From: Chloroflexota bacterium
GTDB taxonomy: Bacteria; Chloroflexota; Anaerolineae; Anaerolineales; Villigracilaceae
Reading direction: 5' to 3'
Assembly: GCA_016234495.1 (NCBI GenBank)
Contig: JACRBI010000054.1
Location: 310,001-374,000 of the forward strand
DNA: 64,000 nt
The notes beneath the pieces were generated by a model, which made no database searches, was not told the origin of the DNA, and was given only the letters and a program-made list of their open reading frames with translations. Position 1 is the stretch's first letter. Every line of letters begins with the position of its first letter. Positions 1 through 64,000 of the stretch are shown one piece after another. A program made the translations under genes and the position numbers.

Positions 1-1
1 G

Positions 2-949
2 TCAATCCGAGGAGGTAATCTCCGCCTTCATCTTTTCGATCATCCTGCAAAACGAACAAAAATCAGGCGCGGAGGTGGGTTGACCGCATTTGGGGCAGGG
101 ATGCATTTTCTGCATTTCCATGTTTTTTTCGATGAACAAATTCCCGCTTTTTCTTGCTTCGAGAAAATTCAAATAAAAAATGAGTTTTGCGCCAGGGCGG
201 ACAGTTTCCAGTTGATTCAGCGTTTCCTTGTAAAGAATGGACTGCGACCCCTCGGCGAAGGGACATTCCTCGTAAATGTATTCGATCCCGCGCGCGATTG
301 CGTAGGCGGTCATCTCACGCTCATAAAAACGACAGAGCGGCTTGACCTTGCGCGCCAACCCATCCGCCGAGGCGGGGAGGACAGGTCCTTGCCGCAGGAG
401 ATATTCACTGACCCAGTTCAAGGTGTTGCCGAACAGCACCGCGGCTTCATCGTCGAGGTTGTGACCTGTCGCAAGCACATCATACCCAAGGTCACGGGCG
501 ATGCGATTCATTTCGTGGCGTTTGGCCAACCCGCAGACCGCGCATGGTTTCCCATATCCGCGGTGACTGATCTGCGCCATGACAGGAATGGGCTGCCCAT
601 ATTCTTTTTCAATATCCACCACATGCAGTTTGAGATTATTTTCTTTTGCGAATTTTTCCGCCAGCCGCCGTGACTCGTTTGAATAATTGATGCCGCCATC
701 AATGCCGAGGCCGAGATACAGCCCATCTGCCTGATAGCCAAGCCTGACGAGAATATCCCAGAGCGAGAGTGAATCCTTGCCGCCCGAAACTGCCACGAGG
801 ATTTTTTCCTCGCGGGTAAACATTTCATATTTTTTGATGAAGCGCTCGGTTTGCTCGGGAATCCATTCGAGGTAATGTTCCTTGCATAAAGCCAGTTTGT
901 GCTGGCGCATGTGGACCGAGGCTTTGTTTTCACATCTGCGGCATTTCAT
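2..949 (-). CDS. ttuA: TtuA/Ncs6-family tRNA 2-thiolation enzyme
   Basis: A 315-residue PP-loop ATPase that by family adenylates a tRNA uridine and transfers sulfur to it, as in 2-thiolation of the T-loop or wobble uridine. An N-terminal zinc site uses C3, C6, C22 and H25. The PP-loop SGGKDS is at residues 55-60. The CAVC pair (C136, C139) together with the later cysteine in the EECPF segment fits the iron-sulfur cluster ligands of TtuA. A second zinc knuckle (CPKC...CSFC) closes the protein. Four bases upstream ends a ThiS-like carrier gene, which points to TtuA with TtuB rather than TtcA. The exact uridine modified cannot be read from the sequence. Confidence 0.85.
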   Translation of the reverse strand: MKCRRCENKASVHMRQHKLALCKEHYLEWIPEQTERFIKKYEMFTREEKILVAVSGGKDSLSLWDILVRLGYQADGLYLGLGIDGGINYSNESRRLAEKFAKENNLKLHVVDIEKEYGQPIPVMAQISHRGYGKPCAVCGLAKRHEMNRIARDLGYDVLATGHNLDDEAAVLFGNTLNWVSEYLLRQGPVLPASADGLARKVKPLCRFYEREMTAYAIARGIEYIYEECPFAEGSQSILYKETLNQLETVRPGAKLIFYLNFLEARKSGNLFIEKNMEMQKMHPCPKCGQPTSAPDFCSFCRMIEKMKAEITSSD

Positions 950-953
950 GGAC

Positions 954-1148
954 CTACCCGCCCGAGATCACAGCAATCAACTTGACCACATCACCGTCGC
1001 GCAAAATTTCGTCGTCGGTGATCATTTCGCCGTCGCGCGTCGCAATGACAGATTCGGGCACGATGTTGTTTTTCTTCAAAGCATCCACCAGCGCCATACC
1101 CGGGCGCACTTCATATTCCTTGTCGCGCAGAATTAATTTGACAGCCAT
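954..1148 (-). CDS. ThiS/MoaD-like ubiquitin-fold sulfur carrier (TtuB-like)
   Basis: A 64-residue beta-grasp protein ending in Gly-Gly (AVISGG), the C terminus that is adenylated and thiocarboxylated in ThiS, MoaD and TtuB. I start it at the ATG for MAVKLIL because a GAGG ribosome-binding site lies six bases before it; a longer frame reaches nine codons further upstream but has no such site. It lies directly upstream of and co-directional with the TtuA-like gene, so it probably donates sulfur for tRNA thiolation. A role in thiamine or molybdopterin synthesis cannot be excluded, but no such genes are nearby. Confidence 0.8.
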   Translation of the reverse strand: MAVKLILRDKEYEVRPGMALVDALKKNNIVPESVIATRDGEMITDDEILRDGDVVKLIAVISGG

Positions 1149-1288
1149 TTTTTTCCTCGCGTCGAATTTTATCATCCTTCCAATACCTTCTTTCTGCCTT
1201 TGGCCTTATCGCGACCGTAGCAAAGTCATGAAGAGCGTATTCTTTGTATTCGGAACTCACAGAATGGACGGATTTTTTATTATTTGCA

Positions 1289-1318
1289 ATTTCCGTGGCG
1301 TCCGTGCAATCCGTGTAC
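1289..1318. repeat. Intergenic word repeat (CCGTG type)
   Basis: The segment repeats variants of TCCGTG (TTCCGTGGCG, TCCGTGCAAT, CCGTGTA) in about 30 bases. A related stretch of the opposite polarity, with GCCACGGATTTCGC, lies at about 55455-55505. It belongs to the set of low-complexity word repeats that sit between genes throughout this window. No function is evident. Confidence 0.45.
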
Positions 1319-1374
1319 TAAAAAGATTTTTGTCAAGCGACTGTGTTACAGCCATTTCCGTTTCTGCAATCCGC

Positions 1375-1403
1375 TTGACATTCCCCCTGCCTTGACGTAG
1401 CAT
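1375..1403 (+). promoter_or_regulatory. Sigma70-like promoter of the glycosyltransferase gene, leaderless
   Basis: TTGACA at 1375-1380 is separated by 17 bases from TAGCAT at 1398-1403. The ATG at 1410 lies where transcription would begin, and no ribosome-binding site precedes it, so the mRNA is probably leaderless. Confidence 0.5.
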
Positions 1404-1409
1404 ATCAGC

Positions 1410-2606
1410 ATGAAAATCGGAATGATGGTGGATTCATACAAACCGTATGTCAGTGGAATTACCAATTACGTTGACATCAACAAACGCTATTTTGAAATGG
1501 CGGGGCATGATGTGTTCGTCTTCACGTTTGGCGACCTGGATTATAAAGACGGCGAGAAAAATGTGATCCGCAGCCGCGGTGTGCCGCTGGCTGATTCAGG
1601 CTTTTACCTGTCGATGCGCTACTCAACCGCCGCGAAAAAACTTTTGCAAAGTATGGATATTGTCCACGTCCAGCACCCGTTTCTCAGCGGGCGGCTGGCT
1701 TTAAGATATTGCCGAAACATCCCCATCGTTTACACCAATCATACGCGCTACGACCTTTATGCCCAGGCTTATTTGCCCATCATGCCCCAGGAAGTGAGTC
1801 AGGGACTCTTGCAAGCCTACATGCCTTCATTTTGTAAGGCGGTTGACCTTGTCATTGCGCCATCCGCCGGCATGGAAAAAGTCCTGCGCCAACTCAACGT
1901 GGATGGAAATATTGCAGTCGTGCCGAACGGCGTTGACCTGAAAAATTTTCACAGCGCCGTTCCGCTTTCACGCGCCGATTTTGGGTACAAGGAAGATGAC
2001 ATCCTGCTTGTTTATTCGGGACGCATCGCGCTTGAAAAAAACCTGCCCTTCCTGTTGAAGTCATTTGCAGGCGTCGCTGAGGCGCTGCCCAAAGCACAAC
2101 TCCTGCTGCTCGGAAGCGGAGTCCAATTGTTTGAAGACGAGATCCGCGCTCTCGTCGGCGAGTTAAATCTATCCCAGCGAATCCGCTTGACTGGCCGCAT
2201 CCCCTACGATCAACTCCCCGCGTATCTTGCCATGTGCGATATTTTCGTGACCGCATCAGTAACTGAGGTTCATCCGCTTTCGGTCATCGAGGCCATGGGC
2301 GCGGGACTTCCCGTCATGGGGATTCAATCTGTCGGGGTCGGGGATACTGTGCAGGATGAGATTACGGGCTTCCTTGCGACTCAGGACCTGGCCGCTTACA
2401 CTGCCAAACTTATGCGCCTCTGTCTTGACCCGAACCTGCGTGCCCAAATGAGCGACTCAGCGCGAAAGGCATCGTCCGCCTACGCCGTCGAGCGTACCAC
2501 GAGTATTTTGCTCCAGCAGTATAAAAACCTCGTGAATGGAGCGAAGCCGCGTAAAGGTAATTGGTCGGCTCGCCTGCGAAAATTGTTGGAAAGCTTTACC
2601 CAATGA
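1410..2606 (+). CDS. GT4-family glycosyltransferase
   Basis: A 398-residue GT-B fold glycosyltransferase. The N-terminal Rossmann half starts with MKIGMMVDSYKPYVSGI, with a glycine-rich acceptor loop typical of GT4 lipid and glycan glucosyltransferases. The C-terminal nucleotide-sugar half carries VYSGRIALEKNLPFLL and the ExxxxxxxE-type segment around SVTEVHPLSVIEAMGAGLPV. The overall pattern resembles 1,2-diacylglycerol 3-glucosyltransferases and mannosyltransferases, so membrane glycolipid or surface glycan synthesis at the inner membrane is likely; donor and acceptor are not determinable. Its stop overlaps the next start as ATGA, so yraN is translationally coupled to it. Confidence 0.85.
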   Translation: MKIGMMVDSYKPYVSGITNYVDINKRYFEMAGHDVFVFTFGDLDYKDGEKNVIRSRGVPLADSGFYLSMRYSTAAKKLLQSMDIVHVQHPFLSGRLALRYCRNIPIVYTNHTRYDLYAQAYLPIMPQEVSQGLLQAYMPSFCKAVDLVIAPSAGMEKVLRQLNVDGNIAVVPNGVDLKNFHSAVPLSRADFGYKEDDILLVYSGRIALEKNLPFLLKSFAGVAEALPKAQLLLLGSGVQLFEDEIRALVGELNLSQRIRLTGRIPYDQLPAYLAMCDIFVTASVTEVHPLSVIEAMGAGLPVMGIQSVGVGDTVQDEITGFLATQDLAAYTAKLMRLCLDPNLRAQMSDSARKASSAYAVERTTSILLQQYKNLVNGAKPRKGNWSARLRKLLESFTQ

Positions 2607-2956
2607 CGAAATATAAAAAAGAGATCGGCGCATGGGGTGAAAGCGTTGCCGCAGACTGGCTCGCGGAGCGCGGCTATCAGATCGTTGCGCGCAATGCCCG
2701 CACACCGTATGGAGAAATTGACATCATTGCTCAATTGGGGGATGTCACAATTTTTGTGGAAGTCAAAACGCTCACATCCAGCAGGGAATTTTTTCCCGAA
2801 AAAAATATCACCCGCACCAAGCAGCAGCACATGTTAAACTCGGCGCAATCCTACGCAGCGGAGCATGAGATCGACCATTTTCAAATTGACGCCGTCGCGG
2901 TGGAAGGCAAACCGGGCGCAAACCCCATCATCACACATTTTGAGAATGTCGTTTAG
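2603..2956 (+). CDS. YraN/UPF0102 family nuclease-fold protein
   Basis: A 117-residue protein of the UPF0102 (YraN) family with a restriction-endonuclease-like core. The markers are GAWGESVAADWLAERGY, the catalytic-type segment YGEIDIIA and VFVEVK-like FVEVKT. The start overlaps the upstream gene as ATGA; an alternative upstream start at 2561 would lie inside the glycosyltransferase gene and has no support. YraN is common near ribosomal and RNase HII genes in many bacteria; its cellular role is not settled. Confidence 0.85.
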   Translation: MTKYKKEIGAWGESVAADWLAERGYQIVARNARTPYGEIDIIAQLGDVTIFVEVKTLTSSREFFPEKNITRTKQQHMLNSAQSYAAEHEIDHFQIDAVAVEGKPGANPIITHFENVV

Positions 2957-3029
2957 CCCGCAGCCCTCTGAAAACTACAAACTTCACTTTGGTATAATTT
3001 CTTCAGGAATTAAACAAGAAGGAGATACG

Positions 3030-5000
3030 ATGGCAAATATTATTGGCCCCGATGTCAGCTTTTTTCAAGATGATCCGCAAACTCCACAGGGCATTGACTT
3101 TGCCAAGATGCGCCAGGTGACAGATTTTGTCATCATCCGCGCCGGGCAAAATCTTTGGGCTGACTCAGACTTTAAAGCAAACTGGCGTGAATCAAAAGCC
3201 GTTGGGCTGGCGCGCGGGTCTTACTGGTATTATGACAGCCGCGCAGACCCCAAAAAACAAGCAGAACTGTGGGCGCAGCAATTCGGTGATGACTTTGGCG
3301 AACTTCCGCTCTTTGCAGATTTTGAAGAACGCTATAACGGCGCATTTAAGGGGTGGAAGAACTGGTACGCGTTTCTTGAAAGATTAAAAGTACTTGTCCC
3401 GCAAAAAGAAATTTTCATTTATACAGCCTACTATTACTGGCGTGAATTTGCGCCGAACCCGATCACTGAAAAAGCCAACCTTGAATATTTCCACAGATAC
3501 CCGTTGTGGATCGCCAATTACGGAGCGACCCAGCCTTTGGTTCCCCCGCCCTGGGCGAAAACCGAGTGGGTATTTTGGCAATACACAGATAATGGAGATG
3601 GCAAACCTTACGGAGTCGAAAGCCTCAACATTGACTTGAATTATTTCAACGGCGACTTGACCGCTTTCCGTGCAAGATTTGGGCTTGGAGACCAGCCTCC
3701 GCCACCGCCCCCTCCTCCTCCGCCACCTCCACCTCCGCCGCCTCCACCCCCGCCGCCGATCCTCTGGCATCGCGTCACGACTTCCTCGTTGAAGGTACGT
3801 CAGGGACCTGGAATTACTCATCCTTCGATCGGGTTTCTCTATTTTGGAGAGATCGTTGAAGAATTTGGCGCAAATGCAGACCGCACCTGGCTTAATGTCC
3901 GCAAGCTGGATGGGAGCCTGAGCGGCTGGTGTTCAGCAACTTATCTGGCAAACGTGGACGGGTCAACGCCGCCTGTGCCGGATGTGCCGCCCACACCGCT
4001 TCCAAACTATGACGACAAGAATTGGTACCGCGTAAACACCGCTGTGCTGAACGTGCGCGAGACTCCGACTTCAAACGGGAGAATTTTAGGCTGGGTCACG
4101 AAGAATGACATTCTGCCTGCGGTGGATGATTCGACCAATCCGAACTGGGTGCAGATCGAGCGTCTGGACGGCTTGAAGGGCTGGTGTTCCAAGAGCCTGC
4201 TTGTTTTGGCTGGCACTCCGCGACCGGATTCGATCCGACAGGTTTTGGCCAGCGGAGTCACGTATCTGCGGAATGACTTGAAAACTCCGCGTCCGATCGT
4301 TGTGCATGTGATGGTTGTTGACCTGAAAACAGCCAACCTTGAATTCCTTGTCACACCGTCACAGAATTTGAACGGCATCATTTGCACGAGGACGACTTCC
4401 AAATTCCTTGAAGAGTTCAAGCTGCATTTTGCTGTCAATGTTGATAGTTGGTCGTATTTGGATGCCGCTACGTATCCCCCAAATGCTTATTGCCCGAATG
4501 GCGGCGAGCCTGTCAAGTTGAGTGGCTTCGCTGCCTCGCGCGGGACGATTTACTCGCCTCAAAAGACGATACAACCGGAAATTTATATTAACTCCCGTAA
4601 TCAGGTGACTATAGAAAACCCACCTGGCAAGGTCTTCAATGCGTTTGCCGGGGAGCGTATGGTGGTGGAAAAAGGAGCGATGGTTAAGAATCTTGCTGCA
4701 GCTTTGCCAAATCCGCGGACGGCTCTCGGTCTGAATCAGAACGGACGCTGGCTAAGCTTCTTCGTGATTGATGGCCGCCAGGAGGGTTATAGCGAAGGCA
4801 TGACCTTCCCGGAGATGGCAAACCTGATGATTTCCTATGGCATTTACACCGGAATCAATCTGGATGGCGGCGGATCGTCGACGATGGTCATCAAAGGCAT
4901 GGACGGCAAGGCGCGCGTCTTGAATTCTCCGATCGACCTGAACGTGCCCGGGAAACAGCGCAAGGTTGCGAATCATCTTGGGTTTTATATCAGGAAATAA
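3030..5000 (+). CDS. GH25-polyproline-SH3-SH3-phosphodiester glycosidase protein
   Basis: A 656-residue modular protein. Residues about 4-210 form a GH25 lysozyme-like domain (GPDVSFFQ near the start, ADFEE as the acidic pair). A run of over 20 prolines around residues 220-245 is followed by two bacterial SH3 domains (each beginning with W-Y/H-R-V and ending in GWCS). The C-terminal 240 residues match the NAGPA/phosphodiester glycosidase fold (NLDGGGSSTMV). The start was chosen for a strong AAGGAG site; the frame extends further upstream without such support. Oddly there is no signal peptide at this start, although a peptidoglycan-binding and -cleaving enzyme should act outside the cell. Confidence 0.8.
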   Translation: MANIIGPDVSFFQDDPQTPQGIDFAKMRQVTDFVIIRAGQNLWADSDFKANWRESKAVGLARGSYWYYDSRADPKKQAELWAQQFGDDFGELPLFADFEERYNGAFKGWKNWYAFLERLKVLVPQKEIFIYTAYYYWREFAPNPITEKANLEYFHRYPLWIANYGATQPLVPPPWAKTEWVFWQYTDNGDGKPYGVESLNIDLNYFNGDLTAFRARFGLGDQPPPPPPPPPPPPPPPPPPPPPILWHRVTTSSLKVRQGPGITHPSIGFLYFGEIVEEFGANADRTWLNVRKLDGSLSGWCSATYLANVDGSTPPVPDVPPTPLPNYDDKNWYRVNTAVLNVRETPTSNGRILGWVTKNDILPAVDDSTNPNWVQIERLDGLKGWCSKSLLVLAGTPRPDSIRQVLASGVTYLRNDLKTPRPIVVHVMVVDLKTANLEFLVTPSQNLNGIICTRTTSKFLEEFKLHFAVNVDSWSYLDAATYPPNAYCPNGGEPVKLSGFAASRGTIYSPQKTIQPEIYINSRNQVTIENPPGKVFNAFAGERMVVEKGAMVKNLAAALPNPRTALGLNQNGRWLSFFVIDGRQEGYSEGMTFPEMANLMISYGIYTGINLDGGGSSTMVIKGMDGKARVLNSPIDLNVPGKQRKVANHLGFYIRK

Positions 5001-5068
5001 GGCGTGCCGAAAATTGGTCTTTGCAGGAAATGTCTGAGCGAAGAAAATACAATTAAACCGAAGCAAGC

Positions 5069-5097
5069 AAAAGTCCCGCACCGACGCGGGACTTTTT
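5069..5097. terminator. Bidirectional intrinsic terminator
   Basis: AAAAGTCCCGC pairs with GCGGGACTTTT around a six-base loop, with T runs on both strands. It lies between the convergent GH25 gene and the HAAS membrane-protein gene and serves both. Confidence 0.85.
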
Positions 5098-5121
5098 GTT
5101 TATTCATAAAATTGCGACTCC

Positions 5122-6006
5122 TTATTCCGATACCAGCATCCACTTGGCGAGCCGTCCGTGTAATTGACCGATACCGCGCGCGATGTTCATGAAGATCGTC
5201 CACAATAAAATTCCGCTTATGCTGATGATTATCAGTTCCCAGTATGGCAGGAAGATTCTTTGCGAACCGATGCTGATTATGGGGACGTTCCAGATTAGTT
5301 GCAAGAACGGCATTGAGAAAAAGGTCAATGAGACTGTGAGTGACGTGACGATCAGCACAAAATACACAGTGCCCAGCACGAATTGCAGCAGCATGTAAAC
5401 CAGCATCAGCCATGTGGCTTTATCGGTAAGGAGCGCTTTGAGCCGGTCAAGCCACTTCATGCCTTGATGTGAGAATAAGGGACGGCGCGGCATACGGACG
5501 CCGAGCAGGGCCTCCACGAGACGCCCTTCGAGTAAAGCCAGCCCGCGGACAGACAGTAAAAACAATAAGGCGAGAGGCAGCCCAAAGATAAAAATCACAA
5601 AGGATGCGGATATGCTGACTCCTGTGACCGCCCAGGTGAAATAGAATACGCCTGTAATGAATGCGATCAACATGTAAAGCAACCCTCCCCATGCGCGCGG
5701 ATCAGCATACACCCCGAAGAATCGGCCCAATGCCGAGCGCGGTTTGGCGATCTGTTTCAGGGCGGGGGAGGTGCGGCGTTCCACTTCTTTATAGGCGGAG
5801 GCAGTCTCTTCGGGTGTTCCATAGTCGTCTACGATAAATTTCAATGCTTCGGCTTCGTTCAAACCGCTGTTTTGTTCGCGTGCCACAGCCAGCGCGGTGG
5901 ATAAATGTTCGCGCGCATCGGCGAGCGCATCTTGAAGCAGGGCGGCGTCGTTCCCTTGCATTTCATTTTTTAGTGCTTCGAGGTATTCTTCAATCGTATT
6001 AAACAT
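5122..6006 (-). CDS. HAAS/DUF1700-type membrane protein with sensor-like domain
   Basis: A 294-residue protein. The first 80 residues form a helical HAAS (DUF1700) region (FNTIEEYLEALKNEM, then DYGTPEETASAYKEVE). The rest contains about four hydrophobic pairs in two repeated blocks (GGLLYMLIAFITGVFYF and LMLVYMLLQFVLGTVYF), which resembles the putative sensor domain of Chloroflexota and Actinobacteria. It follows a PadR repressor gene by four bases. PadR-HAAS pairs are a known combination in which the membrane protein and repressor are co-regulated. The signal sensed is unknown. Confidence 0.75.
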   Translation of the reverse strand: MFNTIEEYLEALKNEMQGNDAALLQDALADAREHLSTALAVAREQNSGLNEAEALKFIVDDYGTPEETASAYKEVERRTSPALKQIAKPRSALGRFFGVYADPRAWGGLLYMLIAFITGVFYFTWAVTGVSISASFVIFIFGLPLALLFLLSVRGLALLEGRLVEALLGVRMPRRPLFSHQGMKWLDRLKALLTDKATWLMLVYMLLQFVLGTVYFVLIVTSLTVSLTFFSMPFLQLIWNVPIISIGSQRIFLPYWELIIISISGILLWTIFMNIARGIGQLHGRLAKWMLVSE

Positions 6007-6010
6007 GGTG

Positions 6011-6367
6011 TCATCCTTTCAAGATTGCATCAACAAATTTTTTCGTCTGCTTCCAGATCTCCAGCCATTCTTTCAATACGGCCTGACCTTCGTCGGTGAT
6101 TTTGTAATATCTGCGCGGCGGTCCCGAGACCGATGGCTCGACCATGCTGCTTAGCAAACTGTTCTCTTCCAGTGAGCGCAGCACGGGATACAAAGTCCCC
6201 TGCTTCATCATGGGGAAGTCAGGTCCGCTATCTTCAAGCATTTTTGCGATTTGGTAACCATACAGCGGCTCCTTGCTGCGGCTCAACACACTCAACAAGA
6301 CGAGTGAAGATGTGCCTGAATTTAATTCCTTTTGAAATTTCCTGGTTTGCGGGCTGATATCCATCAT
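6011..6367 (-). CDS. PadR-family transcriptional repressor
   Basis: A 118-residue winged-helix protein of the PadR family. The marker segments are LLSVLSRSKEPLYGYQIAKML (helix-turn-helix), KQGTLYPVLRSLEENSLL (recognition helix and wing) and GPPRRYYKITDEGQAVL. AAGGAG lies upstream; the start may be either of two adjacent ATG codons. It is first in a two-gene operon with a HAAS membrane protein. Candidate operators with TAGTA/TACTA arms lie in its promoter, which would fit autorepression. Confidence 0.88.
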   Translation of the reverse strand: MMDISPQTRKFQKELNSGTSSLVLLSVLSRSKEPLYGYQIAKMLEDSGPDFPMMKQGTLYPVLRSLEENSLLSSMVEPSVSGPPRRYYKITDEGQAVLKEWLEIWKQTKKFVDAILKG

Positions 6368-6382
6368 CCTTGCTCCTTACGG

Positions 6383-6424
6383 TAGTATTACTTTTTCACT
6401 ACTAATAAATCGATAATAGTACTA
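6383..6424 (-). promoter_or_regulatory. Candidate PadR operator region
   Basis: TAGTA (6383-6387) and TACTA (6400-6404) form an inverted repeat with 12 bases between the arms. A perfect palindrome TAGTACTA follows at 6417-6424. Both lie within 60 bases upstream of the padR start, in an A/T-rich stretch. Binding by PadR is inferred from position only. Confidence 0.45.
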
Positions 6425-6453
6425 AATTGATATTACGTCAAGGGTGAGAGTAG

Positions 6454-7689
<1,236 letters not shown>

Positions 7690-7692
<3 letters not shown>

Positions 7693-7713
7693 TGGAGCAT
7701 GGAGAATGGCAAT
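7690..7713. repeat. Intergenic word repeat (ATGGAGAATGG type)
   Basis: TAATGGAGCATGGAGAATGG follows tgt directly. The reverse-complement words CACCATTCTCTATTCTCC lie at 8196-8217, on the other side of the four-helix-bundle gene. The gene is therefore flanked by an imperfect inverted pair. Confidence 0.45.
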
Positions 7714-7725
7714 GGACGGCTGTAA

Positions 7726-8184
7726 ATGACCGTAATGAATCTTGATAAATTGGAAGTGTGGACAAGATCGAAGGAATTTGCTTTGGAAATTTACAAGGAT
7801 GTTGTTCCGTGTTTGCCTGCTGACGAAAAGTGGAATCTAGCCCAACAGTTGAAGCGGGCGGCTCAAAGCATTCCTGCCAATATTGCCGAAGGACATGGCC
7901 GATATCACTATTTGGATAATGTCCGTTTTTGTTATTTTGCCCGCGGCTCATTGACTGAAGTTCAAAGCCACATGACGCTGGCAAATGAATTGGGTTATCT
8001 TCCAAATGAAATCTATACAAAAATGACTGCCCATGCAGAGTCTGTTGGAAAGCAACTCAACAATTACATCGCCTACCTCAAACGCTCCAAACAAGGCGAA
8101 ATAGATTACCCGTCAGGATATACTGTTCGAGATGAAATAACGCCTTATCTTCCTGACACCGCAGATGAATCCTCGCCGCAATAG
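7726..8184 (+). CDS. Four-helix-bundle (23S rRNA intervening-sequence protein family) protein
   Basis: A 152-residue protein of the S23/four helix bundle family. Characteristic are VWTRSKEFALEIYKDV, the QLKRAAQSIPANIAEG motif with its kinked helix, and the F/YARGSLTEVQSHM segment. The family is named after proteins encoded in spirochaete rRNA inserts but most members, as here, lie elsewhere; their function is unknown. Start could be the first ATG or the one three codons later (MNLDKLEVW). It is flanked by inverted word repeats at 7690-7713 and 8185-8227, which is compatible with arrival as a small cassette, though this is only inference. Confidence 0.85.
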   Translation: MTVMNLDKLEVWTRSKEFALEIYKDVVPCLPADEKWNLAQQLKRAAQSIPANIAEGHGRYHYLDNVRFCYFARGSLTEVQSHMTLANELGYLPNEIYTKMTAHAESVGKQLNNYIAYLKRSKQGEIDYPSGYTVRDEITPYLPDTADESSPQ

Positions 8185-8227
8185 CCATATAACCATTCAC
8201 CATTCTCTATTCTCCATCCTTCATTAA
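8185..8227. repeat. Intergenic word repeat (CCATTCTCTATTCTCC type)
   Basis: The stretch consists of CATTCACCATTCTCTATTCTCCATCC-like words and is the inverse partner of the repeat after tgt. It separates the four-helix-bundle gene from uppP. Confidence 0.45.
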
Positions 8228-8244
8228 ACTTACCCAAACTCACC

Positions 8245-9066
8245 ATGACCCTCCTCCACGCCTTCATACTCGGTATCATTCAAGGGCTGACCGAATTCAT
8301 CCCTGTCTCGTCCACGGCGCATTTGCTCGTCGTAGAAAAACTTTTGGGCATTCCGTTCGACGATAAAACTTTTTCCTTTTCCGTCATCATCCAACTCGGA
8401 ACGATCTTTGCTTTGCTCTTGTTCTTCTGGAAAGATATCTGGCAGATCGCCGTTGCATTTTTTCTCGGCATCAAGCACCGCAAGCCGTTTGAAGCGCTAA
8501 ATTCCCGCCTCGGCTGGCTGGTGATCGTGGCGACAATCCCCGCTCTTGTGGCGGGATTTTTCCTAAAAGACGTTGTCGAAAACAGATTCAGCGACCCATT
8601 TACGCAGGGCGGGATTCGACTGCTTGTCACGGCCGTGTTGTTGACGATTGTGGAATATCTCGATACCCGCAAGCGCGCTCTCGAATCAGCCACCTGGCAG
8701 GATGCGCTGACCGTGGGTTTGTTTCAGGTGCTGGCACTTTTCCCCGGCGCCTCGCGCTCCGGATCAACCATCGCCGGCGGCATGATCCGCGGCTTTGACC
8801 GCCCCTCGGCCGCGAGATTTGCCTTCCTCATGTCCGCGCCGATCCTGCTTGCGGCAGGAGCCTACGAATCGTTGAAAGTGATCGCCATGCCCGGCACGAT
8901 GGCTTTCCTGCCATACCTCATCATGGGCTTTGTCACATCGGCCGTGGTCGGCTGGCTTGCCGTCAAATGGCTGATCGGTTATCTCAGTAAACATTCCCTC
9001 TATGTCTTTGCAATCTATTGCGCCATCGTCGGCGCTACCCTTTTGATTGTACAAACCCTCAAATGA
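8245..9066 (+). CDS. uppP: Undecaprenyl-diphosphatase (BacA/UppP)
   Basis: A 273-residue polytopic membrane phosphatase that recycles undecaprenyl pyrophosphate to the monophosphate carrier for peptidoglycan synthesis. The first conserved motif is GIIQGLTEFIPVSSTAHL near the N terminus, and the second is the FPGASRSGSTI segment around residue 170. Length and seven to eight hydrophobic segments match BacA. Its stop overlaps the next ATG (ATGA), coupling it to the M20 peptidase gene. Confidence 0.95.
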   Translation: MTLLHAFILGIIQGLTEFIPVSSTAHLLVVEKLLGIPFDDKTFSFSVIIQLGTIFALLLFFWKDIWQIAVAFFLGIKHRKPFEALNSRLGWLVIVATIPALVAGFFLKDVVENRFSDPFTQGGIRLLVTAVLLTIVEYLDTRKRALESATWQDALTVGLFQVLALFPGASRSGSTIAGGMIRGFDRPSAARFAFLMSAPILLAAGAYESLKVIAMPGTMAFLPYLIMGFVTSAVVGWLAVKWLIGYLSKHSLYVFAIYCAIVGATLLIVQTLK

Positions 9067-10157
9067 TAAATTTTCTAAAATACCTCGTTGAGACCGAGTC
9101 TCCGTCAAGCGATAAATCCGCTGTGGATCGCGTGGGAGCGATTGTTGCCGATGAATGCCGTAAGTTTGGCGCTCAAGTTGAAATTCATCCGCAAATCGAA
9201 ACTGGTGATCACATTGTTGCACGCTTCCCCGGATCTGTTGATGGGCGCGGCATTTTAATTCTCAGCCACATGGATACCGTCTTCCCGCCTGGCACTTTAA
9301 AGACAATGCCTTTCCATCAAAAGGATGGGAAGATTTTCGGCCCCGGAGTTTTGGATATGAAAGGCGGAATCGTCATCGCTTTGAATGCCATCTCCACGCT
9401 TCTTTCTTCGGGTGGGCCTGTTTCGCTTCCCGTCACGGCCTTGTTCACCTCTGACGAAGAGATCGGAAGCCACACCTCGCGCGCGTTGATCGAATCCCTG
9501 GCACGCGACTCATCTGTCGTCTTCGTCATGGAACCGGGTTTGGTGGATGGCTCGCTAAAAACATGGCGCAAAGGTGTTGGCGGATTCGATATCAGCGTGA
9601 AAGGGCGCGCCGCGCATGCCGGCGGCGACCATGCGCAGGGACGCAATGCCATTGAAGAAATGGCACATCAGGTGATCGCGATTCAAAAACTTACAGATTA
9701 CACCCGTCAGACCACGCTCAATGTCGGCGTGATCTACGGCGGCACGGTCTCGAATGTTGTCCCTGAAAGCGCCTTTGCCGAAGTGGACGTGCGCGTGATG
9801 CAGCCCGGCGAATGGGAGCGGGTTGAAGCCGAGATAAAGAATCTCAAACCTGTCTTGGATGGCACATCCCTCACCATCAGCGGATCGTTGAACCGTCCGC
9901 CGATGCCGTATAACGAAGCAAATCAAGCCGCGTTTGAAAAGGCATATCAAATTGCAAGAGACAAACTTGGCATGGAACTCAAAGCCGGCGGTTCAGGCGG
10001 CGCATCTGACGGAAACTTTGTCGCGCCGTTGGGCATTCCCGTGCTGGACGGGATGGGCGCTGTCGGGGAAGGCTATCATTCAGATCGTGAATATATCTTT
10101 GCCGCGAGTCTCGAAGAACGCTCGAACCTGCTCGCGGCGTTGATTCAAAATTGGTGA
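9063..10157 (+). CDS. M20-family metallopeptidase (glutamate carboxypeptidase-like)
   Basis: A 364-residue di-zinc amidohydrolase of the ArgE/DapE/CPG2 type. Zinc and catalytic residues are visible in LSHMDTVFPPG (His, Asp), VLDMKGG (bridging Asp), TSDEEIGS (catalytic Glu pair), VMEPG and the late GYHSDRE histidine. A dimerisation insert (GRAAHAGGDHAQGRNAIEEMA) lies between. The pattern is closest to CPG2/glutamate carboxypeptidases; the substrate is unknown. The start overlaps uppP by ATGA. Confidence 0.85.
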   Translation: MINFLKYLVETESPSSDKSAVDRVGAIVADECRKFGAQVEIHPQIETGDHIVARFPGSVDGRGILILSHMDTVFPPGTLKTMPFHQKDGKIFGPGVLDMKGGIVIALNAISTLLSSGGPVSLPVTALFTSDEEIGSHTSRALIESLARDSSVVFVMEPGLVDGSLKTWRKGVGGFDISVKGRAAHAGGDHAQGRNAIEEMAHQVIAIQKLTDYTRQTTLNVGVIYGGTVSNVVPESAFAEVDVRVMQPGEWERVEAEIKNLKPVLDGTSLTISGSLNRPPMPYNEANQAAFEKAYQIARDKLGMELKAGGSGGASDGNFVAPLGIPVLDGMGAVGEGYHSDREYIFAASLEERSNLLAALIQNW

Positions 10158-10158
10158 A

Positions 10159-10785
10159 ATGAAAAAAACAGCAGTTCTCTTTCTTCTCTCATTTTTCATT
10201 GCATCCTGTGCGCCTGCAACACAAACCCCGCCGGCAGAGGTTATCAGCGTTTATGCCACTTCCGCAGCCCAGCCCTGGCTGACAGAACTTTACACCTGCG
10301 CGAACGATCTGTCAGTGGCGCTGAACTTCACCGCAGATGAACCCGATATTTATTTGCGAGTGGGGGAGCCAGAAAACCTTTTTTTTCCTGTTTATCAAAT
10401 TGATGAAGAGGAGATACTGATCGTCACAAACCGCGAAAATCCTCTGCAAAACCTAACCCTCGCGCAGGCGCAGGACTTGTTCGCGCTGGGGGATGAATCG
10501 GCGCAGGTCTGGGTTTATTCGTCAGACGCGGATGTGCAAATGGTGTTTGACCAGCTCGTGATGAAAGGCAGACCCGTCACTTCTTTCGCAAAAATTGCAG
10601 TCAGCCCGCAGCAAATGTCTGATTTATTAAACATGGAAAAAGACGCGGTTGGAATTCTCCCGAAGCATTGGAAGGTTGGAACCGCGCGCGAAGTGTTTTC
10701 AGCAGGCACAGTGCCCGTGCTGGCAATTACTAAAGAGGAACCGCGCGGGGTAATTTTGAATTTGATATCCTGTTTACAGAAATAG
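10159..10785 (+). CDS. Lipoprotein with substrate-binding (PstS-like) remnant
   Basis: A 208-residue lipoprotein with a typical signal (MKKTAVLFLLSFFIASC, lipidated Cys 17) followed by a Pro/Thr-rich stretch. The body (segments ILIVTNRENPLQNLTLAQAQDLF and DAVGILPKHW) resembles half of a periplasmic phosphate-type binding protein. It is shorter than the usual 300 residues, so it may be a one-lobe variant. It starts two bases after the peptidase stop, so it is in the same operon. The ligand is unknown. Confidence 0.65.
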   Translation: MKKTAVLFLLSFFIASCAPATQTPPAEVISVYATSAAQPWLTELYTCANDLSVALNFTADEPDIYLRVGEPENLFFPVYQIDEEEILIVTNRENPLQNLTLAQAQDLFALGDESAQVWVYSSDADVQMVFDQLVMKGRPVTSFAKIAVSPQQMSDLLNMEKDAVGILPKHWKVGTAREVFSAGTVPVLAITKEEPRGVILNLISCLQK

Positions 10786-10809
10786 GCGCAGGCTGGACAA
10801 AAATATTAA

Positions 10810-10900
10810 CCAAACGCAAATAAACCACCTCTTATTTCGGGGGTAAAATAAGCGTCGTTTGGCAAGTCAATTCATGGCGGCTGCCCCGGCGGCCGTTTTT
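10810..10900 (+). promoter_or_regulatory. Structured leader or terminator before the ABC operon
   Basis: An outer inverted repeat CCAAACG (10810-10816)/CGTTTGG (10856-10862) encloses CTTATTT (10831-10837)/AAATAAG (10846-10852) with a G-rich loop. A GC-rich hairpin at 10876-10894 is followed by TTTTT. The last hairpin could terminate the upstream lipoprotein transcript. The outer elements are unexplained and could be an attenuator for the ABC operon starting at 10912. Confidence 0.4.
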
Positions 10901-10911
10901 GTGTGTAAATT

Positions 10912-11646
10912 ATGTCTTCCTCAATTATCGAACTACTCAACGTATCAAAAACCTACTCCACTGCGGCGGGTGACTTCACGGCATTAACCAACGTGAACAT
11001 GAAAATCAACCCCGGCGAATTCCTCGGCATCGTCGGGAAGTCCGGCGCGGGCAAATCCACCTTGTTGAACATGATCAACGGTGTCGACCAACTCACTAGT
11101 GGCGAGGTCATCATCAACTCAGGCGATGAAAATGTTTCGATCCATAAAATGAGCGAGGATGAGCGCGCTCTTTGGCGCGGCAGAAAAATGGGCGTGGTCT
11201 ATCAGTCCTTTCAACTTTTGCCCATGCTCACACTGGTCGAGAACATCACCCTGCCAATGGATCTCTCCGATAACTTCAAGCCGCGCGAATCAAAAGAGCG
11301 CGCCATGCAATTGCTCCAACTTGTTGAACTCGAAGAACATGCCAACAAACTTCCCGCCTTCATCTCCGGCGGGCAGCAGCAGCGCGTTGCCATTGCGCGC
11401 GCGCTTGCGAATGACCCGCCCATCCTCGTCGCCGACGAACCCACCGGCAGCCTTGACTCGATCACCGCCGACCACATCTTCGAAGTCTTCGAGCACCTCG
11501 TCACCGATCAGGGCAAGACGATTGTCATGGTCACGCATGATGTCAGTTTGATGAGCCGCTTCTCGCGCAGCCTGACTATCGCAGATGGGGAACTGCTTTC
11601 GAAAGCAAAACCAGATTCAAAGTCCGGCAAGAGGCGGAGGAAATAA
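10912..11646 (+). CDS. MacB/LolD-type ABC transporter ATPase
   Basis: A 244-residue ATPase with Walker [10 protein letters not shown], signature [15 protein letters not shown] and Walker [14 protein letters not shown], the last being typical of the LolD/MacB/FtsE group. No ribosome-binding site is evident before the ATG. The stop overlaps the next start (TAATG). With the following ATPase, permease and membrane-fusion protein it makes a MacAB-like export or lipoprotein-extraction system; the substrate is unknown. The two ATPases may form a heterodimer. Confidence 0.9.
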
Positions 11647-12830
11647 TGGCGCGTCTTTCCAAGCCGGCAACGGATTCCGTCCGAAGGGCAGAGTCAACGC
11701 CGCAATCCATGATCGAACTACGCGGCCTCGTCAAGCGATTCAGCAACGCGGCGGGCGAGTTCACCGTCCTCAAAGGCGTGGACCTGACCATCAAGCGCGG
11801 CGAATTTGTTTCCATCGTTGGCAAATCAGGCAGCGGAAAATCCACGCTGTTGAACATGGTGACCGGCATTGACCATCCCACCGAAGGGCGCGTGGTCGTC
11901 AATGGCACAGATATTTACACGGGTGTCAGCGAAAGCCAGCGTTCCAAATGGCGCGGAAAAAATTTGGGCATTGTGTTTCAGTTCTTCCAGTTGCTGCCCA
12001 TGCTGACGCTGCTGGAAAACGTGATGCTGTCGATGGATTACGTGGACATGTACGACTTCGACGAGCGCCCCGCGCGCGCGATGGAATTGTTAAAACTTGT
12101 GGGCTTGGAAAAATTTGCGAACAAATTACCGGTGCTGGTTTCCACAGGACAGCAGCAACTGGCTGCGATAGCACGCGCCATGGCCTGCGACCCGCCGCTT
12201 CTGGTCGCAGATGAGCCGACAGGCAACCTCGATTCACGCTCTGCCGACACGATCATTCAATTATTTGAAGGCTTTGTCTCGCAGGGCAAGACCATTGTCA
12301 TGGTCACACATGACCCGTCACTCACATCGCGCACGCACCGCAACATCGTCATCTCTGACGGCGAGTTGATCGACGAAACGATTTCCCGCTCTCTGCCGCA
12401 GCTGCGGCACCGTCACATGCTCGAGTTTACGAAACTTGTTGAAGAGCAGGTCTACCAGCCGCACGAGACCATCATTTCGCGCAACCAAAGTGTGGATTAT
12501 TTTTTCATGATCCGCCGCGGCGAGGTGGATGTGATTCTGCAGGACAGAAAGAAGAACGATTATGTCATCTCGCGCCTGCAGCCAAACGAATTTTTCGGCG
12601 AAATTGAATTGCTGCGCGGCGGAAAATCCATTGCGAATGTGCGTGCCGGTGACAAGCCAGTGGAAGTGCTGGCGCTGCATCACAGCGATTTTCTGCGCGT
12701 GATCAACGAATCGCCGATCACGGCTGAAGCCATCGGCAGGATCGTGCAAAAACGTCTCGAACAAAAGCGGGTTGACGATCAAAGAGCGGAGAACAGAAAG
12801 AAGGATAACCATGCGTCCAAGATGGCGTAA
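11646..12830 (+). CDS. ABC ATPase fused to a cyclic-nucleotide-binding domain
   Basis: A 394-residue protein. Residues about 20-245 form a MacB-type ATPase (Walker A GKSGSGKST, Walker [14 protein letters not shown]). The signature reads VSTGQQQ instead of SGGQ, so one glycine is replaced. Residues about 265-385 form a cyclic-nucleotide-binding-like beta barrel (SVDYFFMIRRGEVDVIL, NEFFGEIELLRGGKS, VRAGDKPVEVLAL). The FGEIELL segment matches the phosphate-binding cassette position. Such a fusion suggests ligand control of the transporter. It overlaps the previous gene by one base and the permease gene by 20 bases. Confidence 0.85.
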   Translation: MARLSKPATDSVRRAESTPQSMIELRGLVKRFSNAAGEFTVLKGVDLTIKRGEFVSIVGKSGSGKSTLLNMVTGIDHPTEGRVVVNGTDIYTGVSESQRSKWRGKNLGIVFQFFQLLPMLTLLENVMLSMDYVDMYDFDERPARAMELLKLVGLEKFANKLPVLVSTGQQQLAAIARAMACDPPLLVADEPTGNLDSRSADTIIQLFEGFVSQGKTIVMVTHDPSLTSRTHRNIVISDGELIDETISRSLPQLRHRHMLEFTKLVEEQVYQPHETIISRNQSVDYFFMIRRGEVDVILQDRKKNDYVISRLQPNEFFGEIELLRGGKSIANVRAGDKPVEVLALHHSDFLRVINESPITAEAIGRIVQKRLEQKRVDDQRAENRKKDNHASKMA

Positions 12831-15243
12831 GGTATTGCATGACTTGTGGGACAACAAAGCCCGAACGCTGCTGGTGGTTTTTTCCATTGCAGTGGGCGTG
12901 TTTTCCATTGGCGTGATTTCAGGTGCGTACGAGATCATTTCCAATGACATGAGCGTTTCGTACGCGGCAAATAATCCGTCCAACGTGGAATTGCGCACGG
13001 TGAACTTCGATGACGATGTGCTGGCTTCCATCAAAAACGAGCATGGAGTCTCCGGCGCGGAAGCCCGCCGTGTGTTCAACCTCCGAATGCGCGCGGCCGG
13101 CACAGAGAAATGGACTGCGCTCGACATGGTGGCGTTTAACGACTTCGAGGAAAATTCGATCAACCTGCTGGTGCCGCTTCAGGGAAAGTCTGTCCCCGGC
13201 AAGCGCGAAGTGGTGCTGGAGCGCGACGTGCTTAACCACGTTGACGTGAAAGTCGGCGATACGGTTGAATTCCAATTGCAGGACGGTTCGATCAAATCCA
13301 TGCTGGTGGTGGGCGTGGTGCAGGATACAGCCATGGGCGCCGGCGATTTTCTAGCCTCGCCGTATGGGTACATCACCATGAGCACCCTTCAATTTTTGCA
13401 GCAGCCGCAGTTGTATAACCGCGCATACGTCACGGTAACGAGCGGCGGTGACGACATTTTCCACATCCGCGAGGTGGGCGCGAGCCTGAAAGAAAAACTG
13501 GACAAGAACGGCACGCTTGTCATCCGCAACCGCTTTTCGTTGACGCACGAACATCCGATGGCGAGCACGGTCAATGCCATTCTCGGCATTTTAATGGCGC
13601 TGGGAATCTTAATCGTATTCCTTTCCAGTTCGCTGATTGCGAATACTTTATCCGCGCTGCTCAACCAGCATTTGCGCCACATAGGCGTCATCAAACTGGT
13701 AGGCGGACGCAGGCGCCAGGTCTTGTTCATGTACCTGACTCTGATCATGGCCTTCGGTGTGCTCGCTTTGCTCATCGCAGTTCCGCTTGGCGGGCAGGGC
13801 GCGTATGGGCTGGCTTTATTTATTTCAAGCGAATTGAATTTCAATGTGCTGGGTTATCGCATTGTGCCGATGGCGTTCGTGATTCAAATCCTGGTCGGCT
13901 TGCTTGTTCCGCTGATAGCCGGGCTTGCGCCGGTCATCAATGGTTCGCGCATCACGGTTTTGCGCGCTCTCAGCGGCGACCTGACCGGTGATGAGAATCA
14001 GGCTCAAGGTCAGCAACAGACGCGCATCAGTTGGTTCGATTGGATGATGATCCGGGTGACGAGAATCCTTGCCTCACGCGGAATCCACTTCCCGCGCCCG
14101 TTCATCATCTCTTTGAGAAATACGTTCCGACGGCGCGGACGATTGATCCTGACCCTTTTTACATTGACCATGGGCGGGGCGATCTTTATCGCCGTGTTCA
14201 ACGTGCGCACCACGCTGCACGATTACATTGGCGCGATCGGAAAATATTTCGCCGCTGATATTTCGCTCGATTTCGACCAGCCGTACCGTATGCGCGAGAT
14301 CCGGCAGATGCTGGCCGGGGTGGATGGCGTGACGGATGTGGAAGGCTGGCAGTTTGTCAGCGGCGAACTGCTGGATGACAAAGGCGAGGTGCTGGAAAAC
14401 ATCAACATCTTTGCGCCGCCCGCCGGCAGCAAACTCATCCAGCCGATTCTTGTGGCGGGGCGTTTTCTGCGCGCTGACGATGTCCGCAAGCTGGCATTGA
14501 GCGAAGCCGCTTATGGGTATTTTCCAAACATCAAGCCCGGCGATTCTGTGAACTTGAAGGTCAATGGCCGCGAAGAAGTCTGGGAGGTGATCGGCATCTT
14601 CAAATTTGTCGACCGCGAAGGTGTGCTGGCATACGCGCCGTATGAATATATTTCGCAAATGAACAACCTTGCGAATCAGTCTTATTCCTTCCGCCTCGTG
14701 ACCGATCGCCATGACCGCACCTATCAGGATGCGAAGGCCGAGGAACTGGATAAATTTTTCCGCGAGCAGGGATTCAAAGTGCGCGTCGCCGAGGCGGGAC
14801 GGGCTTCGCTGGATACGGCTGTGGAGAGTCTGGATACGCTGGTGGTCTTCCTGCTGATCATGGCAATTCTGACGGCTGTTGTTGGCGCGATGGGCTTGAC
14901 CGGTACGATGGGCATGAATGTGCTCGAACGCACGCGCGAGATTGGCATTATGCGTGCCATCGGCGCCGATGACCGCGCCGTGATGCGCACGGTCATCGCC
15001 GAGGGTCTGGTGATCGGCGCGATGTCATTCGTGCTGGCGATCATTTTGTCGATTCCGTTCACGTATCTGCTTTCGACCATTGTCAGCCTGGCGGTGTTTG
15101 AAACGCCGATTGACGTGGTCTTCACCTTCACCGGTTATGGCATCTGGCTGGGACTGGTGTTGCTGCTTTCGGTGGTGGCATCCATTTTGCCGGCGCGCAA
15201 CGCGGCGCGCTTGACCATCCGCGAAGTGCTGGCGTACGAATAA
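12811..15243 (+). CDS. FtsX/MacB-type ABC transporter permease, duplicated
   Basis: An 810-residue permease with two FtsX-like units. Each has an N-terminal transmembrane helix, a large periplasmic MacB_PCD-like domain and three further helices. The first membrane anchor is ARTLLVVFSIAVGVFSIGV; the second unit begins near residue 435 (RRRGRLILTLFTLTMGGAIF). The last cytoplasmic segment (RTREIGIMRAIGADDRAVM) is the usual ATPase-coupling motif. The start MRPRWRKVLHDLW was chosen because AAGGA lies just upstream, and it overlaps the ATPase gene. It works with the two ATPases and the downstream fusion protein. Confidence 0.9.
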   Translation: MRPRWRKVLHDLWDNKARTLLVVFSIAVGVFSIGVISGAYEIISNDMSVSYAANNPSNVELRTVNFDDDVLASIKNEHGVSGAEARRVFNLRMRAAGTEKWTALDMVAFNDFEENSINLLVPLQGKSVPGKREVVLERDVLNHVDVKVGDTVEFQLQDGSIKSMLVVGVVQDTAMGAGDFLASPYGYITMSTLQFLQQPQLYNRAYVTVTSGGDDIFHIREVGASLKEKLDKNGTLVIRNRFSLTHEHPMASTVNAILGILMALGILIVFLSSSLIANTLSALLNQHLRHIGVIKLVGGRRRQVLFMYLTLIMAFGVLALLIAVPLGGQGAYGLALFISSELNFNVLGYRIVPMAFVIQILVGLLVPLIAGLAPVINGSRITVLRALSGDLTGDENQAQGQQQTRISWFDWMMIRVTRILASRGIHFPRPFIISLRNTFRRRGRLILTLFTLTMGGAIFIAVFNVRTTLHDYIGAIGKYFAADISLDFDQPYRMREIRQMLAGVDGVTDVEGWQFVSGELLDDKGEVLENINIFAPPAGSKLIQPILVAGRFLRADDVRKLALSEAAYGYFPNIKPGDSVNLKVNGREEVWEVIGIFKFVDREGVLAYAPYEYISQMNNLANQSYSFRLVTDRHDRTYQDAKAEELDKFFREQGFKVRVAEAGRASLDTAVESLDTLVVFLLIMAILTAVVGAMGLTGTMGMNVLERTREIGIMRAIGADDRAVMRTVIAEGLVIGAMSFVLAIILSIPFTYLLSTIVSLAVFETPIDVVFTFTGYGIWLGLVLLLSVVASILPARNAARLTIREVLAYE

Positions 15244-15251
15244 ACTATCAT

Positions 15252-15345
15252 TGTCATTGCGAGGGTGTTCTTCCCGAAGCAATCTCCTCGTCGAACTGGG
15301 GATTGCTTCGCCGCCAAGGTGGAAGAGTGGCGGCTCGCAACGACA
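15252..15345. repeat. REP-like hairpin element
   Basis: The ends TGTCATTGCGAG and CTCGCAACGACA are inverted repeats. Inside, GAAGCAATC (15276-15284) pairs with GATTGCTTC (15301-15309). A second full copy lies at 35679-35797 and a half copy at 27547-27580. Dispersed elements with these words are familiar from other genomes of this type; the nested hairpin architecture is seen directly here. Confidence 0.75.
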
Positions 15346-15368
15346 TAATAACAACAAAAAGGTAAAAC

Positions 15369-16496
15369 ATGAAAAAACAAATATCATTCATCATTGCATT
15401 ACTTGTGTTGTCCTCGCTGGCGATTGCCGCTTGCGGAAATCAGGCAACGGCTACGCCTGCGGCTTCTTCGGTGGAGGTGATTTCGCCCAACGAGATTGTT
15501 GCTGAAGGCCGGCTTGAGCCTGTGCAGGCTGCGAACCTGTCGTTTTTGGCACGCGGGGTTGTGGAGGATGTGCTCGTGAAGGCCGGGGACTCCGTCCGCA
15601 AGGGAGATGTCCTCGTCCGCCTCGCAAACGCGGGTGAGGTTGATGCGCAGCTTGTCCTCGCGCAAAACGCCTACGACACCCTGATCCGCACTGAAAATGC
15701 AAACCGCGCCGCGCTCTGGCAGGCTTACATGTCGGCTCAAATCGCGCGCGCCGCTGCGGAAAAGAAATGGGAAGACCTCGACGTTCAAAACATCGAAGAC
15801 CGCATCGAGGATGACAAGGCGACGGTGGAAGACCGCCAGCAGGATTTGAACGATGCGCAGGATGAGTTCGACAAATACAAGGACCTCGACGAAAATAATT
15901 CCAAGCGCAAGGCTGCCGAGGATGATCTCGAAAAAGCGCAAGAGGATTTGAACCAGGCGCTGCGTGATTTGGATGAGACCACCCGCGAGCGTGACGAAAT
16001 CCGCGCCGCGTACGATGCCGCGCTGGCTGCTGAAGCCGAGGCCAAACATCAATATGAGATCAGCCTCGACGGGCCGAATGCCGATCAACTTGCGGTGGCC
16101 AAAGCAAACCTCGACGCGGCGAAGGACGCGCTCTCCAACTTTGAGATTACCGCGCCGTTTGACGGCGTTGTGGCGGATGTCAACGTGAAGGCGGGCGAGC
16201 AGGCCGGGCCTGAATCGCGCGCGGTCAGTGTGGCGAATTTTGATTCGTGGATCGTTGAAACGACCGACATCACCGAACTTGAAGTGGTGGATTTACACGT
16301 CGGGCAGGAAGTGTCCATTGTGCCGGACGCGCTCACTGACCTGACCCTGACCGGCACCATCACCGAGATCAGCCGCGCTTTTATTTTGCAGGGCGGCGAC
16401 GTACTTTACACAGTCCGCATTGCGGTCAACGAAACAGACCCGCGCCTGATGTGGGGCATGACCGTCGAAGCGACCTTCCCGGAGATCAACCCGTAA
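15369..16496 (+). CDS. HlyD/MacA-type membrane-fusion lipoprotein
   Basis: A 375-residue periplasmic adaptor of an export system. A lipoprotein signal ends at Cys 22 (SLAIAAC). A split lipoyl domain begins at about residue 45 (VEGRL-like AEGRLEPVQAANLSF, GDSVRKGDVLVRL) and resumes near residue 245 (APFDGVVADVNVKAGEQ). Between them lies a long charged coiled coil (about residues 110-225, rich in Glu, Asp, Lys and Ala). A beta-barrel follows. It is the fourth gene of the MacAB-like cluster, separated from the permease by a REP-like element. Confidence 0.9.
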   Translation: MKKQISFIIALLVLSSLAIAACGNQATATPAASSVEVISPNEIVAEGRLEPVQAANLSFLARGVVEDVLVKAGDSVRKGDVLVRLANAGEVDAQLVLAQNAYDTLIRTENANRAALWQAYMSAQIARAAAEKKWEDLDVQNIEDRIEDDKATVEDRQQDLNDAQDEFDKYKDLDENNSKRKAAEDDLEKAQEDLNQALRDLDETTRERDEIRAAYDAALAAEAEAKHQYEISLDGPNADQLAVAKANLDAAKDALSNFEITAPFDGVVADVNVKAGEQAGPESRAVSVANFDSWIVETTDITELEVVDLHVGQEVSIVPDALTDLTLTGTITEISRAFILQGGDVLYTVRIAVNETDPRLMWGMTVEATFPEINP

Positions 16497-16534
16497 TTGG
16501 GGAGGTCACTTTTAAAAATAGAACGCCTGAGCGA

Positions 16535-16563
16535 TTGAAATGTATTTCTTCATGTGCAATAAT
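16535..16563 (+). promoter_or_regulatory. Promoter of the tandem riboswitch leader
   Basis: TTGAAA (16535-16540) and AATAAT (16558-16563) are separated by 17 bases, each one mismatch from consensus. Initiation near 16570 would place the first aptamer at the extreme 5' end of the transcript. Confidence 0.6.
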
Positions 16564-16582
16564 AATTTTGCTCCGAGAAAGA

Positions 16583-16656
16583 GCAAAACCGGGAAAACCC
16601 GGCGACGCAAAGTCATGGGTCTAACGCTGAACTGAGCCAGGACCGCCAGACTGCCG
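16583..16656 (+). promoter_or_regulatory. Cyclic-di-GMP-I (GEMM-I) riboswitch aptamer, copy 1
   Basis: The core shows GCAAAACC, a GGG-AAAA-CCC hairpin whose loop is the docking tetraloop, the hallmark GACGCAAAGTC, then GGGTCTAAC and a closing GCCAGACTGCCG. This order matches the GEMM-I c-di-GMP aptamer. It is the first of three consecutive copies. Confidence 0.85.
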
Positions 16657-16662
16657 AGAAAA

Positions 16663-16741
16663 GCAAAACCGCCAAAAGACGGCGACGCAAAGCCAGAGCG
16701 TCTAAAACCAGTAAGTTGGGTCAGGACCGACCGGCTAGCCG
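16663..16741 (+). promoter_or_regulatory. Cyclic-di-GMP-I (GEMM-I) riboswitch aptamer, copy 2
   Basis: The same order of parts is present: GCAAAACC, CC-AAAA hairpin, GACGCAAAGCC, GTCTAAAACC, and GACCGGCTAGCCG at the 3' end. It begins seven bases after copy 1 ends, so the three aptamers are nearly abutted. Confidence 0.85.
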
Positions 16742-16745
16742 AAAG

Positions 16746-16826
16746 GCAAAATCAGGGAAACCTGATGACGCAAAGTCGTGGATCTACAGTCACTTCTTAT
16801 TCGTGACCATGATTGCCAGACTGCCG
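16746..16826 (+). promoter_or_regulatory. Cyclic-di-GMP-I (GEMM-I) riboswitch aptamer, copy 3
   Basis: GGCAAAATC, an AGGG-AAA-CCT hairpin, GACGCAAAGTC, GGATCTAC, a long stem (GTCAC/GTGAC) and GCCAGACTGCCG form the third aptamer. Its 3' part GATTGC (16811-16816) can alternatively pair with GCAATC (16831-16836), which precedes TTTTT; this would be a direct aptamer/terminator switch. Confidence 0.85.
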
Positions 16827-16880
16827 AAGAGCAATCTTTTTCAGGGATGACCGAACGCTGGGTCATCCCTGTTTCGTTTC
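16811..16880 (+). terminator. Two overlapping-candidate terminators of the riboswitch expression platform
   Basis: Hairpin one is GATTGC/GCAATC followed by five Ts; it competes with aptamer 3. Hairpin two is CAGGGATGACC (16842-16852)/GGTCATCCCTG (16861-16871), an 11-bp stem followed by TTTCGTTT. Ligand-dependent choice between them and read-through is inferred. Confidence 0.65.
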
Positions 16881-16903
16881 CATGCCAACAGCTAAACTGG
16901 GTG

Positions 16904-16932
16904 GTGACATTTTATGGGTGTCTATTTATAAT
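16904..16932 (+). promoter_or_regulatory. Second promoter, downstream of the riboswitch array
   Basis: GTGACA (16904-16909) and a perfect TATAAT (16927-16932) are 17 bases apart. It would give riboswitch-independent expression of the gene at 17002. Confidence 0.6.
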
Positions 16933-17001
16933 GGTCTGTAAACAGGTAATGCCTGCTTGGAATATTCTTGTGTGATGATTCGTCAGGCAATAGGAGACCC
17001 C

Positions 17002-18219
17002 ATGTCCAACCGAATACTGGTGGTAGACGATACTGAGTTAAACCTGAAAATGGTCAGCGCCATTCTTGTCAAAGATGGCTATGAAGTGGTGACGGCCCGT
17101 AACGGATTCGAGGCATTGGAGGTGATCAAGTCTGCCCCTCCCGCGCTGGCCATTCTGGACGTGATGATGCCCGACATGGACGGATACACACTTTGCGGGC
17201 ACCTTAGAAAAATTCCATCCACAGCAAAAATCCCAATCATCATTCTCACCGCCTTGAGCGGCGTCGACGATAAGATTAAAGCTTTTGATTCCGGCGCAGA
17301 TGATTTCCTCGCAAAACCGTTCGAGCCGCAGGAACTGCGCGCAAGGATGAAGGTCTTGTTGCGAAGAGTCTCCGACAGGGAGGCTGTTCAATCCAACGAT
17401 GTGGATGGAAAAGTAATCGCAGTCTTTTCACTGCGCGGCGGTGTGGGCGTTTCGATGGTTGCATCCAACCTTGCGGCATCCCTCGCTCAAATTTGGAGAT
17501 GTCCCTCCATTTTGGCTGACCTCGCTTTCGTGAATGGTCAGAGCGCGCTCCTGTTTGACCTGCCCCTCCGCAATACCTGGGCTGACGTGGGGCACTCACC
17601 CGCAAAGGAAATGGATATAAATCTGCTCAACTCTGTCATGCTCCACCACGACTCTGGCGTTCACGTTCTTGCCTCCCCCCGCAGACCCGAAGACGCCGAA
17701 GTGATCACGCCGGAGCATGTCCAACGCGCATTAAAGATTCTCCGCACTCGTTATGAATATGTCATTCTAGACCTGCCGCATGACTTCACCGAAACAACCT
17801 TGATCGGCCTCGATAATGCAGATCAGATCCTGCTCATGCTTGCGCCTGAAACAGCATCCGTTCGCTGCGCCGCAAATGCCCTCGAAACTTTCGCGCATCT
17901 AAAATACCCGTCTGACCGCACTTCGCTGATCCTGAATTGGCCGTACAAGGGAAAAGGATTGCCGCGCGCAGGAATCGAGAGCGCTTTGAAAAAAGAAGTG
18001 AATATCGTAATCCCCTTCGCCGGGGATGCCGTGGTAACGTCCATTATGTATGGCAAGCCTTCCGCCCTGCAAATGCCGATTGATCCGCTCGGCGCATTTC
18101 TTGAAGACCTCGCATATCTTTACAGCAAAGATGATCACAAGAAAAACCCGCCGGAGAATACGCGCGACCGTGTCAAACGCGTCAAGGAACGCGCGCAAGC
18201 CCGTCAGTGGAAATCATAA
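17002..18219 (+). CDS. CpaE/TadZ-like response regulator-ATPase
   Basis: A 405-residue protein. A receiver domain occupies residues 4-125 with phosphoacceptor D53 (LDVMMPDMDG) and the conserved lysine in LAKPFEP. A ParA/MinD-type ATPase domain follows from about residue 148. Its deviant Walker A reads SLRGGVGVSMVASNL, lacking the usual GK-[ST] lysine, as in some TadZ/CpaE proteins that localise type IVc (Tad) pili. AGGAG precedes the chosen ATG. The gene follows three c-di-GMP aptamers, so a c-di-GMP-dependent pilus or polarity role is plausible; no other tad genes are in the window. Confidence 0.8.
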   Translation: MSNRILVVDDTELNLKMVSAILVKDGYEVVTARNGFEALEVIKSAPPALAILDVMMPDMDGYTLCGHLRKIPSTAKIPIIILTALSGVDDKIKAFDSGADDFLAKPFEPQELRARMKVLLRRVSDREAVQSNDVDGKVIAVFSLRGGVGVSMVASNLAASLAQIWRCPSILADLAFVNGQSALLFDLPLRNTWADVGHSPAKEMDINLLNSVMLHHDSGVHVLASPRRPEDAEVITPEHVQRALKILRTRYEYVILDLPHDFTETTLIGLDNADQILLMLAPETASVRCAANALETFAHLKYPSDRTSLILNWPYKGKGLPRAGIESALKKEVNIVIPFAGDAVVTSIMYGKPSALQMPIDPLGAFLEDLAYLYSKDDHKKNPPENTRDRVKRVKERAQARQWKS

Positions 18220-18248
18220 AATACCACGCAAAAATATTTTGTGGATGT

Positions 18249-18293
18249 AAAACCGCCTCCTGCTTAGCCGACAGCGGGTGGCGGTTTTCTTTG
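18249..18293 (+). terminator. Intrinsic terminator after the CpaE-like gene
   Basis: AAAACCGCC (18249-18257) pairs with GGCGGTTTT (18280-18288), followed by CTTT. It closes the response-regulator transcript just before the ruvB promoter. Confidence 0.75.
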
Positions 18294-18295
18294 GG

Positions 18296-18301
18296 TATAA
18301 T
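18296..18301 (+). promoter_or_regulatory. -10 box of a leaderless ruvB transcript
   Basis: A perfect TATAAT lies six bases before the ruvB ATG (18308), so the transcript would start at or next to the start codon. No good -35 box is visible. Confidence 0.5.
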
Positions 18302-18307
18302 CGCCCC

Positions 18308-19333
18308 ATGAGTGACACCCGCAAACGCCCCCTCGACCCCGAAGCCAAACCCGATGACCGCGTGGACAACGCCCTTCGTCCCGAAAAACTAAACGATTTG
18401 ATCGGGCAGGACCAGGTCAAGGAGAATTTATCGATTCTGATCGATGCCGCCCGCAAACGCGGCGAAGCGTTGGATCATGTTCTTTTTTACGGCCCTCCCG
18501 GTTTGGGAAAAACAACTCTGGCGCATGTGCTTGCCAATGAGATGGGAGTCAATGTCAAAGTAACGGCTGGACCTGTCATCGAACGCGCAGGTGACCTCGC
18601 CGCCATTCTCACCAACCTCCGCGCAGGTGACGTGTTATTCATTGACGAAGTCCACCGCCTCGGCCGCGCCGTGGAGGAAGTGCTATATCCTGCCATGGAA
18701 GATTTTGCGCTGGATATCGTCATCGGCAAAGGCCCTTCCGCCCGCTCCATTCGCTTGAAACTTCCGCGCTTTACCATCGTTGGCGCGACAACACGTTTGG
18801 CTTTGGTCACTGCTCCCTTGCGGGCACGCTTTGGCGCAGTCTATCGCCTGGACTATTATGATCTGCCCGCCATGCAATCCATTGTCTCCCGCGCCGCGCG
18901 GATGTTGAAAGTGGAAGCCGAGACAGATGGCATCACCGAAATGGCACGCCGCGCCCGTGGGACTCCGCGTGTAGCGTTGCGTTTGCTGCGCCGTGTGCGT
19001 GACTTCGCCCAAGTCCGCGCGGATGGAGTCATCACAAAAAAAGTTGCCAAAGAAGCGCTGGACTTGCTGCAAGTTGATCCGCTCGGTCTCGACGACGTGG
19101 ATCGCCGCGTTCTCAAGACCATCATCGAAAAATACAACGGCGGACCCGTCGGCCTGAACACGATCGCCGCATCCATCAGCGAGGAACAGGATACCATCAT
19201 GGATGTGGTCGAGCCGTATCTTCTCCAACTTGGCTTCATAGACCGCACCCCACAAGGCCGCGTCGCCACCAAATCCGCGTATGAGCATTTAGGATACACT
19301 TACACCGAACAGGGACAGCAGAGGCTATTGTGA
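18308..19333 (+). CDS. ruvB: Holliday junction branch-migration helicase RuvB
   Basis: A 341-residue AAA+ motor that with RuvA drives Holliday junction migration. Visible are the N-terminal [12 protein letters not shown] segment, Walker [18 protein letters not shown], Walker B FIDEVHRL, sensor [21 protein letters not shown] with the arginine finger, and the C-terminal winged helix ([16 protein letters not shown]). I start at MSDTRKRPL. ruvA and ruvC are not in the window, which is common outside Proteobacteria. Confidence 0.97.
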
Positions 19334-19405
19334 GTTGGCAGGTTTACAAGTTGGAATGTTTGAAAGTTAACTTGCAAACTTGTGAACCTTCAAACCTTTA
19401 AACTC
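19332..19405. repeat. Intergenic word repeat (AACTTGCAAACTTG type)
   Basis: The stretch consists of permuted words such as GGCAGGTTTACAAGTTGG, TTTGAAAGTTAACTTGC and AACCTTCAAACC, and it is partly self-complementary. Similar blocks lie at 28724-28790, 62101-62170 and 62690-62760. It fills the gap between ruvB and the DUF2905 gene. Confidence 0.65.
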
Positions 19406-19409
19406 GAAG

Positions 19410-19637
19410 ATGGAAAACATCGCTCGTACTCTCATGCTTGGCGGAATCGCATTATTCCTCATCGGCGGCGGGATCTATCTCGCTTCAAAACTTGGCATCC
19501 CGCTGGGGCGACTACCCGGTGATATCCGCATCGAAGGGGAAAATGGCGGATTTTATTTCCCAGTCACAAGTTCAATTTTGGTTTCGGTGATTTTGACGAT
19601 TGTGGTCAATGTGATAATTCGGTTGATAAAGAAATAA
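19410..19637 (+). CDS. DUF2905 small membrane protein
   Basis: A 75-residue protein with two hydrophobic helices around the conserved core LGRLPGDIRIEGENGGFYFP, the hallmark of DUF2905. Function is unknown; family members often lie beside ruvB or ruvA, as here. The stop overlaps the next ATG (TAATG). Confidence 0.85.
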   Translation: MENIARTLMLGGIALFLIGGGIYLASKLGIPLGRLPGDIRIEGENGGFYFPVTSSILVSVILTIVVNVIIRLIKK

Positions 19638-20491
19638 TGAAACGTATTCTCCTCTTTCTTCTTACTTTTTTCCTCCTCACCGCCTGCGGACGATTGGATT
19701 CCATCCCCTACACCCCCGCGCAAACTCCTGAAACTTGGCTTCAACTTCAACCATTCGCCGAATTTCAATTTGCCTCGCAGAATGTGATTTTTGTTCAACC
19801 AAGCACTTCGATCATTGTGTACTTCCTCGGCATTCTAACCATCGGTGTTGGATTGTATTTCCTGAAAATTCGCCAAGGTCAACTCTCCCGTTTCTGGTGG
19901 GGAATCGCATTGTTGCTATGGGGTATCGGCGCGCTTCTCGCAGGGACAAGTTACGAAGCCTTCAGCTATGCCATCAAATGCGCGGGACGTGATTTCTGCC
20001 TTTGGACGAGTTGGTGGGAGATCTTATACTTGATCGCTTCTGTCTGGAGCATAGATGCCATGACGATGGCAGTTGCTTGTTCAAGCACGACAGGCAAACT
20101 CCGCAAAACGCTTTTTATTTATGCGATTGTCAATGCAGTTGTTTATTTTATTGTGGTCATGATCGGCGTATTTATCCCGGTCAAATTTTTGATCTCATTT
20201 GAATTGCTTTTGGTTGTTGCCGCGCCGAGCATCATTGCATTCTTCATTATCAACGGCTGGCGATATTCCAAATTCAAACTACGCCTTGACCTGCTCTTGC
20301 TTGGCACGTGGGTTTGGCTTGGAGTCACCATCGCCGCTTATTTTCTTTTTCTCATTTCTGGCATCCCAGAATCTTTATGGGCAAAGGGCTTTTGGTTTTC
20401 CGCAAACGATGTCCTGCACATCGGCCTCATCATCTGGATGCTCTACATCGCTTTTGCCCTCGCTCCAAAGGTAAAAGATAATCTTAAATAA
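19637..20491 (+). CDS. Polytopic membrane protein with lipobox-like N terminus
   Basis: A 284-residue protein I do not recognise. The N terminus looks like a lipoprotein signal (MKRILLFLLTFFLLTAC, Cys 17). It is followed by a 40-residue outer segment and about seven hydrophobic helices (for example FLGILTIGVGLYFL, LFIYAIVNAVVYFIVV). A lipidated seven-helix protein is unusual. It overlaps the DUF2905 gene by one base and is closed by a bidirectional terminator. Confidence 0.65.
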   Translation: MKRILLFLLTFFLLTACGRLDSIPYTPAQTPETWLQLQPFAEFQFASQNVIFVQPSTSIIVYFLGILTIGVGLYFLKIRQGQLSRFWWGIALLLWGIGALLAGTSYEAFSYAIKCAGRDFCLWTSWWEILYLIASVWSIDAMTMAVACSSTTGKLRKTLFIYAIVNAVVYFIVVMIGVFIPVKFLISFELLLVVAAPSIIAFFIINGWRYSKFKLRLDLLLLGTWVWLGVTIAAYFLFLISGIPESLWAKGFWFSANDVLHIGLIIWMLYIAFALAPKVKDNLK

Positions 20492-20703
20492 AAAAGGTCG
20501 CATGTCAACGACTTTCGACCTGCGACCTTTGCATTTTTACTTTCCGCTTCTGGCGCACCTTGATACCAACTCACAAAACTAAAAAGCAAAATGAGGAAAA
20601 TCGCAGGAATGATAGCCACTAAAACATAACGTCTCACACTCGTATTATTATACGGAATGCGTTGAACATCAAGCCCACTTAAGTTAATTAGTACTACGTA
20701 CAA
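20443..20703 (-). CDS. Possible small membrane-anchored protein
   Basis: An 86-codon frame starting at TTG, with one strong hydrophobic helix (YVLVAIIPAIFLILLFSFVSW). It overlaps the end of the lipoprotein gene upstream by 20 bases. Its last 30 codons run through a bidirectional terminator and the opposite gene, so either the real protein ends are different or this is not a gene. A GTG near codon 22 is an alternative start. Confidence 0.25.
   Translation of the reverse strand: MYVVLINLSGLDVQRIPYNNTSVRRYVLVAIIPAIFLILLFSFVSWYQGAPEAESKNAKVAGRKSLTCDLFYLRLSFTFGARAKAM
20493..20530. terminator. Bidirectional intrinsic terminator
   Basis: AAAGGTCGC (20493-20501) pairs with GCGACCTTT (20522-20530), with inner pairing GTCGAAAGTCG-like. 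A and T runs flank both ends. It separates the convergent membrane-protein and lipoprotein genes. Confidence 0.75.
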
Positions 20704-21970
20704 AAATAGTCAATGATGTTGTATCACTAAATTTTCCCGTCTGGCGGAAGAGCTCGCGATTTGGATCAATGTGCCCGCCTGTTATATTTATCAAAGCATT
20801 TACATAGTCTTTTAGCTCATCTCCGGATTTTGGCTTATACTCGACGCTAAATCCAAAATTCATGTTTCGATTACTACTTTTAATTTTATCTTTAGTAAAT
20901 GCTGTTAAAGAAGAATTTGAATGAGTTGTGCCCAGGTGGTATTTTATCCCTTCATCAGCCCAAAGTATCTCGATTGCTTGGTTTACGCCATTTTCATCCA
21001 CCTGCACACCTTCATATAGGATGGTAAATACGTCGCCAAATTCTGTTTCAACCAAAAGTGGAATTCTTGGCATAATATTCACATTTTGAGCACCCATATA
21101 ACTCACATGCCAATCGTTACCATTCTTTAATACAGGCTTCACTATCGGCAAAGGTCGATTGGTATTTACATCTAATTTACGGTTTTCGTGTAACCATGCA
21201 ATCGCTTTCGGCAGATCCTCTTCTTTGATTCTTAAGTACTCGTTATCCAATAACCCGTTTTCGATCTGACTTTCTGTAAGTTCATACCGGGCAAAATCTA
21301 TTTTTGAAGCTTCCTCAATAATCGTTTCAAAGCCGGGGATGACCTGCTTCTGCCGTGTCAGCAAATCTATGTATTGTGTAAACACTCTCGTGCCGAGGTA
21401 GTTTACTGAATCACTCAATAATACTGTATGTGGCCCAATCAATCTGGCTTCAGTATCTTTTGTTTTTACAAGCATAACCGGCTTGTATCCTGATGCTATC
21501 CCAACACCTTCGGAAGTGACCTCAAAGTTGACAGGCTCGTCAAACCCTTCTGTGGCAATAATATTACTGGTTATGGCATCCCGGATTATGATGCGCCACT
21601 GAAGAACTGTTGGATTAAATATATACTCTTTTCTGGTAATTCCAAATCCATTTGTCTTCAACCATGCATCAATTGCATTTTCATAGGCTTTCAAAACATC
21701 GTCCTTTAATTTGAGAGCGGTCAATAGATCTGCGCGGGAAATAAGCTGACCATCGTCCACTTTTACGGCCTCTACAGAAAGTAATGCAATATCACTCCCT
21801 GCATCCTGCGGGGACGTAAGTCCAATTTCACTAGGAGACGGAAATTTTATTAGTTCAGGAGTAGGGGTAGCGAGCATTACTTCTGTAGGCGCGGGAGTAT
21901 TTGTCGCAGGAGCGCCACAGGCAGTAAAAACAAAGACGAACAAAAGGAAGAAAGCAATGTTTTTTCTCAT
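20684..21970 (-). CDS. Lipoprotein of unknown function
   Basis: A 428-residue lipoprotein (signal ending FTAC, Cys 18) with a Thr/Pro linker and a long mixed alpha-beta body. I recognise no family. Repeated ionic segments such as TESQIENGLLDNEYLRIKEEDLPKAI suggest helical modules. It is the third gene of a three-lipoprotein operon, 13 bases after the previous one. Its codon use is more A/T-rich than that of the two upstream lipoprotein genes, which could mean separate ancestry. Confidence 0.7.
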   Translation of the reverse strand: MRKNIAFFLLFVFVFTACGAPATNTPAPTEVMLATPTPELIKFPSPSEIGLTSPQDAGSDIALLSVEAVKVDDGQLISRADLLTALKLKDDVLKAYENAIDAWLKTNGFGITRKEYIFNPTVLQWRIIIRDAITSNIIATEGFDEPVNFEVTSEGVGIASGYKPVMLVKTKDTEARLIGPHTVLLSDSVNYLGTRVFTQYIDLLTRQKQVIPGFETIIEEASKIDFARYELTESQIENGLLDNEYLRIKEEDLPKAIAWLHENRKLDVNTNRPLPIVKPVLKNGNDWHVSYMGAQNVNIMPRIPLLVETEFGDVFTILYEGVQVDENGVNQAIEILWADEGIKYHLGTTHSNSSLTAFTKDKIKSSNRNMNFGFSVEYKPKSGDELKDYVNALINITGGHIDPNRELFRQTGKFSDTTSLTIFVRSTN

Positions 21971-21983
21971 TCAATCTCCTTTT

Positions 21984-22952
21984 TCATGGACGGCGGCACG
22001 CAAAGCTGGGCACGATGCCGGGGATGGACACCCAATTGCAGCCATTTGCAATACATGTCCGTTCGTCACTGTATGATGAACAGGAGGCTGTGACCCTGCC
22101 GCAGGCTTGCACGGCAATATCTGCGTTGACCTTCGTGCGCAGGGAGGTATCACCGTCGCTTTGCTGAATGACGACCTGATATTGCAGGGTCGCCATTTCG
22201 AACGGGATGGCGCCGTCCATCAGCAATGTGGGGTTGAGGGTGACTTCGTACAAGTCGCCGCCAATGGATTTCATGCCCGTGTTTCGAAACTCGCTGGAGG
22301 CATCTGCTGAATCGAAACGATAGAACAACACCACAACTTTAATTCCCTTGGGCGCAGTGGCGCGCGCCAGAATGGTGACTTCCTTAATTCCGCAAGTATC
22401 GTCGCCAAGATAGACGAGATTGGTGGAAACTCGTTCAATCGTCACGCCGCCGGTGGGAAGTGGGGTTGGAGTTAAGGTCGCAGTGGAGGTGGGGACGGGC
22501 GTCTTTGTCAGCGTGGGAACTGCTGTGAGCGTGGAGGCAGGCGTCTCGGTGGAAGGAGGCGGGGGCGTCTCGATGGCAGAGTCGGCTTCGAGCAGGTACA
22601 CAATCGTTTGGGCTGAGTCGCTCCAAAGTCCCGCGTTATCCTGCACGCGCACTTCGATGATGTTTTTGCCCGGTACGAGCGGCGGACAGTTCGTGTTAAG
22701 TGTGGATAGTTTCCCTTTTGAATTGGATGCCGGGCTGGTGGAGGCAATCGCGCCGTTAAGTGATACCTCGAATGTTGAGATGCCACCGGCGGATGCGCCA
22801 TGCGTGATGAGGCTGCAGGGGTTGGGCGGATAGAAGACCGTATCCGGCAAGGGCATGTCGAACCATGCCTGCGGGGCAGAGGTGGTTTGTTCTCCGGGTA
22901 AATTACACGAGGCGAGCAGCAGGCAAATAAGGATAAAAAGTTTGCGCTTCAT
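21984..22952 (-). CDS. Lipoprotein with Ig-like domain, Thr/Pro linker and Cys-rich end
   Basis: A 322-residue lipoprotein (signal ending LLASC, Cys 16). Residues 30-120 look like an Ig-type domain (GKNIIEVRVQDNAGLWSDSAQ). A proline- and threonine-rich linker spans about residues 130-170. A second beta domain follows, and the last 40 residues contain six cysteines (CSSYSDERTCIANGCNW), probably disulfide-bonded. Such layouts are typical of surface proteins. It is eight bases after a large Ig/LysM lipoprotein gene. Function unknown. Confidence 0.7.
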   Translation of the reverse strand: MKRKLFILICLLLASCNLPGEQTTSAPQAWFDMPLPDTVFYPPNPCSLITHGASAGGISTFEVSLNGAIASTSPASNSKGKLSTLNTNCPPLVPGKNIIEVRVQDNAGLWSDSAQTIVYLLEADSAIETPPPPSTETPASTLTAVPTLTKTPVPTSTATLTPTPLPTGGVTIERVSTNLVYLGDDTCGIKEVTILARATAPKGIKVVVLFYRFDSADASSEFRNTGMKSIGGDLYEVTLNPTLLMDGAIPFEMATLQYQVVIQQSDGDTSLRTKVNADIAVQACGRVTASCSSYSDERTCIANGCNWVSIPGIVPSFACRRP

Positions 22953-22960
22953 ATTTCACC

Positions 22961-25900
22961 TCACGGGCAATTGTAGGGATGACAGGTGGTCTTCCACGCT
23001 TCGCCCAACGGGCCGACTTGCTGGCTGTCGCCATTGACGGCGTTTTCGCTGAAGCCTGTGCCTTCGGGGAATTCGAATTTGCACGAGCCGCCGGCAGTGA
23101 TGTCAGCCAGCGCGCCTTGATAAAGCAGGTACCAGTCGTCAAAGTGTTCGGGCTTGGAACCTTTTTTGACGAACTCTTTATGACCTGCCAGCCAGAAGGG
23201 ATATGGGTCAAGGATGATGGGTATGACGGTCGACTCGCCGGGCTGCATGATGGGAAATGCGCCTGCGCTGCTAAAGAGTTTACCGTCAATGGAGGCGCCA
23301 TTCCATTTAAAGCCCGCTTCTGAAACATATTGCTGGCCGGTATGCGAATCGTTTTTGGCTGTGACGTTGACCAGAACATTGCACGATTTTGGTTCAGGGA
23401 ATCCCTGGCCGGTGGTGCCAAGCCGGCGTATGACCCGCACCTGCAAAACAGCCGGCGCTGGCTGTCCGCGCGGGTCAGGTTCGGTGATGACGTACGAAGG
23501 CAGGCACAGTTTTTTGTACCCTGATTCTTCCACCTCGCTTGAGCAGGAGGAATTGCTCATGCTCTGCTTGACCTGTTCAAGGCTGTAATCAATCCCCTTG
23601 CGGATCACATCCTTGCAATCATCGGGGCATGGAATGCCGCTATCCTCGAGCTGCTGCGCCGCAAGGTCCACCAGATTATCCTTGCCCATTTTGGTGAGCT
23701 TGTCAAAGTCTGGCAGAGACGGCGGCAGGCCGGCGTATGTCTTTGCGGCGGTGACGACAGCGGCGGCAATGAAGTGACAGGCGTCCTTCACTTCATTCTG
23801 ACCAAAGTCCACCGCCTTCGAAACAAGTTTCGCCTGAATACAGAGCGGGTTTAATTTATCCACCAGTTCGGTCACCCAATCGGATAATTTGTTGTAAAGA
23901 CCCGAGATAAAGTTGAACGCGTCTTCGATGGCATTCGAAAGGTTATCAAGGAAATCGCCGTTGCCGCCCTGATCCTTTTCGGGGCACAGCACAGTGCCGG
24001 GTGGATATAGCTGCCAGGGTGAGCCCTGCGGGGCGTTGTTTTCCACCACCACCACGCAGTATTGATATTGCCACTCCGGCACATGCACGCCGGTGAAGTC
24101 TAGAATGTTCACGTCGTAATATGTAACCGTCGGCACAGGCACCGAGGTAAATGTCACTTTGATCTCACCGTTGGGGTCATATGTGATTTTCACAGTATTG
24201 GACGGCGTACCCGCAGGCGCCCCATTGGTAACAGGCAGGATGCGGACGAAGTATGTCACAACGCCTTCCGCAGAAAGATTTTGCCCGCACGGGTCGAAGT
24301 TCGCCGGCACAGGTGACTCGCCCAACCCGAACGCCCCGCTGCTCCACGAGGGCTTGGTCACCACCTGCCCGGCCGAAGTATCCAGTTTTTCAGGCGAGAA
24401 TGGCGAAACAAAAGCGGGCGTCTGATTAAGCATATTTTCAAACGGAGAAAGAACCACCGACTCGACCTTCGGTTTCAAGGCTGAAAAATCAATCCCAAAT
24501 TGAAGCGGCGAATCAGTCGTGCCGCTCCCGCTGGTCTTGCCTGTCAATAACAAACAGGCCGGGTTGAACGAAGCCTCAGAGGCGAACGGCACGCTTGCCA
24601 CCTGCCAAATCCCATACGCCGCTCCCGTATCAGTACCGAAGCGGAAAGTCTCCATGCCATAGGCTGTCCCCTTTTCAACCAGCCACGGATATTTGTCCGC
24701 GCTGGGATCGTACACCCCGCGCACTTCCAATTTCGATGCGAGGAAAAGATAGGGGACAGACGGCTCGAACGACGACGGGGGCTGGTTCGCCTTAAACGAC
24801 TTTTCAAAAGTCCCAAGCAACGCCGCCCCCCCATTGACCACGCCCCAGACTTCTCCCTGCATTGAAATATCCCCGACAAAATTGGGAGCAAGACTCGAGG
24901 CCACTTGTGTGAAATCCAGACTCTCCGATTTTTTCAAATACGTGAAGTCATTCGCAGGGAAACGCCGCCAGTTTCCATTATTGACGGACACGTACAGGTA
25001 GTAATCCTCCACTCCCGCTGGGATGGCAGCCAGTTCGTCAATGGTCAGCGGCTCGCCCGCGCAGTTCGAATCGACAATGTTCACGCTAACCAGATTACCT
25101 GCCGCCTCGCTGTCCGCATCGAAGGCCGCGGCGTAATATCCATACAAGCCATACAAATTCGAATCTTGATATGAAAGAGAACCATCTCCCTCATGCGCCG
25201 GCAGCGAGGTCAATTTAAAAAACGACATTGCTCCGGGGTCCAAACGGTAGATATTGAATCCCAATTCATTATCAGACAGGTCGCTGATGGAAAGCGAAGC
25301 GGAGCAGCCCTGACCAGTCACTGTCAGCTCAGGCGCACCCGGCGCAGCCTGCGGACTTAACCCACGGTTGGCCGCCAACTGGCTGAGATTCATTAATAAC
25401 CTCGCCCGCGTGGACGGAGTCACCGCAACTGCAGGCGCGCCGATCGGGACGAACACCTCTGCCCCGTCGGAGAAAGAGGCGCTCTCTGCCAGTTGTGGAT
25501 TCTCCCTGATCACGTCATCCACTGAGACGTTGTATTTTTCCGCAAGGCTCGCCAGCGTATCCCCATCTTGGGCTTTTGCAAGCACCACAAAGCCGGGGTC
25601 TTCCACTCCTTTAATATGCAGCACATTGGAAAACGCCGTCTGATTTTGGTTGTCGTACGCCCGCACCATCAAGGTATGTGTCCCCAGTGTGTTCGGCGAC
25701 CAGTCCCAGTAATGGACGAGAAGGCCCAGGCCGTCTTCAGGCGCGGTGTATTCTTCATACAAGTTTCCATCCACCCATAACTCCATGCGCGCAATCGAGC
25801 CGTCTGAAATCGCCTCTCCGCGCACCGAGAGTCCGGCGCTGATGGGAAACGACTCTCCATCGGCGGGTTCGGTTAACGAGACAATGATGTGGTTGGAAAA

Positions 25901-26017
25901 TTGTATTGATGGCGTGGGAGCGAGGTTTGTGCCTGGAAGCCCGCAAGCAAGTAATAAAGTTAGCAGGATCAAAAGATTGAGAAATTTACGATTGGACGGT
26001 TCAAAGGGGTTTTTCAT
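22961..26017 (-). CDS. Large Ig-like/LysM surface lipoprotein
   Basis: A 1018-residue lipoprotein (signal ending LLLAC, Cys 25). An Ig-like domain covers about residues 40-135 (EPADGESFPISAGLSVRGEA). A LysM peptidoglycan-binding domain follows (QDGDTLASLAEKYNVSVDDVI, about residues 152-195). The remaining 800 residues comprise beta-rich domains resembling fibronectin modules (ADSDS-type strands, VVTYFVRILPVTNG) and a helical central part with many cysteines. It is the first gene of the three-lipoprotein operon and probably links the cell wall with an external ligand. No enzymatic motif was found. Confidence 0.7.
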   Translation of the reverse strand: MKNPFEPSNRKFLNLLILLTLLLACGLPGTNLAPTPSIQFSNHIIVSLTEPADGESFPISAGLSVRGEAISDGSIARMELWVDGNLYEEYTAPEDGLGLLVHYWDWSPNTLGTHTLMVRAYDNQNQTAFSNVLHIKGVEDPGFVVLAKAQDGDTLASLAEKYNVSVDDVIRENPQLAESASFSDGAEVFVPIGAPAVAVTPSTRARLLMNLSQLAANRGLSPQAAPGAPELTVTGQGCSASLSISDLSDNELGFNIYRLDPGAMSFFKLTSLPAHEGDGSLSYQDSNLYGLYGYYAAAFDADSEAAGNLVSVNIVDSNCAGEPLTIDELAAIPAGVEDYYLYVSVNNGNWRRFPANDFTYLKKSESLDFTQVASSLAPNFVGDISMQGEVWGVVNGGAALLGTFEKSFKANQPPSSFEPSVPYLFLASKLEVRGVYDPSADKYPWLVEKGTAYGMETFRFGTDTGAAYGIWQVASVPFASEASFNPACLLLTGKTSGSGTTDSPLQFGIDFSALKPKVESVVLSPFENMLNQTPAFVSPFSPEKLDTSAGQVVTKPSWSSGAFGLGESPVPANFDPCGQNLSAEGVVTYFVRILPVTNGAPAGTPSNTVKITYDPNGEIKVTFTSVPVPTVTYYDVNILDFTGVHVPEWQYQYCVVVVENNAPQGSPWQLYPPGTVLCPEKDQGGNGDFLDNLSNAIEDAFNFISGLYNKLSDWVTELVDKLNPLCIQAKLVSKAVDFGQNEVKDACHFIAAAVVTAAKTYAGLPPSLPDFDKLTKMGKDNLVDLAAQQLEDSGIPCPDDCKDVIRKGIDYSLEQVKQSMSNSSCSSEVEESGYKKLCLPSYVITEPDPRGQPAPAVLQVRVIRRLGTTGQGFPEPKSCNVLVNVTAKNDSHTGQQYVSEAGFKWNGASIDGKLFSSAGAFPIMQPGESTVIPIILDPYPFWLAGHKEFVKKGSKPEHFDDWYLLYQGALADITAGGSCKFEFPEGTGFSENAVNGDSQQVGPLGEAWKTTCHPYNCP

Positions 26018-26134
26018 AATGATGCTCCTGACCGACTCATAAATTGGTGATAGAAATACTATAGCAAATCCCGAACGCTGTCCCCAATCCCCTCAACGTC
26101 CTAATTGGATTGTATTTATCTGAATATCTGCTCC

Positions 26135-27526
26135 CTACAACTCCACACTCGTATGCGGAGCGGGATAATGCGCATGCCTGATGCGGTTTTCCTTGAATTT
26201 CTCCATCAGCGGCAGCGCGCCTTTCTCTTCCCCGTGGACTAAAAATATATTTTTGGCAGTCTTCTTGACTCCCGCGGCGTATTCAACCAGCAGATCCTGC
26301 CCCGCGTGAGCTGAGAGTCCGCCCACGGTTGCGATCTCGGCGCGGCAGCGATAGGTATCCCCAAAAATTTTGATCGTCTTCTCGCGGTCTGCCAGCTTGC
26401 GTCCCATTGTTTCAGGTGACTGCCATGAGACGATCATGATCGTGTTGTTCTTGTTCTCAATCGCCCAGCGGATGTGATACACCACGCGCCCTGTCTCAGC
26501 CATGCCCGAGGCCGAGATGATGATCATTGGGTCGGTGCGCGAGTTCAATGCCTTCGACTCTTCCAAAGTTTCGACATATCGCAAATATTTAAAGTCCAGC
26601 GCAGGATGCCCCGACTGCACCATTTTATTCATCGCTGAGTCGTAACATTCGGGATGCGTGCGGAAAACCCTCGAAGCATTTACCGCCAGCGGACTATCCA
26701 CAAAAATCGGCACATGCGGCAGATCGCCGTCTTCAGACATGCGATGCAGGTTGTAGACCAATTCCTGGGTGCGCCCGACCGCGAAGGATGGGATGATCAC
26801 TTTGCCGTTGCGCTTCAACGTGCGCAGAATGACAGATCGCATTTCGAGATAAGCCTGCTCGGGATCATTGTGCGCTTTGTCGCCGTAGGTTGATTCCATC
26901 AACAAGATATCCGCTTCCTGCGGCAGCACCGGGTCGCGCAAGATGGGCATGTTGCGCCTGCCGATATCCCCTGAAAACCACAAATGCCTTTTTTGATTCT
27001 TCTCCTCCATGTTCAAGGAAATTGACGCAGAGCCAAGAATGTGACCCGCATCATAAAAATTGGCTATCACACCTTTTGCAGGTTCAAATGGTTGAGCGTA
27101 ATCGTAGCTTCTCAATAACGGCTTGACCTTTTCCGCATCTTCCTGCGTATAAAGCGGATCAACCGGCGGCTCGCCGCGCTTTGCATTATGATAACTTGTG
27201 CTTTCCGCCTGCTTCTCTTGAATATGCCCCGAATCCCGCACCATCAGATCGGTCAACTCCGCTGTCGCGTGAGTGGCATAGATCGGCCCGTTGAATCCCT
27301 GCTTGACCAAATTCGGCAAATTGCCTGAATGGTCAATGTGCGCATGCGAGAGAACGACAGCGTCAATTTTCGTTACATCAAAGGGGAACGTCCGATTTCG
27401 AACGATGGATTCCTTGCGCTTCCCCTGAAACAATCCGCAATCCAACAGCAGCCGCGAGCCGTTAACTTCCACCAAATGCATCGAACCCGTAACTGTCCGC
27501 GCTGCGCCGTGAAAACTGAGTTTCAT
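26135..27526 (-). CDS. Metallo-beta-lactamase/beta-CASP RNA-processing nuclease
   Basis: A 463-residue beta-CASP nuclease of the CPSF73/YbcI type. The metal-binding motif SHAHIDHSG is followed by the downstream His and Asp (GHILGSAS, SGDIGR). The beta-CASP motifs A-C appear as SFAVGRTQEL, ISASGMAETGRVVYHI and GLSAHA. A C-terminal RMMBL region follows (FLVHGEEKGALPLMEKF). Its RNA substrate is not evident. It is shorter than RNase J and lacks the RNase J C-terminal domain. Confidence 0.88.
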   Translation of the reverse strand: MKLSFHGAARTVTGSMHLVEVNGSRLLLDCGLFQGKRKESIVRNRTFPFDVTKIDAVVLSHAHIDHSGNLPNLVKQGFNGPIYATHATAELTDLMVRDSGHIQEKQAESTSYHNAKRGEPPVDPLYTQEDAEKVKPLLRSYDYAQPFEPAKGVIANFYDAGHILGSASISLNMEEKNQKRHLWFSGDIGRRNMPILRDPVLPQEADILLMESTYGDKAHNDPEQAYLEMRSVILRTLKRNGKVIIPSFAVGRTQELVYNLHRMSEDGDLPHVPIFVDSPLAVNASRVFRTHPECYDSAMNKMVQSGHPALDFKYLRYVETLEESKALNSRTDPMIIISASGMAETGRVVYHIRWAIENKNNTIMIVSWQSPETMGRKLADREKTIKIFGDTYRCRAEIATVGGLSAHAGQDLLVEYAAGVKKTAKNIFLVHGEEKGALPLMEKFKENRIRHAHYPAPHTSVEL

Positions 27527-27546
27527 ATTTCCTCCGTGAATCTGAA

Positions 27547-27580
27547 TGTCATTGCGAAGCGTCCTGCCGAAGCAATCTCC
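27547..27580. repeat. Half REP-like element
   Basis: TGTCATTGCGAAGCG followed by GCCGAAGCAATCTCC reproduces one arm of the REP-like element at 15252-15345, without the returning arm. It lies between the beta-CASP gene and queA, which are divergent. Confidence 0.6.
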
Positions 27581-27634
27581 ATTTTTGAAGGCGCTTCCGT
27601 TTTTGATTCTAATCCATTATCATATAACCACAAA

Positions 27635-28723
27635 ATGAAAACTGCCGACTTCGACTATCATCTTCCCGAATCATCCATCGCCCAGACTCCCGCCGAACCG
27701 CGTGACTCTTCCCGACTTTTGGTTTTGCATCGCGACTCATCTGATGTAGAGCATCGCATCTTTCGTGACCTCGGCCTGCTTCTGCAACCGAATGATCTTC
27801 TCGTCCTCAACAGGACTCGCGTCATCCCTGCGAGGATATTCGCCAAAAAAGAGACAGGCGGTCGCGTGGAGTTGCTCCTCCTCCGCCGCCGAGATGAATT
27901 GACATGGGAAGCGCTGGTTGGCGGCAAGGGTTTGAATGCCGGGAAACAAATCTTTATCGAAATTCCACAACAACCCTCTGTGCCCTCTGTGGTAAATTCT
28001 CTTCATGCTGAAATCATGGGAATTCTCGAAGGCTCAGAGCGGCTGATTAAATTCTCCGAACCCATCGAGCCGTATTTTCCCAAAGTGGGGAATGTCCCGC
28101 TCCCGCCATACATTCACGAAAAATTGACCGACCCTGAGCGCTACCAGACCGTTTACTCGCGTGATGTTGGTTCCGCCGCCGCGCCGACAGCGGGCTTGCA
28201 TTTCACTCCGCAATTATTGGACGAACTAAAAGCCAAAGGAGTGAAGATTGCCTATGTCACCTTGCACGTTGGCTTGGATACCTTTGCGCCCGTCACAGAA
28301 GATGATCCCGCCGAACACAAGATCCATACCGAGTGGTGTGAACTCCCGCAGGAAACGGCTGACTTGATCAACCAGACCAAACAAAGCGGCGGGCGGGTGG
28401 TCGCCGTTGGGACAACGTCTGTCCGCACACTTGAATCCGCTGGGCAAGTGACGATGGACGATGGACGGCAGACCGTATCCACTGTCCACGGTCTATCGTC
28501 CACGGTCTCTCCCTTCCTCGGCCCAACCAATATCTTCATCCTTCCCGGTTACCAATTCAAAGTCGTGGATGCGATGATCACAAATTTTCACCTGCCCAAG
28601 TCCACTCTGATTATGCTGGTCAGCGCGTTTGCAGGGCGCGAGAAAATTTTATCTGCCTACGAAACGGCGATCAGGGAAGGCTATCGTTTTTATTCCTTTG
28701 GCGATGCGATGTTGATAGTATAA
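27635..28723 (+). CDS. queA: S-adenosylmethionine:tRNA ribosyltransferase-isomerase
   Basis: A 362-residue enzyme that transfers and isomerises the ribosyl group of SAM onto preQ1-tRNA to make epoxyqueuosine. Recognisable segments are FDYHLPESSIAQTPAEPRDSSRLLVL, AAPTAGLHFTPQLL, TLHVGLDTFAPV, VGTTSVRTLES and PGYQFKVVDAMITNFHLP. TATAAC lies five bases before the ATG, so it may be leaderless. Codons encoding about 19 residues (28452-28510), between LESA and FLGPTN, consist of the same words as an intergenic repeat, in a loop that varies in the family. Confidence 0.95.
   Translation: MKTADFDYHLPESSIAQTPAEPRDSSRLLVLHRDSSDVEHRIFRDLGLLLQPNDLLVLNRTRVIPARIFAKKETGGRVELLLLRRRDELTWEALVGGKGLNAGKQIFIEIPQQPSVPSVVNSLHAEIMGILEGSERLIKFSEPIEPYFPKVGNVPLPPYIHEKLTDPERYQTVYSRDVGSAAAPTAGLHFTPQLLDELKAKGVKIAYVTLHVGLDTFAPVTEDDPAEHKIHTEWCELPQETADLINQTKQSGGRVVAVGTTSVRTLESAGQVTMDDGRQTVSTVHGLSSTVSPFLGPTNIFILPGYQFKVVDAMITNFHLPKSTLIMLVSAFAGREKILSAYETAIREGYRFYSFGDAMLIV
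28452..28510. repeat. Word repeat inside the queA coding sequence
   Basis: The words GACGATGGACGGCAGACCGT, then GTCCACGGTCTATCGTCCAC, are the two inverse halves of the intergenic repeat seen at 30982-31010, 59089-59152 and 63075-63099. Here they are translated in frame (TMDDGRQTVSTVHGLSSTV). Confidence 0.75.
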
Positions 28724-28790
28724 AGGTTGGAAAGTTTGAAGGTTTGAAAGTTAAAGCCTGTCAACTTGTAAACCTGCCAACCTTCAAACG
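28724..28790. repeat. Intergenic word repeat (AACTTGCAAACTTG type)
   Basis: Words such as GGTTGGAAAGTTTGAAGG, then CAACTTGTAAACC and GCCAACCTTCAAAC, form a self-complementary block between queA and the uracil-DNA glycosylase gene. The outer arms GGTTGGAAAGTTTGAAGG and CCTTCAAAC can pair partly. Confidence 0.65.
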
Positions 28791-28797
28791 GAGAATG

Positions 28798-29457
28798 ATG
28801 CAATCCGAACTCGAAAAATTAAACACTGAAATCACCTCCTGCCGAAAATGTCCGCGCCTTGTGGAATGGCGTGAGGAAGTTGCGCGGATCAAACGCAAGG
28901 CATATAAAGATGACGAATATTGGGGCAGGCCGGTCCCTGGGTTTGGCGACCCGAATGCGCGCGTCCTCGTGGTGGGACTCGCCCCCGGGGCGCACGGCTC
29001 GAACCGCACAGGACGTCAATTCACGGGTGACGCTTCGGGCGGATTCCTTTTCCCAGCGTTGCACAAAGCTGGGTTTGCGAATCAGGCCCGGGCGGAGTCC
29101 AGAAGCGATGGTCTCATCCTCAAAGATATGTATATCACTGCGTCAGGCCGTTGTGCTCCGCCGGATAATAAGCCGAGTCCAGATGAGTTAAATAATTGCC
29201 AGCCGTATCTTGACCGCGAGATTCAAATCATCCAGCCGAAAGTCATTGTGTGTTTGGGTAAGATCGCGTTTGACAGAATCCTCAAAGTATTCGCGCTTCG
29301 TAGACTTGAGTTTGCACACGGCGCGATTTATGAACTGACAACTGATCACTGGCTACTTGGTTCATACCATCCCAGCCAGCAAAACACGTTGACGGGAAAA
29401 CTGACAATTGAAATGTTCGACAATATTTGGAAGAAAGCGAAATCATTACTTGAATGA
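28798..29457 (+). CDS. Type-5 uracil-DNA glycosylase
   Basis: A 219-residue iron-sulfur glycosylase of UDG family 5 (UdgB), which removes uracil and some other deaminated bases. The diagnostic motif GLAPGAHGSNRTGRQFTGD has Ala-Pro-Gly rather than the family 4 GEAPG. Cysteines for the 4Fe-4S cluster are CRKC near the start and two later ones (SGRCAPP, NNCQPY). The second active-site motif is GSYHPSQQNTLTG. The second of two adjacent ATGs is favoured by spacing from GGAG. The stop overlaps the next ATG (ATGA). Confidence 0.9.
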   Translation: MQSELEKLNTEITSCRKCPRLVEWREEVARIKRKAYKDDEYWGRPVPGFGDPNARVLVVGLAPGAHGSNRTGRQFTGDASGGFLFPALHKAGFANQARAESRSDGLILKDMYITASGRCAPPDNKPSPDELNNCQPYLDREIQIIQPKVIVCLGKIAFDRILKVFALRRLEFAHGAIYELTTDHWLLGSYHPSQQNTLTGKLTIEMFDNIWKKAKSLLE

Positions 29458-29939
29458 CTCCTAAAAATCTGATCACCCCCGGCCAACTCGCGCCTGATTT
29501 TGAACTTGAAGATATCGACGGAAATATCGTGCGTCTTTCCGATTTTCGCGGAAGCAAGCCGATTGTGCTGACCTTCCTGCGTGGGTTTATGTGACCCTAC
29601 TGCCGCGCGCAGTTGGCGCGTATGCGGGATAATTACGCAGATTTCACCAGACGCGGCGCCGCGATTATCGCTGTCGGCCCTGATACTGCGCAGACCTTTC
29701 AACGATATTGGGAAAATGAGAATCTTCCGTACATTGGTTTGCCCGATCCTGACCACCGAGTTGCAAGGCTGTATCGTCAGGAAGTGAATTTGTTCAAGCT
29801 TGGGCGTATGCCGTTGAATACCATTGTTGATATTGATGGGCGCATCCGTTATGTTCACTTCGGCTCGTCCATGTCTGATATCCCGGATAACGAAACTTTT
29901 CTAAACGTAATAGACCACCTAAATGAGTCATCAAGATAA
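29454..29939 (+). CDS. Probable selenocysteine-containing peroxiredoxin (in-frame TGA at residue 47)
   Basis: A 161-codon AhpC/TSA-type (Prx-like) thioredoxin-fold peroxidase. Residues 1-46 (LAPDFELEDIDG, VLTFLRGFM) and 48-161 (PYCRAQLARM, LPDPDHRVARLY, NTIVDIDGRIRYVHFG) are in one frame. They are joined by TGA at 29592-29594, exactly where the family has the peroxidatic cysteine of C-P-x-C-R. The resolving-type Cys 50 is intact, giving UxxC. A GC-rich hairpin begins about 10 bases after the TGA. The gene is coupled on both sides (ATGA upstream, 16-17 base overlap downstream). The alternatives are a nonsense mutation or a sequencing error of TGC/TGT; the intact frame on both sides argues against decay. 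Confidence 0.75.
29604..29626 (+). promoter_or_regulatory. SECIS-like hairpin after the in-frame TGA
   Basis: CGCGC (29606-29610) pairs with GCGCG (29616-29620) around the loop AGTTG, extended by a G-U pair and a bulged outer stem. The loop G lies about 18 bases after the TGA, inside the usual bacterial SECIS distance (about 16-37), and is at loop position 2, as known bacterial SECIS elements require. Confidence 0.5.
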
Positions 29940-30978
29940 TGTGACTCTGGGACGCGTTGCATTTCTAGGCTCAGGTGAGACCTCGCTGGCTGGAGGCCGC
30001 ATTTTCGAATCGCTTGCCCGTCGAATCGCGGAACCTTTGTATGTGGCGATCATGGAAACTCCTGCCGGCTTTGAGTTGAATACTTCAGTCGTTGCGGGGC
30101 GTGTGGGAGATTTTCTCAAGACGCGCCTGCAAAATTACAAGCCGACCATCGACTTGATTCCCGCCCGAAAACAGGGAACCGAGTTCAGCCCGAATAATCT
30201 TGAAATTCTAAAACCCCTTTTACATGCAAATGTCATATTTATGGGGCCAGGCAGTCCCACTTATCTGGCGCGTCAACTGCACGGCTCGCTGGCCTGGGAC
30301 ATTATCCGCGCGCGCCACAGGCTGGGCGCCACGTTGATATTTTCATCCGCCGCGACCATCTCCGTCGGCGCGTGGGTGCTGCCTGTTTATGAAATATATA
30401 AAGTAGGCGAGGATGTCCATGCAAAAGAAGGGCTGAATTTCTTTTTGGATTTTGGCCTGGATCTGTCTTTTGTTCCGCACTGGAACAATGCCGAAGGCGG
30501 CGCAGACCTCGACACCAGCCGTTGTTTTGTAGGCATGGAGCGCTTTGAGCATTGGAGCAAATTACTGCCTCGTGAAAATATTATCGTTGGCCTCGACGAA
30601 CATTCAGGCATCATCATGGATTTTGAAAAGGGCATGTGTGATGTGCATGGCGTCAGTTCGGTTTCCGTGGTCAGAAATATGAGCCTGGAAATTTATCCGG
30701 CAGGAGCAAGCTTTCCTCTCAGTGAACTTGGCAGCTTTGACATGTCCACCCCGGTCAAAAAGGGGATTCGCTCCGAGGTATGGGACATGGCTGTCAATGC
30801 GGCCAAAGTGGACGACGAAGAAGCGCCTCCTGCCGACGCCTTGAAACTGCTCAGCCAACGAGGAGAGGCTCGTGCCCGAAAAGACTTTGCCGAATCAGAT
30901 CGCCTGCGAGATGAGATCGCCGCGCTTGGGTGGGAAGTTCAAGACAGCAAGGAAGGACAAAAGCTGGTTAAGAGATAA
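29923..30978 (+). CDS. Cyanophycinase-like (S51) protein fused to a CysRS C-terminal-like domain
   Basis: A 351-residue protein. Residues about 10-240 resemble cyanophycinase/peptidase E-type class I glutamine-amidotransferase-like folds (VAFLGSGETSLAGGR, FMGPGSPTYLARQL, nucleophile-elbow segment IFSSAATISVGAW). The last 45 residues (GEARARKDFAESDRLRDEI, ALGWEVQDSKEGQ) closely resemble the C-terminal domain of cysteinyl-tRNA synthetase. The reading frame overlaps the peroxiredoxin end; a GTG at 29941 is an alternative start. Substrate unknown; the fusion suggests RNA- or tRNA-linked work, which is inference. Confidence 0.7.
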   Translation: MSHQDNVTLGRVAFLGSGETSLAGGRIFESLARRIAEPLYVAIMETPAGFELNTSVVAGRVGDFLKTRLQNYKPTIDLIPARKQGTEFSPNNLEILKPLLHANVIFMGPGSPTYLARQLHGSLAWDIIRARHRLGATLIFSSAATISVGAWVLPVYEIYKVGEDVHAKEGLNFFLDFGLDLSFVPHWNNAEGGADLDTSRCFVGMERFEHWSKLLPRENIIVGLDEHSGIIMDFEKGMCDVHGVSSVSVVRNMSLEIYPAGASFPLSELGSFDMSTPVKKGIRSEVWDMAVNAAKVDDEEAPPADALKLLSQRGEARARKDFAESDRLRDEIAALGWEVQDSKEGQKLVKR

Positions 30979-30998
30979 TTCTGGACGATAGACCATAG

Positions 30999-31030
30999 AC
31001 CGCAGACGATTATTCCGTTTGCGGTTTTTT
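30999..31030 (+). terminator. Intrinsic terminator built from a word repeat
   Basis: ACCGCAGACG (30999-31008) pairs with CGTTTGCGGT (31016-31025) with one G-U pair, followed by TTTTT. The left arm is part of the GACGATAGACCATAGACCG word repeat, so here the repeat serves as a terminator. Confidence 0.8.
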
Positions 31031-31101
31031 GATGTCTGCCTTCCGCATTCATCCTTTCCCCAACTTTGCGATAAAATAGAATCCACACAAGGAGATTGAA
31101 T

Positions 31102-32397
31102 ATGCGCGCGGTAGACATCATCATCAAGAAACGCGATAAAGGGGAATTGACCTCGCAGGAGATCGAGTTCTTTATTCAAGGCTTTACCAACGGGGATATT
31201 CCAGATTATCAGGCATCCGCTTTTGCAATGGCGGTCATGCTCAACAGCATGACTTCTCACGAAACAAAAGACCTTACACTGGCAATGGCTCATTCCGGTC
31301 AGGTGCTGGACCTTTCCAAAATTGTCGATGTTGCAGTTGATAAACATTCATCGGGCGGTGTGGGGGATAAGACCAGCATTTCGGTCATGCCGATGGTGGC
31401 AGCCTGCGGATTGCCCGTCGGGAAAATGTCTGGTCGCGGGCTTGGTTTCAGCGGCGGCACATTGGATAAATTGGAATCCATCCCCGGCTACCGCGTGGAC
31501 CTGACCACCGATGAATTCAAGCAACAACTAAAAGAAAAAGGCATCGTGCTGACCGGCCAGTCTTTAGACCTCGCGCCCGCAGACGGCAAAATGTACGCCC
31601 TGCGGGATGTGACAGGCACCGTCCCTTCCACTCCGCTGATCGCGTCATCCATCATGTGCAAAAAGCTCGCAGCCGGGGCGACGGCGATTGTTTTGGATGT
31701 GAAAGTCGGGCTGGGCGCGTTCATGGAAACGCTTGACGAAGCCCGCAAACTCGCCAGCCTGATGGTGGATATCGGTCATTTGGCGGGGCGCAAAACTGTC
31801 GCCTTGCTTTCAGACATGAACCAGCCGCTGGGGAGCGCTGTCGGAAATGCGCTGGAAACCATCGAGGCCATCGAATTGCTGCGCGGCAAAGCCCCCGCAG
31901 ATTACCACGAGCATTGTCTGCATGTCGCCGCGCACGTGCTGGTGATCGGTCAACGCGCACAGAATTTGGTCGAAGGCCGCGCCATGGCTGAAAAATGTAT
32001 CGCCGATGGCAGCGCGCTTGAGAAATTCCGCGTGCTGGTTCAGGCGCAGGGTGGCGATGTTTCGTATGTGGACGACATCTCCAAATTCGAGCGCGCAAAA
32101 TTTGTGGAAGTAGTGAATGCCCCTCGAAGCGGATTCATTTCTCAGGTCCATGCACGGATCGTAGGCGAGGCGGCGGTGGCGCTCGGGGCGGGACGCGCCA
32201 AAAAGAGCGATCCGATCGATCATGCGGTCGGGTTTATCATCCATAAAAAGGTGGGGGATAAGGTCGAAGCGGGCCAGCCTTTATTCGAAATTCATGCGAA
32301 CGACGAATCAAAACTTGATGAAGCGCGCAAGGCTGTGCTGTCTGCGCACAAATTTAGTGATGAATTTGTACCGCCACTCCCCCTGTTTTACGTGTAA
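31102..32397 (+). CDS. Pyrimidine-nucleoside phosphorylase
   Basis: A 431-residue nucleoside phosphorylase that splits thymidine or uridine with phosphate in pyrimidine salvage. It shows MRAVDIIIKKRDKGELTSQEI, the phosphate-binding KHSSGGVGDKTS, RGLGFSGGTLDKLE, YALRDVTGTVPSTPLI with the base-binding region, and the C-terminal GFIIHKKVGDKVEAGQPLF domain. The ATG lies seven bases after GGAG. It could be called pdp or deoA; the substrate preference cannot be read. Confidence 0.93.
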   Translation: MRAVDIIIKKRDKGELTSQEIEFFIQGFTNGDIPDYQASAFAMAVMLNSMTSHETKDLTLAMAHSGQVLDLSKIVDVAVDKHSSGGVGDKTSISVMPMVAACGLPVGKMSGRGLGFSGGTLDKLESIPGYRVDLTTDEFKQQLKEKGIVLTGQSLDLAPADGKMYALRDVTGTVPSTPLIASSIMCKKLAAGATAIVLDVKVGLGAFMETLDEARKLASLMVDIGHLAGRKTVALLSDMNQPLGSAVGNALETIEAIELLRGKAPADYHEHCLHVAAHVLVIGQRAQNLVEGRAMAEKCIADGSALEKFRVLVQAQGGDVSYVDDISKFERAKFVEVVNAPRSGFISQVHARIVGEAAVALGAGRAKKSDPIDHAVGFIIHKKVGDKVEAGQPLFEIHANDESKLDEARKAVLSAHKFSDEFVPPLPLFYV

Positions 32398-32458
32398 AAT
32401 AGTGTCAGGATTGCAAAATTTTTAAGAAGCGCGCATACTTAACCTCAGGAAAAAAGCA

Positions 32459-35400
32459 ATGGCTAAAGTCTCATTAAGAATTTACAATCGTGAAATTGAA
32501 AGTCTCATCGATCAGGGACATACAGAAGAGGCTGTCTCGCACTGCCACCACATTCTAAAGACCTTCCCCAAACACCTCGAAACCTACCGCCTGCTGGGCA
32601 AAGCGCACCTCGAAGCCAAACGCTACATGGAAGCGGTGGATATTTTCAGCCGTGTGCTCATGGCTGCGCCTGAGGATTTTGTAGCCCACGTCGGGATGAG
32701 CATTATTTCTGATGAGCAACATAAATTAGATGATGCCATCTGGCACATGGAGCGCGCCTTCGAAACCCAGCCGTCCAATGCCGCCATTCAAGGGGAGCTT
32801 CAAAGATTATACGGCCGCCGTGACGGCATGGAACCGCCCAAGATCCGCATGACACGCGGCGCGCTCGCTTTCATGTACGTGCAGGGTGAATTGTATCCGC
32901 AGGCTGTTGCAGAAATTCACGCAGTGCTCGATGATGACCCCAACCGCGGCGATATGCGGATTTTACTCGCGCGCGCTTATCACCGCAGCGGGCAAAAAGC
33001 GGACGCCACGGATATGTGCGCGCAGCTGCTCAAGCAATATCCGTACTGCCTCGATGCCAATCGCATCATGGTGGACCTTATCCCATCCAGAGCCGGGGCG
33101 GCAGAAAGCACAGAGGTTTACCGCACGCGAGTTTTCGAGCTTGACCCATACGCCTCTTTCACCAAAGGATCCATTTTCCTATCCAATGAAATCCCAGACG
33201 CGGCAGTTAATTTGGAGCGGCTCGAATATACCGGCAGCGACGTCCAACTAAGCCAGGAGTGGGGCTCGTCTCTCGGTATCGGACTTGGCTCTGCGGCCGC
33301 TTCTTCATCCGAACAACCTGACTGGCTAAGGTCTGGCGGAGTTTCCGACTTCTCGAATCAATCTCAGCCCGTGCCTGCTTCTGCCTCTGAAGCAGAGGAC
33401 GAAATCCCAGACTTTTTGCGCGCTGCCGGCTGGGGCGAATCCAACACCCCCGAACAACCCACATCCATCTTTGACCAGGATTCATCCAGCGACGAAAGCC
33501 TCGTCCCCGCTGACCTGCCAGACTGGCTAAAAGGACAGGCACCAGTAACCGAACCATTACATCCCGTCCAACAGGCTCCCGCCCAATCATTAGACACTCC
33601 CGATTGGCTGAGCGAGATGAGCAGTGAACAAGCTGTCGACTCTGCTGCACCTCAATCCACAGACATCAGCGACTGGCTCAGCAGCCTCGACGATGCGCAG
33701 GATGTCAAAGAAAGCCCTGCTGTGCCGGCAGGAGACATCCCGGATTGGCTAAGCGGATTGAGCGACGCAGCAACAACCCCGGAAACAGAAGCCCCGCAAG
33801 CAGCCAGCGACACCCCTGAATGGCTCGGCGGGCTTGGTACCGCCGCCGCAGCAGCAGCCGCGGCTGACGCTTTCGAAGCCGAACCCGCCCAACCCGGTGA
33901 CGTCCCCGACTGGCTCAGCGGATTGGGCGATGCCAAAGCCTCTGAACCAATGGCAGCGCAGTCCAGTGATATACCCGAGTGGCTGAACGGCATGGACGAT
34001 CTGCAGCCCATTACACCTGTCTCAGCAAAAACAACCGAACCCTCCGTTGATGAGTTGGGCACATCCGCACAAGAGCAGGATGACGCAGTGGCATGGCTTG
34101 AATCGCTTGCCGCCAAACACGGCGCCAAGCCCGAAGAAATGGTCACAGACCCGAATCTCCGCAGCGAAACTCCGCCCGATTGGGTGCAGCAAGCCCAAAC
34201 CTTGAATCAGCAACCTTCCGTCGAAAATTTAGGAACATCTGCTCAAGAGCAGGATGATGCGGTTGCGTGGCTTGAATCGCTTGCCGCCAAACACGGCGCC
34301 AAGCCCGAAGAAATGGTCTCAGACCCGAACAAGCGCAGCGAGACACCGCCTGAATGGGTGCAGCAGGCCCAGGCAGTTGGCGAAGCCGAATCAATTTCCA
34401 GTGCGAAGGACATTTCGCAAAAGCCCGATGAGCAGATATTCTCAGAATTTGATACAACGTCCATCATCCCCACAGAAGCTGACGCCACCGGGATGTGGCT
34501 GCGAGACCTCGATAAAAAAGAAAAAGAGAGCGAATTCATTACGCCCTCCGCTGACCACGCACAAGATGTTCCTGAATGGCTGAAAGACATACAATCGCAG
34601 CCGGAACAAATGGAAGAGACTAGTTTGAAACAAGCCGACATCCCCGACTGGATCAAGAGCGCGCAGCCGGTTGACTCTGATGACCAAATTAAATTTGTCG
34701 AGGATACACCCGCCGCGCAAAACTCCGACCTGCCGGATTGGTTGAGCGGCATCGAAGACGAGTCGCCTGTGAAGGAAACAGCCGGCGATCAAGGCTTGCC
34801 GAATAACGATCTCTCGAACTGGTTGAGCGGATTGGATGAAGAGCCCGGGCTTCCTTTTGAATCCATGCCCACGCCGAATTCCATTCTCGCCGATTCAATG
34901 CCGCGCCCTGTCGAGTCACCTGTGCAGCAGGAACCTGTTGCCGCGAAAGCAGACCTGCCCGATTGGTTAAGCGATGTGGATGCCAAGCCGGAAGAGGACT
35001 TGGAAGAAGACCTGTGGAAAAAATCCATTGAACAGGAAGTTGAGACAATCGCATCACAACCGACCGACGAACCTGCTCCTGTTACCGAAACAGTTGACCT
35101 GCCCGACTGGCTGCAAGGCGTCGAAGTAGAGTCTGACAAAGCAGCCGAAATTGCCGAAGTGGAAATGGAAGGCGATGATTCTCCGCCATGGATGGTCCGT
35201 GAAAAATTTGAAGCAGAGGAACTGCTTCAACCCATACCAACCTCGCCGTCTGAATGGCATCCGGTAGATATGATAGAGACAAAGCCAATTCGAATTCAAA
35301 GGGAAGAAGAGATCCCAGCCGCGGTGCTTGAACCCGCGCTGGCAGCTCCTTCGGAACCTGCGCCTGCCACAAAGAAGAAGACGGGCTTGTCTGTCAGGCA

Positions 35401-35674
35401 GGCTCAACCTGAAGCGCAGAACATTACTGAGATTTTGGCGCAGGCCAAGGGTGAGTTGGACCGCGGCGATATCCCAACTGCTTTGAATCATTACGGGAAG
35501 CTGATCAAAAAAGGCAAGCACCTTGAAGAAGCCATCCGCGACTTAAGCGAGTCGTTGTATCGCTACCCGGTTGAGGTGGGAATCTGGCAAACGCTGGGCG
35601 ATGCCTACATGCGCTCCAATCGTTTGAAGGAAGCGCTCGAGGCTTATAACAAGGCTGAAGAGTTAATTCGTTAA
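32459..35674 (+). CDS. TPR protein with a long acidic PDWL-motif region
   Basis: A 1071-residue protein. Residues 1-250 are TPR repeats (AVSHCHHILKTFPKHLETYRL). Residues about 280-950 are acidic, low-complexity sequence in which a short motif of the form P-[DE]-W-[LIV] (IPDWLSGL, TPDWLSEM, VPDWLSGLGD) recurs about 16 times. Residues about 990-1071 return to TPRs (ALNHYGKLIKKGKHLEEAI). A 58-residue unit is repeated in tandem (34058-34375). The motifs look like an array of short binding peptides for one partner domain. Function unknown, but such proteins are common in Anaerolineae. It lies 61 bases after the phosphorylase gene. Confidence 0.8.
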   Translation: MAKVSLRIYNREIESLIDQGHTEEAVSHCHHILKTFPKHLETYRLLGKAHLEAKRYMEAVDIFSRVLMAAPEDFVAHVGMSIISDEQHKLDDAIWHMERAFETQPSNAAIQGELQRLYGRRDGMEPPKIRMTRGALAFMYVQGELYPQAVAEIHAVLDDDPNRGDMRILLARAYHRSGQKADATDMCAQLLKQYPYCLDANRIMVDLIPSRAGAAESTEVYRTRVFELDPYASFTKGSIFLSNEIPDAAVNLERLEYTGSDVQLSQEWGSSLGIGLGSAAASSSEQPDWLRSGGVSDFSNQSQPVPASASEAEDEIPDFLRAAGWGESNTPEQPTSIFDQDSSSDESLVPADLPDWLKGQAPVTEPLHPVQQAPAQSLDTPDWLSEMSSEQAVDSAAPQSTDISDWLSSLDDAQDVKESPAVPAGDIPDWLSGLSDAATTPETEAPQAASDTPEWLGGLGTAAAAAAAADAFEAEPAQPGDVPDWLSGLGDAKASEPMAAQSSDIPEWLNGMDDLQPITPVSAKTTEPSVDELGTSAQEQDDAVAWLESLAAKHGAKPEEMVTDPNLRSETPPDWVQQAQTLNQQPSVENLGTSAQEQDDAVAWLESLAAKHGAKPEEMVSDPNKRSETPPEWVQQAQAVGEAESISSAKDISQKPDEQIFSEFDTTSIIPTEADATGMWLRDLDKKEKESEFITPSADHAQDVPEWLKDIQSQPEQMEETSLKQADIPDWIKSAQPVDSDDQIKFVEDTPAAQNSDLPDWLSGIEDESPVKETAGDQGLPNNDLSNWLSGLDEEPGLPFESMPTPNSILADSMPRPVESPVQQEPVAAKADLPDWLSDVDAKPEEDLEEDLWKKSIEQEVETIASQPTDEPAPVTETVDLPDWLQGVEVESDKAAEIAEVEMEGDDSPPWMVREKFEAEELLQPIPTSPSEWHPVDMIETKPIRIQREEEIPAAVLEPALAAPSEPAPATKKKTGLSVRQAQPEAQNITEILAQAKGELDRGDIPTALNHYGKLIKKGKHLEEAIRDLSESLYRYPVEVGIWQTLGDAYMRSNRLKEALEAYNKAEELIR
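34058..34375 (+). repeat. Tandem 174-base repeat inside the TPR/PDWL gene
   Basis: Two units with a 174-base (58-codon) period encode GTSAQEQDDAVAWLESLAAK and onward, ending with PP[DE]WVQQAQ. The central 50 bases are identical in both, so the duplication is recent. Confidence 0.9.
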
Positions 35675-35678
35675 TACC

Positions 35679-35797
35679 TGTCATTGCGAGGGCAATGTTT
35701 TTCGCCCGAAGCAAACTCTGCTATCGAAAAGAGAATGCTTCGTCCCGATAAAAGCATTCGGGATGATATCGGGGAAAGCGCCCTCCCCGCAATGACG
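35679..35797. repeat. REP-like hairpin element
   Basis: TGTCATTGCGAGGGC at the left is answered by GCGCCCTCCCCGCAATGACG at the right. Inner words CCGAAGCAAAC, GAATGCTTCGTCC and ATTCGGGATGATATCGGGG form nested hairpins. It is a longer variant of the element at 15252-15345 and lies between the TPR gene and ndk. Confidence 0.7.
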
Positions 35798-35831
35798 AGG
35801 TGTAACTATATTTTATTCTGGAGGATTTTCT

Positions 35832-36284
35832 GTGGAAAGAACGCTCGTACTTGTAAAACCCGATGGTGTGCAGCGTGGACTCATCGGTGAGGTGATTGCC
35901 CGTTTTGAACGCCGCGGGCTTCGGCTGGTAGCCGCGAAATTTATTCAAGTCAGCCAGTCCTTGGCTGAGACTCATTATGCCGAGCATAAAGGCAAGCCCT
36001 TCTATGATGGTTTGATTTCGTATATCACGTCCGCGCCGGTTATGGCGATGGTTTGGGAAGGCCCGAATGGGGTCGCCGCTGTCCGTCAGACAGTCGGTTC
36101 GACCAAACCTGTCGAAGCCGCCCCGGGTACGATCCGCCATGACTTCGCGCTTGAAGTCGGCCGCAATCTGATCCATGCTTCAGATAAACCCGAAACCGGT
36201 GAACGCGAAGTGGCGCTCTGGTTCAAGCCCGAAGAACTTGTGGATTGGAAACGCGCTGTGGACCAATGGGTGTTTGAGAAGTAA
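35832..36284 (+). CDS. ndk: Nucleoside diphosphate kinase
   Basis: A 150-residue kinase that balances nucleoside triphosphates through a phosphohistidine. It starts at GTG, supported by GGAGG ten bases before. Markers are [21 protein letters not shown] and the active-site His 115 in NLIHASD. The usual RGDF segment reads RHDF here. Confidence 0.95.
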
Positions 36285-36330
36285 CTTTAGAATTTACATC
36301 CGTAGACAGGTTCACAAATAAATAAGTATT

Positions 36331-36371
36331 GATGTAAAAAATCCCATGCACAGCACGGGATTTTTTACATC
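36331..36371. terminator. Bidirectional intrinsic terminator
   Basis: GATGTAAAAAATCCC (36331-36345) and GGGATTTTTTACATC (36357-36371) form a perfect 15-bp stem with A/T runs inside. It closes ndk and the convergent rsfS operon. Confidence 0.88.
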
Positions 36372-36405
36372 TTTTCATATCTGCCTGTTTACCTGCCTGC
36401 TGCTC

Positions 36406-36750
36406 TTATTGCAACCTCAGCAGGACTTTCCCGTCTTCCCATAATTCTTCAAGATTATAAAAGCCGCGCTGATCAGGCGAGAAGAGATGCAGGATCACGT
36501 CGCCGTAATCCACGATCACCCAGCCGTCACGGGCGAAGCCCTGTTTTTTGCCTTTCTTTTTGTGCCGGACGCGGATATCTTCAATGGCTGCGCTGGCGAG
36601 TGCGTCCACCATGCGGTCGCTGGTGCCGGTGCAGATAATAAAATAATCGGTGAATGAGACTATATCTTTTAAGTCTATCAGGACAATGTCTTCCCCTTTT
36701 TTGTCTTCAAGGGAGTTTACGATTTCACGAGCAAGTTCCAGTGCGTTCAG
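36406..36750 (-). CDS. rsfS: Ribosomal silencing factor RsfS, CTG start
   Basis: A 114-residue factor that binds L14 on the 50S subunit and blocks subunit joining. The whole family core is visible: LNALELAREIVNSLEDKKGE, then DIVLIDLKDIVSFTDYFIIC, TGTSDRMVDALA and VIVDYGDVILHLFSPDQR. No ATG, GTG or TTG precedes this core; the only earlier ATG-type codon in frame is inside it at MVDAL, too late. Upstream in frame comes TGA-AAT-CTG, so the start must be CTG at 36750. AGAGG lies six bases before, and the CTG overlaps the stop of thpR as CTGA. The non-standard start may be a decayed ATGA overlap. Confidence 0.85.
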   Translation of the reverse strand: MNALELAREIVNSLEDKKGEDIVLIDLKDIVSFTDYFIICTGTSDRMVDALASAAIEDIRVRHKKKGKKQGFARDGWVIVDYGDVILHLFSPDQRGFYNLEELWEDGKVLLRLQ

Positions 36751-37346
36751 ATTTCACCTCTTTTTTGTTTGGATAACGGAGCGGAAAATAATTTTGTATA
36801 CACCGATCCGCTGGGTTGGAGTTCGCTTTTAATAAGATGCACAGAGTCTACTCTGGCGGTGCCAATATTGCCAAGTTGAATGTTGTCGAGCGCGGCGCGG
36901 ATCTTCGGCAAGTCTGCGGAGTTGGCGCTCTGTCGAACACGGCCAATGGTGAGATGCGGGGAAAAGGGACGCTCTTCCTGTTCATAGCCGAGGCGGGACG
37001 AGCCGGCTTCAATACTTTTTTGCAGCGAAGCGAGATTTGCCGGGGCGTGGAGTCCGACCCATAGAACGCGCGGCTTGCGCGAGGTCGGGTATGAGCCGAG
37101 GCCGCCGATTTGCAGATCAAATTGCGGGTGTGAATCCGCTTCACGGGTGAGCATCTGCTTTAAAAAGTCCACATGCGAGGCGGCGATGTCACCGAGGAAC
37201 TTTAAGGTTAAATGCATGTTGTGGGCGGGGGTCCAGCGGATGAGTTCGCCTCCCAAAGTTTGACGCAGGCGCGCAGTTTGTTTTTCGATGGCTTCTCGAA
37301 TATCCAGAGGCAGTTCGATGGCAATGAAAGCGCGTAGCAGACCCAT
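36747..37346 (-). CDS. thpR: RNA 2',3'-cyclic phosphodiesterase
   Basis: A 199-residue 2H phosphoesterase (formerly 2'-5' RNA ligase). The two HxTx motifs are HLTLKFLGD and HLTIGRV. Length and the starting segment RAFIAIELP fit ThpR. It probably opens cyclic phosphate ends of RNA fragments. It lies nine bases after a response-regulator gene and overlaps rsfS. Confidence 0.9.
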   Translation of the reverse strand: MGLLRAFIAIELPLDIREAIEKQTARLRQTLGGELIRWTPAHNMHLTLKFLGDIAASHVDFLKQMLTREADSHPQFDLQIGGLGSYPTSRKPRVLWVGLHAPANLASLQKSIEAGSSRLGYEQEERPFSPHLTIGRVRQSANSADLPKIRAALDNIQLGNIGTARVDSVHLIKSELQPSGSVYTKLFSAPLSKQKRGEI

Positions 37347-37355
37347 GCGAAATGA

Positions 37356-37736
37356 TTACGCCTTTTGCAGTACTTGTTCAACGGCTTGCTTGAGATCGAG
37401 AAAACCGACCGGCTTCGTGAGGTAGATGGACGCGCCCGCTTCGAGGCCGACCTTGATATCGCCGGGCATGCTTTTGGCTGAAACAACGATGACAGGGATG
37501 TTGACTAGATCGGCTTCGCGGCGCATATAACCCAGGATATCAAGTCCGGAGACATCCGGCATCATAATATCGAGCAGGACAACGTCGGGTTTTTCTTTTG
37601 AGAGCATTGACATGGATGGGGCGTTGGACACGACTTTTATGACGCGATATCCATTAATGCGCATCATCTCCGCAAACAATTCAGCGGCGTCCGGTTCATC
37701 CTCAATGATCATCACTGTTTTTTGTGAAGCCGTCAT
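37356..37736 (-). CDS. Single-domain response regulator
   Basis: A 126-residue receiver domain with no output domain. The phosphoacceptor is D56 (LLDIMMPDVSG), the acidic pair is IEDEPD, and the conserved lysine is in YLTKPVGF. It may be a phosphate shuttle or a sink for a kinase elsewhere. It is the first gene of the unit with thpR and rsfS. Confidence 0.88.
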   Translation of the reverse strand: MTASQKTVMIIEDEPDAAELFAEMMRINGYRVIKVVSNAPSMSMLSKEKPDVVLLDIMMPDVSGLDILGYMRREADLVNIPVIVVSAKSMPGDIKVGLEAGASIYLTKPVGFLDLKQAVEQVLQKA

Positions 37737-37847
37737 ACTTTACCTCGGCGCTAAAAATAGCATATTCCAGATGAATTGGCAAGGTCGTGATTTCGTAAGA
37801 ATTCGCGGCGCGTCTCAGTCTATGATGCATCGATGATTGGAGGAACA

Positions 37848-38354
37848 ATGACAGAGTTGGAAGCCTTTCGCGTGGAGAAGGATGAGTTCTTTGGCAGCCA
37901 TCCGCAAAGCCCGTTGACCCGTGAGCAGAAGAGGGATTTTCACGGATTGAATTATTTCCCTGAAAACGAATCTCTGCGGCTCGAAGTGAAAGTGGATGAG
38001 TACCCGGTCAAGCCGCGCTTTGAGATGCAGACTTCGACCGGAGATGTTCAAACCTATGAGAAGTTCGGCAGGTTCAGTTTTGTGGTGGATGGCGAGGTTG
38101 TGGAATTGACCATTTATCAGGGCGGGCACGGATACTTCCTGCCGTTTGTAGATTCCCTGGCCGGCAGCGAGACTTACCCGGCGGGGCGTTATCTTGAACC
38201 CGAGCCATTGCCCGGCGGCCGTTTTCTTGTGGATTTCAACGTGGCTTATAACCCATACTGCGCGTATAACGAGATGTGGTCCTGTCCGATCACCCCGGCG
38301 GAGAATCGTTTGAAGGTTGCGATTCGAGCTGGGGAGAAATTATTTCACGATTAA
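37848..38354 (+). CDS. DUF1684 protein
   Basis: A 168-residue protein of the DUF1684 family. The conserved C-terminal half shows GRYLEPEPLPGGRFLVDFN and NPYCAYNEMWSCPITPAENR, with two conserved cysteines in the pattern CAYNxxWSCP. GGAGG precedes the ATG. Homologues are predicted beta-barrel proteins, some bound to flavin-free small ligands; function unknown. Confidence 0.85.
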   Translation: MTELEAFRVEKDEFFGSHPQSPLTREQKRDFHGLNYFPENESLRLEVKVDEYPVKPRFEMQTSTGDVQTYEKFGRFSFVVDGEVVELTIYQGGHGYFLPFVDSLAGSETYPAGRYLEPEPLPGGRFLVDFNVAYNPYCAYNEMWSCPITPAENRLKVAIRAGEKLFHD

Positions 38355-38394
38355 ATAGGGGATGCTGAAAACGCACGCGACACAGATTGTTTCT

Positions 38395-38682
38395 TTATTC
38401 CCTGGTGTTTTCCAGAACCGCCAAAAGGGCTTCGTATTCGTCGCTGCATTCGGAACATAGATCCAGGTGTTCATGGATGAGGGGCATAAGCTTCTCGGCA
38501 TCCTTTGAGTTGACTTCCCTTTCCACAAATTCGTCCAATTGCATAAACAAATCACCGCATGACATTTCTTCTGCGCGCGCGTTATCCAGAACCTTCAGAA
38601 ACTTTAAGACAACTTCATCTGTCAATTGTTCCCGGGGTTTGAAGGCGTTTTGAATGCGTTTAATGATTTTTTTCATAATCAT
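38395..38682 (-). CDS. Probable zinc-finger anti-sigma factor
   Basis: A 95-residue protein whose last half contains SCGDLFMQLDEFVER and HEHLDLCSECSDEYEALL. The H-x3-C-x2-C arrangement matches the zinc-binding anti-sigma (ZAS-type) domain. No transmembrane helix is present, so it would act in the cytoplasm. It follows the sigma gene by 33 bases. Start could be either of two ATGs (MIMKK). Confidence 0.7.
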   Translation of the reverse strand: MIMKKIIKRIQNAFKPREQLTDEVVLKFLKVLDNARAEEMSCGDLFMQLDEFVEREVNSKDAEKLMPLIHEHLDLCSECSDEYEALLAVLENTRE

Positions 38683-38715
38683 GCTGAAAATTTGACGATT
38701 AATCAAATCTTAATC

Positions 38716-39354
38716 TTACTTTTGCTCGAACGCCATTAATAGATCCTGGGGCGTGATGTCTTCAAGCGCGAGTCTTCTCTTGAGTCGCAGACGGGCATCG
38801 TGCAGAAGCTTGTATAGCGCGTTACGGTTGGTTTTCATCCGTTTTGCGGCTTCTTCCATTGGCATGTCCTGCAAGCCAAGCAACACGAGCGCTTCACGCT
38901 GTTTGGGAGTGAGTTCCTCCTCCAAAATGCGGCGGACGTGAACGAGCATGTCTGAGCGTTCTGCCGAGGTTTCGGGAGATGCCTGGGTATCAGCGAGCAG
39001 GCCGGGGGGCGGCGGAGCGTCTTCGTTCTCGGTCAACTCATCGAGAGACGAGTCCCGCCAGCGTTTGCGGCGCAGTTCGGTCAGCGCAAGGCGGATGGCG
39101 ATCTTATGCACCCAGGTGGTGAATAGGCTGCGGCCTTCGAAGGTGTCGATCTGGTCCAGTACCCGCAGGAGGGTTTCCTGGGTCACTTCTTCGACCAGCG
39201 GCTGAAAAAGCGGATCATCCGAAGAAAGCCAGCGGGTAAGCGCGTACGGCAGGCCTTTTTGGATAATCTCGCGCAGGTCATTTAACGCATCCGCGTGGGT
39301 TGCGCCGGTACTTCTAAGATCGGCGAGCCATGCTTCGTTGGTTCGTGAGGTCAT
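38716..39354 (-). CDS. ECF-type RNA polymerase sigma factor
   Basis: A 212-residue sigma factor. Region 2 is visible at EEVTQETLLRVLDQIDTFEG and FTTWVHKIAIRLALTELRR. Region 4 is LTPKQREALVLLGLQDMP and then EEAAKRMKTNRNALYKLLHD. The linker is Pro/Glu-rich. Directly upstream on the other strand is a small membrane-protein gene; the sigma gene is followed by its probable anti-sigma factor. The unusual asparagine (TNRNALYKLL) replaces the more common GTVKSRL helix. Confidence 0.88.
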   Translation of the reverse strand: MTSRTNEAWLADLRSTGATHADALNDLREIIQKGLPYALTRWLSSDDPLFQPLVEEVTQETLLRVLDQIDTFEGRSLFTTWVHKIAIRLALTELRRKRWRDSSLDELTENEDAPPPPGLLADTQASPETSAERSDMLVHVRRILEEELTPKQREALVLLGLQDMPMEEAAKRMKTNRNALYKLLHDARLRLKRRLALEDITPQDLLMAFEQK

Positions 39355-39508
39355 GATGGCTGATTATAAAAGAAAACTTCAGGGGAAAAAAAATTCTTAT
39401 GAAACTATGAGACTTTTGGATGGCCGGTTGGTTGAATTTGTCCATCATAATTCGGGAAACAGGTTAAAATTCAGCCGGTTTCAATTTTGAATCGCCCAAT
39501 GGAGAGAG

Positions 39509-40003
39509 ATGAGAAAGATAATCGCTTTATTTTTTGTGCTGGCTGTGATCGTCCCCACTGCTGTTGCCTTTGCAAAGGGTGACTTTGCCTACATTGCCAT
39601 CAAGGGGCCGGGTATCACCGGTGAGTTGAATGTCACCAACCCGTCGCTGACAGAGGATTTTTTCGTGTTCGCTGATTTTTCAAAGGGAAGCATCGAAGCC
39701 CCGCTTGACCCGGGGCAGGGGTATCAGGTTACCCGCGTCTATGTGGATGGCACAGACGTTCTGCCCTTTGACCAGCTGCATTATTATCCGTACACCGGGT
39801 ATGTATATTACGATGGATTGGTCAACGGATCATCCGAATATGTTGGCAAATGGTATCTTGCCAACGATGCGGCGAGCGCTCCGTTTCGGGCGGCGTTGTC
39901 TGAGAAGGCGCGGCTAAGTTGGTATACCTTTGGGGTACTGGCGATCATTTTGGTCATTGTGTTCATCGCCTACCACTCAAAACCAAAAGCGGCTGCTGCC
40001 TAA
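39509..40003 (+). CDS. Exported protein with C-terminal membrane anchor
   Basis: A 164-residue protein with a signal peptide (MRKIIALFFVLAVIVPTAVAFA), a beta-rich extracellular part and one C-terminal helix (WYTFGVLAIILVIVFIAY) followed by a short basic tail. I do not recognise the family. It is divergent from the sigma gene, 154 bases away, and may belong to its regulon. Confidence 0.6.
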   Translation: MRKIIALFFVLAVIVPTAVAFAKGDFAYIAIKGPGITGELNVTNPSLTEDFFVFADFSKGSIEAPLDPGQGYQVTRVYVDGTDVLPFDQLHYYPYTGYVYYDGLVNGSSEYVGKWYLANDAASAPFRAALSEKARLSWYTFGVLAIILVIVFIAYHSKPKAAAA

Positions 40004-40010
40004 TGCCAAT

Positions 40011-40042
40011 AAAAAGTCCCGCTGAATTCAGCGGGACTTTTT
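40011..40042. terminator. Bidirectional terminator, perfect 32-base palindrome
   Basis: AAAAAGTCCCGCTGAA and TTCAGCGGGACTTTTT form a perfect palindrome. It ends two convergent genes. The arms share AAAAGTCCCGC with the terminator at 5069-5097. Confidence 0.88.
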
Positions 40043-40043
40043 A

Positions 40044-42098
40044 TCACCTGACGCTGAATGTATCAGACCTTTCGTCGTAAGTGAACAACAAAACCTGCGC
40101 CTTTGCAATTTCCACTTGCCCCGAATAGACCGTGCGGAAATCATTGTCGTCATCCTTCAACAGGATTTCAATTTGATGCGTGCCAGTGTCGACGGGCAGG
40201 AATTCGAGATTGGAGATCCGCCCTTCGCCGCTCAGACCAGACGGGGAGTAGGTTTCCTCGAAAATGGTTTTGCCGTCGGCTGTGACCCTCACGCTGACGG
40301 GGAAGCGCTCGCCGCCGAATATTTTGGCTGCGTCTGCGCCTTCGGGCAGTACCACGCCTTCGGGAATCCTTGGCGTGGAAATTTTACCTTTCATGTCAAT
40401 TGCGATTCGCAGGGCGCTTTCATTTGCTTCGACCATGCCTGCGGGAATATCGAGTGGAAGCGCTGTGGCGAAGAGCAGGGTCAGCAGGATGACGCTGGCG
40501 AGAGAAGACACGAATGATGGGGCTTTTTTACTGCGATCCTTTGTTTCAGGCAGGACAGGCGCTTTCTTGTTGGCTTGAAACCCCGGGCGGTTCAAATCGT
40601 CAAGCAGGGTTGAGACCGCAGTCGAATCACCGGGCGTGACCTCAAGCAGGTGGATGTCGCTGGTGAGCAGGGCAGGGCGCAGGCGCAGTCGGTTTGTTAT
40701 CCAATGCGTGTCTTCGCGGTACAGGCTGTCATCGTACGGGTGCGAGAGGATGACCACGTCGCGCGCGCCTTCGTGATGCAGGGTCTTGATCCACTCAATG
40801 TTGACCGCGCTTTCGGATGGCAGAACGGCCGTGACAACACGCGACTCGCCCCACGGGGATGTGGATACCGGCCCATGATTTTTTTCTGCCAGGAGGGATT
40901 TGGGTAAACCGTCCAAGGCTTCGTTGCGCTGGCTGGCAAACAAGACTGTGACAGGCTGACCTGTTTCTTTTTCGCGTTTGAGCGCCCCGCGAACTGCTGA
41001 GAAGGTCTGGTTTCCGTTGTAGCCGCCCTTCAGGTCAATCGCATCTGTCGGGCAGGCGCCGACGCAAATTCCACAGCCGGTGCATTGCGCTGGATTGACG
41101 ATGGCGAGTTTGTGATACTTTGTTTCGTCATGACGATCCACCATGCGGATTGCGTCGTACGGACATTCGTTGAAGCAAAGCACACAGCCAGTACACTTTG
41201 AATCGGTAACAAGAGCAGGCCCGAGGTCACGCCCCGAAGCGACCCAGGGCAGCAGGAAAAATCCTCCGCCCACGAAGATCGCCAGCCCCCAGAAAATCCA
41301 ATTGCCCATCTGATCGATCAAAGGCAGGAAGCCGAGGTAGAAGGCGTCCATCGGCGCGGAGCTGACCAGAGTGCTGAGGTCGGCGGGCAGCGCGGATGAA
41401 ACTGGTTTGATCACGGCAAGCAGGATTAGCCCAATAGTGGCTTGAATGGAGACCCAGCGGGGCGACCACCACCTTGCGCGCGAGAGTCGCAGCACGTGAA
41501 TGTAGATGCCGAGGAAGCCGATCAGCGGGAGGAAGACATGCAGGAAAAGAATGATGACAAAGTTTGAAAATGTGTTGGACGCAAGCGAGGGGGAAATGTA
41601 GGTGAGGCCTTCTGAACCTGCGACCGTGTTCATCATGTATTCGGTCATCCATTGCGCGCGCTGATCCCAGATGAGCCAGTAGCCCATTGTGCCCGTCAGC
41701 CAGGTGGCCGCGAGCATGATCCAGCCGCTTGTCCATGCCAGCCAGCGCGAACCCCAATAACGGTCGCTGAACATCATCTTGAAGAAATGCAAAATGATGA
41801 GCACGATCATGCCGTCTGAGGCGTAACGATGCACTCCGCGCATGAGCGAGCCAAGCCAGTTCGAGCTGATCTTTTCCACTGTGGCAAAGGCCACATCCGA
41901 GCCGGGGCGGTAGAAGATCGTCAGGTATGTGCCTGTCACGATCAGCACGATCAAAAAATAAACGGTCAGCGTGCCGAGGTGATAGAACGGATTGAAATCC
42001 GATTTTGTGAATCTGTTGACGAATCCTTCAAAGCGCGACCAGAGTTTATCGAATGCGCGCATGAAGCGGCGGTTTGCGTAGGGGTTTGAAATTGTCAT
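40044..42098 (-). CDS. Cytochrome b - double ferredoxin - FlpD-like fusion protein
   Basis: A 684-residue membrane protein. Residues about 30-270 form a cytochrome b domain with two pairs of heme-ligand-type histidines (GVHRYASDGM/ILHFFKM and FLHVFLPL/YIHVLRL). Residues about 290-360 carry two 4Fe-4S motifs (CTGCVLCFNECP, CTGCGICVGACP). Next is an MvhD/FlpD-like domain (VTVLFASQRNEALD, VVILSHPYDDSLYRED) in which all family cysteines are replaced. A single transmembrane helix and a beta domain end it. It probably passes electrons between a quinone pool or donor and iron-sulfur partners; no partner is clearly identified. It is the last gene of the respiratory block. Confidence 0.8.
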   Translation of the reverse strand: MTISNPYANRRFMRAFDKLWSRFEGFVNRFTKSDFNPFYHLGTLTVYFLIVLIVTGTYLTIFYRPGSDVAFATVEKISSNWLGSLMRGVHRYASDGMIVLIILHFFKMMFSDRYWGSRWLAWTSGWIMLAATWLTGTMGYWLIWDQRAQWMTEYMMNTVAGSEGLTYISPSLASNTFSNFVIILFLHVFLPLIGFLGIYIHVLRLSRARWWSPRWVSIQATIGLILLAVIKPVSSALPADLSTLVSSAPMDAFYLGFLPLIDQMGNWIFWGLAIFVGGGFFLLPWVASGRDLGPALVTDSKCTGCVLCFNECPYDAIRMVDRHDETKYHKLAIVNPAQCTGCGICVGACPTDAIDLKGGYNGNQTFSAVRGALKREKETGQPVTVLFASQRNEALDGLPKSLLAEKNHGPVSTSPWGESRVVTAVLPSESAVNIEWIKTLHHEGARDVVILSHPYDDSLYREDTHWITNRLRLRPALLTSDIHLLEVTPGDSTAVSTLLDDLNRPGFQANKKAPVLPETKDRSKKAPSFVSSLASVILLTLLFATALPLDIPAGMVEANESALRIAIDMKGKISTPRIPEGVVLPEGADAAKIFGGERFPVSVRVTADGKTIFEETYSPSGLSGEGRISNLEFLPVDTGTHQIEILLKDDDNDFRTVYSGQVEIAKAQVLLFTYDERSDTFSVR

Positions 42099-42117
42099 GG
42101 GTCAGGTTCCAGGTTTT

Positions 42118-42192
42118 TGAACCGCGAAGCACGCAAAGAGCGCAAAGAATTTAAAAGGGTTTTCTTGGCGTCCTTGGCGGTCTTGGCGGTTA
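42118..42192. repeat. Intergenic word repeat (CTTGGCG type)
   Basis: CCGCGAAGCACGCAAAGAGC and then TTGGCGTCCTTGGCGG, TCTTGGCGGTTAA form inverse halves (CGCAAAG versus CTTGGCG). It separates the copper ATPase gene from the cytochrome b gene. Confidence 0.6.
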
Positions 42193-44598
42193 ATTTTTCT
42201 CTTCGTCCAACAACGGAAATTTATTCATCTTCATTGCATTGGCTGTGACGAAAACACTGCTGATTACCATCGCCAGCGCAGACATGACAGGCTGCAATAA
42301 ACCAGCCATCGCCAGCCCGACTCCGACCAGGTTGTAGATCACAGCCCAGCCGAGGTTTTGCCGAACACGCTTCATGGCCTCACGCGAAAGGTCGAGCAGC
42401 CACGGGACGACGCGCAAGTCGTCGCGCATCAGCACAATATCAGCGGCGGTGCGCGCAACATCCGTGCCATGATTCATCGCCAGTCCAACTGCCGCGGCGG
42501 CAAGCGCAGGCCCGTCATTGATTCCATCTCCGACCATCGCGGCATTTTCTGCGAGATATTGCATCTTCTCGTCCGGGCTGAGTGCGGCATGAACTGGAAT
42601 GCCGAGAGTTTTCTCCCAGCGCGTTCCGGCCCGCGCCTCGTCGCCGGTCAACACGCCGAGTTCGAGTCCGCGCGATTGTAATTGCCTCATTACATCAAAA
42701 ACTTCACTGCGGATGGTTTCTCCCAGACCGATCAGCCCGACGACTTTTCCATCCCAACCGGCATAGACGACGACCTGTCCCGCTTCTTTCCACGCCTCAG
42801 CCTGTTGACTGATATTCTGTGGCATGGTCAAGCCTTGGGAGGACATGAGACGAGAAGAGCCGATGGCAATTTGGTTTGCAAGTTGCAGGTTGAAAGTTGC
42901 AGGTTGCGAGTTAGGAGTTACGAGTTGTGAATTTGGCAATGCCCCAATTACCCCAAGAGCAGGAAGGGCTTTGAAAGATGTCGGTTTGATGAGTTCGATG
43001 TTTTGTGCCCTGGCATATTCGACAATAGCCTTTGCCACAGGATGTTCAGATTCGTTTTCAATGGAGGCGACGACTTGCAAAAACTGACCACTGCTCACTG
43101 ATAACTGGTCACTTATCACTCCCTGCACTTTCATCGGCAACTGACTCAAGGTTCCGGTCTTGTCGAAGAAAATTTTGCTCACCTTCGCCAAATGCTCCAA
43201 CGCGGCGGTGCTGCGTAAAATGACTCCCGATTCAGCGGCGCGTCCCAATGATAGCCAGAGTGTGAGCGGAGTTGCAAGTCCAAGCGCGCACGGGCAGGCA
43301 ATCAGCAAAACAGACAGTGCCACTAGCAGACCCTTTTCCGCGCCGTCGAAATAGTTCCAAATCAAAAATGCAATGGCCGCCAGTGCCAGCGCGATGGGCG
43401 TCATCCATGCCGAGAATTTATCGGCCATGCGCTCGAGCGGCGAGCGATTCCACAGTGCTTCGTGCAATAATCGGCTGATCTTGCCGGCGGTGGTTGATTC
43501 GCCCACGGCAGTTGTGATGACTTCAAAACTGCCGTCGAGGCTGATCGTCCCGGCCTGCACCGCGTCACCATCACGATGGGTGACGGGTTTGGGTTCGCCG
43601 GTCAACAGTGACTCGTCCACGTCGCCTTCGCCGAGGGCGATTAACCCGTCCACAGGGAAGCGCTCGCCGGGTTTGACTCGCACGCGCATTCCGGGTTTCA
43701 GATCACTGGCATTTATGGTCTTGTCGCATTCGCCGGTGACGAGGGTCGCTTTATCTGGAATTTGCTCCAGCAATTTTGCAACCGCTTTATTGCTGGATGC
43801 GTGCGCCTGCATTTCAAGCCACCTGCCGATGGAAACGAGGAAGATGAGCATGGTGGCGGTGTCGAAGTACAGTCCGCCGGAGCCGGTGATCAAGTTGCGG
43901 ACGGATAACCCAAACGCCGAGAATGCGCCGATCGTGATGAGCGTGTGAATGTTTGGCTGTCCGCGTAACAGCGACGCGAATCCCGCGCGAAGGATGGGCA
44001 GACCAAGCAAGGTCAAAACAGGAATGCTTGTGACCAACATCATCACCTGGAAGAAGTCCACGAGCGGCTGCGATGCGGGAGTGGCAAGATGGAAGATTTC
44101 GCGAATATAGATTCCTGTGCCGACAATCATGTCATGCAGAACCATCACGCCGCCAATGAGTAGGCGGGTGAAGAAGACCTCTTCCTCATCATATGGTTTT
44201 TCGTTGGGAAGAGTCGCTTTGTAGCCGAGCGACTTTACGCGCTTTTTTAGTGATTGGTAATTGGTAATTGAAGAGTCGAAGGTAATGTTGGCTTGCCCTT
44301 GAATGAAACTGACTTCCGCGTTGACCACGCCTTTTGTGCGTTTGAGTTGTTCGCTCACCAGCCAGGCGCAAGAGGAACACCACATCCCGCCGAGGTTGAG
44401 TGTGACGTTTTCGGCGCTCGCTTCGTTGGTGAGAACGGCTGGCTTTGCAGGAGATTCTTCGAGAAGCGCGGAGACTTCCCTGCAGGAGGGACAGCAAAAG
44501 ACGTCGCCCCTGTCATTCGTGAGGGGATGCAGGGTGGTCAGCCCGCACAGGGAGCAGGCGAAGATGGCGCGAGTGGGTGAAATTGAGGCTGTGGTCAT
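42190..44598 (-). CDS. Copper-translocating P-type ATPase (CopA/FixI-like)
   Basis: An 802-residue P1B ATPase. An N-terminal four-cysteine segment (FACSLCGL, FCCPSC) precedes a heavy-metal domain with WCSSCAW. The transmembrane ion motif is ACPCALGLAT, phosphorylation motif DKTGT, TGE actuator loop TGEPKP, hinge GDGINDGPAL. The extra N-terminal cysteines resemble FixI/CcoI ATPases that load copper into heme-copper oxidases, and the gene follows such an oxidase. Three segments consist of intergenic repeat words translated in frame: 44249-44270 (SITNYQSL), 43083-43120 (DQLSVSSGQ) and 42873-42935 (in the N domain). Confidence 0.9.
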   Translation of the reverse strand: MTTASISPTRAIFACSLCGLTTLHPLTNDRGDVFCCPSCREVSALLEESPAKPAVLTNEASAENVTLNLGGMWCSSCAWLVSEQLKRTKGVVNAEVSFIQGQANITFDSSITNYQSLKKRVKSLGYKATLPNEKPYDEEEVFFTRLLIGGVMVLHDMIVGTGIYIREIFHLATPASQPLVDFFQVMMLVTSIPVLTLLGLPILRAGFASLLRGQPNIHTLITIGAFSAFGLSVRNLITGSGGLYFDTATMLIFLVSIGRWLEMQAHASSNKAVAKLLEQIPDKATLVTGECDKTINASDLKPGMRVRVKPGERFPVDGLIALGEGDVDESLLTGEPKPVTHRDGDAVQAGTISLDGSFEVITTAVGESTTAGKISRLLHEALWNRSPLERMADKFSAWMTPIALALAAIAFLIWNYFDGAEKGLLVALSVLLIACPCALGLATPLTLWLSLGRAAESGVILRSTAALEHLAKVSKIFFDKTGTLSQLPMKVQGVISDQLSVSSGQFLQVVASIENESEHPVAKAIVEYARAQNIELIKPTSFKALPALGVIGALPNSQLVTPNSQPATFNLQLANQIAIGSSRLMSSQGLTMPQNISQQAEAWKEAGQVVVYAGWDGKVVGLIGLGETIRSEVFDVMRQLQSRGLELGVLTGDEARAGTRWEKTLGIPVHAALSPDEKMQYLAENAAMVGDGINDGPALAAAAVGLAMNHGTDVARTAADIVLMRDDLRVVPWLLDLSREAMKRVRQNLGWAVIYNLVGVGLAMAGLLQPVMSALAMVISSVFVTANAMKMNKFPLLDEEKN
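42873..42935. repeat. Word repeat inside the copper ATPase coding sequence
   Basis: GGTTTGCAAGTTGCAGG, TTGAAAGTTGCAGG and GAGTTACGAGTTGTGAATTTG match the intergenic AACTTGCAAACTTG family. They encode NSQLVTPNSQPATFNLQLAN on the minus strand, lengthening a loop of the nucleotide-binding domain. Confidence 0.7.
43083..43120. repeat. Second word repeat inside the copper ATPase gene
   Basis: ACTGACCACTGCTCACTGAT and AACTGGTCACTTATCACTCC are TCACTG/ACTG words like those at 55575-55609. They are translated as ISDQLSVSSGQ. Confidence 0.55.
44249..44270. repeat. Third word repeat inside the copper ATPase gene
   Basis: AGTGATTGGTAATTGGTAAT is the same word as the intergenic block just upstream of this gene (44599-44631). 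It is translated as SITNYQSL in the linker of the metal-binding domain. Confidence 0.6.
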
Positions 44599-44631
44599 CG
44601 GGTAATTGGTAAATGGTGATTGGTAATTGGG
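44599..44631. repeat. Intergenic word repeat (GGTAATTGG type)
   Basis: GGTAATTGGTAAATGG and TGATTGGTAATTGGG fill the whole gap between the SafE-like gene and the copper ATPase gene. Confidence 0.6.
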
Positions 44632-45315
44632 CTACCAGAGCATGAATGAGCCAAGCATAAAATGTTCAACCATGCCGAGAGATGCAAATCCGCGCATGGC
44701 AAATTGAAAACCGATGAGCATCATTGTCAACGAGACGAAACTGCGCGACCACGTGCGCGCGATCATCTGATTCGTCAGCCAGCGGACGGCAAGCAGACTC
44801 GGCAAGGTAGCGATGCCAAAGACGAACATCGTCAGACCGCCTTGCAAAATATTGGTGGAGGCCATCGCCGCGAGCAGGGCGGTCAGGACCAGCCCACAGG
44901 GGAGGAGTCCCCAAAGCAGGCCGAGCAGGTACGGGGTATGGAGCGAAGCGGGTCTTTGTCCGCGCATGGCGAGTCCCCAGCGTTGAATTAATCCAGAAAA
45001 AAGAATTTCTGGCGAGGGGGCGAGTCCCGCAAAGGCGAGGGCGAAGTAAAAAGCGAAGATGGAAAATAAAATTGAAAGAATCGCTTGTGGGAGTTTGAAT
45101 GAGATGAGGGTTTGACCAAGCGCGCCGGCGGCAAGCCCGAGCAAGGTGTATGTGGTGATACGCCCGGCGTGAGCCAGAGCCCACGCGGATCTGTTTTGCC
45201 TGCTGGGTGCTGCGCGAAAGGATGGCTGGCGGTCAAGCAAAATAATCACTGCGCTGCACATCCCCACGCAATGACCGAGACTGCCAAGTAAACCGAGGAG
45301 GAGCGCAGTTGTCAT
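44632..45315 (-). CDS. DsbD_2/SafE-family membrane protein (copper-oxidase assembly candidate)
   Basis: A 227-residue protein with six hydrophobic helices. The hallmark is GLLGSLGHCVGMC, the conserved G-H-C-x-G-M-C motif of the DsbD_2 (sulfite exporter TauE/SafE-like) family, followed by HAGRITTYTLLGL. Such proteins often lie with FixI/CcoI ATPases in cbb3-type oxidase clusters, so copper handling is likely. The ATG encoding MTTALLL was chosen; an upstream GTG would lie inside the terminator hairpin. Confidence 0.8.
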   Translation of the reverse strand: MTTALLLGLLGSLGHCVGMCSAVIILLDRQPSFRAAPSRQNRSAWALAHAGRITTYTLLGLAAGALGQTLISFKLPQAILSILFSIFAFYFALAFAGLAPSPEILFSGLIQRWGLAMRGQRPASLHTPYLLGLLWGLLPCGLVLTALLAAMASTNILQGGLTMFVFGIATLPSLLAVRWLTNQMIARTWSRSFVSLTMMLIGFQFAMRGFASLGMVEHFMLGSFMLW

Positions 45316-45330
45316 GTTTACCAATAAGAA

Positions 45331-45359
45331 GCTGACAGTCACTTTTGGTGACTGTCAGC
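45331..45359 (-). terminator. Terminator-like hairpin after the oxidase subunit I gene
   Basis: GCTGACAGTCAC (45331-45342) pairs with GTGACTGTCAGC (45348-45359), a perfect 12-bp stem. A weak T-rich tail follows on the minus strand. It would partly separate the oxidase genes from the SafE-like and copper ATPase genes. Confidence 0.6.
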
Positions 45360-45370
45360 CAATAATCCAA

Positions 45371-47098
45371 TTATTTGATGAACCACGTCCGTCCGAGCAG
45401 CCACCAGTTGCTGAGATAGTAAATGGCGAACCACGCGAGGAAGGCGAAGACGAGCACGAGCGTACCTTTGGGCTGATTCTGCGGGCGTTCCATCATCTCG
45501 TCTGTGAGTTTGGTGGACTCAAGCAGGGGATTGTTTGTGCCAGTGGTGAGGAGCATGTTATCGGCTTCGAGGCGCGGGCCTGTCAGGATGGAGGCTAGAA
45601 CGATGGTGATGTACATGATTCCACCGGTGACCGCGATCAGTGCGCCGATGCCGAAGATGGCAAGTGTGATGTTGACCGTGCCGGGCACAACGCCTGCGAA
45701 GGTGATGTCCCAATGGCGGCGGGCAACGCCCTGCAAACCGCTGGTGATCATACCCAATGAGACGAGGATTGTTCCAAAGCCAAAGACATACGGCTGTAAC
45801 TTGGCCCAGCTCTTAAGTTTAAGTTCCTTGCGGAAGATGAGCGGAATGACGTAATAAGTGAAGCCCATGAAGGCTGTGGTCGTGCCGCCGACAACAGTGG
45901 CGTGGAAGTGGCCGGGCAGGCGCAGTGTGTTGTGCGCAAGCATGTTGATCTGTTCCGTGCCGATCGTCACGCCGGTTACGCCGCCGATCCAGCCGAAGAT
46001 TATCATGGACATGATCAGGGCTGCGAAGCCGGGTTCGCCCCAGGGGGCGTTCCTCAGCCAGCCAAAGAGACCTTTGTTATGTCCCTTTGCGCGCTGGGCC
46101 ACTTCAATTGCCGCGGGGATGGAGAAGGCGTGCATCATCGAGCCGAGCACAGCCAGATACATAGCGTAGGATGTGTTGACTGCCTTCCATGCGAATGACA
46201 GGCCGGGGTCAACCAACAGGTGGTGGGCAGAGCCGAGGTTGATGAAGAACAGGTAAAGGATGAACGCGAGGCGCGAGAACTTCTCGTTGATAGGGCGGAT
46301 GCCGGTCGTCATTTGTGCCAGCGCGTACCAGATGGCAACCATCGCCGCCAGATTGACCTGCTGGGCGGGATGTCCAAATCCCCAGAAGAAGTTGCGATAA
46401 ATGCCCGGGTCGTAGTTCTTGAGGATGCCCATGGACCAGAAGAAGGCCGGCACGATCGCGGCTGCGCCTTCGAGCAGGGTGTAGACTGCAAGGATGGCGG
46501 CGGTCATCAAGCCGAAGACGACGAGGGGCAATGAGCCGGTGAATCTTCCTTCCCGTTTGGCGACCACGATGTTGATGAAGAACGTAGCCACGGTGATCAG
46601 CGCGCCGACAGCGAAGAGAATGTAGCTGAGATAGAAAAGCGGATGCGCCTTGAGCGGGACATAGGCAGAGAACATCACACTGGAATTGGGATCAAACAAA
46701 ACCACGCCGTTCACCATCAGGCCGCCGACGGTCATCAGAATGAAACCGAACCAGGCGAGTTTCGGCGCTGCATGACGCGCATTCAGCAGGGCGGTGCTTC
46801 CGAAGTGCAAACCTGCCATTTCAAAAAACACGATCCACGCAACAAGCATATCAATTCCGTGGAGGGTCAGCAGGCGATAGAACCAATCTGCGGGAAGGAG
46901 GTGGAAAACCTGCCAGCGGGTGAGCGCGATCAATAATGCAGCAATGCCGCCGAGCAGCAAACAGACGACCGCCATCACAGCGTTGGCAATGATGAGTCGT
47001 TCCGTGTGCATGTCAACTTTCAAAGTGGTCACGCCGCATACGCGATAATCGTCCTTTGCGCTGCTTGTCCAGGGGGTGGTTGGTGCAAGTGTAGCCAT
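45371..47098 (-). CDS. Heme-copper oxidase-superfamily subunit I lacking the active-site tyrosine
   Basis: A 575-residue protein with about 12-13 helices. All six histidine ligands are present: H80 (low-spin heme), H243, H292, H293 (CuB), H397 and H399 (hemes). However the helix with H243 reads GHPAQQVN, so the tyrosine normally four residues after the histidine (GHP-x-V-Y) is a glutamine (Q247). Loss of that cross-linked tyrosine is the mark of nitric-oxide-reducing relatives rather than oxygen reductases. The start MATLAPTTPW follows AGGAG. It lies 11 bases after a CuA subunit II gene. Substrate (NO or O2) is unproven. Confidence 0.85.
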   Translation of the reverse strand: MATLAPTTPWTSSAKDDYRVCGVTTLKVDMHTERLIIANAVMAVVCLLLGGIAALLIALTRWQVFHLLPADWFYRLLTLHGIDMLVAWIVFFEMAGLHFGSTALLNARHAAPKLAWFGFILMTVGGLMVNGVVLFDPNSSVMFSAYVPLKAHPLFYLSYILFAVGALITVATFFINIVVAKREGRFTGSLPLVVFGLMTAAILAVYTLLEGAAAIVPAFFWSMGILKNYDPGIYRNFFWGFGHPAQQVNLAAMVAIWYALAQMTTGIRPINEKFSRLAFILYLFFINLGSAHHLLVDPGLSFAWKAVNTSYAMYLAVLGSMMHAFSIPAAIEVAQRAKGHNKGLFGWLRNAPWGEPGFAALIMSMIIFGWIGGVTGVTIGTEQINMLAHNTLRLPGHFHATVVGGTTTAFMGFTYYVIPLIFRKELKLKSWAKLQPYVFGFGTILVSLGMITSGLQGVARRHWDITFAGVVPGTVNITLAIFGIGALIAVTGGIMYITIVLASILTGPRLEADNMLLTTGTNNPLLESTKLTDEMMERPQNQPKGTLVLVFAFLAWFAIYYLSNWWLLGRTWFIK

Positions 47099-47109
47099 TT
47101 GAAAATCTC

Positions 47110-47640
47110 CTATTTCTTCACGACGATGACTTTTCCGGCCATTGTGTGATGTCCTACATCGCAATACTCATTGCAGACAATGGTAAAGTCACCATTGGTG
47201 GTGGGGACGATGGTCGCAACGTAATCATAGCCGGGCAGGATCTGCAAATTAATATTCACAGGCTGGAGCGAAAAGCCGTGATTCAAATCCATTGAGGATA
47301 TATGCAGGCGGTAAGTTTGACCTTCTTCAAGCTGCAAAACAGGGTACCATTGCCATTTCATCGCACGTAGATAAATATCACTACCTGCGGGCGGCGCAAC
47401 AATCGGCATACCTGTTGCTGCATCTGAGCCAACTGTGTATTGGTCTACGAATGCGTTCACCTTTGCACCAAAAGCTTCGGGTGTGGTGCGATAAGTTTCC
47501 GTGGGCACGTTTTGTTTTCCCATGAAATACCAGAGCGGCATCATCAACGTCAGAAAGATGCACCAGACAAAGGCAACGGTCAGCCACGTTTTTTCCATCC
47601 GTCCAAGCGGTTTCCACCAGGTTCGTTCAGGCGCTAACAT
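47110..47640 (-). CDS. CuA-containing oxidase subunit II
   Basis: A 176-residue membrane-anchored cupredoxin. One N-terminal helix (WLTVAFVWCIFLTLMMPLWY) is followed by a CuA domain with aromatic MKWQWYP, His in SSMDLNHGFSLQ, and VCNEYCDVGHHTM (C-x3-C-x3-H-x2-M). All CuA ligands are intact, so it receives electrons from a soluble donor such as cytochrome c or a cupredoxin. The chosen ATG has GGAG upstream. Confidence 0.92.
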   Translation of the reverse strand: MLAPERTWWKPLGRMEKTWLTVAFVWCIFLTLMMPLWYFMGKQNVPTETYRTTPEAFGAKVNAFVDQYTVGSDAATGMPIVAPPAGSDIYLRAMKWQWYPVLQLEEGQTYRLHISSMDLNHGFSLQPVNINLQILPGYDYVATIVPTTNGDFTIVCNEYCDVGHHTMAGKVIVVKK

Positions 47641-47651
47641 ATCGGCTCTCC

Positions 47652-47813
47652 TTATTTCGCGAATGGGACATTCATAAGATCTATGATTCCCCACACGTTG
47701 TAGATCAAGGTACTGATCAGCAGGGATAGGGCGAACAACAGCCAGATGTTGTCAAAGACTTTCTGCCCCTTTGGCTCAGGTTCATTTGATTCGGTCGTTT
47801 CTTTTTTAGCCAT
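47652..47813 (-). CDS. Small one-helix oxidase subunit (IIa-like)
   Basis: A 53-residue protein with a charged, disordered first half and one helix (IWLLFALSLLISTLIYNVWG). Small single-helix subunits encoded before subunit II are known from ba3-type oxidases. GAGGAG precedes the ATG. It is the first gene of the operon. Confidence 0.7.
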   Translation of the reverse strand: MAKKETTESNEPEPKGQKVFDNIWLLFALSLLISTLIYNVWGIIDLMNVPFAK

Positions 47814-47879
47814 GATATTTCTCCTCGAATTGATTAAATGATGTAACGTGCCTAATTTCACAATCATTGTCTGATTTTA

Positions 47880-47922
47880 ATCATAGCATCTGCCCCCTAA
47901 ACAAGATGTAACTTAAGTTACA
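47880..47922 (-). promoter_or_regulatory. Crp/Fnr-type operator and class II promoter of the oxidase operon
   Basis: TGTAACTTAAGTTACA (47907-47922) is a perfect 16-base palindrome of the form TGTnA-N6-TnACA, the layout of Crp/Fnr sites. On the minus strand TATGAT (47885-47880) is the -10 box. Transcription would start near 47873, so the operator centre is at about -41.5, the class II activator position. The operon begins 60 bases further on. Confidence 0.7.
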
Positions 47923-48159
47923 AAGTAGACCAACTCAGTCTTAATATTATACATCCAGCGGCGCAATTCCCAGGATTAATTTCCTGTTTCGGGCGAGACT
48001 GCCTTCCAGGCACCTGCGGATCTAATTTGATTGGGTCTGATTCTGATCAAGGGGCCTTCTCTACCCGGAGAAATGAACGTAATTAAAAACTCATATTGTC
48101 CCCGTCCCATATTTGTGGTTAAATCTCCCTGTCACAAAATCCAAACTTAGGAAGACTTT

Positions 48160-48894
48160 ATGCAAATTCTCGGTATCGATGTCGGCGGGTCAGGTATAAA
48201 AGGCGCACCAGTAGATATTAAAACAGGCGAGCTCCTTGAAGAACGAATTCGAATCAAGACACCCAAGCAAGGCGAGCCTGAACCGATTGCCGAAGTAGCG
48301 CGTCAGATTGCGCAATCTTTTAATTGGAAGGGGCCGATCGGAATTGGCTTCCCCGCGCCGATTAAAGGCGGGGTGACTATGATGGCTGCCAATGTCTCAG
48401 AAAAGTGGGTGGGCATGAATGCTGATGCTCTCTTCTCCATGATCACCGGGTGTGAGTGTACGCTCATCAACGACGCAGATGCGGCGGGGTTGGCTGAGAT
48501 GACCTTTGGCGCCGGACGTGGTCAGCCCGGAACGGTCATAATGATCACTCTCGGTACAGGCATCGGCACTGCAATCTTCCACCGCGGACAATTGCTCCCC
48601 AACACTGAGTTTGGTCATCTAGAGATAGACGGTCTTGATGCAGAGTACCGTTCCTCGGCTTTGGCTCGCGAACGCGATAAACTATCATGGAAAAAATATG
48701 CAAAACGATTTAATAAGTATTTGAAGACCATGGAGAATCTTTTCTGGCCTGACTTGTTCATCGTCGGCGGAGGAATCAGCAAAGACTCTCAGAAGTTCCT
48801 GCCATTACTTACCATCGAAACCCCTGTCGTGCCTGCCCAACTGTTGAACGGAGCGGGCATAGTTGGTGCGGCTTTAGGCGCTCTGCGGAAATAG
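48160..48894 (+). CDS. ppgK: Polyphosphate glucokinase
   Basis: A 244-residue ROK-family kinase of the polyphosphate/ATP-glucokinase type, which phosphorylates glucose. It shows the phosphate loop [16 protein letters not shown], the catalytic [11 protein letters not shown] segment, [23 protein letters not shown]-type region (split here) and a late adenosine motif ([14 protein letters not shown]). AGGAAG precedes the ATG. Confidence 0.88.
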
Positions 48895-48939
48895 CCTTGG
48901 GCCGTAGTAACTCGATCGGTAACGGGAAAATAATGAAGC

Positions 48940-49413
48940 ATGGCGCATAAAAAAATCCCCATGAAACCTGATAAAAAGATAGCCCTGGTCGCCCATGACA
49001 ACAAAAAACGCGACCTCCTGGAATGGGCGAAATTCAACCGTGATTTGCTTGCCCATCATCAAATTTACGCAACCGGTACAACGGGAAAACTGTTGGAAGA
49101 GGAACTTGGCCTCAAAATCGCCAAACTCAAAAGCGGACCTCTTGGGGGCGATCAGCAGATCGGCGCCAAGATTGTTGATAATGAAATTGATTTTCTAATC
49201 TTCTTCTGGGATCCGCTGCAGCCCCAGCCGCATGACCCCGATGTGAAAGCCCTGCTGCGCATGGCTGTTGTGTGGAATATCCCCATTGCCAATAATCGCG
49301 CCTCAGCAGATTTCATGATCTCCTCACCGTTGATGGATGGAGAGTATGACAGGCTCGTGCCTGATTATGAAAATTATTCCGAGCGAAAAATTGTATCGAG
49401 GGAGATGGGTTAG
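48940..49413 (+). CDS. mgsA: Methylglyoxal synthase
   Basis: A 157-residue enzyme that converts dihydroxyacetone phosphate to methylglyoxal, a bypass of lower glycolysis when phosphate is limiting. It shows [41 protein letters not shown] and [20 protein letters not shown] with [16 protein letters not shown]. It lies 45 bases after ppgK and may be co-transcribed; together they suggest a link between polyphosphate and phosphate stress. Confidence 0.95.
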
Positions 49414-49439
49414 CAAAGCGTAGATATTTTTGCAATAAC

Positions 49440-50825
49440 TTAAACTTCTTTGGCTATGGCAACCCGGTCACGCCCTTCGGCTTTCGCCTGATAAAGAGCT
49501 TTATCAGCGGTTTGTATTAATCCCTCACCTGTGAGCGCGTGTTTTGGATATGTTCCCACGCCAAGGGAGGCTGTGATAATTCCAAGCGCCTGCCCGCGGT
49601 GAATTACCGTCAATTGATGGATTTTTTCGCGTAATTCCTCGGCCCGTTTTCTTGAATCCTCCACTGGGGTTTCAGGCAGAATTAAGACGAATTCTTCGCC
49701 GCCGAAACGGCAGGCTACATCACTGCCACGGATGCTGTTTTTAAGAAGGAGTCCCAGTTCCCGCAATAAGGCGTCACCAGCTTCGTGGCCAAAGGTGTCG
49801 TTGAATTTTTTGAAGTGATCAAGGTCGAACATGAGCAGGCCTACTTCATGTTGATTTCGCTCAGCCCGCCGGATTTCCCGCGCCAGCGTTTCCTCCATAA
49901 ATCGCCGATTGTAGATTCCAGTCAGCGGATCAAGAATGGATTGGCTGCGCAGGGTCTCGCGCAAACGCAAGTTGGCGAGTGCAAGCGCAATCTGCTCGCT
50001 GGCGGTGTTTGCAAGTTGTTCGTTGAATGAGTGTGATGCGTCTGCCCCTTTTTTTCGCAGATAAAGCACTCCCAATGATTCACCTTGAGCGGTTATGGGG
50101 ATGCATACACCCACCTGCTCGGACAAGTTATTATGGCAAACCAGCCCCTCGCAAAGCCCTTCAATCGTATGCAATCGTCCGCGCCGAAGCGCCCAGCATT
50201 TGTTCGGTTCGAAAATTCGAGCAATTTGTCCTTGCGGCAGACTGCCCCATGACAGGACTTGTTCCAAATCGTCGCGTGAAGGACTGTACATGTACATGGC
50301 TCCTGCCGAGTCGGGGAATAATTGAGGTCCAATATGACCAATTGCCCGATACGCTTCTTCCGTGGTGGCGCACACCTGTAGTAAATCACTCATCTCTGTA
50401 AGTACCCTGGTTTCACTGCTTCGTTGTTTCAACTCTGCCACTGAAGCATTGAGCTTATCGTTTGTTTTTTGCAGCGTCATTTCAGCTTGTTGATGACCGG
50501 CAACCTCTACCTCTAGTTTTGCATTTGCCGCCTCAAGTTCTGATGTGCGTTGTTTTATGCGTATCTCTGCCTGATCATTTGCTTCCTGTAACTCTCGTTC
50601 AGCCTGTTCGCGGATATTTATTTCCTGCTCCATAGGCCGCAGCATGAAGTAATATAGGGACGGAATCAAGAATAGCGCCAACAGGGTTGCATCAGCGAAA
50701 ATTTCAAGCATCACATTCCCCGGGGAAACTATGTGAAATAAAATCATGATCAGCGCTTCAACAAGAATAATGATAAATACGATGATTAGAAACGACCGCC
50801 AAACTATTTTTTTTGATGGTTTCAT
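49440..50825 (-). CDS. GGDEF diguanylate cyclase with membrane anchor and GAF domain
   Basis: A 461-residue c-di-GMP synthase. Two N-terminal helices (WRSFLIIVFIIILVEALIMI and TLLALFLIPSLYYFML) are followed by a coiled coil, a GAF domain (about residues 145-290) and a GGDEF domain with the active site CRFGGEEFVLILPE (GGEEF). The I-site region before it reads LLKNSIRGSDVA (RGSD, resembling RxxD). It starts two bases after the stop of the HD-GYP gene, so the two opposing enzymes are co-expressed. Confidence 0.92.
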   Translation of the reverse strand: MKPSKKIVWRSFLIIVFIIILVEALIMILFHIVSPGNVMLEIFADATLLALFLIPSLYYFMLRPMEQEINIREQAERELQEANDQAEIRIKQRTSELEAANAKLEVEVAGHQQAEMTLQKTNDKLNASVAELKQRSSETRVLTEMSDLLQVCATTEEAYRAIGHIGPQLFPDSAGAMYMYSPSRDDLEQVLSWGSLPQGQIARIFEPNKCWALRRGRLHTIEGLCEGLVCHNNLSEQVGVCIPITAQGESLGVLYLRKKGADASHSFNEQLANTASEQIALALANLRLRETLRSQSILDPLTGIYNRRFMEETLAREIRRAERNQHEVGLLMFDLDHFKKFNDTFGHEAGDALLRELGLLLKNSIRGSDVACRFGGEEFVLILPETPVEDSRKRAEELREKIHQLTVIHRGQALGIITASLGVGTYPKHALTGEGLIQTADKALYQAKAEGRDRVAIAKEV

Positions 50826-50826
50826 T

Positions 50827-53460
50827 TTATCGTTCCTCAAATTTATCAATGTTTGAGAGGAAAATATCCACTACCTGCGGGTCAAAATGTGTGCCTGAAA
50901 GCGACCGAATATGTTCCAGTATTTGATCTTCCTGCCAGCCTTTTCGATACGGGCGGTCAGACTTGAGCGCATCGTACACATCCACCACGGCAAAGAGACG
51001 CGCTGCTACAGGGATTTCTTCTCTTTGAAGCCCGAGCGGATAACCGGTGCCATCCCATTTTTCGTGATGATGAAACGGAATATCCAGGGCAGGTTTTAAG
51101 TAAGAGATGGGGGAGAGCATGTCATGCGCAAAGGTCGGGTGTTTCTTCATGATTTCCCATTCTTCGTCGGTCAGTTTGCCCGGCTTGAGTAAAATGTGGT
51201 CAGGCACGCCCATTTTTCCGATATCGTGCAGCAGCGCGCCGCGTTGGATGTGAATGATTTCAGATTCGCTCAACCCCATTGCGAGGCACATCTGAATGGT
51301 CATTTTTGTGACGCGCTGCGTGTGACCTTCCGTCTCTTTGTCGCGCAGATCCATCGCCTGCGACCAACCCGCAATGGTGGCATTGTAGGCCATTTCAATT
51401 TCCTTGAACAGACGCGCATTTTCAAGCGCGCTGGCTGCCTGGTTGGCAAGCGTAAATGTGATGCGCTCGTTATCCTCTGTGAAGGCGCCCGACTCGCTGC
51501 TTTCCACGCTGATACAGCCGATTGTTTTGTTGCGAACCTTCAGCGGAACGTACAGCCCTGATTTCATTCCCGTGTATGTTTCCACATAGCGCGGATCATT
51601 ATTTACATTGCCGCTGCGAATGATCTGTCCGTGTTGGATTACCCAGCCTGCCATACCCTGTCCGATATGCGTGATGACTGACCTTATCCTCGCATCATCC
51701 TGCTCATGTTCATCGCTGCGACTGAATGCCAGGAGTTCGATCTCGTCGCTATTTTCACGCCTCACCCGCACCGTGACATGGTGCCAGTTTAGGTGACCTA
51801 TTAGCACTTCGACCACTTTCTCTGCGATGTCTCTTGGGTCGAGCGTCTGACTGAAGCCTAGTCCACTCTGGTAAAGCGTTTCCAGTTCGAGCACGCGCCG
51901 ATTTATTTGTTCTTCGGCTAGTTTGCGCTCGGTGACATCCTTGCCTGTGGAAACGAAACTCGTTATGTTTCCATGGGTATCTTTTACCGGGGTAATCGTC
52001 TGGTCGTAATAGAAAACCTCTCCGCTCTTTTTCCTGTCTATGACTTCGCCTCGGTAAACTTCATTCGAGAGGATGGTCTCCCACATGATTTGATCGTACT
52101 TTGAGCCCATCATTCCCGACGAAAGAATATTTGGAGACCTGCCTACAGCCTCAGCTTTGCTGTAGCCGGTGACAACCTCGAATGCGGGGTTGGCGTATTC
52201 AATAATGCCGTTATGGTCGGTTATGAAAATAATATCTGCCGATTGCTCCACCGCATTATGGAGTTTTACAATTTCCTTCTCCAATAGTTTACGCTGGGTG
52301 ATATCACGGACAATGGCTTGCAATAGCCCATCTTGCAGCATTTTCATGCTTACCTCGGCGAAAACCGGATCTCCATTTTTACAGACGAGGGAGCATTCAG
52401 CGAGAATCGTTCTGCTATGTTGAAATTCTTCAAGTGGAAACGATATTCCTTTCAGGCTGTCGGGCTTCAGCAGGTCGTTGAATTTCATTTTCATGATTTC
52501 AGAGCGGGTATAACCAAGCATTTCACAAGCCCGTGAATTGACCTCTACGAAGATTCCTGCCGTATCAAAAACGAATATCCCATCCGAAGCCTGGTCTACA
52601 AGCATGCGGTATTTTTCTTCGCTTTGGCGCAAAGACATTTCCGCGTTGGTCTTTTCGGTATTATCGCGCGCCACGCCAAATATTCTGGTTACCTGACCTG
52701 TTTTATCCTTCTCCGGCGATACACGATCTTCAATCGAATGATATTCCCCGTTGATGTCTTTTATTCGGTAAAAGCGCAGACCGGGTTTCGCTTCTGTCAT
52801 GATTTTGGTTGTTTGAGCCTGCAAGGACGGAATATCTTCAGGGTGGATTAAGGTAAACCATAGATTCGGGTTCGAAATAAATTCAGACGGCCGAAAGCCG
52901 AGAATCCCTGTCGTGTGTTCGCTTACAAATTCAATTATTCCATTGACAGCCGCAGGATCGTGCTCGTAATTGACTTGATAGACGATTTCATCCACGCTAT
53001 TCAGGAGTTTGCTGTATTTCTCTGCATTTTGCCGCATGGCCTGTTCCGCCATCTTACGTTCTGTTATATCCTGCAAAATGGCGGCAAGAAGCATCCCCCC
53101 GTTGCCCGGTATTTTTGTAATGGTTGCTTCGGCAGGAAAAATTACGCCATTTTTGCGCCTTCCAGATATTTCACTGCGCTCGTTTTTTATGTGAGAAGTA
53201 TCCGGCGATTCGATAAATTTGCGAACATCGGAATCGTGAATCGCAGTCAACCCCAGCGGCAGGAGGATGCCGAGAGGCTGATCCTGGACTTCGGACGCCT
53301 TGTACCCAAAAATTTTTTCAGCGCCTTGATTGAAAAAAAGGATGTTCTGATTCTCATCAATAACAATGACAGCGTCTTGCAGCAATTCAATAATGGATGA
53401 GGAAATATCATTTATTTTCCCCCCAACATTCTTGTTTTTGACACTTGCCCGTTTTTTCAT
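50827..53460 (-). CDS. Multi-PAS, GAF, HD-GYP c-di-GMP phosphodiesterase
   Basis: An 877-residue soluble protein. It contains about four PAS domains (DAVIVIDENQNILFFNQGAE, DEIVYQVNYEHD, MLVDQASDGIFVFDTAG, ADIIFITDHNGIIEYANPAF), one GAF domain and an HD-GYP domain. HD-GYP shows LLHDIGKMGVPDHIL, HHEKWDGTGYP and VDVYDAL, so the catalytic residues are intact. It should hydrolyse c-di-GMP. It precedes the GGDEF gene in one operon and the riboswitch array lies 34 kb away. Confidence 0.92.
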   Translation of the reverse strand: MKKRASVKNKNVGGKINDISSSIIELLQDAVIVIDENQNILFFNQGAEKIFGYKASEVQDQPLGILLPLGLTAIHDSDVRKFIESPDTSHIKNERSEISGRRKNGVIFPAEATITKIPGNGGMLLAAILQDITERKMAEQAMRQNAEKYSKLLNSVDEIVYQVNYEHDPAAVNGIIEFVSEHTTGILGFRPSEFISNPNLWFTLIHPEDIPSLQAQTTKIMTEAKPGLRFYRIKDINGEYHSIEDRVSPEKDKTGQVTRIFGVARDNTEKTNAEMSLRQSEEKYRMLVDQASDGIFVFDTAGIFVEVNSRACEMLGYTRSEIMKMKFNDLLKPDSLKGISFPLEEFQHSRTILAECSLVCKNGDPVFAEVSMKMLQDGLLQAIVRDITQRKLLEKEIVKLHNAVEQSADIIFITDHNGIIEYANPAFEVVTGYSKAEAVGRSPNILSSGMMGSKYDQIMWETILSNEVYRGEVIDRKKSGEVFYYDQTITPVKDTHGNITSFVSTGKDVTERKLAEEQINRRVLELETLYQSGLGFSQTLDPRDIAEKVVEVLIGHLNWHHVTVRVRRENSDEIELLAFSRSDEHEQDDARIRSVITHIGQGMAGWVIQHGQIIRSGNVNNDPRYVETYTGMKSGLYVPLKVRNKTIGCISVESSESGAFTEDNERITFTLANQAASALENARLFKEIEMAYNATIAGWSQAMDLRDKETEGHTQRVTKMTIQMCLAMGLSESEIIHIQRGALLHDIGKMGVPDHILLKPGKLTDEEWEIMKKHPTFAHDMLSPISYLKPALDIPFHHHEKWDGTGYPLGLQREEIPVAARLFAVVDVYDALKSDRPYRKGWQEDQILEHIRSLSGTHFDPQVVDIFLSNIDKFEER

Positions 53461-53882
53461 AAAAAAACCAGCTCCAATATTGATATGCCGTTCAACAGCC
53501 TTCCATATTACTATGAAAAATATTGCGTCAGAGTTATTTCAATATGAATGTAATGATAACGTTACCTTACCTGGAATACCCTTGATCAATTGTGTAAAAA
53601 ACTGAGTCTTTTTTAAACTTCCGCCTTGCCGGGTATTTTTTATTGAATTGTTCGCAGTATAGCATAAAAAGCGCGGGAAAAATTTGTAACATGCCCTCGA
53701 TTGACAATTGCGCTGCACGCAAGGGAAAAGTTAAATTTGTGACCGTGATGGGTATAATTGCCATCACCAATCGGGTCTCGGTACGCCCCTCGAAGAGCAT
53801 TCGGGGCTACTCGACCACCAATCGTAAATCCAAAATCGTAAATCCAAAATCCCCGCCTCCCGACCAAGGACAACCAGACCAA
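53461..53882. other. 422-base intergenic region between divergent genes
   Basis: No credible gene is present, although the ftcD frame is open through most of it. It holds a TATAAT at 53753-53758, a run GCATTCGGGGCTACTCGACC and a tandem pair of the 16-base word AATCGTAAATCCAAAA (53819-53850). The tandem word is an intergenic repeat of the same low-complexity style as others here. Confidence 0.5.
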
Positions 53883-55421
53883 ATGACTACATTAATCGAA
53901 TGTATCCCAAACTTTTCCGAAGCCCGCCGACCGGAGATCATTGACCAGATCGCAGCCGCCATCACCTCTGTCGAAGGCGCTCATTTGCTCGACCGTTCCT
54001 CAGACCTTGACCACAACCGCACGGTGCTCACTTTTGCAGGTTCACCCGAAGCCGTGGAGGAGGCCGCATTCCGCGCCATCAAGACCGCCTCCGAACTGAT
54101 TGATCTCAATCAACACACGGGAGCGCATCCGCGCATTGGGGCGACGGATGTCTGTCCGTTCGTGCCGCTGTCTAATGCGACGATGGAGGAATGCATTGCC
54201 ATCGCCCAAAGGTTGGGTCAGCGCGTTGGAAGCGAGCTCAGCCTCCCCGTCTACTTGTATGAAGCGGCGGCCACTCGTCCCGAAAATGCCAATCTTGAAA
54301 ACATCCGCAGAGGCCAGTATGAAGGTCTCAAAGGCGAAGTCGAATCCGACCCCGGGCGCAAGCCTGATTTCGGTCCCAACAAACTCGGCGCGGCAGGAGC
54401 GACGGTCATCGGCGCGCGTAATCCGCTCATCGCCTACAATATTTATCTCACCACTGACGATGTCAGCATTGCCAAAAAGATTGCCAAAGCCATTCGCCAC
54501 TCAACGGGCGGACTGCGTTACGTCAAGGGGCTTGGCTTGCTTGTGGACGGCCGCGCGCAGGTCTCGATGAACCTGACCAACTTCCGCGAAACGCCGATTG
54601 CGCGCGTGGTTGAAACTGTGCGGCGCGAAGCCGAGCGTTATGGTGTGGGCATTCATCACAGCGAACTTGTGGGCTTGATCCCGCAGGAGGCGCTGGTGGA
54701 TGCGGCGGTCTGGTACACCCAACTGGATCAATTTGATAAAGCGCAGATTTTGGAATCACGCCTCTTCGCCAGTGGACCGCAGACCGTAGACGGTCAGACT
54801 CCGCCCGAGCCTGCTTCTTTCATCGACGAATTAGCCGCCCCGACACCGACTCCCGGCGGCGGTTCTGCCGCGGCCTACGCTGGCGCAATGGGTGCGGGAC
54901 TCGTCGCCATGGTAGCGGGACTCACCATCGGCAAAAAGAAATATGCCGAAGTCGAAGCTGAAATGCAAGCCATTCGAGTCGTCGCTGAAAATCTGCGTGC
55001 CGAACTCACTCACGCCGTGGACGATGACGCCGCCTCATTCGAAGTCTTGATGGCAACATTCAAATTACCCAAAGAAACAGAGGAGCAAAAAGAAGCGCGG
55101 GACAATGCCATCATCAAAGCCACTCTCAACGCCGCGCATATTCCATTGCATGTTTCGGAGGATGTCCTCAAAGTGATGGAACTGGCGTTGAAGTGCGCCA
55201 AACACGGGAATGTAAATGCCATCAGCGACTCCATGTCAGGTTTCGCCATGGCTCGCGCTGCGCTAACTGCCGCTGGCTACAACGTCCGCATCAACATCAA
55301 CTCCCTCGAAGACAAGTCCGCTGGCGATAAGATGCTGTCCCAATTATCAGCCCTCGAAGAAGAAGCCAACAAACTCGAAAAAGAAATCCGCGCCGTCATG
55401 CAGGAGCGCGGCGGGATTTAA
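53883..55421 (+). CDS. ftcD: Glutamate formimidoyltransferase-cyclodeaminase fusion
   Basis: A 512-residue bifunctional enzyme. Residues 1-300 are the formimidoyltransferase (LIECIPNFSEARRPEII, DHNRTVLTFAGSPEAV, HTGAHPRIGATDVCPFVP). Residues about 320-512 are the cyclodeaminase (AAPTPTPGGGSAAAYAGAMG). The pair moves a formimino group from formiminoglutamate to tetrahydrofolate and deaminates it, ending histidine breakdown. The linker SGPQTVDGQTP is encoded by the GGACCGCAGACCGTAGACGG word, an intergenic repeat. The ATG at MTTLIECIP is used, not the long upstream frame. No hut genes are in view. Confidence 0.93.
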   Translation: MTTLIECIPNFSEARRPEIIDQIAAAITSVEGAHLLDRSSDLDHNRTVLTFAGSPEAVEEAAFRAIKTASELIDLNQHTGAHPRIGATDVCPFVPLSNATMEECIAIAQRLGQRVGSELSLPVYLYEAAATRPENANLENIRRGQYEGLKGEVESDPGRKPDFGPNKLGAAGATVIGARNPLIAYNIYLTTDDVSIAKKIAKAIRHSTGGLRYVKGLGLLVDGRAQVSMNLTNFRETPIARVVETVRREAERYGVGIHHSELVGLIPQEALVDAAVWYTQLDQFDKAQILESRLFASGPQTVDGQTPPEPASFIDELAAPTPTPGGGSAAAYAGAMGAGLVAMVAGLTIGKKKYAEVEAEMQAIRVVAENLRAELTHAVDDDAASFEVLMATFKLPKETEEQKEARDNAIIKATLNAAHIPLHVSEDVLKVMELALKCAKHGNVNAISDSMSGFAMARAALTAAGYNVRININSLEDKSAGDKMLSQLSALEEEANKLEKEIRAVMQERGGI

Positions 55422-55533
55422 AAAATAGGGTTCTCCGTTTTTAACGGGAAAAACAAAATCGTAGCCACGGATTTCGCAAATTCACGCGAATTTTTCTTTG
55501 GTAATTTGCGAAAACCAAGTTTGATTTTATGAA

Positions 55534-55574
55534 AAAGACCCTTGCAATTGAGAATTCTCATTGCAAGGGTCTTT
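55534..55574. terminator. Bidirectional intrinsic terminator
   Basis: AAAGACCCTTGCAAT (55534-55548) pairs with ATTGCAAGGGTCTTT (55560-55574); the inner GAGAATTCTC is palindromic as well. It lies between convergent ftcD and acs. Confidence 0.88.
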
Positions 55575-55609
55575 CCTAATCACTAATTCCTAATCTCTAA
55601 TCACTGCTC
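55575..55609. repeat. Intergenic word repeat (CTAATCACT type)
   Basis: CCTAATCACTAATTCCTAAT and CTCTAATCACTGC are permuted copies of one word placed between the terminator and the acs stop codon. Confidence 0.6.
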
Positions 55610-55611
55610 TT

Positions 55612-57519
55612 CTATTCTTCCAACGTACTAATATCACCTTCGGGCAATCCCTGTGCGCGGGCTTTCAACACGCGGCGCATGATCTTGCCGGAGCGGGTCT
55701 TGGGGAGTTTATCCACAAACTTGACATCTTCGGGGCGGGCGATGGGTCCCATGTGCTTGGAGACATGCTGACGCAGTTCCTCTGAAAGCTCTGGGGATGG
55801 CGCAAAGCCTGAGCGCAGAAGAACGAAGGTGTAGATGGCTTGTCCTTTCACATCATGCGGGAGGCCGATAGCGGCGGCCTCTGCCACTGCGGGGTGACTG
55901 ACCAGCGCGGACTCAACTTCCGCAGTTCCCAAGCGGTGACCGGAAACTTTGATCACATCATCCACACGGCCGATGATCCAGAAATAGCCATCCGAGTCGC
56001 GCTTGGCTGAGTCACCGGTAGTGTAGCGCCCGGGGTACTTCGACCAGTATTGGCTGACATAACGCTCGTCATCGCCGTAAATTGTGCGCAGCATCGCAGG
56101 CCACGGATTCTTCAAAGTGAGATAGCCTTCCGTATTATCTGCAACTGGATTCCCTTGTTCGTCAACAATCTCAGCTTCCTGTCCAAAGAATGGACGCGTG
56201 CCGGAGCCGGGCTTGAGCGGCACAACAGGAGTCGGCGTGATCATGAAGTTGCCGGTTTCAGTCTGCCACCAGGTATCCATGATCGGACACTTCTCTTTGC
56301 CGATGACGCGGAAGTACCATTTCCATGCCTCAGGGTTGATCGGCTCACCGACAGAGCCGAGCAGCCTCAGGGACGAAAGATCGTGCTTGTTGGGCCACGC
56401 CTCTCCAAAGCGCATGAGTCCACGAATGGCGGTCGGCGCAGTGTAGAAAATCGTGATCCCATAACGCTCGACCACCTGCCACCAGCGATTCGGGTAGGGG
56501 AAGGTCGGCCCGCCCTCGAACAGCATCGAAGTTGCACCAGCGATCATCGGGCCGTAGACGATGTACGAATGGCCTGTGATCCAGCCGGGGTCAGCCGTAC
56601 ACCACCAGCGGTCTTCGTCTTTGACATCGAAGACATACTTGAGTGTGGAATACGTGCCGACCATATAGCCGCCGTGTGTATGCAGGATGGCTTTCGGTTT
56701 GCCCGTTGAACCTGATGTGTAAAGAATGAAAAGCGGATCTTCCGCATCGAGGACTTCTGTGGCGCACTTGCCGTTGGCGATGGGAAGCGAGCACAGGTCG
56801 TGATACCAGTGATCGCGCCCCGCTTCCATATTGACGGGTTGGCCTGTTCGCTTGACAACGATCAGATTCTCCACTGATGGACAGCGCTTGATGGCTTCGT
56901 CCACGATGTTTTTGAGTTCAACGATCTTGCCGTTTTGGTACGAGCCGTCACAGGTGATGACCAGTTTCGACTGGCTGTCGTCAATGCGGCCTTGCAGCGA
57001 ATCGACGGAGAAGCCGCCGAATACCACTGAATGGATCGCTCCGATCTTGGCGCAGGCCAGCATGGCAAAGACGATCTCAGGCACGCGTCCCATGTAAATG
57101 GTGACGCGCTCGCCCTTCTGCACACCCATTGATTTGATGATGTTCGCCATGCGCGAGACTTCACGGTTCATGGCGTAATAGGAAAAGGTGCGTTCCTGTT
57201 TGCCGTCTTCGCTTTCCCACATCAGCGCCAGTTGATTCTTGCGGTGGGTTTTCAAGTGACGGTCAATTGCATTATGGACGATGTTCGTCTTCGCGCCCAC
57301 GAACCATTTGAAGAAGGGCTTGTTCGAGTCGTCGAGCACCTTGTCCCACTTTTTGAACCATTCCAACTCCGAGGCCTCATCAGCCCAGAAACCCTGCAAG
57401 TCTCTGTTTGCTTTTTCGGCGAGGGCATCCCAATCTTTCAGGCGCGCCTGCGCAACCACCTGCTCGGACGGATAATAAACTTCGCCTTCCATTTCTTTCG
57501 GCTTGCTGGTCTTTGCCAT
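55612..57519 (-). CDS. acs: Acetyl-CoA synthetase
   Basis: A 635-residue AMP-forming ligase that activates acetate. It shows YTSGSTGKPKAILHTHGGY, WWCTADPGWITGHSYI, DTWWQTETGNFMI, YTTGDSAKRDSDGYFWI, GRVDDVIKVSGHRLGTAEV and the C-terminal PKTRSGKIMRR whose lysine is the acetylation-controlled residue. The gene is closed by a shared terminator. Confidence 0.96.
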   Translation of the reverse strand: MAKTSKPKEMEGEVYYPSEQVVAQARLKDWDALAEKANRDLQGFWADEASELEWFKKWDKVLDDSNKPFFKWFVGAKTNIVHNAIDRHLKTHRKNQLALMWESEDGKQERTFSYYAMNREVSRMANIIKSMGVQKGERVTIYMGRVPEIVFAMLACAKIGAIHSVVFGGFSVDSLQGRIDDSQSKLVITCDGSYQNGKIVELKNIVDEAIKRCPSVENLIVVKRTGQPVNMEAGRDHWYHDLCSLPIANGKCATEVLDAEDPLFILYTSGSTGKPKAILHTHGGYMVGTYSTLKYVFDVKDEDRWWCTADPGWITGHSYIVYGPMIAGATSMLFEGGPTFPYPNRWWQVVERYGITIFYTAPTAIRGLMRFGEAWPNKHDLSSLRLLGSVGEPINPEAWKWYFRVIGKEKCPIMDTWWQTETGNFMITPTPVVPLKPGSGTRPFFGQEAEIVDEQGNPVADNTEGYLTLKNPWPAMLRTIYGDDERYVSQYWSKYPGRYTTGDSAKRDSDGYFWIIGRVDDVIKVSGHRLGTAEVESALVSHPAVAEAAAIGLPHDVKGQAIYTFVLLRSGFAPSPELSEELRQHVSKHMGPIARPEDVKFVDKLPKTRSGKIMRRVLKARAQGLPEGDISTLEE

Positions 57520-57597
57520 GAGTGCCTCCTGGATTTGGTAAGAATAGTAGCGGCTATTTTAATCGTCTTTGTCGTAATTTACTACGTTATTTAAACG

Positions 57598-57737
57598 CAA
57601 AGGCTGATGAACTTACGCAATTGATTTTGGACGCTGAAAAACGCTGATTTCGCTGACACCTGCACTTGCGTCAGGTGCAAGTGTAAAAAAAAGAGAATAA
57701 TCTGCGTTTTTCTGCGTTCATCTGCGTCCCGATTTTG
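57598..57737. repeat. Intergenic word repeat (CTGCGTTTTTCTGCG type)
   Basis: Words such as GCTGAAAAACGCTGATTTCG on the left face ATCTGCGTTTTTCTGCGTTC and ATCTGCGTCC on the right; the two halves are inverse. A hairpin CACTTGC/GCAAGTG (57663-57683) lies between them. No terminator function is evident. Confidence 0.6.
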
Positions 57738-57794
57738 AAAGTGTAAGTCAATCAGACGCAAAGGCTTTCCTTCGAGAACTTCGTGTTTAAAGAT

Positions 57795-59075
57795 TTATTC
57801 CGCCCAATCTAAAAACTTATGCCACATCCCCGCGAAAGGCAAAAACCACGGACGGCCATCATATAACCCCAGCGGCGCATTTGGGAAATCAAATTTTGAA
57901 AATGGATGACCTTTAATATTTCCGTTCAACATCGCTTCGGCAACTGTCTTCCCTAAATGCGTTCCCATCGCCACGCCATGCCCTGCATAGCCAAGCGCGT
58001 AATACATGCCGTTCATTTCACCAACATGCGTCATCATGTCGAATGCAAAATCCAGCGTGCCGCCCCAGACAAACTCCACCTTCACGTCCTTCAACTGCGG
58101 GTACACCTGAATCATCTCGCGCCGTAAAATCTCTCCGCTTTGCGAAATGGTGTTTTCGTTTTCAGGGAAGAATGCCGCGCGCCCGCCGAAGATCAGGCGG
58201 TTATCCCACAGTCTGAAATAATTTAGATAATGTTTGTAATCGAAAATCATGCGGTTCTTCGGGCTGAGTTCATGCGCGAGTTCATCCGATAGTTTTTCAG
58301 TTGCAATAATGAATGACCCGATCGGAATAATTTTTCTCTGTAATTTTTTGACGAAATTTCCTGTGTAACCGGATGTTGCCACAAAAACGGATTCTGCTGT
58401 TAATGAGCCTCTCTCTGTTTCGATGATAAATCGGTTCTGACTCCGCCGAATCTTGGTCACCCGCGCTTTCGCGCAGAGGATTGCCCCCGCCTTTTCAGCC
58501 GCGCCTGCCAGCCCCGCCACGAATTGTGCAGGGTTCAATCCCGCGCTGAGGTCGTCAACCAGCGCGCCGTGATAAATATCCGTGCCGATCTCGCTGAGTA
58601 AATCCTTTGGCGGCACGAGATGAACTTGATGATTGAATTCCTTCGCCATGAAATCCACTTCGTCTTTGAGCGCTTCATAATGCTTGGGCTTATTTGCCGC
58701 CAGCAGGTGGCCTGTGCGCGCAAAGCCGCAATTAATATTTTCTTCTTTGACGATTTCTTCAACTGTACTGACCGAATCAAGCGAGCACTGAAATAATTCC
58801 TTTGCCAATTCCCGCCCGTGTTTTTTGATCACCGACTGCATGGACACTTTCAGCCCGGTCAAGGTCATGCCGCCGTTGCGCGAACTCGCGCCCCAACCGA
58901 TGGTTTCCGCTTCCAGCACAACTACTTTCACGCCGCGCTTTGCCAATGTCCGCGCTGCGCTCAAGCCTGTGTATCCGCCGCCGATGACGACCACATCCGC
59001 TTTTGCAGGGATGGGCGCTAGGCTTAAATCATCGGGCATTTTTACAGTGGTGTGCCAGTAGATTTGTTGGTTCAT
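57795..59075 (-). CDS. FAD-dependent amine oxidoreductase (DAO family)
   Basis: A 426-residue enzyme with the FAD-binding motif VVIGGGYTGLSAARTLAKRG. It resembles PuuB/glycine-oxidase-type DAO proteins (GASSRNGG, SGYTGNF, GYAGHGVAMGTHLGK). The C-terminal third has the conserved GG-aromatic loop. It probably oxidises a gamma-glutamyl amine or an amino acid; the substrate is unknown. Confidence 0.85.
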   Translation of the reverse strand: MNQQIYWHTTVKMPDDLSLAPIPAKADVVVIGGGYTGLSAARTLAKRGVKVVVLEAETIGWGASSRNGGMTLTGLKVSMQSVIKKHGRELAKELFQCSLDSVSTVEEIVKEENINCGFARTGHLLAANKPKHYEALKDEVDFMAKEFNHQVHLVPPKDLLSEIGTDIYHGALVDDLSAGLNPAQFVAGLAGAAEKAGAILCAKARVTKIRRSQNRFIIETERGSLTAESVFVATSGYTGNFVKKLQRKIIPIGSFIIATEKLSDELAHELSPKNRMIFDYKHYLNYFRLWDNRLIFGGRAAFFPENENTISQSGEILRREMIQVYPQLKDVKVEFVWGGTLDFAFDMMTHVGEMNGMYYALGYAGHGVAMGTHLGKTVAEAMLNGNIKGHPFSKFDFPNAPLGLYDGRPWFLPFAGMWHKFLDWAE

Positions 59076-59088
59076 GATGCACCTTTGC

Positions 59089-59152
59089 GCAGACGATGGA
59101 CGGCGGACCGTAGACCGCTTTCATCGTCTATTGTCTATCGTCCACGGTCGCT
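59089..59152. repeat. Intergenic word repeat (GACGATGGACGGTAGACCG type)
   Basis: GACGATGGACGGCGGACCGT and AGACCGCTTTCATCGTC, then TATTGTCTATCGTCCACGG form inverse halves. The same words are translated inside queA. Confidence 0.7.
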
Positions 59153-60563
59153 ATGCCAGTATCTCTTCCCAATTCAATTCTTCAAATGCCTTGTGCAGGC
59201 GGTGACCATCATCCACGACGCGGTAGGCTAGGAATGTAAAAAGCTTTTCGGCAACTTCGCGCACGGGTTCGAGCGGCACCACGTCATCCTCTGTCCCGTG
59301 GATGATGATGGTCGGAACAGAGACAGGCTCAAGGTTAAGATAAGACCCGAAGGGGTCGCGGAGCAGCGCAGGCGCAAGCAGGATCAACTTCCGCACCTGA
59401 GTCGGATGCTGACAGGTGAAGACCGTTCCCATCAACCCGCCAAATGACGAGCCGATGATGGTCCAGTTTTTCTTGCGGCCTAAAATCGGATTGAGTTGTT
59501 TCATGCGTTCTTCGAAGGAGCCTGTGAAGTCGGGTGTGACCATGCCCGGGAATTTTTCTGCGAACTGGCGCGCTTTGCCGCTCTGGCTGGAACTTTCCAG
59601 ACCATGCAGGTAAATGATTCGCGAGTTGTCGAGTTTGGGTTTGCGTGGTGCGCGCTTTTTGCGCGGCTTTATATCATTTGGAGTTTCAACAATTTGTGTG
59701 ACAGGCTCTTCGATAAAATCATCCACGATTTCTTCCTCCTGTTGAGTTAACGCAGGCATCGGTGCGGATTGCGGACGCAGAAGATCGCGCAGTTCTGCTT
59801 GAAGCGGCGGCGGAAATGATGTGACGATGCGGCGCAGAGTCACGACCGTCATTGTGTTTTGTGTGGTGGAGAGAACGTGCTTGAGCATGAAGACCGTTTC
59901 GCTGGCTGAGGCGCGATACAGGGCGATGATCAGATCTGCCAGTTCGTTTTGCAAAGTGGAGGGCGCTTCTTCGATGATGGGTTCGACAATATCGAGGATG
60001 GGGGGCAGGTTTGCGAAAGTCGAATCGGCGATCATTGGCAGCAGGGCGTGCAGCCCATTTGACCAGGTCCGCATCCGCGCCGGGTGCAGATACTCGCGAA
60101 TCAGCATCAGGAATTGGTCGGGGGTTTCCTTCCGCATTCGTGTCAGGCTGGTGGAAAGCAGGGCGGAGCGAATTTGCGGGTCGCGGATTTGTTGAGTCCA
60201 TGCGCTGAGGCGGGGGAGCAGGCGTTCTTCCTGCGGAGGGATGCGCCCGAGCAGGAAGGCTGCGAGCAGGCGTGTTTCGAGAGCGCCTTCTTCCCAGAGC
60301 GCGTCTGCGAGGTCGAGTGCGAACTCCGGGTTTGCTTCTGCGATGGGGCGCAGTTCGTTTTCGATTTGGGTGAGGACCGCTGGCGGTGTGCGATATGTTT
60401 TTAAGTTGGATCCCGGCGCGACGTTTTCTTTTGTCCGCAGAGTGTGGTTGACATAGAACTCGAGCATCTCGCGTGTATGCTTCATGAATTCATCTGGCAC
60501 GAAGAAGAAATCTGCGAGACGATTGGCTTGTTTGCGGAGGCGTGCGAGGTCTATGGCGGGCAT
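59151..60563 (-). CDS. HEAT-repeat protein with C-terminal alpha/beta hydrolase
   Basis: A 470-residue protein. The first 290 residues are helical and HEAT-like (PEFALDLADALWEEGALETR, GLHALLPMIADSTFANLPPI). After a basic linker (KPRKKRAPRKPK) the last 150 residues form an alpha/beta hydrolase (IIYLHGLESSSQSGKARQFA, nucleophile elbow IGSSFGGLMG, ITGTEDDVVPLEP-like IHGTEDDVVPLEPV). It resembles YqiA-type esterases. Catalytic Ser, Asp and His (DDGHRLH) are visible. The start MPAIDLARL is preferred. Confidence 0.75.
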   Translation of the reverse strand: MPAIDLARLRKQANRLADFFFVPDEFMKHTREMLEFYVNHTLRTKENVAPGSNLKTYRTPPAVLTQIENELRPIAEANPEFALDLADALWEEGALETRLLAAFLLGRIPPQEERLLPRLSAWTQQIRDPQIRSALLSTSLTRMRKETPDQFLMLIREYLHPARMRTWSNGLHALLPMIADSTFANLPPILDIVEPIIEEAPSTLQNELADLIIALYRASASETVFMLKHVLSTTQNTMTVVTLRRIVTSFPPPLQAELRDLLRPQSAPMPALTQQEEEIVDDFIEEPVTQIVETPNDIKPRKKRAPRKPKLDNSRIIYLHGLESSSQSGKARQFAEKFPGMVTPDFTGSFEERMKQLNPILGRKKNWTIIGSSFGGLMGTVFTCQHPTQVRKLILLAPALLRDPFGSYLNLEPVSVPTIIIHGTEDDVVPLEPVREVAEKLFTFLAYRVVDDGHRLHKAFEELNWEEILA

Positions 60564-60570
60564 AATTAAA

Positions 60571-60643
60571 AGGTGTCGAAAGTGTCGGAGTGTCAAAAGT
60601 GCCGAAGCATGACACTCCGACACTCTGACACATCGACACTTTA
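60571..60643. repeat. Intergenic word-repeat hairpin (GTGTCGGAGTGTC type)
   Basis: GTGTCGGAGTGTC (60582-60594) pairs perfectly with GACACTCCGACAC (60611-60623). Outer words AGGTGTCGA and TCGACACTT extend the stem. It lies between proS and the hydrolase gene and could act as an RNA hairpin. Confidence 0.75.
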
Positions 60644-62080
60644 ATACGCTTTTGCGAAATACACCTTTCTCTTGGAAGGCTTGCCGCAGACGATGCAGGT
60701 GCCTTCTGCTTCAGGCTGGTTGAAAGGGATGTTGCGCGTGGTGGCTTTGGCTTCTTCCTTTACTTTGGTTTCACATTCGCGTGATTCGCACCAGTAGGAG
60801 AGAGCCCAGCCGTCTTGAACCACTTTCTTCAACTCTTCATAGTCCTTCGGGTCATGAATGTTGGCGTTGCGGTATTCGGTGGCGCGCTTGAGGAGTGACG
60901 CTTGAATCTCGTCCAGCAACCCTTTCACAGCGGAGTCCAGACCCGCCTGAGGGACGAAGGTCTTGCCTTCGCGTCCGGGCTTGTCACGGCGGGCGAGGGC
61001 AACCGATCCCTTTTCCACATCCTTGGGGCCGATCTCCACGCGGAGTGGAACGCCGCGCAGTTCCCAATCGTTGAATTTGAATCCACTGCTGACATTGTCG
61101 CGGTCATCCATTTTGACGCGAATGCCAGCCGCTTTGAGTTCCATGAAGATGCGGTCGGCAACTTCCATCACTTTGAGCTTCTCATCATCCTTTTTGAAGA
61201 TGGGAACAATGACGGCTTGGATAGGCGCGAGACGGGGAGGAAGCACGAGACCCTGGTCGTCGCCATGCACCATGATCATCGCGCCAATGATGCGGGACGA
61301 GATAGCCCATGAAGTTGTTTCGCAGAATTGCAGGGTGTTGTCTTTGTTGAGGAACTGAATCTCAAAGGCCCTGGCGAAATTGGTGCTGAAATAATGCGAC
61401 GTGCCTGACTGCAGCGCGCGTTTATCCCACATCATCGCTTCGATGGATGTGGTGGTGTGCGCACCGGCGAATCGTTCGGTGTCGCTTTTGGTTCCTTTAA
61501 TGACAGGAATGGCCGCTTCTTCGAGGCAGAAACGTTCGTAAATATCGAGGATGCGATACATTTCCTCTTTGGCTTCTTCAGCGGATGCGTGCGCGGTGTG
61601 ACCTTCATGCCAGTAGAATTCCGCGGTGCGCAGGAAAAGTTTGGTGCGTAGTTCCCAGCGCAGCACCGAACCCCATTGCACAATGAGGATGGGCAGGTCT
61701 CGCCACGATTTGACCCATTTGGCATACATGTGACCAATAATGGTCTCGGATGTGGGGCGGACGGCCAGCTTCTCTTCCAACTCCACGCCGCCGCCGTGTG
61801 TGACCACTGCCAGTTCGGGGGCGAAACCTTCGACGTGTTCTTTTTCTTTTTCAAAGAAAGACATGGGGATCAAGGTTGGGAATGCCGCGTTGACGTGTCC
61901 CGTCGCCTTGAATTCCTTGTCCAGCCAGGATGTGATGTTTTCCCACAATGCCCAGCCGTAGGGCTTTACGACCATGCATCCGCGCACGGGGGAGTAGTCT
62001 GCCATGTCGGAACGAATGACAAGTTGGTTGTACCATTCTGAAAAATCTTCCGCGCGGGTTGTTAATTTATCTTCAGCCAT
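60641..62080 (-). CDS. proS: Prolyl-tRNA synthetase (archaeal/eukaryote-like type)
   Basis: A 479-residue class II synthetase of the short type (ProS type 3), without the insertion domain of the bacterial form. It shows FSEWYNQLVIRSDMADYSPV and RGCMVVKPYGWALW, LAVRPTSETIIGHMY, WYLAEC-like EFYWHEGHTAHA, TTSWAISSRIIGAMIMVHGD and a C-terminal zinc-binding end (CIVCGKPSKRKVYFAKAY). Tyr at the C terminus is typical of this type. Confidence 0.95.
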   Translation of the reverse strand: MAEDKLTTRAEDFSEWYNQLVIRSDMADYSPVRGCMVVKPYGWALWENITSWLDKEFKATGHVNAAFPTLIPMSFFEKEKEHVEGFAPELAVVTHGGGVELEEKLAVRPTSETIIGHMYAKWVKSWRDLPILIVQWGSVLRWELRTKLFLRTAEFYWHEGHTAHASAEEAKEEMYRILDIYERFCLEEAAIPVIKGTKSDTERFAGAHTTTSIEAMMWDKRALQSGTSHYFSTNFARAFEIQFLNKDNTLQFCETTSWAISSRIIGAMIMVHGDDQGLVLPPRLAPIQAVIVPIFKKDDEKLKVMEVADRIFMELKAAGIRVKMDDRDNVSSGFKFNDWELRGVPLRVEIGPKDVEKGSVALARRDKPGREGKTFVPQAGLDSAVKGLLDEIQASLLKRATEYRNANIHDPKDYEELKKVVQDGWALSYWCESRECETKVKEEAKATTRNIPFNQPEAEGTCIVCGKPSKRKVYFAKAY

Positions 62081-62100
62081 TTTGTCCTCAATTATGTTTT

Positions 62101-62170
62101 CAGGTTTACAAGTTGGCAGGTTTGCAGGTTACTTTCCAACCTTCAAACTTTTCAACTTTCTAACTTTCTT
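62101..62170. repeat. Intergenic word repeat (AACTTGCAAACTTG type)
   Basis: GGTTTACAAGTTGGCAGG and TTTCCAACCTTCAAAC, then TTTTCAACTTTCTAAC are words of the same family as at 19332 and 28724. Its end encodes the last residues (RKLES) and stop of the LOG gene. Confidence 0.7.
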
Positions 62171-62682
62171 ACAGCAGTTTTCACGTCGTCTGCAAAGTAT
62201 AACAACTCTCGTTGACGGATGGGCATGTAACTTTCAAACTCATTGAAGAACTGACCAAACGTGGACTGCCAGCCGCGCCCGATCAGCGTCAGCGGCCTCG
62301 GGGGCAGGGACTCCACGATCATTAAATTCCACATCAACGAAATTTCAGCCAGCGTGCCTGCGCCGCCCGGGAGGGCGATGGCCGCGTCACAGCCTTCGAT
62401 CAAACCCTGCAAGCGTTCCATCAAGGTTTGCTTTCGGCGCTCCTCTTTCACCCATTGATTTGGCGCTGTTCCGCGCCATTCTTCAATGTCAATACAGGTT
62501 ACGCCGATCACATGTCCGCCAGCTTCGTGCGCCCCGCGTGAGACAGCCTCCATCGTGCCCATGTAGCCGCCAGTCAAGACGGCATGTCCGCGCTGGGCGA
62601 GGAGCGCGCCAAGTTCACGCGCCTCTTCATAGGCTGACGTTCCTTCCTTGGGTTGTGCGCCGCCAAAAACAGTTATGTTCAT
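62152..62682 (-). CDS. LOG-family (TIGR00730-like) nucleotide-processing protein
   Basis: A 176-residue Rossmann-like protein of the lysine-decarboxylase-like LOG family. It shows ITVFGGAQP, VLTGGYMGTMEAVSRGA and the motif PGGAGTLAEISLMWN (PGGxGTxxE). Relatives release free bases from nucleoside 5'-monophosphates. The C-terminal RKLES is read from repeat words, so the end of the gene has been reshaped. Confidence 0.88.
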   Translation of the reverse strand: MNITVFGGAQPKEGTSAYEEARELGALLAQRGHAVLTGGYMGTMEAVSRGAHEAGGHVIGVTCIDIEEWRGTAPNQWVKEERRKQTLMERLQGLIEGCDAAIALPGGAGTLAEISLMWNLMIVESLPPRPLTLIGRGWQSTFGQFFNEFESYMPIRQRELLYFADDVKTAVRKLES

Positions 62683-62689
62683 AATTCTC

Positions 62690-62760
62690 GTTTGAAGGTT
62701 GGAAAGTTGTAAGGTTTGAAAATTCGAACATTCAAACTTGCAAACTTTCTAACTTTTCAA
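62690..62760. repeat. Intergenic word repeat (AACTTGCAAACTTG type)
   Basis: GTTTGAAGGTTGGAAAGTTG, AAATTCGAACATTC and AAACTTGCAAACTTTC fill the gap between the MazG and LOG genes. Confidence 0.7.
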
Positions 62761-63080
62761 CTCCCTTCATCCCATGTTCTTTTCTTATTCACTTCAATTT
62801 TTTTCAACACAGCTTCTTCCAGATCAATTCCAGAAACCGAAGCCAATTGTAAAAGATACAAAGTTACATCTGCCAGTTCACTTCCCAATTCATCCTTATC
62901 TTTTATTTCGTCACCGAATTGGAAATGCTCCAAAATTTCCGCCGCTTCAATCGAAAGCGACACAGCCAGGTTGCGCGGAGTTTGCGGGCGTTTGCTGTCC
63001 TTCTCGTACCAGCCCTTTGACCTGACCAGTTCGTGCATCCTGGCAGTTAATTCTGAAATCGTTAATCTTCCATTGTCCAC
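62757..63080 (-). CDS. MazG-like nucleotide pyrophosphohydrolase
   Basis: A 107-residue all-alpha NTP pyrophosphatase (MazG/dCTPase type). The metal-binding pattern is SIEAAEILEHFQFG followed by ELGSELADVTLYLLQL (EExxE...ExxD). The start appears to be GTG at 63080, which lies within a GTCCACGGTCTATCGTCC-type repeat word; alternatively translation begins at MHELVRS. It probably clears non-standard or excess nucleotides. Confidence 0.82.
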   Translation of the reverse strand: MDNGRLTISELTARMHELVRSKGWYEKDSKRPQTPRNLAVSLSIEAAEILEHFQFGDEIKDKDELGSELADVTLYLLQLASVSGIDLEEAVLKKIEVNKKRTWDEGS

Positions 63081-63108
63081 GGTCTATCGTCCGTTTTGTC
63101 CAACTGTA

Positions 63109-63238
63109 AAAGAAAAACGGCTCGCCAAGTCTGGGAGCCGTTTGAACGCACTGAATCGAACCTAGCCAGACTTGGTAGTTTTATATATTTGAGGCGACGG
63201 GTTCGGGCGCTTCGCGGTTAACATGGCGACATTATACA
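63109..63238 (-). ncRNA. Candidate small RNA or attenuator upstream of mazG
   Basis: On the minus strand a TATAAT (63236-63231 region) is followed about 95 bases later by a strong terminator: AAACGGCTC/GAGCCGTTT around an 11-base loop, then TTCTTTT. The loop CCAGACTTGG is exactly complementary to CCAAGTCTGG 32 bases earlier (63175-63166), so two alternative pairings exist. It contains no reading frame. A TTCGATTC within is reminiscent of a tRNA T loop but the tRNA stems are absent. Confidence 0.4.
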
Positions 63239-63260
63239 CGATTAAGAATGGCGGCCTGCG

Positions 63261-63740
63261 CTAATTTCCAAGCGCCAGCAATTGAACATAAGAATAGATG
63301 ACCATGCCTGCGCCGAGGGTGCCAAGGATCGCTGCCAGGATCGCCCCGGTTGAATCATATTTTCTTTCCAACACAGCCTGCTGCGGATTGTTGGGGTCAT
63401 AATAAATCGCCGCCTGACTTCCTGCTGGATATTGGGCAATCACCTTTTCCGCCTTTTTACGCGTATCATACCCGGTCCCTTCAGAGCCGAACGAAAATTG
63501 ACCGCCTTCATAACTCTGTCCCAATACCGAGTAAGCATACCTGACGTTTACGACATAAGATGTACTTTTACTGCCCCTTTGAGCAGATATATTTCCCGAA
63601 ACGATCTGCGCTACGGCTGGAGCCCAGTTCTCACTTTCACGGTAACGCCGCCAATCCTTGATGGCAGTCGTAGCCGCAAGCAAGGAAACCAAAAGAAAAA
63701 CAACGCCCACTCCGCCGAGACAATACAAGTTTCCATCCAT
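63261..63740 (-). CDS. DUF3592 membrane protein
   Basis: A 159-residue protein with two transmembrane helices (VGVVFLLVSLLAATTAI and LAAILGTLGAGMVIYSYV) around a beta domain. It contains the DUF3592 pattern (VRYAYSVLGQSYEGGQFSFG, YPAGSQAAIYYDPNNPQQAVL). The domain faces outside; function is unknown. Confidence 0.88.
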   Translation of the reverse strand: MDGNLYCLGGVGVVFLLVSLLAATTAIKDWRRYRESENWAPAVAQIVSGNISAQRGSKSTSYVVNVRYAYSVLGQSYEGGQFSFGSEGTGYDTRKKAEKVIAQYPAGSQAAIYYDPNNPQQAVLERKYDSTGAILAAILGTLGAGMVIYSYVQLLALGN

Positions 63741-63823
63741 GATCCACCGCCTTTTGATATGACACCGATCGACGGATTATACACGTTTACCTTTTTAGTG
63801 AAGTAAAATTGCGAAATAAAAAA

Positions 63824-64000
63824 ATGACCACTGACTTGCTGCGCCTCATGCGCGACCCGAACCTGATTCCGTCCGAAAAGCAGACTTTACTCTCAGACAT
63901 TGCCGCCCAAGCTGCCGCACTGGATATGCCCTGCTACCTTGTCGGCGGTTCAGTGCGCGACCTCTTGCTGGGCAGACCCATCAACGATCTCGATATCATC
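63824..64000 (+). CDS. Poly(A) polymerase/CCA-adding-type nucleotidyltransferase, N-terminal part
   Basis: The first 59 codons are in the window; the gene continues beyond the edge. It shows YLVGGSVRDLLLGRPINDLDI, the start of the class II nucleotidyltransferase fold with the G-G-x-V-R-D motif and the first D of DxD. Such enzymes add CCA to tRNA or A-tails to RNA; which one cannot be told from this part. Confidence 0.85.
   Translation, partial: MTTDLLRLMRDPNLIPSEKQTLLSDIAAQAAALDMPCYLVGGSVRDLLLGRPINDLDII

Follow-up and report, generated by a model that had tools for sequence, protein, structure and literature searches.

The stretch of DNA analysed here, a window of 64,000 nucleotides from a member of the Chloroflexota, contains a peroxiredoxin-like gene whose reading frame is interrupted by a single TGA. 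Does this codon end the gene or is it read as selenocysteine (Sec), and what kind of enzyme would result? The initial annotation, made from the window sequence alone, had proposed a probable selenoprotein, a peroxiredoxin (Prx) in which the TGA takes the place of the peroxidatic cysteine. The selenoprotein assignment was strongly supported by the Sec machinery of the genome, the recurrence of the TGA in many genomes and the open frames of the homologues; the position in the active site had to be revised. Judged by comparison of the sequences, the in-frame TGA is almost certainly read as Sec. With a probability of roughly 0.85, the gene encodes a selenoprotein in which Sec47 is decoded via a selenocysteine insertion sequence (SECIS) and a Prx scaffold carries a UxxC thiol:disulfide oxidoreductase site. 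The features of the locus are compiled in Table 1.

Table 1. Positions in the window of the predicted selenoprotein gene, its functional elements and its neighbours
Feature	Position	Strand	Evidence
Predicted selenoprotein gene, Prx-like UxxC thiol:disulfide oxidoreductase, 161 aa	29454..29939	+	Pfam AhpC-TSA (PF00578), 96.6 bits; AlphaFold2 model with Prx fold
UGA codon 47, predicted Sec47	29592..29594	+	TGA kept in 69/72 close matches and in 49/50 matches of the phylum sample
Cys50 codon, second residue of UxxC, at the place of the peroxidatic Cys when aligned to true Prxs	29601..29603	+	Invariant in alignment A1 (30 proteins); alignments
Putative SECIS core with a stem of 6 bp and the loop AGUUG (5 nt, 29611-29615), in which G 29612 and U 29613 are conserved	29605..29621	+	Comparison of relatives
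Pro120 codon, position of the thioredoxin cis-Pro and the Prx Arg	29811..29813	+	Invariant in the 30 aligned proteins; aligned with the Prx Arg
Upstream gene, uracil-DNA glycosylase (UDG) superfamily	28798..29457	+	PF03167, 117.2 bits
Downstream gene with C-terminal CysRS anticodon-binding domain	29923..30978	+	PF23493, 31.4 bits (cut-off 23); residues 299-346 match CysRS 3tqo_A

Apart from the TGA at codon 47 the frame was open up to its TAA stop (29937-29939), and both flanks of the codon were intact as first described. Translation with TGA as U yielded a protein with one U in the context FLRGFMUPYCRAQL. The end of the UDG gene and the start of the selenoprotein gene share the four bases ATGA (29454-29457), and the downstream gene begins within the selenoprotein gene. 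The coupling by overlap to both neighbours and the glycosylase upstream were thus confirmed; the description of the downstream product as cyanophycinase-like was not, for no such Pfam domain was present at E ≤ 1e-3. PF23493 was the sole Pfam domain found in this protein, whose long N-terminal part had no Pfam match at the same threshold. The neighbourhood was stable among 39 loci of the window's own type (A-type), counted by hand: the core of the downstream gene occurred in 38 and its CysS_C tail in 36, and a UDG gene lay within the fetched flank in 22, often with another gene in between. A Pfam search of the neighbours of two loci of a paralogous type (B-type) revealed no redox partner, and no relative of the window protein was found in the viral contigs scanned. 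The window also holds many other TGA-interrupted frames with a cysteine near the stop, which form a list of further candidates.

The genome of the window (G000; 4.1 Mb in 57 contigs, 98% complete) contains selA, selB, selC and selD, the set of genes which the initial annotation had named for a search. SelA and SelB were recognized with 552.7 and 360.8 bits, respectively. One tRNA-Sec exceeded the Rfam cut-off (66.3 bits) and was called tRNA-SeC with the anticodon tca by ARAGORN. SelD (G000:C49:17094-18026; 341.7 bits) has an in-frame TGA of its own in the context LSACAGUASK and is probably a selenoprotein, too.

The AlphaFold2 model of the window protein, calculated with Cys in place of Sec, had a mean pLDDT of 93.3, a pTM of 0.89 and a Prx fold; the best structural matches were Bcp and AhpE with TM scores of 0.82-0.92. 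Helix 48-59 of the model, directly after codon 47, is the active-site helix. Residues were matched by HMMER alignments, as the rows of the structural matches gave ranges only. When 2ywn and 2cx3 were aligned, their Prx-motif Cys fell on Cys50 and the Thr/Ser of (T/S)xxC on Sec47, and the Arg before the next strand fell on Pro120. In the alignment to ResA (3c71), CPHC was placed on UPYC with its first Cys on Sec47. Of the Prx motif PxxxTxxC, the Pro corresponds to Arg43, the Thr to Sec47 and the Cys to Cys50. According to the passages cited from PMC2757866, Prxs have, among the proteins of the thioredoxin fold class, a TxxC site after loss of the N-terminal thioredoxin Cys, and an Arg at the cis-Pro position. 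Together with the alignments, these positions place Sec47 where thioredoxins have their nucleophile and Pro120 at the cis-Pro position. The TGA is therefore not located at the peroxidatic cysteine, as had been claimed, but three residues ahead of it, in the place of the Thr. Five loci (L074, L075, L077-L079) form a third paralogue group (C-type) with UMQC or ULQC and an AGUU SECIS of their own; these proteins, which are outside the 30 of alignment A1, lack the proline and have QRTA where the A- and B-types have Pro120.

The protein combines a PF00578 domain with a UxxC motif. Of the features of Sec-containing Prxs it has the AhpC-TSA domain and the fold; Sec does not occupy the peroxidatic position of PxxxTxx(C/U), and the active-site Arg is missing. 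We favour a reading as a Prx-like thiol:disulfide oxidoreductase of the UxxC type over one as a Sec-peroxiredoxin. The closest overall folds, those of the true Prxs Bcp and AhpE, speak against this reading and leave room for peroxidase activity of the modelled protein. In such a selenoprotein peroxidase Sec47, or Cys50 at the peroxidatic position, would reduce peroxide directly and the other residue would resolve. Membership in the AhpC-TSA family, the structural matches and the alignment of Cys50 with the peroxidatic Cys are consistent with this alternative; we consider it unlikely in view of the altered remainder of the Prx site (Arg43, Sec47 and Pro120 for Pro, Thr and Arg) and because the published Sec-Prxs, in the passages cited, are of the TxxU and not of the UxxC type (PMC13188914; PMC1088965).

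The conservation of the TGA was followed in 101 genomes comprising the window's own, its genus, family and order, with a close match defined by E ≤ 1e-35. Among 72 such matches, counted by hand and then recounted, 69 had the in-frame TGA and three had no stop and encode Cys, which answers the question raised at the outset whether the homologues always have C or U here. Within the genus, a close match with a single TGA was present in 46 of 57 genomes; the codon itself was inspected in 37 of these and taken from the match list for the other nine. Several of the 11 genomes without a match are incompletely assembled (completeness 53-99%). A phylum-wide sample of 400 genomes contained 47 with a match at E ≤ 1e-25, and 49 of the 50 matches carried TGA, one of them together with TAA; the sole match without a stop was G061. 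Read at codon level, the 39 A-type loci, one from each of 39 genomes (with that of the window; 37 of the genus and two of the family), all had TGA; of the 25 B-type loci, 22 had TGA and the remaining three Cys. G067 was listed with two TGA codons, but the extracted frame holds one, and G073 was listed with one TGA and a TAG close to the C-terminal end. Only two of 91 rows in the tree had a second stop (L055, L106); the other extracted homologues were open, in agreement with the view that the gene bears no other damage such as frameshifts. Coding constraint goes on past the TGA, with differences of 0.24/0.08/0.58 at codon positions 1/2/3 in the 15 codons before it and of 0.23/0.16/0.53 after it.

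The Sec machinery accompanied the TGA. SelA scored above the cut-off in 57 of the 59 genomes with a TGA match, and 48 of the 59 had a tRNA-Sec of at least 61 bits; none lacked both. Two genomes with TGA (G033, G050) had no SelA match, yet each had a strong tRNA-Sec. Eleven lacked a full strong tRNA-Sec; in two of these (G035, G067; 53 bits) it was cut at a contig end and was not called by ARAGORN. We attribute the missing genes to fragmentary assemblies and, for the tRNA, to stricter filters.

The three genomes with Cys in place of Sec (G061, G075, G088) had no SelA above the cut-off. They belong to one family and are therefore not three independent cases. SelA had no match in G075 and G088; in G061 it matched in two pieces, both below the cut-off (G061:C6:29000-33000), possibly a decaying selA or an assembly fault. 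The best tRNA-Sec scores of these genomes were 46.5-47.9 bits, two of them just above the Rfam cut-off of 47, and ARAGORN called these genes tRNA-Ser; the next-best matches were a tRNA-Ser in G061 and a tRNA-Arg in G088. The loop sequence AGUU was AACU in two of the Cys genes and AGCU in the third. Another Cys orthologue was found in an Anaerolineales MAG (L084, 3001-3501), in the gene order UDG, an inserted ORF, the Prx-like gene and the gene with the CysS_C tail. This genome is competent for Sec, with SelA at 521.7 bits and a tRNA-Sec of 69 bits called SeC by ARAGORN. At the place of the A-type SECIS, 3' of the TGC, lies a hairpin GTTCC-CAGTTAA-GGAAC with a different stem, recognized by eye in this one sequence. 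We read it as a probable SECIS remnant after a recent change from Sec to Cys; such remnants behind Cys are documented for other families in the passages cited from PMC1794560. The tree of 91 rows had 86 Sec and five Cys forms, a ratio biased by L074-L079, which were picked for their TGA; the counts from the 101 genomes and from the phylum sample are unbiased. Further Cys forms are L084 and L086 (see below). At least three changes of the Sec/Cys label are needed on the tree, of which the starred branches alone force only one; its root serves for drawing only. L085, whose contig is that of L056, was omitted from the tree and from the sorting of the B-type alignment.

A hairpin with G at loop position 2 had been predicted about 10 bases downstream of the TGA. 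It is present as GCGCGC-AGUUG-GCGCGU and begins 11 bases after the TGA. Taken alone, the hairpin of the window folded no better than expected by chance (z = -0.84; 37 of 200 shuffles folded at least as well), and an Rfam search of positions 29400-29800 yielded no family at E ≤ 1. Its importance became evident only by comparison with the relatives. The A-type element, GCGCGC-AGUUG-GCGCGC, covers nucleotides 14-30 counted from the U of UGA; the B-type element, GGCGC-AGUU-GCGCC, is located nine bases (three codons) farther from the UGA, and the C-type hairpins, e.g. CGCCC-AGUUG-GGGCG, occupy the B place. After removal of duplicates, 23 of 41 distinct hairpins (18 A-type, five C-type) formed the A and C pairing set, with the 18 B-type hairpins counted separately. 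In this set, 95.7% of 138 cells were paired, two-sided changes occurred in four of six pairs, and none of 500 shuffles matched it on all five measures. The two-sided cells, eight in number, all came from the five C-type rows; within the A-type the stem was near-fixed and varied on one side only. The 32 distinct B-type hairpins, in an alignment to which L105 and L100 were added by hand, were paired in 99.5% of 192 cells, with two-sided changes in three of six pairs (two of 500 shuffles reached as high) and further pair types at a level reached by 80 of 500 shuffles. A stem-loop closely 3' of the UGA whose small apical loop contains a G, among the SECIS features of bacterial selenoproteins in the passages cited from PMC1088965, is thus found across the relatives, the single sequence not being significant.

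Mean synonymous diversity in the A-type was 0.23 for ten codons within 48-59 and 0.49 for 60 codons elsewhere; in the B-type it was 0.31 in the region of codons 48-59 and 0.53 elsewhere. A-type codons 52, 53 and 55 were invariably GCG, CAG and GCG where the residue was kept, and Leu54 was encoded by TTG in 38 of 39 genes, compared with 81 of 446 Leu codons elsewhere; codons 48 and 58 were unconstrained and as diverse as the rest of the gene. Loop variants were rare: C for U in L027 and UCGUU for CAGUU in L045 and L112 among the A-type, and loss of the G in L103 among the B-type. The residues Ala-Gln-Leu stand at 52-54 in most A-type and at 55-57 in most B-type genes and so travel with the loop. 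Since the B place is the more widespread one, we infer that the A clade may be the one whose SECIS moved, with the root of the tree not fixed.

Could the TGA nevertheless be a true stop, either in a pseudogene or between two short ORFs, of which the second (108 aa) would start anew at TTG 29613? Under translation table 11, only the part after the TGA appears as an ORF of at least 80 aa in this frame. This explanation is exceedingly improbable, as this TGA recurs throughout the phylum sample, coding constraint extends over both sides, the hairpin is paired and partly covarying, and Cys replaces the TGA in genomes without SelA above the cut-off; in the model, termination would also break the fold directly ahead of the active-site helix. 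A genome-wide reassignment of UGA to another amino acid was rejected as still less credible, since TGA (29455-29457) terminates the overlapping UDG gene and the tRNA-Sec and selA, selB and selD are present. A sequencing or assembly error for TGC or TGT in the window genome can be dismissed in view of the TGA in all A-type loci, unless one error is common to all these assemblies. By TGA recurrence, coding constraint and hairpin, pseudogene and sequencing error are practically excluded.

For the selenoprotein read as a UxxC oxidoreductase, we infer the following course of Sec insertion and catalysis. UGA 47 would be decoded by SelB and Sec-tRNA-Sec at the SECIS hairpin. Sec47 would act as the attacking nucleophile and Cys50 as the resolving thiol, with Pro120 at the cis-Pro position. 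Most likely, the protein would reduce a partner at a disulfide or sulfenate; PrxQ is the best candidate for this partner. In a Bacillota MAG (L086, 2980-3897), a Cys homologue which retains CPYC and GRMP is fused to a PrxQ-like domain. The latter contains FYPKDMTPGCT and KRTTFVID, that is, the Pro, Thr, Cys and Arg which we take to form its Prx site; against PrxQ models it scored 143.8 and 124.7 bits, below the respective cut-offs of 260 and 140 bits. No SelA was found in the genome of L086, and its best tRNA-Sec match (53.1 bits) was a tRNA-Ser. The genome of the window encodes a PrxQ above the cut-off (167.7 bits; G000:C18:43349-43807). The two kinds of site adjacent in one chain suggest that the UxxC/CxxC unit reduces PrxQ, a lead from one fusion in one MAG and in the Cys form. 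A wider proposal is rather doubtful: that the protein became near-wholly fixed for Sec in this lineage as a dedicated selenol reductant of PrxQ, and that the SECIS of the window clade shifted three codons towards the UGA together with Ala-Gln-Leu (GCG CAG TTG), so that an RNA signal would dictate residues 52-56. If the link to PrxQ holds, the selenoenzyme would take part in peroxide defence as a reductant and not as a peroxidase.

The group provides a large, mostly Sec-containing set of orthologues with natural switches between Sec and Cys, among them one family whose genomes have no SelA above the cut-off and a Sec-competent genome in which a SECIS-like hairpin still follows the Cys codon. 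It also offers paralogues which differ in the position of the SECIS and, along with it, in protein sequence. Annotation programs generally take UGA as a stop, and selenoprotein genes are widely misannotated, as stated in the passages cited from PMC1088965. Having scored below the cut-off of each of the seven NCBIfam models it matched, the window protein may well be missed or shortened in annotations of this lineage.

Several known systems resemble the protein. Sec peroxiredoxins (TxxU) share the AhpC-TSA domain and the Prx fold; they differ from the window protein, whose Sec replaces the Thr and precedes the peroxidatic position by three residues, and in which the Pro and Arg of Prxs are missing. 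The best NCBIfam match was to SelL-related redox proteins (NF040769), matched at E ≤ 1e-3 by all 30 members of alignment A1 (for the other 29 by E-values only); with 68.9 bits the window protein stayed below the cut-off of 120, and it has a single Sec (UxxC). SelL carries UxxU. The ResA/TlpA thiol-disulfide oxidoreductases of cytochrome maturation have a CxxC that aligned with UPYC, and Pro120 corresponds to their cis-Pro in the positions cited from PMC2757866; the ResA model gave 54.8 bits against a cut-off of 170, and the sequence of the window protein, read by eye, showed neither an N-terminal signal nor an anchor. The closest likeness, by motif and description, is to the Prx-like thiol:disulfide oxidoreductase selenoproteins with PF00578 and UxxC or UxxU. 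In the passages cited, these are listed as predicted selenoproteins (PMC13188914, with high confidence; PMC9312934), the UxxC type is included in PMC2398784, and the Sargasso Sea study describes a Prx-like family in which a thioredoxin-like UXXC replaces TXXU (PMC1088965). None of the titles and abstract openings found on selenoproteins or selenocysteine in Chloroflexi, Anaerolineae or Chloroflexota named the gene. Three selenoprotein families were counted for Chloroflexi in Table 2 of PMC1794560, so the use of Sec in the phylum is not new. Since the UxxC type is published as well, the novelty is modest, and the selenoprotein verdict is firm: the window gene is probably a lineage-wide addition to a published UxxC family, from which it differs by the nearly exclusive presence of Sec among its close matches and by the conserved neighbourhood of UDG and CysS_C-tail genes.
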